In this document: positions 1 through 39,282 of the stretch, one piece after another | How the letters are laid out: the number at the start of each line of letters is the position of its first letter | How positions within the stretch are numbered: the first letter of the stretch is position 1 | Made by a program: the position numbers and the translations under genes | Assembly (NCBI GenBank): GCA_020426625.1 | Contig: JAGQPR010000014.1 | Span: 1-39,282, forward strand | Direction: 5' to 3' | Length of the DNA: 39,282 nucleotides | DNA from: Planctomycetales bacterium | GTDB lineage: Bacteria; Planctomycetota; Planctomycetia; Pirellulales; Pirellulaceae | The notes under the pieces: generated by a model | Seen by the model: the letters and a program-made list of their open reading frames with translations, nothing else | Told to the model about the DNA's origin: nothing | The model's database searches: none

Positions 1-25
1 GTGGTGGCGATTAGCGAGAAGTGTC
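1..25 (+). repeat. Family D intergenic repeat, copy 1
   Basis: The first 25 bases contain TGGCGATTAGCGAGAAGTGT. The same word with few changes recurs at 33321-33344, at 33097-33129 as a looser direct copy, and inverted at 33130-33153. It sits 25 bases beyond the stop of the DUF2202 gene. The element may extend left of the window, so its true end is not visible. Confidence 0.6.
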
Positions 26-50
26 CCAACTAGGCATTATTATCTTTAAT

Positions 51-866
51 CTACCGATTTCGTCGCCGTCCACTCGTACGATCGCTCAGGCTAACTTCGT
101 GCGATCCACGTCCCACTGCCTGTCCACGTCCATGCCCAGCCGCATTTGAAATTTGATCGAACTCTGCCTCCGCGAGGACTCCGGCGCGAAAACTCGCACC
201 GTAACCTTCGATCTGCGCGGAAAACGCACGCAAGTGGTTTTGCGAAGCATGCATCAAGCGTTCCAAGATTTGGTGAACCTGCGGATCAGTCGTCTGAGCC
301 AGCAACTGCTGCAAGTCAGCGATGTCCATTTCCTCGATTCTAGCTCCTACCGTCAACGCATCTAGCGGACTTTGCGACCCACTAGCAACCAGCGATTCGT
401 ATAGCTGATGATGCTCCGCGAAGACGAACATTCCCGGCGATGAGTTCAGATTACCGGTATTACCCCCATTCGATTGGATCAACCGCTCAACCGCCCGCAT
501 GTGCTGACTTTCTGCTTGCGAAATGTTCTGAAAGATGCCCAACTGCGATGTCATTGCCAGAACTTTGTAAACGTCGCGGGCCAATTTTTCCTCTTCCCAT
601 AGGCGAAGCAGCCCAGGCCCGTCCGTCGTCGCCGTGGATCGTCCACCTGCTTGCTGGAACTGATTGCCAAGCTGCGAAGCTGCGATTCCATTTTCGCGTT
701 GCGACTTCCCCGGATGGACTTGCCAGCCACTTCGCGATCGGACTTGCGATCCAGGCGATCTTCCATGTTGCCCACCCGAGCCACTTCGACCACTTTGTGC
801 ATTGACGTCCGATGTAATAAATGTCGCCAACAGCAATGCCACCAAGCTGCTTTGTAGACTTGTCAT
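51..866 (-). CDS. Secreted DUF2202 ferritin-like protein
   Basis: The 271-residue protein starts with a signal peptide (hydrophobic residues 6-17, likely cut near VNA-Q at 23-24). A Gly/Ser/Arg-rich linker follows to about residue 82, then a DUF2202 domain at about 85-220. DUF2202 is a ferritin-like four-helix family. The expected Glu/His pattern is visible: EEEKLARDVY (91-100), QAESQHM (117-123), ARIEEMD (175-181) and HASQNHL (206-212), consistent with a di-iron site. The ATG at 866-864 has GGAGAG five bases upstream. The Arg-rich tail has low complexity. The gene is divergent from the cysteine-rich protein at 1313. The exact reaction is unknown; a metal- or redox-related role outside the cytoplasm is inferred from the family. 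Confidence 0.85.
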   Translation of the reverse strand: MTSLQSSLVALLLATFITSDVNAQSGRSGSGGQHGRSPGSQVRSRSGWQVHPGKSQRENGIAASQLGNQFQQAGGRSTATTDGPGLLRLWEEEKLARDVYKVLAMTSQLGIFQNISQAESQHMRAVERLIQSNGGNTGNLNSSPGMFVFAEHHQLYESLVASGSQSPLDALTVGARIEEMDIADLQQLLAQTTDPQVHQILERLMHASQNHLRAFSAQIEGYGASFRAGVLAEAEFDQISNAAGHGRGQAVGRGSHEVSLSDRTSGRRRNR

Positions 867-1312
867 CGTGCTCTCCAGTTTCAGTTTGCTCTCTTCTGTT
901 ACCCTATGTCACTAGCTTCAATGCAAATGAAATACCGTTGACGCGCAAACTTGTACAACTGTCCGATTTCTGCCATTGGACAGAGGGTATACAACGAACA
1001 AGCCAATCGTTCTAGCTGCTGATTGAGAATTGTCCTGCAATCGCTGCACACCGCGTCACGTACGGCCCTGCAATTTTTGCGCACCTCGATACCCATGCTA
1101 CTTCGCTTGGCGGGACCTGAACAAACACATAGAAACGCCGCAGGTCTCTAGACATAAACAATGCAGAGGGAGGCGTTGCAATCGACGACAGGAAATCAAC
1201 TTTTGGTTACCACATTTCGAACTGACCGGCACGACGGTTGCAGAGATTTCGGGGCGTACCAATTACGTCGTTCCGCGGAACATGGCGGAACCAATCAATC
1301 TAGGAGAGCAAA
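867..1312. other. Divergent intergenic region
   Basis: This 446-base gap lies between two divergent genes and must hold both promoters, but I see no convincing -35/-10 pair. A perfect 12-base palindrome, GTTCCGCGGAAC, lies at 1270-1281, about 30 bases before the start at 1313, and could be an operator. The short reading frames here have no recognisable protein features. Confidence 0.4.
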
Positions 1313-2446
1313 ATGAAGAAGATCGCTACATTCGCAATTGTGTCCATTATCGCGGCGGTTATCGGAACTGCATTGACTGGAGTTGCATCGGAGCAACTGA
1401 CATCTACGGACAGCGTATCTCACAAGTCCACTAAGCCATGTTGCCAAACCAGAGTTGCGACCGGAACGCAAAACATCGTCGAATCGACCAAGGCAAGATG
1501 CTGCAATTTAGACAACGCCTCAAAAGCCAAGCTTGTGAAAACCGATGTTTGCAGTGGAGAATCTTGCAAACTGGCCAAGCCAGCTTCGGCATGCGAATTC
1601 TGCGAAAAGAATGACACGAGCAAATCTGCGGACAGTGTCACCGCAGCGCCACTCACGGTGGCGAAGACTGGGGCTTGCAACGACAAGGAATGTCTTGGTG
1701 CGGCCAGCAACAGTCAAAACTGTACACCAACAACAGGTGGCAAGTGCAATGGTGCGTGCGATGAAAAGTGCGAGCATGTTAGCTCGAGCAGCGGGACAAC
1801 AACAACAGCAGCAAGGACCGACAACTGTGAAGACTGCCCACAACAGCAATGCAAAAGCTTGGTTGAGACCGGCAGCGCAGCAATTCTCGAATCGACGTCA
1901 GTAGAATCCACCGTTCAGACATGTACATATTGCGATGATCATAATTGCAAGAAAGAATGCAGTGACTGCGCCGAAGCGCGTAGGGATTCAACGACCTCCA
2001 ACCTGAATACGATCGCCGAACCAGGCCACGGGCACGCCGGTGATTCACAGCACGCGAAGGATCACAACGATTTCTTCTTTCTGATAGAGCATCGCGACTC
2101 AATCCGTCGGCATGTGAACAACTTGCCCAATGGATATGAATCTGTAACCGAGTCTGACTCTGAGGAAGTTGCCGAAATGATCCAGGTGCATGTGGAAGCA
2201 ATGTACAACCGCTTGAAAGGCGGCAATCCCATCCGCATGCGTGATCCCATCTTCCGAGAGCTGTTCGCTAACGCTGATAAAATCAACATGGAGATCGAGC
2301 ATACGGCAAAAGGCATACGTGTGAAGGAAACTTCTAGCGATAAATATGCCGTTAAGCTACTGCAGGAGCATGCAAAGGTTGTTTCGCTCTGGATTAAGAA
2401 TGGCTTTTCCGAGCTGCCCAAGAATCATGCGGCACCAAAACGATAG
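1313..2446 (+). CDS. Secreted cysteine-rich protein with conserved C-terminal helical domain
   Basis: The 377-residue product starts with a signal peptide (about residues 1-26). AGGAG stands 7-8 bases before the ATG. Residues about 40-225 are Thr/Ser-rich and hold about 22 cysteines in CC, CxxC and Cx3-4C spacings. Examples are KCNGACDEKCEH and, near 203-218, five Cys within about 17 residues. A His-rich stretch (HGHAGDSQHAKDH) leads into a C-terminal domain of about 115 residues. That domain (IEHRDSIRRHVNNLPNG..., ...KLLQEHAKVVSLWIKNG) resembles a conserved uncharacterised domain of secreted bacterial proteins that I recognise but cannot name. The cysteine section could bind metal ions or form disulfides; both are inferences. 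No neighbouring gene fixes its role. Confidence 0.75.
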   Translation: MKKIATFAIVSIIAAVIGTALTGVASEQLTSTDSVSHKSTKPCCQTRVATGTQNIVESTKARCCNLDNASKAKLVKTDVCSGESCKLAKPASACEFCEKNDTSKSADSVTAAPLTVAKTGACNDKECLGAASNSQNCTPTTGGKCNGACDEKCEHVSSSSGTTTTAARTDNCEDCPQQQCKSLVETGSAAILESTSVESTVQTCTYCDDHNCKKECSDCAEARRDSTTSNLNTIAEPGHGHAGDSQHAKDHNDFFFLIEHRDSIRRHVNNLPNGYESVTESDSEEVAEMIQVHVEAMYNRLKGGNPIRMRDPIFRELFANADKINMEIEHTAKGIRVKETSSDKYAVKLLQEHAKVVSLWIKNGFSELPKNHAAPKR

Positions 2447-2532
2447 TCGACATCTGTGCAGTCTTCCAAGTCCGGTAGTAGACGCTGCCCAGTCTGAATG
2501 GTTCGCTAAGAATCTCGCTTTCAAAAGATTTA

Positions 2533-2638
2533 CCGTAGCGGAAGAGGTAACGAGCTTCAGCAAGATCTAACGTAGTGGACAAGGTAACTAGTCCCAGCAT
2601 TTCCACGACAAAAAATGCCCAGTCGCCTCGTCCACTGC
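2533..2638. repeat. Family A palindromic repeat, copy 1, with a duplicated left arm
   Basis: The left arm GTAGTGGACAAGGTAACTAG (from 2572) and the right arm ending TCGCCTCGTCCACTGC (to 2638) form an imperfect inverted repeat around a 20-odd-base centre. A second, weaker left arm, CGTAGCGGAAGAGGTAACGA, begins at 2533, 38 bases before the first. The same element occurs at 4401-4468. The rest of 2447-2714 has nothing I can identify. Confidence 0.7.
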
Positions 2639-2714
2639 CTCTCTCGCACGATAGTCAATCGATTCGCCGACGCTTATGTACTCGCAGTTTGCCTCATGTT
2701 GCTCTGGTGGCCAA

Positions 2715-2909
2715 TTAAGAAGGCTCACCTTTGGCATGGAGATGCCTGAGATGGTGCGCGGCATGTGCTGTGTGGACTTCCAAGATCTTCTCGCGCGGCA
2801 ATATGCCGAATTCGGGGTGCGGAGCGAAGCTTCCAGAGTAATCAAGCAGACGTCCAACACTGGCTGCGAATGCTTCCACTTCGGTTATATCGTCCAAATC
2901 GCCTACGGC
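2715..2909 (-). pseudogene. Fragment of a DinB/DUF1569-like protein
   Basis: The minus strand encodes about 60 residues containing HPEFGILPREKILEVHTAHA followed by AHHLRHLH. This resembles the C-terminal end of DUF1569 proteins (DinB-like four-helix fold), with the HPxFGxLxxEx6HxxHxxHHL pattern. The frame is closed by a TGA at 2912-2910, and the other upstream frame ends at a TGA at 2917-2915. That upstream frame could run from an ATG near 3075, but I cannot match it to the N-terminal half of the family. I read this as a decayed gene whose C-terminus is still legible. A short functional protein from the TTG at 2897 is less likely. The remainder of 2910-3155 shows nothing recognisable. Confidence 0.45.
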
Positions 2910-3155
2910 TCACTTCACAACTCGGCAGTAGCTTCGCCGAGACGCTGCATCCAACCGACGCTACGTGGCCATTCACAGATGCCGTCGAGACATTCGTTGG
3001 GGATACATTCTCTCCCGTTGCCGATCTCAGAAAGCCGATAGATCGGCAATTCGAAATAGCTGTTGACGGCCATGTTGCTCGCCCCCAACAGCTTCTATCA
3101 TAAGTGATGTTCGACTCCGTCTCGTATCGCCGCCATGCTCAATCCCTAATTCAAT

Positions 3156-3776
3156 ATGGCAAAAAAGATTTCAAAACCAGCGAAGCCAGCCACTGCCATT
3201 GAATCCCCAGACGGCAAGCCCATCATCGCGTTTCCTACGACCTCCAAGCTTGAACGATGGCTCAACAAGCATCATGCCGAACATGGGGGTGTTTGGATCC
3301 AGTTCTTCAAAAAGGACAGTGGCCACAAGAGCATCACTTATGCGGAGGCACTCGACGTAGCATTGTGTTATGGCTGGATCGATGGCCCCGTGCGAAAAGG
3401 CGATGAAGTCTCTTGGATTCACAAATTTACGCCGCGTGGCAAACGAAGTGTTTGGTCTCAAGTAAACAAGAATCACATCGAACGACTCACTCGTGACGGT
3501 CGCCTGAAGCCAGCAGGTCACGCAGCAGTCGAGTTGGCAAAGGCGGATGGACGTTGGGACGCCGCTTATGCTTCAAGTTCAACGTTCGAAGAATCGGCAG
3601 CGTTTCTCGCCGCTTTGAAAAAATCCAAGAAGGCACTTGACTTCTACGCGACTCTTTCAAAATCCAAAAAGTACGCCTTCTATTATCGACTTCACAACGC
3701 AAAGATGCCTGAAACGAAAGCACGTAAAATGGTGGAATTCATCGCCATGCTCGAACGCGGAGAGACGTTCGGTTGA
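3156..3776 (+). CDS. YdeI/OmpD-associated (OmdA) family protein
   Basis: This 206-residue cytoplasmic protein has the YdeI/OmdA layout: KPIIAFPTTSKLERWLNKHH, then GGVWIQFFKKDSG, the hallmark YAEALDVALCYGWIDG (about 62-77), and FTPRGKRSVWSQVNKNHIERL (about 91-111; the first residues are positions of the family's FTPRxxxSxWSxxN motif). A C-terminal helical region (residues about 140-200) ends in a typical ARKMVEFIAMLERGE. Length fits the family. The Lys/Ala/Pro-rich first 15 residues are variable. Function is poorly defined; members are often annotated as bacteriocin-protection proteins. No clear ribosome-binding site precedes the ATG, which is common in planctomycetes. The gene stands alone, convergent with kptA. 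Confidence 0.85.
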   Translation: MAKKISKPAKPATAIESPDGKPIIAFPTTSKLERWLNKHHAEHGGVWIQFFKKDSGHKSITYAEALDVALCYGWIDGPVRKGDEVSWIHKFTPRGKRSVWSQVNKNHIERLTRDGRLKPAGHAAVELAKADGRWDAAYASSSTFEESAAFLAALKKSKKALDFYATLSKSKKYAFYYRLHNAKMPETKARKMVEFIAMLERGETFG

Positions 3777-3813
3777 ACGTGAGAATCGAATTCGGTTATC
3801 TAGTCGAGGCGGC

Positions 3814-4368
3814 TCAAACAGGAAAAGTCAGGTATGTTGCCGGCACGGCGTCGACGAGCCAGACGCCGTTGGCGGAGAGGTAGAATTGGTGGCCATCACG
3901 ATGCATGGTTTCGGCCGCGACTTGCAGAATGATTGGCTTGCCTCGCCGCGAGCCGACTTTGGTCGCGGTTTCTTCATCGGGCGATAGATGGACGTGGTGG
4001 CGTGATCGCTTTTGCAGACCGCTAGCTCGAATACTCTCGAGAAAGGCGGCGACCGTTCCGTGATAGAGAATGCCGGGAGGCGTTTTCTGTTCGAAAACGA
4101 GTTCGACGCCGCGGACTGAATGCCCCTGGCTGGCCCGAATTCGCAAGCCATCCTCGCTCAAGGCGAAACGATTCTTGTCGTTCGTGGCGACCACTTCGTG
4201 GATCACCTCCATCCTGATTGCTTTTCCATGAGCGTTTGCTTGGCTAATCAATTCGTCGATGCAGAGCCAACCTTCTGGGTCTAGCTTTGCGCCAATCACT
4301 TCCGGCCGATGCCGAAGGACCAAGCTGAGGAACTTGCTGGTGGAGACGAGTTTGTCGTTTCTAGTCAT
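3814..4368 (-). CDS. kptA: RNA 2'-phosphotransferase KptA (Tpt1 family)
   Basis: The 184-residue product matches the Tpt1/KptA family, which transfers an RNA 2'-phosphate to NAD+ and releases ADP-ribose 1''-2''-cyclic phosphate. Visible motifs are SKFLSLVLRHRPE (11-23), the winged-helix N-lobe WLCIDELI, QGHS (81-84), LYHGT (101-105), HVHLSPDEETA (125-135) and the C-terminal FYLSANGVWLVDAVP. I placed the start at the ATG at 4368-4366. The open frame continues upstream to 4539, but that stretch is the palindromic repeat at 4401-4468 and has no coding character. The eukaryotic enzyme completes tRNA splicing. Bacteria lack that pathway, so the substrate here is unknown. No tRNA ligase is in view. 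Confidence 0.9.
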   Translation of the reverse strand: MTRNDKLVSTSKFLSLVLRHRPEVIGAKLDPEGWLCIDELISQANAHGKAIRMEVIHEVVATNDKNRFALSEDGLRIRASQGHSVRGVELVFEQKTPPGILYHGTVAAFLESIRASGLQKRSRHHVHLSPDEETATKVGSRRGKPIILQVAAETMHRDGHQFYLSANGVWLVDAVPATYLTFPV

Positions 4369-4400
4369 GCTTATGATTCTAAAGAGTTCATGCTTACGAA

Positions 4401-4468
4401 CGTAGTGGATAGGGTGACGAATCCCTGCTCCGCCACGATGACAGGGACTCGTCACCTCGTCCACTACA
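4401..4468. repeat. Family A palindromic repeat, copy 2
   Basis: Two 26-base arms (4402-4427 and 4442-4467) are inverted repeats with four mismatches around a 14-base loop. Core words are GTAGTGGATAGGGTGACGA on the left and TCGTCACCTCGTCCACTAC on the right. It lies just upstream of kptA. Transcribed, it would form a strong hairpin. Confidence 0.85.
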
Positions 4469-4570
4469 AGAAAACGTCCGCGAGAGATTTCCGTCTGGGG
4501 CATTTGAAAGTGGATTGAGTTCCAGCTTGTCGTCCGCAATGACAGGCAAAAAAGCGTTTACAGCACTTTC

Positions 4571-4594
4571 GACAGGCAAGATGCCTATCCCACG
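4571..4594. repeat. Family B hairpin repeat, copy 1
   Basis: GACAGGCAAGATGCCTATC followed by CCACG contains the hairpin AGGCA-AGA-TGCCT. It matches 11247-11270 (GATAAGCTAGAAGCTTATC then CCACG) in length, loop and 3' flank, while two stem pairs differ in a compensatory way. Confidence 0.75.
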
Positions 4595-5003
4595 TTACAG
4601 CTCAACACCAATCGCTTCCCGGCAGACGCAGAAGTCGATTTCCTCGATCAATTGCGCCATTGCAGCTCGCTCACGATCGGCTGCTGCTAACCTTGATCGC
4701 CAAAAGCTGTTTCAGCAGTAAGAAGTCAACATCGAGAACATAGGGTACGCATTCCGCTGCCTCGGGCACTTCCAGCACTGGCATCGACTGGCTGGAAGAT
4801 CCCAAGCAGCGAAAAGCATCATCCTCGATAAAGCTGACCACAACTTATTCACTCTGGAAGTGTTATATTAGCCAAACGTAGCCAAGCTATCTATTTTGAA
4901 GATTCTTGGCCCCTCATCAGAGCCGATGGCGCATTGTTTGGGTCAGCATATGTGAAGCCAAGCTGACGTTCTGAAACCAACCTCTTTCCCTTGAAGGCTT
5001 ACC
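4595..5003. other. Non-coding stretch upstream of the dioxygenase gene
   Basis: No recognisable gene, repeat or strong promoter was found. Short reading frames on both strands lack any family signature. The dioxygenase promoter presumably lies in the A+T-richer part after 4850. Confidence 0.3.
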
Positions 5004-5696
5004 ATGTTCGAAAACTCACGACAGTTCAGTCGGCGTAGAGTGCTGGCCGGTTCAGCAGCATTCGGCACGGTGCTATTTAGCACTCCCGGCCTTTTTGCAG
5101 AAATGTTGGCCACGCCACGCATGACCGAGGGCCCTTTCTATCCCGACCACCTGCCGCTGGATCAAGACAATGACTTGATTTTATTGAAAGACTCGACGAC
5201 GCCTGCTATTGGCGAGGTCACACACCTGACGGGACGTGTTCTCAGCGCTGCTGGAGAACCGATTCGCAATGCGTTGGTTGAGATTTGGCAGTGCGACGCC
5301 AATGCGGTGTATCTGCACACAGCCGACAGCAATCGCAAGAAAGACCAGCAAGATAAGAATTTTCAGGGTTATGGCAAGTTTGAAACGAATGCCAACGGAG
5401 AATACCGCTTTCGCACTATCAAACCGGTGCCTTACCCGGGCCGCCCGTCGCCGCACATACACTTTAAGATCTCTCGCGGCGATCGAGAATTGCTGACATC
5501 GCAAATCTTTATTGCGGGGCACGCTGGCCAGAAGTCGGATGGAGTGTTTCGCGATTTGCGCGATCCCCTGGACCGCGAATTGGTTCAAACCGATTTCAAG
5601 CCGATCAAGGAATCGAAGATTGGCGAGCTAGCGGCAATCTTTGACGTTGTTATCGGCAAAACACCAGCTGATCGCGATCAGCCGAACCGCCAGTAG
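5004..5696 (+). CDS. Tat-exported intradiol ring-cleavage dioxygenase
   Basis: The 230-residue protein belongs to the protocatechuate/catechol intradiol dioxygenase family, non-haem Fe(III) enzymes that open catechol rings between the two hydroxyls. The N-terminus has a Tat-like signal (SRRRVLAGSAAFGTVLF, 9-25). The core shows EGPFYPD (42-48), GRVLSAAGEPIRNALVEIWQ (77-96) and PSPHIHFKI (148-156). By alignment with PcaH, the four iron ligands are Tyr103, Tyr144, His151 and His153; all are present. GAAGG stands eight bases before the ATG. It lacks the N-terminal helical linker of catechol 1,2-dioxygenases and resembles single-subunit exported planctomycete members. No other aromatic-degradation gene is nearby, so the substrate is unknown and oxidation of lignin- or humic-derived phenols is speculative. 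Confidence 0.88.
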   Translation: MFENSRQFSRRRVLAGSAAFGTVLFSTPGLFAEMLATPRMTEGPFYPDHLPLDQDNDLILLKDSTTPAIGEVTHLTGRVLSAAGEPIRNALVEIWQCDANAVYLHTADSNRKKDQQDKNFQGYGKFETNANGEYRFRTIKPVPYPGRPSPHIHFKISRGDRELLTSQIFIAGHAGQKSDGVFRDLRDPLDRELVQTDFKPIKESKIGELAAIFDVVIGKTPADRDQPNRQ

Positions 5697-5906
5697 CGCT
5701 ACACCATCGCATCCGAATTCGGTGCTCATTCGACACTGATTCATCCCAACCCGTGAAGGTCATGGGGCATACAATCGCGTCCAGTTGTGATGCTCTGATC
5801 AAGCGGGCCATCATTGCGCAGGCCCCATTCTGTGCCGAGCAGAGAATAATAACCTGCGGTCGTTGGCTTCCCTAATGCAATGTCTTGATAAGAACGAAAT
5901 ACCACA

Positions 5907-6554
5907 ATGAACTTAACAACGATAAAGATTCACGCGGTGGCTGGAATGCTACTCTTCAGCAGCGCCGCGACCGCGCAGCCGCCTCGACCACAGGGTGGAC
6001 TACAGGGTGATCGCCAACAATCGCCAGTCGAACGACTGATGCAGTACGACGAAAACAAAGACGGTGTGCTGACCGAGGTAGAGCTAACCGATCGACGCCT
6101 TCAACGCATCATGGCGATTGTTGACGCTGACAGCGATGGCAAGGCTACCGCTGCTGAACTTTCGAGCTATTTCGAGGGACAGGCCCAACAAGTTCGCGGA
6201 CCGCGCGACGGCAGAGGAATTGACCCAACTGACCGCCCTGGCGGACCAGGGAATTTAGGTCCGCAAGGCCCTCGGCGACAGGGAGGCCCAGAGGGTTTTC
6301 GTGGCCCACCCCAGGCATTCGGTGGCCCGCCTCGCCCCGGACAGATCCTGCCCAATTTTCTGAAACAGGAACTTGGTTTGACGGAAGCTCAAGTAGCAAA
6401 ACTGGATGATTTACAACAGCGAGTCGATCAGGAACTGGCCAGTATTCTAACTGCTGAACAAGGCGAACGACTGAAGCAGATTGGTCCGCCGGGTGGTGCT
6501 TTCGGCCCTCCGAATGGTCAACTCGATGGTCCCCGGCGTTCACGACCTGAGTGA
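5907..6554 (+). CDS. Secreted EF-hand protein, Pro/Gly-rich
   Basis: This 215-residue protein has a signal peptide (about residues 1-23, ending ATA-Q). Two EF-hand loops follow: DENKDGVLTEVE (48-59) and DADSDGKATAAE (73-84), with Asp/Asn at positions 1, 3 and 5, Gly at 6 and Glu at 12, so both should bind Ca2+. Residues about 95-148 are Gly/Pro/Arg-rich and probably disordered. A C-terminal helical region (about 150-195, LPNFLKQELGLTEAQVAKL...) resembles the helical hairpins found in many planctomycete EF-hand proteins. No ribosome-binding site is evident. The specific role is unknown. Confidence 0.8.
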   Translation: MNLTTIKIHAVAGMLLFSSAATAQPPRPQGGLQGDRQQSPVERLMQYDENKDGVLTEVELTDRRLQRIMAIVDADSDGKATAAELSSYFEGQAQQVRGPRDGRGIDPTDRPGGPGNLGPQGPRRQGGPEGFRGPPQAFGGPPRPGQILPNFLKQELGLTEAQVAKLDDLQQRVDQELASILTAEQGERLKQIGPPGGAFGPPNGQLDGPRRSRPE

Positions 6555-6633
6555 GCTAATGTTGGTTCAGCTCCCGATTGTATCATGGTGATTGCCCTAA
6601 TCTTACGCGAGCACGGTGAAAATCAGCCGTGAG

Positions 6634-6654
6634 TCGGTTTTCTCGGCAAACCGA
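6634..6654. terminator. Hairpin between convergent genes
   Basis: TCGGTTT and AAACCGA form a perfect 7-bp stem around the 7-base loop TCTCGGC. It lies between the plus-strand EF-hand gene and the minus-strand DCC gene. There is no long T-tract, so a bidirectional terminator is only a candidate reading. Confidence 0.4.
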
Positions 6655-6716
6655 GCGACGCTAATGTTGCTTGGCCTCGCGGGAAAGGTTGCATCTTGTG
6701 CGAAGCGAAAGTAAGA

Positions 6717-7100
6717 CTATTTGACACCGCAAGTTTGCGAATTGCATCGACCTGTCAACCGCAACCGGTTTTTGGCAAAAACCTGATACGCAGCATCGAG
6801 TGCGTGTGAAATTCCGGGTATGCGAGTTACCGCTACTAGTGGTCTGAGCCCGATTGCCGCGTACAGAAGGCGAAAGACTTCAACGCCTGAAATCCACTCA
6901 CCGCTCGGCAAACGCCCCTGTATCTCATCCATGAACTGCTTCATATCTTTGCCATAGGCTGCGGCGTTGAAGCCCGGATCGGCGATATCCGTGAAGAGGA
7001 TGCGATGTTTACGATCGAACCGACGCAGTAGATTGATCTCGCGGAGACAGAGTGGACACTCTCCGTCGTAAAAAACCTCTACTCTCCAGTCACTATTCAT
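6717..7100 (-). CDS. DCC-family thiol-disulfide oxidoreductase-like protein (DUF393)
   Basis: The 127-residue protein carries the defining DCC signature [20 protein letters not shown] (8-27), in which Cys15 and Cys18 form a CxxC pair. It also has the conserved FTDIADP (35-41) and [18 protein letters not shown] (72-89) segments. Its length is typical. The family is thioredoxin-like and uncharacterised in detail. The ATG overlaps the TGA of the SOUL gene upstream (ATGA at 7097-7100), so the two are very likely co-translated. Confidence 0.88.
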
Positions 7101-7753
7101 TCTTCACCCACCGCCTTTCCGCCAGCCTCTGCCTCGATGGTTACCTTTTCGTTCGCAGGCTCTGTTAATCGGATTAGGATCTCATTCCGTCGCGATGCCG
7201 CTGGGGTGAAAGGCGGATTATAACCGGCCGCTTCGGCCGACTCGACACCGGTTAACGAGCGTCCCGTCATCCAATCACGCAACTGCTCTTCCTTCAACTT
7301 TGCCGACTTGGAATCCAAACGTCCGGAGAAACGGATCACCGCGAAGCGACCGCCCTTTCGTTCTCGTAGTTGCACTCCCTTACCCTGTGGATCAGGTGCA
7401 CCCTCAGTGGCCACTAGCTTGGGCATCACAAAACCCATCGAAACCTCTGACTTACCGATTTCACCTTCCATAAAGACAGGGGTGGTCATCTCGATTTTCT
7501 GCCCGGCTTTGTTGGCGCCGCTGATGTACTGAAATAGTCTCATGAAGCTGCCATCACGTCCTTGCGAGTCCATTTTGGACTCCGTCGCGGCAAGTATTAG
7601 GTCCGGATATTCGCGAATCTCAAAGGCTCCGTCAGACTGGATCACTTTGTACTCTGCCGACTCATACCCCTCCCTGTCGGTAATCGCCAGTCCGACTGTG
7701 CCGACGATGGCGACGAAAACGAATACCGTACTAAACATTGCAGGTCGATTCAC
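7097..7753 (-). CDS. SOUL haem-binding family protein
   Basis: The 218-residue protein has one N-terminal hydrophobic segment (about 5-23; signal peptide or anchor) followed by a SOUL/HBP domain. It shows the conserved [20 protein letters not shown] (34-53), [25 protein letters not shown] and a late [15 protein letters not shown]. Eukaryotic SOUL/p22HBP proteins bind haem or tetrapyrroles; bacterial members are not well studied. I kept the GTG start at 7753 because GGAG stands eight bases before it; an ATG at 7739 is the alternative. The overlap with the DCC gene suggests a functional pair, possibly in periplasmic redox or tetrapyrrole handling (inference). Confidence 0.87.
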
Positions 7754-7984
7754 CGTGCTTGCTCCGTCGTTTGAAGATTTCTGGGTAGATCAATTTGTAC
7801 TACAACTTCTTTGTAGACACAGAACTCGCAATGCCCACACCACATTGACAACTGATCTCTCCCCGCCAAAGCGTGTCCAGGTAGCGAGCGGATCTGCAGT
7901 TGCAAGCCTGCTGCGCTAGTGCGGAGTGGCAAGTCTACGCGGCACCGTGTTGGCCCATTAATTGACCGAACGATTCTCACGTCA
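7754..7984. other. Region between SOUL gene and DUF1641 remnant
   Basis: No intact gene is recognisable. An open minus-strand frame (7750-8079) runs through it, but only its first part, at 7985-8079, has a protein-like resemblance (see the DUF1641 remnant). Confidence 0.3.
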
Positions 7985-8164
7985 AGGCAAAGCAGCGTCA
8001 GCGTCGTTAACCGCGATATCAACTTGGGTAGTTCCCCACCAACGGTAAGCAACTTACGATCTGGCCAGCGATTGGGCACGATCGAGTAGCCGATGCAAGG
8101 CGGAGGACATTTGCGGTTCGTTTAGGCGCTCCGCGAGTGATGGGTGATAACGCGTAGTTTTCAT
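7985..8164 (-). pseudogene. Frameshifted remnant of a DUF1641 protein
   Basis: An ATG at 8164-8162, 40 bases beyond the cstB-like stop, opens a 36-codon frame containing LAERLNEPQMSSALHRLLDR (11-30), which ends at TAA (8056-8054). This looks like the start of DUF1641 proteins (a short helix, then ...ALNRLLDR...). In the -1/+1 neighbour frame, overlapping the stop, the reading continues as KLLTVGGELPKLISRL, which fits the next helix of that family, and then decays. I interpret one frameshift near 8056-8066 and further damage downstream. DUF1641 proteins often accompany sulfide:quinone oxidoreductase-like enzymes, so the position behind a persulfide dioxygenase gene supports the call. A short functional peptide cannot be excluded. 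Confidence 0.5.
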
Positions 8165-8204
8165 AGGTGTTCTCGTTTGTTGTGCAGGTACTGGGATGGA
8201 TAAG

Positions 8205-9635
8205 CTAGGCTTTTCCACTGAACTCCGCTTCAGGTTTCACACTCGCCCGACCGTCAGCTTTCCACGCTGTGTAACCTCCCGTCAAATTGACTACGTTCCT
8301 GAATCCCGCCGCTTGCAGGACACTAACACCGATCGCCGACCGTGCGCCGCTGCGGCAATGAACCACTATCTTTTCGTCGCGGGGTAGCTCGTCGAGACAA
8401 GTCGGTAGCCGACCCAAGAAACGATGCTCGGCTTGCTTGATGTGTCCCTCATTCCACTCCTCAATGGATCGAACGTCGACCAGCTTCATTTCGCCGGATT
8501 CAATTGAAGAAGCTAACTCTGCTGGCGTCCCGGTCGCATAGACTTCATCAGCTTGACCCGATTGACGAACATCATTTGCATCAAAGCCACCCCGGATGTC
8601 TTCAACGCCAATCTTGTGTAATACGCGTGCTGCTTCTTCCAAGTGTTCGGAATCGCAAATCAGATAAGTTGGGCGATCGTAATCGACTAGCCATCCCGCC
8701 CAGGCTGAAAGCATGCCCAACGGAATGTTGATCGTTCCCGGGACGTGTCCCCTGGCAAATTCAGGTGACGGCGCCAGATCGACGACTGTTCCCTGTTGGA
8801 TCGCGTCCGCCAATTCGTTTGTTTCCAACATTTGATGGCGATGGCCGGCACCTAGAATTGCGGGGCCTTCCTTGTTCACTCGTTTCATGACCGCGAAGTA
8901 CTTTGGCGCTTCCGGCTGGTCAGCCAAGATGTAGCGAACGAACTCCTCTTCGTCCGTAAATTGCAGTGCCGGATTGAATAGTTTTTCGTAGCCGACCGTC
9001 GAGGAGGGAATTGCTCCAAGACCTTTGCCGCAGGCGCTGCCAGCACCATGGGCGGGCCAAACTTGCATGTAGTCAGGCAACGATTTGAAACGCTCTGCTG
9101 ATTGGAACAAGTCACGTGCACCCGGTTCAGCGGTGCCAGCCAGGCCAGCAGCTTCTTCTAACAAATCGGGCCGCCCGATCGAACCTACGAAGACAAAGTC
9201 ACCAGTGAAGATTCCCATCGGTTTGTCAGCGCCGCCACCTTGATCGGTCAGTACAAACGAAATGCTTTCGGGTGTGTGGCCCGGAGTGTGCATGACGTCG
9301 AAACGTATGTTTCCGATCATAAAGTGATCACTGTCGTGCAGCAGTTCACTTTTGTAACCAGCCAGGTATTGGTACTTCCATTCCGCCGGTCCTTCGTCGG
9401 AAACGTACAGCTTTGCATCGACACGGTCAGCAAGCTCGCGAGCCCCCGACACATAGTCCGCGTGAATGTGCGTTTCGGCCACCGCGACCAGTTTGACGCC
9501 CTCGCGATCAGCCATCTCAACGTATTGTTCCACGTCGCGACCTGGATCCACGACGATGGCAACTTGGGCTCGCTGGCAACCGACCATATACGACGCATGG
9601 GCGAGCTTTTGATCGTAAAAATACTTGAGTAACAT
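8205..9635 (-). CDS. CstB-like persulfide dioxygenase-sulfurtransferase (MBL + two rhodanese domains)
   Basis: The 476-residue protein has three domains. An ETHE1-like metallo-beta-lactamase fold (1-250) carries THIHAD (55-60; His56, His58, Asp60), His120 in TPGHTPES, Asp146 in TGDFVF and His196 in PAHGAGSACGKG, the mono-iron site of persulfide dioxygenases. A first rhodanese-like domain (about 270-355) has a degenerate loop (ICDSEHLEE). A second (about 370-465) has the active loop HCRSGARS with Cys427. Cys20 and Cys202 lie almost exactly where Staphylococcus CstB has its functional cysteines. Expected role: oxidise persulfide sulfur to sulfite and transfer sulfane sulfur. AGAGGAA precedes the ATG. 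It lies 31 bases after the TauE gene and is likely co-transcribed with it. Confidence 0.9.
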   Translation of the reverse strand: MLLKYFYDQKLAHASYMVGCQRAQVAIVVDPGRDVEQYVEMADREGVKLVAVAETHIHADYVSGARELADRVDAKLYVSDEGPAEWKYQYLAGYKSELLHDSDHFMIGNIRFDVMHTPGHTPESISFVLTDQGGGADKPMGIFTGDFVFVGSIGRPDLLEEAAGLAGTAEPGARDLFQSAERFKSLPDYMQVWPAHGAGSACGKGLGAIPSSTVGYEKLFNPALQFTDEEEFVRYILADQPEAPKYFAVMKRVNKEGPAILGAGHRHQMLETNELADAIQQGTVVDLAPSPEFARGHVPGTINIPLGMLSAWAGWLVDYDRPTYLICDSEHLEEAARVLHKIGVEDIRGGFDANDVRQSGQADEVYATGTPAELASSIESGEMKLVDVRSIEEWNEGHIKQAEHRFLGRLPTCLDELPRDEKIVVHCRSGARSAIGVSVLQAAGFRNVVNLTGGYTAWKADGRASVKPEAEFSGKA

Positions 9636-9666
9636 CTGTCTATTCCTCTGTGAAAATGTACCTGAG

Positions 9667-10500
9667 TTAGAGAACGACTGACTTGACGATTACAAACATC
9701 GCCACCAAAACGACAGCGAAGGAAAAGGCTTTTTGAAGCGTAGGGCCTTTTAGATGAGTGGCGACTACGTTGCCGAGCCACATTCCGGCAAATCCTCCGA
9801 TCATGAATTGAATCGCAACCTCCAACGAAAGCGGATTGCCCGCTGCCATGTGAGATATAACCCCACTGACGCTGACCAGAACAATGACAAACAACGAAGT
9901 TCCGACAGCTTGGTGAATCGCCATACCACTGAATAGCACCAAAGCAGGAACAATCACAAAGCCACCGCCTACGCCAAACATGCCCGAAAGCACACCTGTC
10001 AACAGGCCGACCAGAACAAGCAGGCGAGCGCAGCGGGATGTCAAGCGAAGCGTGCCGTCTTTGTCTCTTTGGCAGGCGCTTCGGTCTCGCCCGTTACGTG
10101 GGCGATCGCTCTCGGTTGAGCAAACGCCGCTGGCCACCTTGGGGTTTTTCGCCTTGGACCACATACGATAGGCAACGGCGAACATCAACAGCGCAAACAA
10201 CACCAACAACAGCCGCTCGGGCACCAGTTTCGACCAATACGCCCCCACGGGTGCGCCGACCATTCCTGCCAAGGAGAAGAGCAATCCGGTTCGCAATTCG
10301 ACTTCCCCGCGTAGGAGTCGCGATATCGCACCAAACATCGCAGTACCTCCGACTGCGGCAAGTGAGATCCCAACGGCTTCACGCGGCGCGATTGCAAGTC
10401 CGTAGACTAGCAGCGGGACAGCGAATACACCGCCCCCGCCGCCGGTCAAACCGAGTGCGAAACCCACGATAGAGCCGAATAGAACCGCTAGACCAAGCAT
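9667..10500 (-). CDS. TauE/SafE-family sulfite/organosulfonate exporter
   Basis: This 277-residue integral membrane protein has the TauE/SafE layout: two related blocks of about four transmembrane helices each, joined by a polar Arg/Ser/Cys-containing linker (about 117-152). Both blocks carry the family's Gly-rich repeat: GLTGGGGGVFAVPLLVYGLA (18-37) and GMFGVGGGFVIVPALVLFSG (about 173-192). AAGGTGAG precedes the ATG. It is first in the operon with the persulfide dioxygenase. In that setting it probably exports sulfite or thiosulfate produced by persulfide oxidation (inference from CstA/CstB/TauE loci). The promoter region holds the candidate ArsR operator at 10664-10679. Confidence 0.88.
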   Translation of the reverse strand: MLGLAVLFGSIVGFALGLTGGGGGVFAVPLLVYGLAIAPREAVGISLAAVGGTAMFGAISRLLRGEVELRTGLLFSLAGMVGAPVGAYWSKLVPERLLLVLFALLMFAVAYRMWSKAKNPKVASGVCSTESDRPRNGRDRSACQRDKDGTLRLTSRCARLLVLVGLLTGVLSGMFGVGGGFVIVPALVLFSGMAIHQAVGTSLFVIVLVSVSGVISHMAAGNPLSLEVAIQFMIGGFAGMWLGNVVATHLKGPTLQKAFSFAVVLVAMFVIVKSVVL

Positions 10501-10663
10501 GACTCACCTTTGCAAGTGGCTGAAAAAGGCAAGTTCGAAGGGACTGCAGCGATGAGAGGCAGCTGTTGCGAAGGCCAGACCCAATCAGGGCTGGCACTCA
10601 GGGCAATCCCGCACCGAGTGTCGAACAATCGTATGGCAGTACTAACGTCCATTTACATGTAAC

Positions 10664-10679
10664 CTCGCGACATCTCGAT
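10664..10679 (-). promoter_or_regulatory. Candidate ArsR operator upstream of the TauE-CstB operon
   Basis: On the minus strand the site reads ATCGAGATGTCGCGAG. It agrees at 12 of 16 positions with the dyad inside the arsR promoter (ATCGAGATATTCCGAT, 11095-11110). It lies 164 bases before the TauE start and just after the arsR terminator. It could act as a repressor site for the sulfur genes; the exact -35/-10 boxes of this operon are not clear. Confidence 0.5.
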
Positions 10680-10687
10680 ATATTAAC

Positions 10688-10724
10688 GAAAATAAAAAGC
10701 GGCTTGCTTTCACGCCTGCCGCTT
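10688..10724 (-). terminator. Rho-independent terminator of the arsR gene
   Basis: On the minus strand, AAGCGGC (10724-10718) pairs with GCCGCTT (10703-10697) in a 7-bp stem with a 14-base loop, followed by TTTTATTTT. It begins four bases after the arsR stop codon. It should isolate arsR transcription from the TauE operon. Confidence 0.75.
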
Positions 10725-10728
10725 GATC

Positions 10729-11061
10729 TCACGTTTCGTAACTAACACCGCAGGGCACAAACCTCCCTTCGATGCATGCCATCAATTCCGCTAGGTGCGA
10801 TGCGGCAATTTGGTAGTACACCCTGCGCCCGTCACGCTCGCTAGACAAAAAACCGCATCGCTGCAGCAACCGCAGGTGTTCCGACATGGCGTTGTCGACG
10901 ACTTGGCAATCCTCGGCTAGTTCGCCAACTGTGTAGCGCCCCTGCAGAAGCATCTGAACGATTCGCAACCTGACTGGATGTGCCAACGTTTTCAGGCATT
11001 CGGCGGCTTCGGAAAAATTCTCGACACCATCGGCTCGTTTGGATTTTGCAATGTTTGACAT
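10729..11061 (-). CDS. ArsR/SmtB-family repressor, probable sulfur-responsive regulator
   Basis: The 110-residue winged-helix protein has the ArsR core: AAECLKTLAHPVRLRIVQML (19-38), recognition helix region VGELAEDCQVVDNAMSEHLRLLQRCG (starting at 45) and the wing FLSSERDGRRVYYQI (71-85). The start is the ATG at 11061-11059, with GGAGG five bases upstream. An in-frame start further upstream would lie inside the promoter. It has cysteines at 22, 52, 69, 96 and 104, but none at the positions expected for the SqrR/BigR persulfide-sensing pair, so the sensing mechanism is open. The promoter dyad implies autoregulation, and the related site before the TauE gene implies control of the neighbouring sulfur operon. 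Confidence 0.85.
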   Translation of the reverse strand: MSNIAKSKRADGVENFSEAAECLKTLAHPVRLRIVQMLLQGRYTVGELAEDCQVVDNAMSEHLRLLQRCGFLSSERDGRRVYYQIAASHLAELMACIEGRFVPCGVSYET

Positions 11062-11089
11062 CAGGACCTCCAACTGCTCCCTTAATGTC

Positions 11090-11117
11090 AATATATCGGA
11101 ATATCTCGATGTGTCAA
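11090..11117 (-). promoter_or_regulatory. arsR promoter with embedded operator dyad
   Basis: On the minus strand a consensus -35 TTGACA (11117-11112) and a -10 TATATT (11095-11090) are 16 bases apart. The dyad ATCGAGATATTCCGAT (11110-11095) fills the spacer; 12 of its 16 positions are symmetric. A repressor bound here would block the polymerase. Confidence 0.7.
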
Positions 11118-11246
11118 TAACTAAAACTCTATCATTTCATGGGTCCAGGTCTTTCAATGCGGAATCTTACCCATTTGGCTGCGCTGGCTTTGGCATCACG
11201 TCATACCTCGGAAACGGCTGCAGCGGTAAGCATCGAGCCGGGAATT

Positions 11247-11270
11247 GATAAGCTAGAAGCTTATCCCACG
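11247..11270. repeat. Family B hairpin repeat, copy 2
   Basis: GATAAGCTAGAAGCTTATC followed by CCACG forms a perfect 8-bp stem (GATAAGCT/AGCTTATC) with the loop AGA. The second copy is at 4571-4594. A degraded relative (GATAAGCTAGGCTTTTC, 8199-8215) overlaps the stop of the cstB-like gene. Confidence 0.75.
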
Positions 11271-11365
11271 CGAAGCGTCAGCGATTCCGCTATATTCTGA
11301 ATTCAATGCCCGCGTATCGTTACTCAATAGGTAAGAGTTGTTCTTGACAAGCAGTGCCTGAAGAA

Positions 11366-11698
11366 ATGAATGAAGTAGATGAGCAGTTGGTCGCCCGGAT
11401 TCGGCCATTAATGAAACGCAAGAAAGGATACTCCGAAAAGAAGATGTTTGGAGGCCTGTGCTTTTTCATTGCTGGCAACATGACCGTCGGTCCTTGGAAG
11501 GGTTCGCTGATCGTCCGCCTGGCCAAAGAAGATCACGCAGAGAACCAGCGTCTTCCTCATGCGACTCCGATGGATATTACGGGCAAAGTCATGCAGGGAT
11601 GGGTCAAAGTCGAACCAGAGGGAATCGAGTCTGACGAACAATTAAAATCCTGGATCGACCGAGCCGTCAAGTTTGCACGAACATTACCCGCAAAGTAG
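11366..11698 (+). CDS. TfoX N-terminal domain protein
   Basis: This small cytoplasmic protein (110 residues from the ATG at 11366; a GTG at 11354 in the same frame would add four) is a stand-alone TfoX_N domain. The signature is QLVARIRPLM...EKKMFGGLCFFIAGNM..., followed by the beta-strand segment LIVRLAKED and a C-terminal helix (SWIDRAVKFARTL). It lacks the TfoX C-terminal domain of the Haemophilus/Vibrio competence regulators. Stand-alone members are widespread and uncharacterised. The start that gives MNEVDEQL fits the family better than the GTG. It is monocistronic. Confidence 0.88.
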   Translation: MNEVDEQLVARIRPLMKRKKGYSEKKMFGGLCFFIAGNMTVGPWKGSLIVRLAKEDHAENQRLPHATPMDITGKVMQGWVKVEPEGIESDEQLKSWIDRAVKFARTLPAK

Positions 11699-11926
11699 GT
11701 TCGGATTGCCAGCAGCGGTCAGGTGTATTCAGGGTTTGTGCATGAGTGGACTGTGATGATTTGGTAACGGCTCGGTCATTGATATCTGGGATGAAGGCCC
11801 GGGAAAACCTCTGCCCATGCGTTGAGGCCAGGTGCAAGCCTGGTAAGTGCTGCATACACCCGAAGAGCGTCCCTAGACGCCGACACAATTTTGGGCGAGT
11901 ACGTTCTTGAATTCTTGAAAAGACGA

Positions 11927-13210
11927 TTAAGTAACCCGCAATAGAGCAAATTTCTTCCGTCCAGAACGAAGGACAACAATTGACTCGCTAACCAAGTCTT
12001 GGCGGCTGAGAGTGTAGGCGGCATCGTTGATGCGTCGATTGTTCACGTAGCCGCCGCCCTGCTCGATGGTTCGCCTTGCTTCGGTCTTGCTCTTGGCTAG
12101 TGCAACGGTAACCAGCGCATCGACCAGTGGCATTCCTGAACTCAGTTGTTCGCTTGAAATAGTACCGCTGGGTACGTCGTGAAAAATTTCGCCCAACTGT
12201 AGATCGCTGACGCCTTCAATCTCCGCGCCGAACAATATTTCTGTAGCTTTCAGTGCAGCATTCAATCCTGCGTCTCCGTGCAAAAACTGCGTCAGCCAAG
12301 AGGCAAGTCTCTTTTGAGCTTCTCGCTTGTGAGGCTCATCGGCTACAGCCAATTCCAAGGACTGAATTTCTTCTTCATCGAGTTCTGTTAGAAAACGCAA
12401 GCACATGATTACGTCTGCGTCACCAACATTGACCCAGTACTGGTAGAAGGCATAGGGTGAGGTGCGGGCCGGATCCAGCCAGACAGCCCCGCTTTCTGTC
12501 TTGCCCATCTTGCGCCCGTCGCTGGTGAGCAGCAATGGGCAAGTCAGACCAAAAAGCTGCTTTGAGTGCATCCTTCTCGCTAGGTCGATACCAGCGGTGA
12601 TATTGCCCCATTGGTCGCTGCCACCAATTTGCAGACGGCAATCATATTGTTCGCTCAAGTGCGCAAAATCGTAAGCTTGCAACAACATGTAACTGAATTC
12701 GGTGTAGCTCAATCCGCTGTCATCGCGTTGAAGGCGATTTTTTACTGAATCCTTTGCCAGCATGACGTTGACGGGAAAGTTCTTTCCAACATCGCGCAAA
12801 AAGTTGATGTAGGACCAATTCTGCATCCAATCAAAGTTGTTCACCAGTCTGGCTGCGAACTTGCCATCAAAGTCTAGAACGCTGCTCATTTGAGCTTGCA
12901 TGCCGAGAACATTCTCTTGCAGCAAATCCGGTGAGAGCAAAACGCGTTCCTGACTCTTGCCGCTAGGGTCGCCGATCATGCCTGTCGCACCTCCGACAAG
13001 CGCAATCGGCGTATGGCCCGCGCGTTGAAATCGACGGAGCATCATCAGTGGCAGCAGGCTACCGCAATGCAAACTTGGTGCTGTCGGGTCGAAACCAGCA
13101 TAAACCGTCCGCGACGTGGAAAGGAACTCCCGGAGCATCGTCTCGTCGGTACACTGCTGGACCAACCCACGCCAATGAAGTTCATCAAGTATGTGCGGTG
13201 TATTCATCAT
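11927..13210 (-). CDS. tyrS: Tyrosine-tRNA ligase
   Basis: The 427-residue class I synthetase charges tRNA-Tyr. The catalytic domain shows YAGFDPTAPSLHCGSLLP (37-54; the HIGH-type motif is HCGS, with Ser as the last residue as in several bacterial TyrS), GGATGMIGDPSGKSQER, the tyrosine pocket YTEFSYMLLQAYDF, GGSDQWGN and the KMSKS-type loop GRKMGKTESG. An S4-like RNA-binding domain closes the protein (about 360-425: VDALVTVALAKSKTEARRTI ...). Its length fits TyrS. Two adjacent ATGs (13210 and 13207) are possible starts. It follows ispD by 71 bases on the same strand and may be co-transcribed. Confidence 0.95.
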   Translation of the reverse strand: MMNTPHILDELHWRGLVQQCTDETMLREFLSTSRTVYAGFDPTAPSLHCGSLLPLMMLRRFQRAGHTPIALVGGATGMIGDPSGKSQERVLLSPDLLQENVLGMQAQMSSVLDFDGKFAARLVNNFDWMQNWSYINFLRDVGKNFPVNVMLAKDSVKNRLQRDDSGLSYTEFSYMLLQAYDFAHLSEQYDCRLQIGGSDQWGNITAGIDLARRMHSKQLFGLTCPLLLTSDGRKMGKTESGAVWLDPARTSPYAFYQYWVNVGDADVIMCLRFLTELDEEEIQSLELAVADEPHKREAQKRLASWLTQFLHGDAGLNAALKATEILFGAEIEGVSDLQLGEIFHDVPSGTISSEQLSSGMPLVDALVTVALAKSKTEARRTIEQGGGYVNNRRINDAAYTLSRQDLVSESIVVLRSGRKKFALLRVT

Positions 13211-13281
13211 CGAAACAATCTGGGAGATAAAGTGGGAATTGCCAGTGGAATTGTCTGCGATAGTTTTCCCGCTCTGACGAA

Positions 13282-13995
13282 TTAGCCAAAGGGGAACAAC
13301 TTGGGTTTGGGTAGAGCCTTCATTGCCAGTTCCGCGAACCGGAGGTCGGATTTCGTCGTCACTTTTACATTCAATGGACTTCCTTCGACCACCGTAATCT
13401 CGACTCCTAAGGCAGCTACGATGGCAGCATCGTCAGTCGCCTGGACAGGATTGGGGTGGGCATCGTAACCGCGTCGCAGTAGATCAGTTTTGAAGACTTG
13501 AGGAGTTTGAGCCAACCAGAGGCCATCACGCGGCACCGTTTCGACGATTTTGCGATTGCCATCGACCTTTTTCAGCGTGGAATGGCACGGTGTGGCCAAG
13601 ATAGCTGCGCCACGCTCCGCTGCAGTTGCGAACACAGCGTCGATCCAAGGCTGTGCGATGCATGGTCTGGCAGCGTCGTGGACAGCCACATAGGGAGCGT
13701 TTGCAGCCAGGGCATTCAATCCGTTGAGCACGCTTTCCGCGCGAGACGATCCACCAACCACTGCTCGCACGCCCAAGATCGCAGCGTTGCCAGCGAATTT
13801 CTCCCCGAACATTTCGCGATCGTCTGGCGAAATCACCAACACGATCTCCGCTACATCCGCCCGTTTTGAAAACGCTTCGGCGGCGTACATCCACAGAGGC
13901 TTGGCATCAATCGTACTGAAGACTTTGTTTTTGTGCGGGTCACCGAATCGCTGGCTCTTGCCTGCCGCGGCCAAAATGACTGCATATTTCGACAT
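13282..13995 (-). CDS. ispD: 2-C-methyl-D-erythritol 4-phosphate cytidylyltransferase
   Basis: The 237-residue enzyme joins MEP and CTP to form CDP-ME in the non-mevalonate isoprenoid pathway. The motifs are AVILAAAGKSQRFG (5-18), the CTP-binding loop VVGGSSRAESVLNGL (about 79-93), VHDAARP, TPQVFKTDLLRRGY and ATDDAAIVAALG. I chose the ATG at 13995 because the preceding in-frame codons have no family similarity and the length (237) then matches IspD. ispF is not adjacent. It stands upstream of tyrS and 218 bases from the divergent degenerate-GGDEF gene. Confidence 0.93.
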   Translation of the reverse strand: MSKYAVILAAAGKSQRFGDPHKNKVFSTIDAKPLWMYAAEAFSKRADVAEIVLVISPDDREMFGEKFAGNAAILGVRAVVGGSSRAESVLNGLNALAANAPYVAVHDAARPCIAQPWIDAVFATAAERGAAILATPCHSTLKKVDGNRKIVETVPRDGLWLAQTPQVFKTDLLRRGYDAHPNPVQATDDAAIVAALGVEITVVEGSPLNVKVTTKSDLRFAELAMKALPKPKLFPFG

Positions 13996-14213
13996 GGAGT
14001 CTCTTCCATCAACTGCCCACCACGCCAACAATTGACCACAATCAACACGGCGTAGAATCGTTAGCAATCGCAGAATTGTCACAACCGCTCCTTGACTGGT
14101 CAATCCGACTAAAAATTGCCGCATGGTCAGCTAAGTTGACCTAGGATTCTACGAGAGCGTTTCGAACTGTCGGGTTCGGCTTTTTGAATCATTGAAAACG
14201 CAATTGCCAGCAA

Positions 14214-15836
14214 GTGAATTTCGTGGAAACAAGCCTTGACCAGCGACCGGAATTGTTATGCGTAGAAGCTGCGCTGGTCGCTCGCTTTCTGCGAAATGAA
14301 AACCTACCCACGCAGCTTCTCGGCTGGCTCCACCATCCTGGCCGAATCGCACCTCCACCCGACGATCTGGTAGACGGAAAATTGCCGGAGCTGATGCTCG
14401 AAGTTCTCACACCGTTGACCCAAGACGCGGAGGCTTGGGAGAAAAGTGAACTCAGGCATGCAGACCAGTGGTATGCAATCGCATTGCACTGGCTTGCAGA
14501 TTCTTTTCGAAAAGCGGAGTTATCGTGCGGAATACGATTGTTGTCCAGCAGTTTGCTGCCGCTGTACCGAGGTCTGGCGACAAGACGAATAGCAGACAGC
14601 TTTGAACAGAGCCGATTCCACTTGTCGGAGGTAATTCTTCTGGTCGCCATGATCAATGAAATGGGAGACGACCTGCGGACGATAGTCGAGCAATCGCTGC
14701 CCTGGAAGGTTGCGCCAAGCGAGATACTACGCAACGAACTTAAAGTGGATATGTCTTTCCTGGCGTCACTTGCCCGCCAGTGGCACGCAAACGGCAAAAC
14801 TGCGCAGCAGGATTTTCTCGACGCGCTTTCCTTGGCGGACCCGGTAGATGCCGCAGCTCTCACACCAGAATGGGCTGACCGAGGCCTACTTTGGCGACTA
14901 GCTGGCGAGCTGATCAGTCCGAAAACCAACATCGTCATGCCAAGATCTTGGGTAGAGCCTTCGCTTCCCTGGAGCAACGTTTGCAAACACTGGAGCAAAT
15001 TGGAGTTCATACTCTCCCAGTTGAGTAGCTCCCAAGAACAGCAAGCTTCACAAGACAGCCTTGCGAACAACAGCCGCGACGGAGATTCTGCCAGCGAGTC
15101 GCCAAGCACCGCACATCGCCGCTCGCACACCGCTTTGCCGGTTGAGTCCAGGCAGACTCTTACTCAGGCCTCGACTGCCAAGAGCGTTATCGACAGCCTG
15201 GAGGCTGAAATAACCAGCTCGAATCCGGCCTACTCTGCAGTTCTCGAAGCTAGGGCGATGTCAATTCGGCCCAACCCTACTCAGTCAACCAAGACAAAGA
15301 TTCTTGTCGCGGAAGTCAAGTCGACTAACGATCCGGTCTTCGTTGATTCCGTAAAACGCAGCCTGGTCAACTCGCGCAGCGAAGAACAGCCGCTCGCTTT
15401 AGCGTTGGTTGTTGTCCATCCCGAGAACCAAAACGACTATTCGGCGATTTGCCAGCCGAATAGCGACGGTCTGGCGAGCTGGCAAAACGATCTGGTCCAT
15501 TGGTTATTGCATCATCCTGAAGTCATAGATCCACGAGCGTTCATCACTGCCGACGAAGAATTCGCCTTGGTGCTGGTGGGGCTGGAACGCAATGAAGTTA
15601 CCGCATTACTCAGGCAGGGACTAGTTGAGGTGCTTTCAGGACAAAGTGTGGATGCAGCAACGCCGAGTCTTTTGGCCAAGACGCATTTGCCCGCGCGGTT
15701 TCATGTAGGCATTGCGGCCACCGGAGCATCCGGTGTAGCGATCGCACCAGAACAACTAATTGAACCAGCAAAGCGTTGCTTGTCAGCCGCCTCTGGCCTG
15801 GGCAGCGCGTCCATCAAGAGCATCGAAGTCTACTGA
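14214..15836 (+). CDS. Protein with C-terminal degenerate GGDEF-like domain
   Basis: The 540-residue protein has no signal peptide or membrane span. Residues 1-265 are helical and match nothing I know. A Ser/Gln-rich linker (about 270-325) leads to a C-terminal region (about 330-540) that follows the order of a GGDEF domain. It has a first core strand LALALVVVHPEN (394-405), then ITADEEFALVLVGLERNEVT (444-463) where active enzymes have RxGGDEFxxxL, then FHVGIAATG (496-504) and APEQLIEPAKRCLSAASGLG (511-530), the usual final helix. The GG is replaced by AD, so diguanylate cyclase activity is not expected. A nucleotide-sensing or scaffolding role is possible. The ATG start lies in good frame context, but no ribosome site is obvious. 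Confidence 0.65.
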   Translation: MNFVETSLDQRPELLCVEAALVARFLRNENLPTQLLGWLHHPGRIAPPPDDLVDGKLPELMLEVLTPLTQDAEAWEKSELRHADQWYAIALHWLADSFRKAELSCGIRLLSSSLLPLYRGLATRRIADSFEQSRFHLSEVILLVAMINEMGDDLRTIVEQSLPWKVAPSEILRNELKVDMSFLASLARQWHANGKTAQQDFLDALSLADPVDAAALTPEWADRGLLWRLAGELISPKTNIVMPRSWVEPSLPWSNVCKHWSKLEFILSQLSSSQEQQASQDSLANNSRDGDSASESPSTAHRRSHTALPVESRQTLTQASTAKSVIDSLEAEITSSNPAYSAVLEARAMSIRPNPTQSTKTKILVAEVKSTNDPVFVDSVKRSLVNSRSEEQPLALALVVVHPENQNDYSAICQPNSDGLASWQNDLVHWLLHHPEVIDPRAFITADEEFALVLVGLERNEVTALLRQGLVEVLSGQSVDAATPSLLAKTHLPARFHVGIAATGASGVAIAPEQLIEPAKRCLSAASGLGSASIKSIEVY

Positions 15837-15883
15837 GTGTCCCTACTGCGGTTGCTGGGACTTAGCTTAGACCGTGGGCAAGC

Positions 15884-17212
15884 TCAATAGTTCAACCCCA
15901 GACTTTCTTCGTAGTCGTACTTTAGCATTTTGCCCCGGCGAGCGGAAATTGCCTCCCATTGTTTGGAAGCTTGGGACATGGCCTCACTGGCCGTGCTCTT
16001 GCCTTGCAAATAATGCACCAAGTTTTGGCCTAGTGCAGCGCGGTACTCGGAAGCAAGTGGCATGCGAGGTTCGATGGGTAACAGATCATTGCCCAGGACT
16101 GGAGATGCCAATTGCCTGGCTTTCCAGCTTGTACTATCAACCCCGAACACTGGCGATGAGGCGTCTATGCCCGCCATCAGCGGAGCGAGAAAAGCACGCG
16201 TCCCCGATGTCTCCAGCCAATCGACAAACAGTAACGATTGCGACGTCTGACTACAGCTGCTGGCGATCGAGCAGACCAGACCGGCTCCCGTATTCCAAGT
16301 TCCCGCAGACGAGTCGGGCGATTGCAGCTGTACAATAGCGCCGCCACTGCGCAACTCAGCAGCCTCAGCGTCAAGTTGGTTTGGAGAGGCGATGGATACG
16401 AATGAGGTTTGCGATTGGCAAGCGGCTTTCCAAGCCGCGCTGTGGGTTCCAACGGCTGCTAGTCCATCGGGAGTCTGTGCTGCAATCCGCTTGAGCGTCC
16501 TGGCCGCCGACTGGAAATCGGCTTCAACCAACTGTGATCTCATCGTTCTCAGGTCAAACAAGAGGCCGTACTTTGCATTTCGGCTGGTCGTCGTGGCGGC
16601 GGCGATCGCCAAGAAGCGATCCACAACAGCTTCCATGTCTACGGTTTCATCAGTGACAGTGAAGTCAACTTGCGGTTCGAGCATCCCCAACAAGTCTTCC
16701 AAGGTTGGAACCGGGCGATCCTTCAGCTGTTCGACTACCGCGTCACTGAATATCCAGGCTGGAATTGAGCAGCCTAATGAAACTGCGTAATCATTCTTGC
16801 CGTAGTTTCCTTGCGACTGCCACGCCTTCGGACGTGAAGAAACGCTGCCCTCGTCGGCCGCTTTAGCGCCCCCCTTAGGCAACTCAACGATCCATTTTCG
16901 CTCTTTGAGTTCTCCGATCAGCCTGGCTGGATAGACCAGAATGTCGCAGTCACATTCCGTCTTTGACAACAACTCTGTCGGCTCAACAACTTCGAAACTG
17001 ACCGGTTGATCCGACTCGGCCATCCAGCGACGCGTGATGAGTTCTGTGTTGTCGACGTCAGCGGTGATCCACACTCGAAGGGGCACGTTGGTAGCTGCAG
17101 GCCGTGCCGCGGAATCTTCCGGGCTGTTCTCGGCGGGTTTTTTAGGTTGATTGCAACCAGAAGCGAAAATGGCCGTGGCAAGTGCAATGGTGATATGCAA
17201 GACGTATCGCAT
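15884..17212 (-). CDS. Extracellular solute-binding lipoprotein (orphan)
   Basis: The 442-residue product starts MRYVLHITIALATAIFASGC, an ideal lipoprotein signal with lipidated Cys20. A two-lobed solute-binding pattern follows: VPLRVWITADVDNTELITRRW at the start of lobe 1, YAVSLGCSIPAWIFSDAVVE, and later SLLFVDWLETSGTRAFLAPL and a C-terminal helical segment. It resembles family 1 ABC-transporter binding proteins but is diverged. The start at 17212 is chosen for the lipobox; codons upstream to 17338 add an unlikely N-terminus. No permease or ATPase gene is adjacent, so its ligand and partner are unknown. It may serve as a sensor or work with a transporter encoded elsewhere. Confidence 0.7.
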   Translation of the reverse strand: MRYVLHITIALATAIFASGCNQPKKPAENSPEDSAARPAATNVPLRVWITADVDNTELITRRWMAESDQPVSFEVVEPTELLSKTECDCDILVYPARLIGELKERKWIVELPKGGAKAADEGSVSSRPKAWQSQGNYGKNDYAVSLGCSIPAWIFSDAVVEQLKDRPVPTLEDLLGMLEPQVDFTVTDETVDMEAVVDRFLAIAAATTTSRNAKYGLLFDLRTMRSQLVEADFQSAARTLKRIAAQTPDGLAAVGTHSAAWKAACQSQTSFVSIASPNQLDAEAAELRSGGAIVQLQSPDSSAGTWNTGAGLVCSIASSCSQTSQSLLFVDWLETSGTRAFLAPLMAGIDASSPVFGVDSTSWKARQLASPVLGNDLLPIEPRMPLASEYRAALGQNLVHYLQGKSTASEAMSQASKQWEAISARRGKMLKYDYEESLGLNY

Positions 17213-17424
17213 GGGAAAGGGAACCTCTGCATCCCGTAGGAAACTGATCAAATACGCAGTATAGTGTCCTACTGCACCAACATCGCTACCGCTGAATGAC
17301 TCGAATACGATCGCCCACAACGATCGTCGACTATTCATTCAGGCGATCGCTGGATCGTAGCGGAATCGCGGCGTTGTTCAAGGGCGAGTGGATTAGTTGG
17401 AATCTGGACTGACGGGAGTTTACC

Positions 17425-18945
17425 GTGGCATATACCATTGGCGTCGACATTGGAACCTCGGGAACGAAGAGCTTGCTGATTGATCCGGATGGAAACATCT
17501 TAGCGGAGTCGTCATCGTCCTACGGTGTTTCCATGCCCAAACCACTATGGACGGAACAAGATCCCGAGGACTGGTGGACTGCGACCGTCAAGACAATCCG
17601 GGCCGTTGTCAAGCAAGCTCGGGCCAAGCCGTCTGATGTCAAGGCAATCGGTTTGTCTGGGCAAATGCACGGCTCTGTGTTTCTTGACAAAGCGGGTAAA
17701 GTGATTCGTCCTGCATTGCTATGGAATGACCAACGTACGTTTGACGAGTGCGAGGAAATCACCAGGCTAGCTGGCGGACGGGAAAACCTAATTCGCATGG
17801 TGGCCAATCCTGCGTTGACGGGCTTCACTGCTCCAAAAATCCTTTGGCTACGAAACAAAGAGCCCAAGCGATTCGCAAAGCTCAAACACGTTCTGCTTCC
17901 CAAGGACGAAATTCGGCGACGGTTGACCGGCGAACTGGCAACCGACGTTAGTGATGCCAGCGGTATGCTGCTGTTGGATGTGCGGAATCGGTGTTGGTCC
18001 GAAGAACTGCTCTCGCGGTTACAACTGGATCGGTCCATGTTTGCTACTGTATACGAATCGGAAGATGTTACGGGTTCGCTTCGTCCAGAGATTGCTGAGA
18101 AACTCGGCTTGACGCCCGAATGCCTCGTGGTTGGGGGGGCGGGGGATTGTGCGGCCGGCGCCGTGGGTAATGGAATTGTTCGCAAGGGAGTGTTGACCGC
18201 ATCTCTTGGGACATCAGGTGTGATGTTCATGCACAGTGACGAACCTCAGTACGACCAACTGGGCCGTTTACACACGTTTTGCCACGCTGTTCGCGGGAAG
18301 TGGCACATGATGGGTGTGACTCTTTCTGCGGCTGGCTCGCTGCAATGGTTCGTGGACAATGTTTGCACTGAACTAGCCACTCGCCGAGGCGCGGACCCAT
18401 ATCAGACGATTAACATTGAAGCAGCGGCGGTTCCAGCAGGCAGTGAAGGTCTCTTGTTCACTCCCTATCTGGCTGGCGAACGAACGCCGCATGCGGACCC
18501 ATATGCCAGAGGCTGCTTTGTCGGACTGACCAGCAAACATACACGCGGACACTTGGCGCGCGCCGTCATGGAAGGTGTTGCAATGAGTTTGCGAGAAAGT
18601 CTAGAAATCATCAAGTCGTTGGGTGTGCCTGTGCGCGAAATGCGACTCAGTGGCGGCGGAGCCAAGAGTCAAATATGGAAGCAGATTTTTGCCGATGTGA
18701 TGGACCAAGCCGCCTGCACGATTAATGCCGAACAGGGGCCAGCCTACGGCGTGGCTCTGCTGGCAGCCGTCGGCTCGGGGCAGTTCAAGAATATCGAGGA
18801 GGCCTGCAAGGCAACTATCGAAGTTGTCAAGAAGACTCCGCCCAAGAAATCGGCTGTACGAACCTACAATTCAATGTTTCCAATCTATCAATCGCTTTAC
18901 GGATCTCTCAAAGAGTCTTTTTCCGCGATTGCCGCGATCAAGTAG
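17425..18945 (+). CDS. xylB: Xylulokinase
   Basis: The 506-residue FGGY-family kinase phosphorylates D-xylulose to xylulose 5-phosphate for the pentose phosphate pathway. The first phosphate-binding motif is IGVDIGTSGTKSLLID (5-20). Xylulokinase-specific segments are GLSGQMHGSV, PALLWNDQRT, GGAGDCAAGAVGNG (catalytic Asp), and LSGGGAKSQIWKQIFAD near the C-terminal adenine site. Length fits XylB. The start is GTG with GGGAG six bases upstream. It opens a plus-strand run of four genes with gaps of 61, 30 and 36 bases. No xylose isomerase or transporter is nearby. Confidence 0.93.
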   Translation: MAYTIGVDIGTSGTKSLLIDPDGNILAESSSSYGVSMPKPLWTEQDPEDWWTATVKTIRAVVKQARAKPSDVKAIGLSGQMHGSVFLDKAGKVIRPALLWNDQRTFDECEEITRLAGGRENLIRMVANPALTGFTAPKILWLRNKEPKRFAKLKHVLLPKDEIRRRLTGELATDVSDASGMLLLDVRNRCWSEELLSRLQLDRSMFATVYESEDVTGSLRPEIAEKLGLTPECLVVGGAGDCAAGAVGNGIVRKGVLTASLGTSGVMFMHSDEPQYDQLGRLHTFCHAVRGKWHMMGVTLSAAGSLQWFVDNVCTELATRRGADPYQTINIEAAAVPAGSEGLLFTPYLAGERTPHADPYARGCFVGLTSKHTRGHLARAVMEGVAMSLRESLEIIKSLGVPVREMRLSGGGAKSQIWKQIFADVMDQAACTINAEQGPAYGVALLAAVGSGQFKNIEEACKATIEVVKKTPPKKSAVRTYNSMFPIYQSLYGSLKESFSAIAAIK

Positions 18946-19006
18946 AGTCGCTCAGCTGTTGCTCAATGTTCCGACCGGCAATGCGAACCTCCAGGAGAGT
19001 GGATCA

Positions 19007-20851
19007 ATGGCCTCGTTCTACGTCATTCGCGGCGCAGACAATGGACAGCATTTTTCGATTCGCGGCGAAGTAACACAAATCGGCCGAGGACAGGGAAGCC
19101 CGATTCAGCTCAACGATACCGAAGTTTCTCGTCAACACGCCGTGATATATCGGACAAGCGATGGTGAGCATGAGATCGCCGACAATAATAGCAGCAATGG
19201 AACCTACATCAACAGTCGCCGTATCACACGCGAAAAACTGCACAGTGGTGATCGAGTTCAGGTGGGGCGGACGCTGCTGATCTACACTTCCGGCCCAGAA
19301 CCGAACGACTCCAATCCCCTGCTCCATAGCGTCGGAAACCCCGCGTCCAGTCACGACGTTGAAATAATCGTAGGTGAAGAAGCACAGCCACTGGCGCAAA
19401 TCACTCAGAGCTTGGAAAGCCACTGTGTCTCACATGCGGAGTTGTCACTGGGCCACGCGCCTGGAAAAACGTCGATGAACGTTTCCGCTAACCACCAGGA
19501 CCCGCCGCAAGATGAGGCAGAAAGTTGGTTGTCGGAAAACTGGCGTGACGACGAAGGTGGGATCGTCTACAAAGTAAGCCAGGCGGTGCGACGCACGCTG
19601 GACTTGAACGATTTGCTCGAACAAGTCCTCATGCTGATATTTCAGTGGATCGCATGCGACCGAGGCTGCATCATGTTGGTCGATGCCATTACCGGTCAAT
19701 TAACGCCAACGATCAGCCGCGATAGCAAAACGCGCCGCGTCGGATCCAAGAACCGCAATCATCAGCCGATCAGAATCAGCCGGACCATCTTGGACCATGT
19801 CATCGCCTTCAGGCGTGGTGTCATGACGAGCAATGCTCAGGACGATTCGCGTTGGCAGGGAGTCGAAAGCATCGCCAACCTAGGGGTACATGAAGCCATC
19901 TGCGTTCCCATGCTCGGACGCTATGGATTGGTTGGTGCCATCTACGTCGACACGCAGATTTCTGCTGGTGCCTTTGCAGATAGAAAAGGTAAGAAAAGTT
20001 TGGAGGAAAAGCATCTGCGACTCATGTTGACCATTGCCGGACAAGCTGCCCTGGCAATTGAAGATACCCAATTCTATCAAGCAATGATGCAGTCTGAGCG
20101 ACTGGCCGCCATGGGAAAGACGATCGCCAACCTCTCCCATCACGTAAAGAATATTCTTCAAGGTGTACGAGGAGGGAGCTATTTAGTCGAGGACGGTATC
20201 AAGAAAGAGAAACTGGATGTGATCGAGCGCGGCTGGAAAATCGTCCAACGTAACCAAGACCGCATTGCCAACCTAGTGCTGGACATGCTGTCCTTTAGCA
20301 AGGAACGTGAGCCTACTTTCCAAGTTGGAGATATATCTGCACTTGTGAAGGAGATAGTCGATTTGATGTCCGAGCGAGCCAAGGAGGCAAACGTAGTGCT
20401 AAAGATGCAGCCAGTCTCTAATCTGGGGGATATCGAATTTGACGGCGAATCCATGCACCACGCAGTGCTCAACGTAGTGACCAACGCAATTGATGCCGCA
20501 GCCGCGACACCCGAATCCGAAAAACAGGGCCAGGTTCGAATTGCTATTCAATCGGATTCAGAAAAGAGCAGCGTTTCCATTCATGTTGAAGACAATGGTG
20601 AAGGGATCCAAGCTGAAGATCTGCAAACGATTTTTACACCTTTTGAGTCCTCCAAGGGAGCGCGTGGGACTGGGCTCGGACTACCGGTGAGCCAAAAAAT
20701 CCTACGTGAGCATGGTGGAGACATCACGGTACAGAGCGAAGTCGGCATGGGGACTACAATGATCCTGCAGTGGCCAGCGAGGCGCTTTCCTGCAGCTTCG
20801 CAGACTATTGAATCGCCGCTACTCGAATCCCCAAACCAAGGTAACGTTTGA
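19007..20851 (+). CDS. FHA-GAF sensor histidine kinase
   Basis: The 614-residue cytoplasmic protein begins at the ATG with AGGAGAG seven bases upstream. It has an FHA domain (1-95) with IGRGQGSPIQL, SRQHAVIYR and NSSNGTYINSRRI, the phosphothreonine-binding residues; a variable linker; a GAF domain (about 195-355); an NtrB-like dimerisation helix with SHHVKNILQG (probable phospho-acceptor His378); and a HATPase_c domain with DNGEGIQ, FTPFESSKG and GTGLGLPVSQKILREHGGDI. All ATP-binding motifs are intact. No response regulator lies next to it. The FHA domain suggests input from a Ser/Thr protein kinase, joining two signalling systems (inference). It follows xylB by 61 bases. Confidence 0.92.
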   Translation: MASFYVIRGADNGQHFSIRGEVTQIGRGQGSPIQLNDTEVSRQHAVIYRTSDGEHEIADNNSSNGTYINSRRITREKLHSGDRVQVGRTLLIYTSGPEPNDSNPLLHSVGNPASSHDVEIIVGEEAQPLAQITQSLESHCVSHAELSLGHAPGKTSMNVSANHQDPPQDEAESWLSENWRDDEGGIVYKVSQAVRRTLDLNDLLEQVLMLIFQWIACDRGCIMLVDAITGQLTPTISRDSKTRRVGSKNRNHQPIRISRTILDHVIAFRRGVMTSNAQDDSRWQGVESIANLGVHEAICVPMLGRYGLVGAIYVDTQISAGAFADRKGKKSLEEKHLRLMLTIAGQAALAIEDTQFYQAMMQSERLAAMGKTIANLSHHVKNILQGVRGGSYLVEDGIKKEKLDVIERGWKIVQRNQDRIANLVLDMLSFSKEREPTFQVGDISALVKEIVDLMSERAKEANVVLKMQPVSNLGDIEFDGESMHHAVLNVVTNAIDAAAATPESEKQGQVRIAIQSDSEKSSVSIHVEDNGEGIQAEDLQTIFTPFESSKGARGTGLGLPVSQKILREHGGDITVQSEVGMGTTMILQWPARRFPAASQTIESPLLESPNQGNV

Positions 20852-20881
20852 CTGCGTTTTCCGAATTGAAAGTTGGACCAG

Positions 20882-23800
20882 ATGCTCGATCGCCAGTTTA
20901 CCTTTCGCACCATGCCTTGTTGGCGATTGCTCTTGGGGGCCGCTGCTTTACTGGACGTTGTGTTGCTGGGTAGCACGCAAAGAATCAGATTTCTCGCAGC
21001 ACAAGAAATCCGGACTGAACCGCTAACGGCTGGCCAGTCAACTGAAAAAATAGTCGTTCATGATGGTTACCGGGTCGAATTGGTCGCTAGTGAGCCCGCA
21101 GTTGTGGACCCAGTTGACATGGCTTTTGACGACTCTGGCAATCTATGGGTCGTCGAAATGCGTGACTACCCCTTTTCTCAATCGGAGGTACTGCAGGGGC
21201 GAATACGAGTCCTGCGTGACATGGACGGTGATGGTCACTATGACCAATCGCAAGTATTTGCCGACAACTTGGACATGCCCACCGGAATTGCCTTGTGGCG
21301 CGACGGCGCTGTCGTAACTGTTGCGGGGCGACTGATTTTCTTGCGGGATTCGAATAGTGACTTCGTGGCCGACGTGACCGAAGAATGGTTGGTAGGATTC
21401 ACCCGAGATAATGAGCAACTACGTGCCAATCATCCGCGGCTTGGCCTGGATGGCAAGTGGTATGTTGCCAATGGACTACGCGGTGGGACGATCCGATTGG
21501 GTAGTCATTATGCGGCCTCCGAGAGAGCGACGAGTACAAATGAGACGCATTCAAGAAACGAGAGCGATAGCGAGTGGAATTTGGGCAGCCGCGACTTGCG
21601 TTTTGACAGTTCTACCGGCCGCGTGGAACTGATTTCCGGCCCCGCCCAGTTCGGCCTTTCCGTGGATCGATTCGGGCGACGATACTTCTGCAGCAATCGC
21701 AATCCCGCGATGAAGGCGATTTTCGAGCAAGAGGACCTCAACGGTAACCCGCTGGCAAGCCTCACTGCGCCAACTGTTGATGTCGTACCTGCGGGCGAAC
21801 AGTCGCAAGTTTTTCCCGCAGTCAGCGCGTGGACAACCTCCAATCTCCACGCTGGACAATATACTGCGGCGTGCGGTGTATTTGCTTGGTTACCCGATTC
21901 AACTCCGCTTTCATCCACTAGCGTCGGAGCTAGCGAGGTCTACGTATGCGAGCCAACCGGCAGCTTGGTGACGCAGAACCATTTACAGCCGGACATTGGT
22001 TCAGAGCAGTATGTTGCACCTGCACAGAACGAGGCTTATTCCTGGCTAGTCAGCCGCGATCCATGGTTTCGTCCGGTCAACATAGGACTCGCACCTGATG
22101 GAGGCCTGGTGTTGGTAGACATGCACCGCGCGGTGATTGAGCATCCGCGATGGGTTCCTGAGGAGTTGAAAGATCGGCCTGACCAGCGCTACGGCGATGC
22201 TGCAGGACGAATCTACTGGATTGGCTCAAGCCTGCAGGCGCCGCTCGCTGAATCCATTACAAGACTCCACGACCAGCCTCTGTCAACGTTGTCGGATTTG
22301 CAGTTGGTTGAGCAAATCGTTTCTAACAACCCTTGGTTGCGCGAGACGGCGCGCCGCCTGCTGCTGCAGCGATATGGCGGTTCCGCTCGATCGACCAATC
22401 GCGAATTGATTGCCAGCTTGCTGCGGCATGCGGATGCCAGCGATGTGTCGGCCAATGCCCGGGTATGCTGCCTGCAGCTAGCCTGCGTGTTGGATGCTAC
22501 TGCGAGCCAATGGTTGCCAAGATATCTCACCGTTGAGGGGAGCGAGGCTATCACGGTTGCGGCGATTCGAGCTCTGCGTTGGATCGATTTTTCGTCTACA
22601 CCAGACGACCGGAGTGCAGCTGCCACTGCACTAAGCATGCTCGTTGACGCAAGCAAACCTCCGGTTCAGTTCGAGAGCTTACTAGCTTTAGGTCTATTGA
22701 GCGATTCGAATCACCAACCCACATTGAGTTCTCACCAAGTGGCCAAGGTGCTGGCAAACTTTCGCACTACAGCATACCGAGCGCGATGGTTGGTAGCTTT
22801 GGGCAGTGCTATGCGACATTCCCCTCAGATGCTTCAGGATATTTGGTTAACGGAATTGGAACTCTTCGATGCCTGGCAGGCAAACTCTTCCAGTGATATG
22901 CAAGTCGTCGAGGGTACAACGCGTCGATTGTTTCAACTCGACCAGCACCGTGCAATTACGCTCGGCGCCGCCATAGGCCGTCTGGAGCAACTAACTGCGA
23001 CTGAGTCCTCCCTGGCTCGCCCGGCCGCTCTGGTTGCCCTGCTGACTCTACTGAATCAGGGGCGAGCTGGCGAATTCGGCAATCACGAGCAGCGGCTCTG
23101 GCCCATCGTGCGTGAACTGGTTTTGACTGAGACCCAAACCACTCCTGTGCGGCAACGAGCAGCTCTGCTCCTGGCGCGCTCTGGTGCCCCCAGCGACGTC
23201 GATTTGCTGAGTCAGTTATCGCGGCAAATGGTAGGAGCCGATGTCTGGCTGCCTTTCGTCAAAGCCTGGGCCAGTACCAGTGACCCAAACTGTGATCAGT
23301 TTTTGGTGGAACAACTGGCCAATAGTGCTCCGCGAACTCAAAGAGGTTTCCTGGAATTGATTGCCGCGCGACCTCAGCGAATTCAACTGCTCTCGCTGGA
23401 AATAGCCAAACAACGATTAAGCGCCCGCCAGATCGGCTTGGACGGGATGAACAAAGTGATTGCGGCTGCAGAAGGTGCCGTCAAAGAGCAGTTGCGAGCT
23501 GAAGTCGACGCGATCGTGAATCGAGATCGCCAGCAAGTACTTGAGCAATACTTGTCTTGCCTCGAGTTGAAAGGGCAGCCACAGAACGGGCGAGCCGTGT
23601 TTGAAAAACAGTGCTCGGCCTGCCATCGCATTGCTGGCGTTGGCCAAGACGTTGGTCCAGACATTTCTGACTCTCGAACGGCCAGTCCTCTGCAATTGCT
23701 GACTTCGATCCTGATACCTAATCAAAAGATCGATAACAACTATTTTCGATATGGTGTGCTTAAGGTCGATGGCACCTTGGTCGAGGGCATGATCATTGAA

Positions 23801-24010
23801 GAGACATCCGAGAGCATTACGTTGCGCAGCCAACAGCAACCGCGCATTACGATCGCTCGGGAGGAAATCGATGAGATTCTGGCAAGCGGAATGTCTTTGA
23901 TGCCCGATGGACTCGAAGCCCAAATTGAACCACAATCTATGGCAGATCTACTTGCCTTCATTAAGCAGTGGCGTTACCTGGATGGTAGTGTGCCTCTCTC
24001 AACCGACTGA
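20882..24010 (+). CDS. PVC-type dehydrogenase/HEAT/cytochrome c protein
   Basis: About 1040 residues, exported by an N-terminal signal (hydrophobic WRLLLGAAALLDVVLLG). It has a glucose/sorbosone dehydrogenase-like propeller (GYRVELVASEPAVVDPVDMA, FDDSGNLWVVEMRDYP, LRDMDGDGHYDQSQVFADNL), then about 400 residues of HEAT-like helices, and a C-terminal mono-haem cytochrome c domain with QCSACHRIAG (Cys911, Cys914, His915). A later Met-rich MSLMPDG segment probably supplies the axial Met. This layout is typical of planctomycete 'membrane-bound dehydrogenase' proteins, thought to act in oxidation of sugars or polysaccharides in the periplasm. The substrate is unknown. The start is the ATG at 20882; a TTG at 20873 is possible. 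It lies 30 bases after the kinase gene. Confidence 0.9.
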   Translation: MLDRQFTFRTMPCWRLLLGAAALLDVVLLGSTQRIRFLAAQEIRTEPLTAGQSTEKIVVHDGYRVELVASEPAVVDPVDMAFDDSGNLWVVEMRDYPFSQSEVLQGRIRVLRDMDGDGHYDQSQVFADNLDMPTGIALWRDGAVVTVAGRLIFLRDSNSDFVADVTEEWLVGFTRDNEQLRANHPRLGLDGKWYVANGLRGGTIRLGSHYAASERATSTNETHSRNESDSEWNLGSRDLRFDSSTGRVELISGPAQFGLSVDRFGRRYFCSNRNPAMKAIFEQEDLNGNPLASLTAPTVDVVPAGEQSQVFPAVSAWTTSNLHAGQYTAACGVFAWLPDSTPLSSTSVGASEVYVCEPTGSLVTQNHLQPDIGSEQYVAPAQNEAYSWLVSRDPWFRPVNIGLAPDGGLVLVDMHRAVIEHPRWVPEELKDRPDQRYGDAAGRIYWIGSSLQAPLAESITRLHDQPLSTLSDLQLVEQIVSNNPWLRETARRLLLQRYGGSARSTNRELIASLLRHADASDVSANARVCCLQLACVLDATASQWLPRYLTVEGSEAITVAAIRALRWIDFSSTPDDRSAAATALSMLVDASKPPVQFESLLALGLLSDSNHQPTLSSHQVAKVLANFRTTAYRARWLVALGSAMRHSPQMLQDIWLTELELFDAWQANSSSDMQVVEGTTRRLFQLDQHRAITLGAAIGRLEQLTATESSLARPAALVALLTLLNQGRAGEFGNHEQRLWPIVRELVLTETQTTPVRQRAALLLARSGAPSDVDLLSQLSRQMVGADVWLPFVKAWASTSDPNCDQFLVEQLANSAPRTQRGFLELIAARPQRIQLLSLEIAKQRLSARQIGLDGMNKVIAAAEGAVKEQLRAEVDAIVNRDRQQVLEQYLSCLELKGQPQNGRAVFEKQCSACHRIAGVGQDVGPDISDSRTASPLQLLTSILIPNQKIDNNYFRYGVLKVDGTLVEGMIIEETSESITLRSQQQPRITIAREEIDEILASGMSLMPDGLEAQIEPQSMADLLAFIKQWRYLDGSVPLSTD

Positions 24011-24046
24011 CCGAGAGATTCCGGCACATGGAATTGGAATTGCCTT

Positions 24047-24499
24047 GTGAATAATGACGTTGAATCACGCGAGCTTTCCGTGGTCGGGTGGCGGGAGTAC
24101 GTAGCATTGCCAATGCTCGGCGTCAAACGAATCAAGGCCAAGATCGATACAGGGGCGCGATCTTCTAGCCTGCACGCGTTCGACGTTGAAGTCTTCAAGC
24201 GGGATGGACTGGACTTCGTTCGCTTTGTGATTCTGCCCACGCAGCGGAGTGACAAGCGGATCGTGCACGCGGAAGCAAAGCTACTGGAATTCAGGCAAAT
24301 ACGCAGTTCAAGCGGGGAAACGTCCGACCGCCCCGTCATTCAAACGCATTTGGAATTCATGGGCGAATCTTGGCCCATCGATCTGACATTGGCGAATCGG
24401 GACTCGATGGGATTTCGCATGTTGGTTGGGCGCGAAGCGATTCGAGGCCATAAGCTGGTGGATCCTGGTGCTTCTTACTTGGGCTCACGAAAAAAGTGA
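24047..24499 (+). CDS. Retropepsin-like aspartic/RimK-associated putative protease (DUF785 type)
   Basis: The 150-residue protein shows VVGWREYVALPMLGVKRIKA then KIDTGARSSSLHA (32-44), with the catalytic-type DTG triad at 34-36, and the second family motif RMLVGREAI (about 129-137). These define Pfam Zn_protease (PF05618), annotated as ATP-dependent zinc protease but structurally retropepsin-like. Members often sit beside RimK-type ATP-grasp ligases; none is present here. The start is GTG at 24047, 36 bases after the upstream gene. It is the last gene of the run and faces the azurin-cytochrome fusion gene tail to tail. Confidence 0.85.
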   Translation: MNNDVESRELSVVGWREYVALPMLGVKRIKAKIDTGARSSSLHAFDVEVFKRDGLDFVRFVILPTQRSDKRIVHAEAKLLEFRQIRSSSGETSDRPVIQTHLEFMGESWPIDLTLANRDSMGFRMLVGREAIRGHKLVDPGASYLGSRKK

Positions 24500-24503
24500 G
24501 CTG

Positions 24504-24550
24504 AGCATCGACGTAGAAGTCCTACCGGAAAACTAGCCGCTTTGGCGTTT
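24504..24550 (+). repeat. Family C repeat, partial copy 3
   Basis: GCATCGACGTAGAAGTCCTA and AACTAGCCGCTTTGGCGTTT match the first half of the elements at 28515-28607 and 33459-33549. The second half is missing; a hairpin follows directly at 24560-24583. Confidence 0.55.
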
Positions 24551-24559
24551 GATTATATT

Positions 24560-24583
24560 GATCAAGTAGCAGAGAACTTGATC
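24560..24583. terminator. Hairpin between convergent genes
   Basis: GATCAAGT and ACTTGATC form a perfect 8-bp stem around an 8-base loop, between the ends of the protease gene and the fusion gene. On the minus strand it is followed by an A+T-rich stretch (AATATAATCAAA). A bidirectional terminator is likely. Confidence 0.5.
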
Positions 24584-24590
24584 GTTGTAC

Positions 24591-27500
24591 TTAGTTGCCA
24601 TGCTGATGGCCGTGGTTGAGATGTCCGGGCATCTCGTCCTCGCCCGTCTCGAGGAATGTGACCAAGTCGATGATTTCCTCGCGCGTCAGTGTGTCAACCA
24701 AACCTTCTGGCATGGCGGACACTTTTGTTTCAACTTGCTCTACGATATCAGTGCGCTGAATCCGTGTCAGCGTATTCGGTGTCAGCAGATTGGTAGCTAC
24801 TTGCACGGCAGCTTCACCTTGTTCGACGATGACTCCCGCGATCACACGGCCATCTGTTGTCAGGAATTTGTGCGTAACAAAATCCTTGTGGATTGTGTGC
24901 GACGGTTGCAGGATTTGCTGAAGCAGTTCCTGGCCCTTCCATCGCTTGGCAGACTCGACCAGATCAGGTCCTAAATTGACGCCGTGGCCCGCGACCACAT
25001 GGCACTGATTGCACTTGGCCTTCACAAACGCTTGCATGCCACGCATTACCGATGCTTCGTCGTGCTCGCGCGGCAGCTGCGCGAAATCATTGAAATCCAA
25101 CATCGACCACCGGCGGACGAAGGTGGGTTCACTGGCCGCCAGCAATTGCTCCGCTTGTTCGGGCGTTTCAGCCACAATCATGACTCCATTCATGATTACC
25201 CAATGGCCCGGAAATGTACAGACATAGGGGTAGATACCGGGCTGACTTGGTGCGGTAAAACGAAGAACGTTGATGCGTGTGCCGCGATTGGGACCGATCA
25301 TCGGCGACCAGTGCAGAATCTTGTCGCCCTGGTCCAGTGGAATGAAGTCAGAATTTGCGTTGCGGGGGTCTTTGGCCATTTCATTGGCTGCCATACCGAC
25401 ATCGGCCAGAGTACCTGGCTGGACAAGCACCCAATTGTGATCCGTGGCGTCTGGATTGCTGAACACGACTTTGACAGGCTGCTCGGGCTGAACTACAAAC
25501 TGCGTGAGAGTGAAAAGCATGCGTTCAGGAACGCAGGAAATCTCTACGCTCTTCAGGTTAGCCTGACTGTCAAACTGGGCTTGGCTTGCGCTAGGAGTCG
25601 GCTCCTGGATCTGTGCGTTCCGCTGCATCTGCTGCAGCAGAGTGGCAACGCCATAGCTGGAATCACTCTCCCAATAGGGCTTTAGAGAGTGCGAACCAAG
25701 GGCACATGCGAGGGCATATTCCAAATGACCTCCCAGAGGATACTTGGTAACGTCCAGAATTGCCTCTAGAGACTCGCGGGAACCGACGTACGTTGCTGCG
25801 ATCGCTGCTTCCATCCTGACAATGGCGTTTTCATCATTGGCGGCACGACGCAACAAATCGACGGCGTCATTCAATTGAGGATGCCAGTAACGCAATTGTT
25901 GAGTTGCTGCAGCTCGGGCTAGAGGGATTTCGCAGGTAAGCAACTCTCGTAGCACAGCAATCGCGCGCGGCGAATGACTGGTTTCACCCGAGCCGTGATT
26001 CGCCAGGGCGGCAGCGTACAACTGAGTGGCCGTGTAACGCAAATCCGCTTCACCAAGCCAGCGATACAGCCAGAGAGCTTCCAATTGGTGGTGGCGGTAC
26101 CGCGGGTCCATCGCATCTAGATTTTCGGTCCATTTGCCTAGTGAGTCGAGTACTTCGGCTCGATTGCGTTCCCGCAGTTCGCGCTTGGCCCAATAACGGT
26201 AACGATATTCGCGACGCTGCAACAAATCCAACAACTCAGCTACCGAAGCTTGCGCAAACTGAGGCGACGTAGCAAGGACGGGTTGGTCCTTGGCCTTGAT
26301 ACGCCAAATCCGCCCCGAATGCCTGTCTCGCCGCTCGTCGCGCAACGAGTATTGGGCATGACCTTTGACAGGGTTATACCAGTCGCATACGTACAAGGCG
26401 CCTCGAGGCCCGAATCTCACGTCGACCGGAATGAAGCTCAGGTTCGTCGAAAACAGCAAATCGCTGACATAAGATTCCTGAAATCCGAATTCGTCCTCCT
26501 GCCATCGGTGGATTTCAACGCGATTGGTGGGCTTGTAACGAACTTTAATGAATCCCCCTTGCAGCTCTTGCGGGAACGTTTCAAAGTCAACGAATTCCTG
26601 TCCGCATGTACCAGAATAAGCTTGCAAACCTCCCGGGCGAGGATGTTGTGTGGGGTATTCGGGGTCAAGCGAATGAAAAGCAGCCGCATAAATTGGATGG
26701 CTGGCAACGTGCTGTCCCCAGTCGTCGAAGGTCACGCCCCAGGGATTGGTGCTTGGGTAAGTACCGAAACTAATTAAACGCTGACTAAAGGGCGAGAAAC
26801 GGAACCAACCGCTATTCTGCTGTCGGACGGGCCCATACGCGGTTTCTACCTGACTATGGTGAAAAATAGATTCTCGAAAAATAAGGTCTCCGTCTGGAGT
26901 CCAGGCAATGTCGTGCAGCGCATGATGAGAATCCTCAGTTCCAAATCCTGTCAACAGTTGCGTCCTTTGGTCGGCGCGATCGTCCCCGTCCGTGTCTTTT
27001 AAGAACGTCAAGTGCGGCATTTCGGAAACGTACACTCCACCGTTGCCGAATTCGAATGACAGGGGAATGCTCAGGTCATCGGCAAAAACGGTCGACTTGT
27101 CCGCGCGGCCATCTCCGTCGGTGTCTTCAAGAATCACCAATTTATCGTTGGGTTCATTGCCAGGGTAAACGTGGGGATAAGTTGTCGAGCAACTGACCCA
27201 CAGGCGCCCTCGGTTGTCCCAACGCATTTGAATCGGAGCGGCGATGTCGGGAAACTGTTCTTCACCAGCGAAAAGATTCACTTCAAAGCGAGGGTCAATC
27301 TGAAAGGCCTTCAATTCCTCGTCTGCAGACAGCCACTCGTTCGCGCCCCTGCTCTCCAGTGTGTTTGGTAGTGGAGGCACATTGGAATCGTCGACGAATA
27401 CCGCGTCTTCGCCTTGGGCAAGTTTCCAGATAGCCCGCTGACGGTTCTCTACGAGGATGTCAAAATTTTTCATCGCAGGTAAGAAGTCTAAATAGCCGTA

Positions 27501-28448
27501 GGACTTGTTTCGACCTCCGGTGTAGTAAAATGTATTCAGTGGGCGAAAGCGCCTAAAGAAATGGCGGTTTTTGTCGACCACAGCTGACAACAACTGGTCA
27601 CTTACTTTGGCTGGTTCCTTTTGAAAGGCGCCTTGAAAAAGAATATCAGCCAGGACCTGCTGTCCCTTCGCATTCAGGTGAACGCCGTTGATGGTCAGGT
27701 CGTCGTCAGGCGATTGCATGGCCGCGAGGGTTGGCGAGAACAAGTCAATGAATCCAACCTGTTGCTCGCGAGACACCTCCCGCATGGCAGCGACATAGAT
27801 TTCAAGGCGGGCATTGTTCAAATCTGCCGCTGGCACCCCCTGTACGTTTTCATTCGCTGTCGGAGATACCAGCACCACTTGCGGCGCACTGGCGCCATTG
27901 AATGCACTGGATTTAAGCCGCTGCAGATAGCTGGTGAGACTGGCACGAAACTGGTCGATCCCTCCACTGCCTGCAAACGACTCGTTAAATCCGAATGCGG
28001 CAAAGACGATATCCGCTTTCTCATGAGTCAAATGCTGGAATGTTGAAGCAAAATTGGCTGGTCTTGGTTGCAAGTCAATCCCGTCAGCAGACCAAGCCAG
28101 ATTGCGGACTGAAATCTGCAGGTCCGGGTAACTGGCCTGAACGTATGCTTCAAAATGTCCGTCGTGCTGAGCTCTGTCGAAAAGCGTATTCCCTATGAGT
28201 GCAATGCGCTGTCCAGCTTTCAAGTTCAACGGTAACTGCGTGTTCGATGGGCTAGTTGTCGCTGGCAATGGAGCCGAGTTCTCGTAGATGCCGAAACCCG
28301 TGAAATCCTCCGTGGTCAGCTGGGATTCGCTACCTTCCGAAAAGGTGTTGCGCGCGTCGCGAGGATTGGCTCGCGCACGCCGTTGAGCATGACCAGTAGA
28401 TTGAACGCTGGCTAGAAGAATAACGAATAAAACACAACGCGTATTCAT
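24591..28448 (-). CDS. SGNH-dehydrogenase-HEAT-azurin-cytochrome c fusion protein
   Basis: This 1285-residue secreted protein has a signal peptide (1-22) and, in order, five regions. First is an SGNH/GDSL-like domain (about 70-270; IALIGNTLFDRA, AAFGFNES, INGVHLNAKG). Second is a dehydrogenase-type propeller (about 385-720; IQMRWDNRGRLWVSCSTTYP, ILEDTDGDGRADKSTVFADD). HEAT-like helices follow to about 940. Next is a cupredoxin domain (about 975-1095) with His1004 and CTFPGHWVIM giving Cys1077, His1082 and Met1086, exactly azurin spacing. Last is a mono-haem cytochrome c domain with KCNQCHVVAG (Cys1146, Cys1149, His1150). The tail is His-rich. Copper and haem centres in one chain suggest internal electron transfer from a sugar-like substrate. 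The SGNH part may act on an ester, perhaps a deacetylation; substrates are unknown. No strong ribosome-binding site is seen. Confidence 0.88.
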   Translation of the reverse strand: MNTRCVLFVILLASVQSTGHAQRRARANPRDARNTFSEGSESQLTTEDFTGFGIYENSAPLPATTSPSNTQLPLNLKAGQRIALIGNTLFDRAQHDGHFEAYVQASYPDLQISVRNLAWSADGIDLQPRPANFASTFQHLTHEKADIVFAAFGFNESFAGSGGIDQFRASLTSYLQRLKSSAFNGASAPQVVLVSPTANENVQGVPAADLNNARLEIYVAAMREVSREQQVGFIDLFSPTLAAMQSPDDDLTINGVHLNAKGQQVLADILFQGAFQKEPAKVSDQLLSAVVDKNRHFFRRFRPLNTFYYTGGRNKSYGYLDFLPAMKNFDILVENRQRAIWKLAQGEDAVFVDDSNVPPLPNTLESRGANEWLSADEELKAFQIDPRFEVNLFAGEEQFPDIAAPIQMRWDNRGRLWVSCSTTYPHVYPGNEPNDKLVILEDTDGDGRADKSTVFADDLSIPLSFEFGNGGVYVSEMPHLTFLKDTDGDDRADQRTQLLTGFGTEDSHHALHDIAWTPDGDLIFRESIFHHSQVETAYGPVRQQNSGWFRFSPFSQRLISFGTYPSTNPWGVTFDDWGQHVASHPIYAAAFHSLDPEYPTQHPRPGGLQAYSGTCGQEFVDFETFPQELQGGFIKVRYKPTNRVEIHRWQEDEFGFQESYVSDLLFSTNLSFIPVDVRFGPRGALYVCDWYNPVKGHAQYSLRDERRDRHSGRIWRIKAKDQPVLATSPQFAQASVAELLDLLQRREYRYRYWAKRELRERNRAEVLDSLGKWTENLDAMDPRYRHHQLEALWLYRWLGEADLRYTATQLYAAALANHGSGETSHSPRAIAVLRELLTCEIPLARAAATQQLRYWHPQLNDAVDLLRRAANDENAIVRMEAAIAATYVGSRESLEAILDVTKYPLGGHLEYALACALGSHSLKPYWESDSSYGVATLLQQMQRNAQIQEPTPSASQAQFDSQANLKSVEISCVPERMLFTLTQFVVQPEQPVKVVFSNPDATDHNWVLVQPGTLADVGMAANEMAKDPRNANSDFIPLDQGDKILHWSPMIGPNRGTRINVLRFTAPSQPGIYPYVCTFPGHWVIMNGVMIVAETPEQAEQLLAASEPTFVRRWSMLDFNDFAQLPREHDEASVMRGMQAFVKAKCNQCHVVAGHGVNLGPDLVESAKRWKGQELLQQILQPSHTIHKDFVTHKFLTTDGRVIAGVIVEQGEAAVQVATNLLTPNTLTRIQRTDIVEQVETKVSAMPEGLVDTLTREEIIDLVTFLETGEDEMPGHLNHGHQHGN

Positions 28449-28490
28449 CGTTAGGAACCTTTGTAGATGCCTGGCATGGTGAGGAGCTTA

Positions 28491-28507
28491 GCGGAGGAGT
28501 CCTCCGC
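28491..28507. repeat. 17-base perfect palindrome
   Basis: GCGGAGGAGTCCTCCGC has 8-base arms around one central base. It lies 42 bases before the fusion gene start and next to the family C copy at 28515. It could be an operator or part of the repeat element. Confidence 0.5.
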
Positions 28508-28514
28508 CACAAAT

Positions 28515-28607
28515 AAGCATCGCGCAGCAGTTTTTCCGCATAATTAGCCGCTTTGGCATTAGCCACGGTAATTTGAGTTTCAGAAAATTTGTGCGTTGGT
28601 GCTTACC
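28515..28607 (+). repeat. Family C repeat, copy 2
   Basis: About 93 bases align with 33459-33549 over their whole length. Shared words are AAGCATC, GCAG-AGTTTTTCCGCA, GCCGCTTTG-C-TT-GCCAC, GTTTCAGAAA or GTGTCAGAAA, and TTGTGCGTTGGTG. It sits between purN and the fusion gene. Short frames inside it are not genes. Confidence 0.7.
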
Positions 28608-28698
28608 GGCGAGAGTGCGCCTCGAGAACAAGATTGGGGTGAGCGAAGCGGTAAATAATCTTTCTCTCTAACGCTTCTTCGGTGAAACCAGGAGCAAT

Positions 28699-29337
28699 TT
28701 AGAAGATCGCATTGACTTTAACCTTGCGTCCTGCCACTTGCACATTGCCAGCGGCAATCGCTGCAATCGCTTCGGGGTACAGTTGTCGTTCGACATCAAA
28801 CACTCGCTGCTGCAGACTTTCGGCCGTATCAGCCTCCAGCACGGGACACATTCGTTGGGCAATGATTGGACCGTGGTCATATTCGTTGTCGACAAAATGC
28901 ACAGTACAGCCAGTCAAGCGGACGCCGTAATCGATGGCTGCTTGATGAACTTTCAGTCCATAGAATCCTTGGCCACAAAAGGCTGGAATGAGAGACGGAT
29001 GGATATTCACCACTCGATGCACAAAGTCACTGGGGATCAGCAAGTGTTCTATGTAGCCAGCCATCACCACTAACTGGGCACGGTGCTCTCGGCAAAGTGA
29101 AAATATGGCCTCCGAGTGGGCGGCGGAGGTGACAAAGTCGCGACGTCGCACTACTTGATTGACAATCGCATTCTCCCTGGCCAACTGCAATCCGCGAGCG
29201 GACTCTCGACTGCTGATCACCAATTGAAAATCAATTGGTAATCCTTGAGTCAGTTTCCAATGTTGCAGATTCTCAAACGTTGTTCCGTTGCCGGACAACA
29301 AAACTGCGATGGGCAGATTTCTCATTTTTTTGCTCAC
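28699..29337 (-). CDS. purN: Phosphoribosylglycinamide formyltransferase
   Basis: The 212-residue enzyme formylates GAR with 10-formyltetrahydrofolate in purine synthesis. It shows IAVLLSGNGTTFENL (10-24, phosphate-binding loop), the catalytic NIHPSLIPAF (111-120; Asn111, His113), LTGCTVHFVDNEYDHGPII (141-159; Asp154) and a C-terminal QQRVFDVERQLYPEAI, all PurN hallmarks. The usual GxHxxxxA stretch after the HPS motif is altered to CGQGFYGLKVHQAA but keeps spacing. The ATG at 29337 is in good position; weak GGTGAG precedes it. It is isolated from other pur genes. Confidence 0.92.
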   Translation of the reverse strand: MSKKMRNLPIAVLLSGNGTTFENLQHWKLTQGLPIDFQLVISSRESARGLQLARENAIVNQVVRRRDFVTSAAHSEAIFSLCREHRAQLVVMAGYIEHLLIPSDFVHRVVNIHPSLIPAFCGQGFYGLKVHQAAIDYGVRLTGCTVHFVDNEYDHGPIIAQRMCPVLEADTAESLQQRVFDVERQLYPEAIAAIAAGNVQVAGRKVKVNAIF

Positions 29338-29546
29338 CTCAGTGAATGTTGGCCGATCACGGAATCACTTCCAGTTTTCGCCATGTTTGTGCGATGGACT
29401 TGGAAATTGACTCGGAGAGGGACACAGCATGACCTGCAAAATGGCCCTCCCCGGCCGCATTACGTCCGATCCTCCCGCGAGCGAGAGGGGGTAAGTTTAT
29501 GGACCCTTTCAGGGCCTTCCTTAAGCCACAGGCTCTGCCGGTGGCA
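29338..29546. other. Gap between ileS and purN with a purine-rich repeat
   Basis: Most of this region shows nothing. Bases 29446-29500 hold CCCTCCCC and CCTCCCGCGAGCGAGAGGGG then GTAAGTT, resembling 33262-33316. Both look like remnants of one intergenic element. Confidence 0.4.
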
Positions 29547-32500
29547 CTAGCTCTCGCTGGAATGCTTGCGCACCTGGATTCCCAGATGCACTATTTGGTT
29601 CGCTATTTCAACTGATTCTGTTGGCACCGATTCAGGGACCGGCCCGATCTCCACGCTTTCCGCCAATGTTTCAGTGACAATGTAACTCATGTTTTCGTCA
29701 ATCGCTACAGCCATGTCGGAATCGAGCCCATCCAGATATACAAAGATACGATCAGTGAACTGGCAATCACGCTTTTTTCGCGCGTCTTGAATGTGACGCA
29801 CTAAGTCTCGGGCATAGCCTTCGCGAATCAGCTCCGGCGTAAGGTCTGTCGACAGCACCACCACGCAATGCTTTCCTTGAGCTGCCGTCCAACCGCTATT
29901 GGCCTGCATGCGGACTTCGATATCCTCGTTTTCCAATTCAAGTGTCTCACCGTCCAGAGCCAAACGAATGTGGCCACTTTCCTGCAATTGCTGCAAAAGG
30001 CTTGCGCCATCAGCTGAAGCGAGCGCTTTCTTCAGGGCAGGAATTCGTTTGCCAACCTTGGGGCCCAGCTTCTTGAAATTCGGTAGCACTTGATACTGAA
30101 CATACGGGCTGTTCCCCGAACTATAGGCGATATCCTTCACGTTCAGCTCGTCGCGAACGATGTTGTCGTGCTGTTCAAGCCAAGTAAGATGCTCGTCGCT
30201 GGCCAGATTGACCGCCACCCGCGATAGCGGCTGACGAACTTTCAGCTTGGCATCCATGCGCGCGCTTCGTCCTAACGAGGCAATCTCCCTCAAGATTTGC
30301 ATTCGCTGGCTGAGGAGTGCATCAATTCGATTAGGCTTCTTTCGCGGATAGTCGCACAAATGCACGCTCTCTCGTACCCGCCCGGCCACTGGTTTCGTCA
30401 AGTTCTGCCAGAGGGCTTCGGCGACGAATGGAACGAAAGGTGCGGCCAATTTCGAAATCTCAATCAACACTTCGAACAACGTCCAATAGGCATCCGCTTT
30501 GTCCGTGCTTTCGGCAGCATTTTCGCTTCCCCAATAGCGATTGCGACACCGTCGTACGTACCAGTTGCTCAACGCGTCTACCAAGCTCGATATCTGCTGG
30601 CAGGCCCCAAAACTGTCATAGCGGTCCATACGTTCAGTCGTCTCGGCGACCGCAACGGCCAGCTCGCTCAAGATCCATCGATCCAATTCAGCGCGATCTT
30701 CTATAGGACGATAGCTTGCCGCTTGGGGCAATTCATCGCAAGTCAATTGGTCGAGTGGCTGTACGATTTCACCGGGGCCAGCGAACTGATCAATCTCAGC
30801 GTAGATCGTGAAGAAGCTCAGCACGTTCCATAATCGCAACAAGAATTCGGGAATGCTTTCACGAATGGCGCGTTCGGAGTAAATGATCGAGCTCCACGGC
30901 GGTTGATTCGCAAAGAAATACCATCGCAGAGCATCGGCCCCGTGAACGTCAAAGATCTCTTGAGGGCTGCGGTAGTTTCGTAAGCTCTTGGACATCTTAC
31001 CCGTCTTGGAAACGTAATCGGTTCCCAAGTGAGTTCTCGCTTCTTCCTCGGTGAGAAACCGCTGCTTTCCGTCCTTGGATTCGTACCATTCGGCCAACAT
31101 CAATCCCAGCACCGTGCAGTTGCGGTACGGGTGCGGATAGGCGTGTGTTCCGACTGCTTCTTGTGGCCCGGCGGCTTGCTGCGACATCTCTGGCGACCGG
31201 GAAAAAAGCATCGTGCTGATCGCCAATTGGCTATAGAACCAACCGCGAGTTTGATCGATGGCTTCGCTGATGAAATCGGCTGGAAATGCCGACTCGAATT
31301 GTTTCTTTCCCTGATGCGGGTAGCCCCACTGCGCGAATGGCATCGCTCCGGAATCGTACCAGCAATCGATGACCTCGGGCACGCGACGCATGGTTGCACC
31401 CGGGGAAAAGGGCGAGTCGTACGTTATGGAATCGATGTAGGGCTTATGGACTCGCAAATCGTCGACTAGGTCTGGGTTGGCCGCCTTGGCTTCCGCCCAT
31501 ACCTGCGTTCCATCCACGCCGGGTTTGGCGAGCAATTCCGCATAACTGTCGATGGCTTCGCGCTGGCCTGTTGCTTCACACTGCCAAATCGGTAGCGGCG
31601 TACCCCAATAGCGTTCGCGGGAAAGCGCCCAATCAACATTGCTAGCCAGAAAGTTGCCGAAGCGACCATCGCGAATGTTTTCCGGCGACCATCCGATTCG
31701 CGAGTTGTTGGCAAGCATGGCATCGCGAAATTCGGTAGTACGGATAAACCAACTTTCACGCGGATATTGAATAAGCGGATCTTGCTCTGCACGCCAACAG
31801 AATGGATAGTCGTGCAAATATTGATCTAGCAACAACAGCCTGCCAGATTCCTTCAACCCACGAGCGATCGCCTTGTCGGCATCTTTCACCCATACGCCTT
31901 CATGCTCCGGATAGACCGAGGTGAATTTGCCATCGGGTCCCACCGCACATAGCAGCTCGGGGGTGTTTCCATCGGCTTGAAAGCGAGCTTGTTCGCGGAC
32001 AAGCAATTCATAGTCCACTTCGCCAAAGGCCGGTGCAATGTGAACCAGACCAGTTCCGCTATCCAGTGTCACGAAGTCTGCCGCCACCACTCGCCAATAC
32101 AACGGCTCGATCTCACCGTTTGTCAGTGTGCCGGTCTGATCCGCCAACTGCGAATAATAAACATCGATCGGTGGCTGGTACCGTTGTCCAACCAATTCTC
32201 GGCCTGGAAACGTTCGCTCAACTTTCCAGTTTCGCTTGACCTTATCCGCAAGGGCATCGACTAAAGCCGCAGCGATAATCAACCGCTCATCGCTGTCTGC
32301 ATCGTAGCACAAAGCGTATTCGATGTCGGCATGGACCGCCGCATACGTATTGCTTGGCAGAGTCCACGGAGTTGTGGTCCAAACGACCAGTGAGGTTCCT
32401 GACTTGCCAACCAATGGGAATTTGACGTAAACGCTCGGGTCAGCCACCTCGCGATAGCCCTGGCCTACCTCGCCGCTGGAAAGCGCTGTCCCCCCCTGGG

Positions 32501-33047
32501 CCCACCACCAAACGATCTTATGGCCACGGTAGAGAAGCCCCTGGTCAAACAGCTTTTTCAGCGACCACCAGACACTTTCAATGTAGCTCTGATGATAGGT
32601 CACGTAAGCTTCATTCAAATCGATCCAGAAACCTAGCCTTTCCGTCAACTGTTCCCACTGCTGCATGTACCTCCATACGCTCTGCTGGCACTTCTGGATA
32701 AACGGTTCGACACCAAATTGTTCGATTTCGTCCTTGCCGTGGATTCCCAGCTCTTTGCAAACCTCTACTTCAACCGGCAGACCATGCGTATCCCAGCCAG
32801 CCTTTCGCTCACAGAAATACCCTTGCATGGTCTTGTACCTGGGGTACAAATCCTTGATAGCTCGCGTCAAACAGTGTCCCGGATGCGGCAGGCCATTTGC
32901 TGTGGGCGGGCCCTCGTAAAACACAAACGTCTCACAGCCAGTCCTCTGCTTAAGGCTCTTGGCATAAATCTCTTGCTTTTTCCAAAGTTCTAGAACGCGT
33001 TCTTCGAGTTCAGGAAATCGGATCTGAGTGCTTACTGCTTTGAACAT
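29547..33047 (-). CDS. ileS: Isoleucine-tRNA ligase (type 2-like)
   Basis: The 1166-residue class I synthetase charges tRNA-Ile. The HIGH motif appears in [20 protein letters not shown] (HPGH at 55-58). The KMSKS motif is at 684-688 in [12 protein letters not shown]. Tryptophan-rich [18 protein letters not shown] and [10 protein letters not shown] mark the active site and the editing domain. The anticodon-binding domain is at about 790-950, and the long C-terminal extension ([14 protein letters not shown]..., [39 protein letters not shown]) is that of eukaryote-like IleS2 rather than the zinc-binding end of type 1. Type 2 enzymes are often less sensitive to mupirocin; this is a family fact, not shown here. 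The ATG start is clear. Confidence 0.95.
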
Positions 33048-33096
33048 CGTTTTCGTTGCAATTGAGAGTGAGTGACGCCGAGGGAAGTTTAGGTTT

Positions 33097-33153
33097 TGGC
33101 GGCGTTCGCCAGGAAGTGTCAGATTCTCCGATACTGCTCGCTAATCGCCATCA
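33097..33153. repeat. Family D repeat, head-to-head pair (copies 3 and 4)
   Basis: Bases 33097-33129 are a loose direct copy ending AGGAAGTGTCAGATTCTCC. Bases 33130-33153 read GATACTGCTCGCTAATCGCC then ATCA, an inverted copy differing from 1-25 at four positions. Together they form an imperfect hairpin upstream of ileS. Confidence 0.6.
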
Positions 33154-33350
33154 TGGTTTCATCGCAACTCACCATTCCACCAAAAGTTACGTCGTTTTCG
33201 ACTCACTTTCGGAAGGGAGGGTCGGAGCTCCAACGACAGGGAGGGAGATTCCCCTCCCCGCTCGCCGGACTGCTTCGCGTGTGCCCGCTCGTGACTCTCC
33301 CGAGGGAGAGTAAGTTGAATTGGTGGCGATCAGCGAGAAGTGTCAGATTT
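33154..33350. repeat. Purine-rich segment, perfect palindrome and family D copy 2
   Basis: An 18-base palindrome, ACTCTCCCGAGGGAGAGT, lies at 33294-33311, and GGGAGGGAGATTCCCCTCCC precedes it near 33239-33258. Family D copy 2 (TGGTGGCGATCAGCGAGAAG) begins at 33321. With the inverted copy at 33130-33153, the D copies bracket this segment like ends of a small miniature element. Confidence 0.55.
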
Positions 33351-33458
33351 TCCACGCAATTTCGCCTCCGTCAAAGCCCAGAATCGCCGGTTTGGATGGA
33401 TTCAAGGACGAAAGCGAAATTGCTCGCCAGGGCTCGAGGGATAGGAATTGAACTGCCA

Positions 33459-33549
33459 AGCATCCACGCAGAAGTTTTTCCGCACGATTTGCCGCTTTGA
33501 CGTTGGCCACTGTTGGACGAGTGTCAGAAACTTGTGCGTTGGTGGGTAA
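33459..33549 (+). repeat. Family C repeat, copy 1
   Basis: This copy aligns with 28515-28607 and, for its first half, with 24504-24550. Words: ACGCAGAAGTTTTTCCGCAC, GCCGCTTTGACGTTGGCCAC, GTGTCAGAAACTTGTGCGTT. All three copies have the same orientation. Confidence 0.7.
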
Positions 33550-33983
33550 ACCCGCAGCTTGCCGCTCCCCTTTACGCCAGCGCCACAGCGCAGATTTTGT
33601 TTGAAATGCCAGAAATTGCCTGGCCAACGCTTTCCAAGTAATGCAGCAGGCATCGACCGCATGCGGTTCTTCTGCAGCACGACATGACGTAAGATTGGAC
33701 AAAACCATTTAGGATTAACCGACACTTCCTCAACAACCGCCAACATTTCACACCCAGCCTAACGCGTGTGCAACTCAGCCTCTCACGTGAAAATCGCCAC
33801 GAACAGACGCTTTTCCCGGTCGGGAGCCGATTCCTTGCCGTCGCTGGGCTCCGTGCCTCCCTAGAGGATGTTGCATCCAATATCGTTGCGACTTCAGTCG
33901 GAGGTGACTGGCACGCGTGACGTGTGGAGTTGTTCAAAGAATTGTGTCGCATTGCCCCGTTTCCCATCAGGATGATCATTGCC
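33550..33983. other. Rest of the ileS-LOG intergenic region
   Basis: I see no gene, RNA or clear repeat in these 434 bases. Open frames on the minus strand (33402-33746, 33572-33985) are Cys/Arg-rich without family features and run into the repeat at 33459. Confidence 0.3.
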
Positions 33984-35072
33984 ATGTCGGACGCCGAAGA
34001 TTTCTACAAGCACCCCGAAGCCCAGGGAGAGGACGTAAAAGAGCGCCCGCAGCCGGCTGATGAGCCCGCAGAATTCGAGTCGCTCGGTCGCCAGCAGCCT
34101 GATCTACTGGACATGATGCGTCGCACAATTGTTCGGCTCGAACGAGATGCGACCAGTCGCGGAGATTTGAAAATACTGAATCGCACCTTGCAAGAACTTC
34201 GCTACGCCTTCAAGGTTTTTCAACCCTATCGGAGGCGAAGAAAAGTCACCGTCTTCGGCTCGGCGCGAACTCAGCCTGAGCATGCTGCCTATCAACAGGC
34301 GGTAGCCTTTGGTCGCGCTATGGCCGGGCACGGCTGGATGACGATTACCGGTGCCGGTGGCGGAATCATGGAAGCTGGCCATGTCGGTGCTGGTCGAGAA
34401 TTATCGATGGGGTTGAATATCCAGCTGCCCTTCGAACAAAGCGCAAACCCAGTAATCGAAGGCGACCCGAAACTGGTAACAATGAAGTACTTCTTCACTC
34501 GCAAACTGATGTTCGTCAAGGAATGCAGTGCCGTCGTTTCGTTGCCAGGAGGATTTGGAACACTCGATGAAACTGCCGAAGTCCTCACGTTGCTGCAAAC
34601 CGGAAAGCAGACGATGTTGCCGGTGGTTTTACTCGACCAACCTGGGGGCGACTATTGGCAGCATTTCGGCCAGTTTATCGAGCAGACCTTGCTGCGAGAT
34701 GGCATGATCAGCCCCGACGATAGATCGCTTTACACGATCACCGACGACGTCCAGGAAGCTGTCGACGAGACGCTCCGATTTTACCGCGTTTACCACAGCA
34801 TGAGATACGTAGGAGATACTCTGGTGCTGAGGATCATGCAGAAGCTGACCCCCACTCAGTTGAATCAATTAAACGTGGATTTCGCCGACATCCTGGTGGA
34901 GGGGCGTATAGATCAGGTTTCCGCGTTGCCTGAAGAAGCCAACGAACCAGAATTGGCTGACATGCCACGGTTGAAGCTGCGGTTTGATCGACGGCAGCTT
35001 GGACGATTTCGCATGCTGATCAATTCCATCAACGACACTTGCCCAACTTGCCAAGTGTCGGCGGAGCATTGA
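33984..35072 (+). CDS. LOG-family nucleotide 5'-monophosphate phosphoribohydrolase-like protein
   Basis: About 362 residues from the ATG at 33984 (AGGA 12 bases upstream; an ATG at 33972 is also possible). The core is a Rossmann-like LOG domain: VTVFGSARTQPEH, MTITGAGGGIMEAGHVGA, GLNIQLPFEQSANP and the active-site PGGFGTLDE (188-196), with MKYFFTRKLMFVKEC before it. LOG proteins cleave nucleoside monophosphates to base plus ribose 5-phosphate; plant members activate cytokinins. The acidic N-terminal region and the C-terminal ~110 residues are longer than in short LOGs (~190 residues), matching the larger TIGR00730-like group of planctomycetes. A nucleotide-salvage role is inferred. Confidence 0.88.
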   Translation: MSDAEDFYKHPEAQGEDVKERPQPADEPAEFESLGRQQPDLLDMMRRTIVRLERDATSRGDLKILNRTLQELRYAFKVFQPYRRRRKVTVFGSARTQPEHAAYQQAVAFGRAMAGHGWMTITGAGGGIMEAGHVGAGRELSMGLNIQLPFEQSANPVIEGDPKLVTMKYFFTRKLMFVKECSAVVSLPGGFGTLDETAEVLTLLQTGKQTMLPVVLLDQPGGDYWQHFGQFIEQTLLRDGMISPDDRSLYTITDDVQEAVDETLRFYRVYHSMRYVGDTLVLRIMQKLTPTQLNQLNVDFADILVEGRIDQVSALPEEANEPELADMPRLKLRFDRRQLGRFRMLINSINDTCPTCQVSAEH

Positions 35073-35119
35073 CCTACAGCCTTCAGGTTTCTAGGAGGCA
35101 GGAACCCGCACCGGGACTG

Positions 35120-36445
35120 CTACTCGTGGCGTAGTGCTTCAATGGGATTCATTTGCGCGGCGCGGATTGCCGGGAACAAACCAAAGATGATTCCCACGAA
35201 CAAAGAAATGCCGAAGGCAATCGGTATCGACTCGGGAACAATTGTGGGGGTTACGTTCCTAACGACATCAGGCAAAGCCGCCATCGTGTCTGGATAGGCC
35301 GCAGAAACGAAGTTTCTTGCCCATACAATCGCTGGCCTGCAGAAGATTCCGGCTAGGATTCCTGTAATGCCTCCCACCACGCTCAACACAGCTGCCTCAA
35401 CCAGGAACTGGCTAACGATATCCTTCTGCTTGGCGACCAATGCTCGGCGAATGCCGATCTCACGCGTGCGTTCGGTGACAGTGGCCAGCATGATATTCAT
35501 GATACCTATACCGCCGACCAACAGTGAAATCGCGGCAACGAGTCCCATGAACACCATGAACATCAAACGCGTAGTCTCAGCTTGCTCGAGTAGCTCGAGA
35601 GGAACCACGACGGCAACGTCTTCCATGTCGTCATGACTGGACAATGCATTTTCTACTAATGCTGCCGTACTCTTTACTACGTCAGTGCTGCCCACTCGAA
35701 TTGTAATTTGGTTTAATTCGAGTACCTCGCCTTCAAATGATCCGCCGGTCCTTCGCGTTACTGTGTCGCCAATTCTTTGCTGTAGCGTTTTGATCGGAAT
35801 GTAGATATCGTTGGAAAAGTCCTGGGAGTCCATGGAGCCACCGATGGCCGCCGATGCGTTGCGATGCTGTAAGACTCCTACGACCGTGTAATAGTCGGTG
35901 TGTTCGGGCACGTAAACGTGTTTTCCGATTGGGTCTTCATACGGGAAGAGTCGATCGGATACGCGAGCAGCCAGCACGCAAACGTTTTCACGCAGGAAAT
36001 TTTCGGCATCGCTGATGAAATGACCGCTGTTGACCGTCAGCCGGGTGACTTCCGCGTACTCTGGCGTGCAGCCCACCAGCCGCCCGTCTACCAAGCGGTC
36101 GCCATACATGAATTGCCGGCGAATCTCGCGAATGGGAATGGCACTCTTGAGCGTAGGGACGGTCTCGACCAGCATGTCGTACTCATCGCGAGTTAGCCCG
36201 TATGGAGTGACACCGGAATTAGCACTGAGTTTTTCACTTGGTGGTTTGACCGAGCGGACCATAATCGTGTCCGCGCCCAAGCTCTCGATCTGTCGGCGAG
36301 CTTCGATACTGATGCCTTCGCTGATGGCCAACAGCCAAATTACACTCGCTACGCCAATAAAGATTCCCAATACCGTCAACAGGGACCGCAGAGGGTGCAG
36401 CCATAGACTTTTGACGCCCAGCGTTAACGTTCGCATCCAGAGCAT
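35120..36445 (-). CDS. MacB-type ABC transporter permease
   Basis: The 441-residue membrane protein has one N-terminal transmembrane helix (about 20-42, LRSLLTVLGIFIGVASVIWLL), a MacB periplasmic domain (about 45-285), and three C-terminal helices, the first at LMFMVFMGLVAAISLLVGGIGIMNIMLATVTERTREIGIRRALVA, the FtsX motif. It ends IPIAFGISLFVGIIFGLFPAIRAAQMNPIEALRHE, the standard MacB/FtsX terminus. It is the third gene of a minus-strand operon, two bases after the ATPase gene. With the adaptor and ATPase it should form a mechanotransmission exporter of peptides, lipids or toxic compounds; cargo is unknown. Confidence 0.93.
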   Translation of the reverse strand: MLWMRTLTLGVKSLWLHPLRSLLTVLGIFIGVASVIWLLAISEGISIEARRQIESLGADTIMVRSVKPPSEKLSANSGVTPYGLTRDEYDMLVETVPTLKSAIPIREIRRQFMYGDRLVDGRLVGCTPEYAEVTRLTVNSGHFISDAENFLRENVCVLAARVSDRLFPYEDPIGKHVYVPEHTDYYTVVGVLQHRNASAAIGGSMDSQDFSNDIYIPIKTLQQRIGDTVTRRTGGSFEGEVLELNQITIRVGSTDVVKSTAALVENALSSHDDMEDVAVVVPLELLEQAETTRLMFMVFMGLVAAISLLVGGIGIMNIMLATVTERTREIGIRRALVAKQKDIVSQFLVEAAVLSVVGGITGILAGIFCRPAIVWARNFVSAAYPDTMAALPDVVRNVTPTIVPESIPIAFGISLFVGIIFGLFPAIRAAQMNPIEALRHE

Positions 36446-36447
36446 GC

Positions 36448-37215
36448 TTATGCCTCTACTTTCTCTTGGGCTTCAGCACCCTCCGTCGGAATCAACTCTA
36501 GAGCGCGAGCAGCCGCACGCTGTCGCTCCTCTGCGTCATTTGTGACGTCCGACTGTAGTAAACCGTCGCGTAGCCGAACCACTCGTTTAGCCCGCTGAGC
36601 AACCTCGTCCTCGTGCGTGACCATAATGATGGTACGCCCCTCATTGTTCAGCTGGTCAAATAGTGCCAGGATTTCGGCCGTGGTTTTCGAATCAAGGTTA
36701 CCAGTAGCCTCGTCAGCCAAGATAAAGTAGGGGTCGTTGACCAGACTTCTAGCAATCGCCACGCGTTGCTGCTGACCGCCTGAAAGTTGCATGGGTCGAT
36801 GGGTGAGACGATTGCCTAACCCCACGCGAGCGGCCAAGTCCGTACATCGTTTTCTCTCTTTGGCCCCCAATTTCCCCTGGTAATAAAGTGGCACCTGAAT
36901 ATTCTCAACCACCGTCAACTGTTGGATGAGATTGTACGACTGAAACACGAAACCGATGCGTCGCGAACGAATTTCGGCCAGTTGGTCGTCTGACATGGTT
37001 GCGACATTATCGTCACCGAGCAGCAGTTCTCCAGAGCTGGGTTGATCGAGACAGCCCAACAAATTCAGCAATGTGCTCTTACCCGAACCGGAAGGTCCCA
37101 TGATGGCGACGTAGTCGCCTTCGGGGACATCGAACGATACCCCGCGTAAAGCGCGCACCGTTTCACTCTTGAGCACATACTCTTTGGTCAAATTTCGTAT
37201 CGAACAAGCGTGCAT
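36448..37215 (-). CDS. MacB/LolD-type ABC transporter ATPase
   Basis: The 255-residue ATPase has all the key motifs: Walker A GPSGSGKST (40-48), Q-loop FVFQSYNLI, signature LSGGQQQRVAIARSL (144-158), Walker B FILADEATGNLD (164-175) and the H-loop MVTHEDEVA. A Glu/Ala-rich tail (about 225-255) is longer than in LolD. The ATG at 37215 follows the adaptor stop by 32 bases; the stop is two bases before the permease start. The three genes read adaptor-ATPase-permease, the usual MacA-MacB order with MacB split in two. Confidence 0.95.
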   Translation of the reverse strand: MHACSIRNLTKEYVLKSETVRALRGVSFDVPEGDYVAIMGPSGSGKSTLLNLLGCLDQPSSGELLLGDDNVATMSDDQLAEIRSRRIGFVFQSYNLIQQLTVVENIQVPLYYQGKLGAKERKRCTDLAARVGLGNRLTHRPMQLSGGQQQRVAIARSLVNDPYFILADEATGNLDSKTTAEILALFDQLNNEGRTIIMVTHEDEVAQRAKRVVRLRDGLLQSDVTNDAEERQRAAARALELIPTEGAEAQEKVEA

Positions 37216-37247
37216 AGTTAACAGCCTAAAAGTGGATTGGGGAGCAA

Positions 37248-39089
37248 TCAGAAACCGCCACGGCCTTCGCCGCCGCCTGCCCTACCGCCACCGCCTCCGG
37301 GCCCTCCGCGACCGCCAAATCCACCTTGACCTCCGCCGCCACCGCGACCGCCTCGTCCCCCCGACTTTTTCATGCCATTGATGACTTCTTCCTTGGTCAG
37401 TTCACCGTTTTTGTCGGCGTCCCAGTCCGCAGCACGCGTGCTTAAGTTTCCATTCGCAGACAGCTCCTCAGCGGAGATTTTTCCGTCTCCATCGGTGTCG
37501 GCATTTGAGAATATGCGGTCAGCAATTGCAGCTGGGTCGAAACCACCACCGCCGCCACCGCCTTCACCCGCCGGTCCTTCACTACCTTGATCCGCCGGAG
37601 CTTGCGGTGCCTGTGCATTGGCACCGATGGCTGCCAATTGTTCACGGTCCGAAACTTCGTCGATTTCAGGGAATTCCATCATATCCAAGTGCTGCCGAGG
37701 ATTGAGGACGACCTCGTCGCCTTCTGCGATTCCCTCCCGGATTGTGACCGTCTTGTCGTTGGTCGCTCCAATCTTGACTTCGACGGTTTTCCAATTCTCA
37801 CCGTCACGAACCAAGCAGAAGTGACGTCCCTTATGTTCGTACAATCCATGCACCGGAATCTGCAGCGCGTTTTCCAGCTGTTCGACAAAGATGCGAACTT
37901 CTGCAGTCATGCCTGTTCGAATTGTTTCCGGTGGGTCCAAGATCTCGATAATCGTGGCATACTCTTTGACGCTTGAGTTGAAGAAATTGCCAGGTTCGGC
38001 GTATTTGTTGACCCGCGTAACCCTGGCCAACATCTCCCCTTCGGCTGCGCCAACCTTGACCTTGGCAGCCATGCCAACTCCGATCAGCGTCACGCGAGAT
38101 TCATTGACTTTTGCCTTGACCTGCATCTTGGATGGATCCGGCAGTTTGATGATTGTCTGGCGTTCTCGGACAGACGCTCCTTCTTCGACGACAAATTCGG
38201 CCGAGCCGCCTCGACTGCTGAACGAGTTGTTATGCACGACGACTCCCGATGCAGGCGAGAGTATGACGCATTTCTTGATCTGATCTTCGATCTCGCGCAA
38301 ATCCTCCAGCTCTTCAGCCAAGACGCTTTCGTCCGAAGCTAGTTTGGCCTTGGCGGCTTCGATGTCGCTCTCAAATTGAACTTTGTTCTTTTCCAGCGTC
38401 AGTTCTTCGAGTACTTTCAACTTGGACTGAGCAGCTTCAAGAACATTCCTGGCGTTATCGACCGCATATTGCTCCGCCTCGATTTGCAGTGCTCTCACCA
38501 TTCCTTTGGCACCCATACGCTCGGCGCTGCTCAGGCTCAGCTCTGCCTTACGCAGTTCTTGCTCTGCGACGGCAATTTCACTAATAATCGCCTTGCGTTC
38601 CTGTTCGTACGTGCCCTGGATGTACTCCATCAATGAAATCTCGGCGGTTTTTACCGTCGCTTTGGAGCTGATTACGGTCGCCTCGGCACTGGCAACCGCG
38701 ATTTTCTGAGTACCAAGCTCGTTTTCCAGGGAAGATGAATCTAACTCGACCAATTTGTCGCCTTCTTCAACGATCGAACCCTCATCGATCACCCACAGAA
38801 TCGGCGTTCCGCTGCTTGCCCCCGACGACCGACCTGCCTTCACTTCGCAGATGACGTCGATGTTCTTGCTACTCTCTACCTCGCCCTGCTCAAGTACTAC
38901 GTGATCAAACGGGCCAACAAAAGCCACATCCGTTACTAGTTCTCTAGTCTTGGCCTTCCCACCTCCACTACCAAATTGGTACCAGGCCAGTGCGCCACCG
39001 CCCAGCAGTCCAAGAATGATGATAATGATCAGCAGTGAATTGCCCCGGCGCGACGATTTGTCGGCCGCCAGGCGTTGTCGATTGGTCAT
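37248..39089 (-). CDS. HlyD/MacA-family efflux adaptor with C-terminal EF-hands
   Basis: The 613-residue adaptor has one N-terminal transmembrane anchor (about 18-40, SLLIIIIILGLLGGGALAWY), a lipoyl/barrel-sandwich half, a long coiled-coil hairpin (about 125-275, Glu/Ala/Lys-rich), a returning half-motif (VILSPASGVVVHNNSF) and a beta-barrel region (AKVNESRVTLIGVGMAAKVK). It then has an unusual tail: two EF-hand loops, DTDGDGKISAEE (531-542) and DADKNGELTKEE (557-568), and an about 40-residue Gly/Arg-rich end. AGGAG lies eight bases before the ATG. EF-hands should lie in the periplasm and may make adaptor assembly or cargo binding Ca2+-dependent (inference). Confidence 0.92.
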   Translation of the reverse strand: MTNRQRLAADKSSRRGNSLLIIIIILGLLGGGALAWYQFGSGGGKAKTRELVTDVAFVGPFDHVVLEQGEVESSKNIDVICEVKAGRSSGASSGTPILWVIDEGSIVEEGDKLVELDSSSLENELGTQKIAVASAEATVISSKATVKTAEISLMEYIQGTYEQERKAIISEIAVAEQELRKAELSLSSAERMGAKGMVRALQIEAEQYAVDNARNVLEAAQSKLKVLEELTLEKNKVQFESDIEAAKAKLASDESVLAEELEDLREIEDQIKKCVILSPASGVVVHNNSFSSRGGSAEFVVEEGASVRERQTIIKLPDPSKMQVKAKVNESRVTLIGVGMAAKVKVGAAEGEMLARVTRVNKYAEPGNFFNSSVKEYATIIEILDPPETIRTGMTAEVRIFVEQLENALQIPVHGLYEHKGRHFCLVRDGENWKTVEVKIGATNDKTVTIREGIAEGDEVVLNPRQHLDMMEFPEIDEVSDREQLAAIGANAQAPQAPADQGSEGPAGEGGGGGGGFDPAAIADRIFSNADTDGDGKISAEELSANGNLSTRAADWDADKNGELTKEEVINGMKKSGGRGGRGGGGGQGGFGGRGGPGGGGGRAGGGEGRGGF

Positions 39090-39282
39090 ATTTGGCTCCT
39101 AGAGGCAGCCGAGGGGGGTGGATTTAGGTGGGATAACAATTTCGAGAAGTAGCTATTCTAGTTCACTTCTCCGCTCACGGTAGCAGCAAAGTACACGATT
39201 CTCGGGGGCACATCTTGCAATTCGGGACAGTAACAAGTATCAAACCTTCCACTCGGCAATTGGTTTCAATAACGCATTACCA
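39090..39282. other. Promoter region of the efflux operon
   Basis: The window ends 193 bases upstream of the adaptor start. Apart from its ribosome site, no strong promoter boxes are evident; a TAGAAT (minus strand, near 39160) could be a -10. Confidence 0.3.

Follow-up and report, generated by a model that had tools for sequence, protein, structure and literature searches.

The window, i.e. the whole stretch of 39,282 nucleotides analysed here, carries on its minus strand an ArsR-family repressor gene (10729..11091), an intact TauE/SafE sulfite-exporter gene (9667..10500; PF01925, E=1.6e-51) and an intact CstB-like gene (8205..9635). The product of the last of these comprises, at full length, an ETHE1-type (metallo-beta-lactamase) persulfide dioxygenase and rhodanese domains, and it aligns over almost its whole length with the structures 3r2u (S. 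aureus; E=2e-114) and 3tp9 (E=2e-145). The repressor matches BigR (3pqj, E=8e-13). In many relatives a small rhodanese gene is located between the ArsR and TauE genes; it is absent here, where the two are separated by a gap of 228 nt (window 10501-10728). Two further genes, encoding a SOUL heme-binding and a DCC1-like thiol-disulfide protein, overlap by 4 nt at window 6717-7753; they neighbour each other also in the genomes G382 and G332, and represent an accessory pair that other genomes carry at a distance from the operon. The window also contains, at 3814-4539, a gene for a Tpt1/KptA RNA 2'-phosphotransferase, found here in a bacterium.

The cst operon of Staphylococcus aureus comprises TauE, CstA, CstB and SQR (sulfide:quinone oxidoreductase) under a repressor of the CsoR type. 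The domain order of CstB and its TauE neighbour are the same in the window, whose repressor, in contrast, is of the ArsR type, and which lacks both CstA and SQR. A second relevant system is the bigR operon of Xylella and Agrobacterium (BigR, Blh, TauE), which, as in the window, encodes an ArsR-family repressor, a dioxygenase-sulfurtransferase fusion and a TauE exporter, and for which no SQR is named (PMC5823870). However, Blh combines DUF442 with ETHE1, while the CstB of the window combines ETHE1 with rhodaneses, and the window proteins do not reach the NCBIfam cut-offs for Blh and BigR; the repressor scores 60 bits with the BigR model, whose cut-off is 155.

Directly behind the CstB-like gene, on the same strand, lies a sequence (8164..7994) resembling the beginning of a DUF1641 gene in three pieces. 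Piece 1 (MKTTRYHPSLAERLNEPQMSSALHRLLDRAQSLARS; 8057..8164) corresponds to codons 1-36, the final ones already shifted; it has kept its ATG at 8164, starts 40 nt behind the CstB stop codon and ends at a TAA stop (8056..8054). Piece 2 (KLLTVGGELPKLIS; 8014..8055; intact counterpart QMLTTVGELPNLLA) has been shifted to the next frame by a net insertion of 7 nt near 8065..8055, while piece 3 (IAVNDADA; 7994..8017; intact counterpart IAVDFFDA) is again in the original frame, which is restored by a deletion of 4 nt near 8018. The consensus of the N terminus of the intact relatives reads METTLQRPSLADRLNDPxTAEVLHRLLDHAESLDQMLTTVGELPNLLAIAVDFFDA. An earlier note had placed the first two pieces in consecutive minus-strand frames with a frame change at a TAA, as the coordinates and translations confirm; piece 3, at whose end recognisable DUF1641 homology stops, was absent from it. 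The following stretch on the same strand (7754..7993), which runs to the next gene, contains nothing recognisable as DUF1641 or SQR. The exact remnant was seen in one sequence only.

The frame is thus both disrupted and truncated in comparison with the intact orthologues: residues ~1-58 of a gene of ~253 codons are retained, and the other ~75% of DUF1641, together with the whole of SQR, is missing. The fragmented draft assembly (916 contigs) might suggest an intact DUF1641 gene hit by a sequencing or assembly error. However, such an error would have to account for at least two frame-changing indels and for a C-terminal part that is not found before the next gene, and neither DUF1641 nor SQR turned up elsewhere in the genome of the window; we therefore regard this explanation as highly improbable.

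A frameshift-aware alignment of window 8204..7751 with a profile of 16 intact Pirellulaceae DUF1641 proteins gave a score of 101.5, compared with at most 39.9 for ~145 segments elsewhere in the window and at most 34.5 for 100 shuffles. Each piece taken alone also exceeded its background, piece 1 with 82.4 against a maximum of 33.1 (n=1973) and piece 2 with 33.4 against a maximum of 30.6 (n=1978). At the DNA level, positions 8176..7995, approximately the interval of the earlier note (7985-8164), match the intact gene of genome G380 (63% identity, E=5e-12), and the remnant also matches the MAG HKST-UBA72 (E=8e-10). These results bear out the earlier identification of a DUF1641 remnant directly behind a CstB-like gene. 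The remnant is short, as a chance resemblance of unrelated intergenic sequence would be, but its scores lie above every control, order and spacing are correct, and the homology extends to the DNA; the profile score and the DNA match refute this explanation, whose probability is negligible. A tblastn search of the pieces against 30 relatives returned, apart from the window itself, only a weak match in L002 of genome G020, a probable second remnant (see below).

A Pfam search of both pieces, the check proposed in the earlier note, gave no match to DUF1641 (PF07849). This result is uninformative: the model has 39 positions and sits at residues 199-231 of the protein of intact relatives, so that it misses a remnant of residues ~1-58, and tests with this HMM are blind to N-terminal DUF1641 remnants in general. 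The intact DUF1641 proteins (L035-L042, L031-L034) contain an internal tandem repeat, with residues ~6-82 resembling ~65-141, and since this repeat precedes the short Pfam segment, PF07849 describes just a small C-terminal part of DUF1641 proteins. In the absence of a PF07849 match, the locus is classified here as a remnant of DUF1641 and not as a member of the family.

The preserved start codon and distance to CstB, and a dN that is still below dS over the remnant codons when these are compared with the intact genes, would also be expected if the 36-codon frame encoded a short protein that stems from the N terminus of DUF1641 and is functional in its own right. A dN below dS is, however, expected if the decay is young, and the comparison involves one sequence of 34 codons, which is short for a test of codon constraint. 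The non-synonymous fraction over the remnant codons (0.45-0.65) is slightly above the mean between intact genes (0.43). A similar short frame occurs in no relative, and the other remnants end at different places, so that conservation of the stop codons as a short separate gene finds no support. We consider a functional short protein improbable.

In intact relatives the operon has the order (ArsR)-(rhodanese)-TauE-CstB-DUF1641-SQR, and their SQR resembles human SQOR (E=4.5e-126). The remnant shares with the Pirellulaceae DUF1641 genes (PF07849) located beside SQR the first ~58 codons, the slot behind CstB and the spacing: the gap behind CstB measures 40 nt in the window, against 42-52 nt in most of the close relatives with an intact pair and 100-151 nt in G341, G342 and G337. 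It differs from them in being truncated and frameshifted, with the C-terminal PF07849 segment and SQR gone. Comparison of the syntenic locus, which the earlier note had also proposed, covered 61 CstB loci: DUF1641 and SQR lie directly behind CstB in 17 of them, remnants are present in five, and in 39 nothing recognisable is left.

The five remnant loci represent four unlike kinds of scar. Besides the window, they include G020, in which ~20 DUF1641 codons are left at +104, the exact offset of the intact congeners G341 and G342; since the score of this remnant (44) is alone not above background, it is assigned from its position and from the identity of the leader at the DNA level. In the 99%-complete genome G325 (L141), DUF1641 has an out-of-frame internal deletion, and SQR is frameshifted and broken after ~170 residues. 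G377 (L150) and G379 (L153) retain only the last 22 SQR codons, at +28 behind CstB, as the result of a deletion common to both, and the pair is intact in their sister G380. The intact state requires 11 changes on the CstB tree, of which well-supported branches force at least seven, and at least four are required for the remnant rows; these figures are state changes and not counted losses, and some of them could reflect horizontal transfer. Among 58 genomes that are at least 95% complete and contain a CstB orthologue, 35 are without a detectable intact SQR. Loss of DUF1641-SQR is therefore recurrent and not a single recent event. A literature search yielded nothing on SQR loss in planctomycetes.

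The earlier statement that no SQR is in view holds for the window and also for its genome as assembled (G000, 93.9% complete), in which neither an SQOR-like nor a second SQR-like query found an SQR, and in which no DUF1641 was found outside the remnant. A search of G000 for FCSD (flavocytochrome c sulfide dehydrogenase) was empty but had no positive control, and it is not counted as evidence. As this genome is fragmented and incomplete, its missing portion could harbour an SQR, which leaves some scope for a loss of the pair at this locus with sulfide oxidation maintained by an SQR that has moved elsewhere or by a different enzyme. A possible precedent for relocation is G331, which carries DUF1641-SQR on a different contig from TauE-CstB. 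On the other hand, both SQR-type queries failed in G000, and no SQR was detected anywhere in the near-complete, single-contig SQR-less relatives G020, G374, G377, G336, G340 and G344; we judge this alternative unlikely, though less so than the others considered here. The operon of G331 is split between ArsR-rhodanese-TauE fragment (26 codons)-DUF1641-SQR on L162 (G331:C7, 2328-5335) and TauE-CstB without DUF1641-SQR on L147 (G331:C6), and the two contigs look like two copies that have decayed in complementary ways.

Considering the homology, the position behind CstB, the indels, the lack of the remaining DUF1641 sequence and of a detectable SQR, and the repeated loss of the pair in relatives, we conclude with high confidence that 8164..7994 on the minus strand is a pseudogene, comprising the initial ~58 codons of a DUF1641 gene which formerly preceded SQR at the end of an ArsR-TauE-CstB-DUF1641-SQR operon for sulfide oxidation.

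The operon was probably acquired horizontally, as the CstB tree conflicts with the genus of the genome. The CstB of the window has its closest counterparts in other genera (85% for G320 and G361, compared with 58-71% for genus members), and it groups with those of G320, G361 and the intact G337 in a supported clade. TyrS of the window, in turn, has its closest matches within the genus of the genome (73-74%), and four of five genus relatives examined share the TyrS-IspD synteny, which makes mis-binning of the contig unlikely. CstB and TauE (window 8205-11091) are thus closest to other genera, while the adjoining TyrS-IspD (11927-14124) is typical of the own genus, and the operon lies at the edge of this conserved block. 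Judging from these sequence relationships, DUF1641-SQR could have decayed before the operon arrived in this genome. Of the earlier proposal that this lineage recently lost the quinone-linked sulfide step, the loss itself is supported; it is, however, not particular to this lineage, being recurrent in relatives.

CstB appears to be under purifying selection also where SQR is lacking. Its dN/dS ranges from 0.03 to 0.13 over pairs including SQR-less genomes, with values of 0.10 for the SQR-less sisters G377 and G379 and 0.069 for the intact pair G341 and G342; comparison of the window with G361 gives 0.033, with dS saturated. Such low values suggest constraint on CstB without SQR.

In the complete operon, an SQR of the human SQOR type would convert H2S into persulfide and pass the electrons to quinone. 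DUF1641 would probably assist this quinone step, by analogy to ForE, the DUF1641 protein of the ForCE system of Bacillus subtilis, which also lies beside a quinone-linked dehydrogenase, although the partner there is formate dehydrogenase and not SQR; in the absence of ForE, menaquinone-linked formate dehydrogenase oxidoreductase activity is reduced ~50-fold (PMC8808070). Once SQR was gone, DUF1641 would have become useless. In the leftover operon, ArsR would sense sulfur species, CstB would oxidise or transfer persulfides and TauE would export sulfite, the persulfides presumably originating from thiosulfate or cysteine breakdown in place of SQR. By analogy to the bigR operon, which it resembles, we infer that the remaining ArsR-TauE-CstB operon clears persulfide from non-SQR sources. 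The earlier note proposed that only persulfide clearance was kept; the retention of an intact and constrained CstB agrees with this, while clearance itself is the role that this comparison suggests.

Gene decay as such is ordinary (a pseudogene formed by operon erosion), and the interest of this locus lies in the parallel, repeated loss of one functional unit, DUF1641 plus SQR, from an operon that is kept in other respects. We give about even chances to the broader proposal that in Rhodopirellula-like Pirellulaceae the CstB-TauE operon repeatedly, selectively and independently loses DUF1641 and SQR, its quinone-linked entry enzyme, together while CstB stays constrained. The recurrent joint loss ties the poorly understood DUF1641 to the function of SQR, and close pairs with and without SQR (e.g. 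G341 and G020) are suited to tests of what feeds a CstB that lacks SQR. If the proposal is true, the persulfide dioxygenase of these bacteria would serve persulfides that are not made by SQR from H2S.
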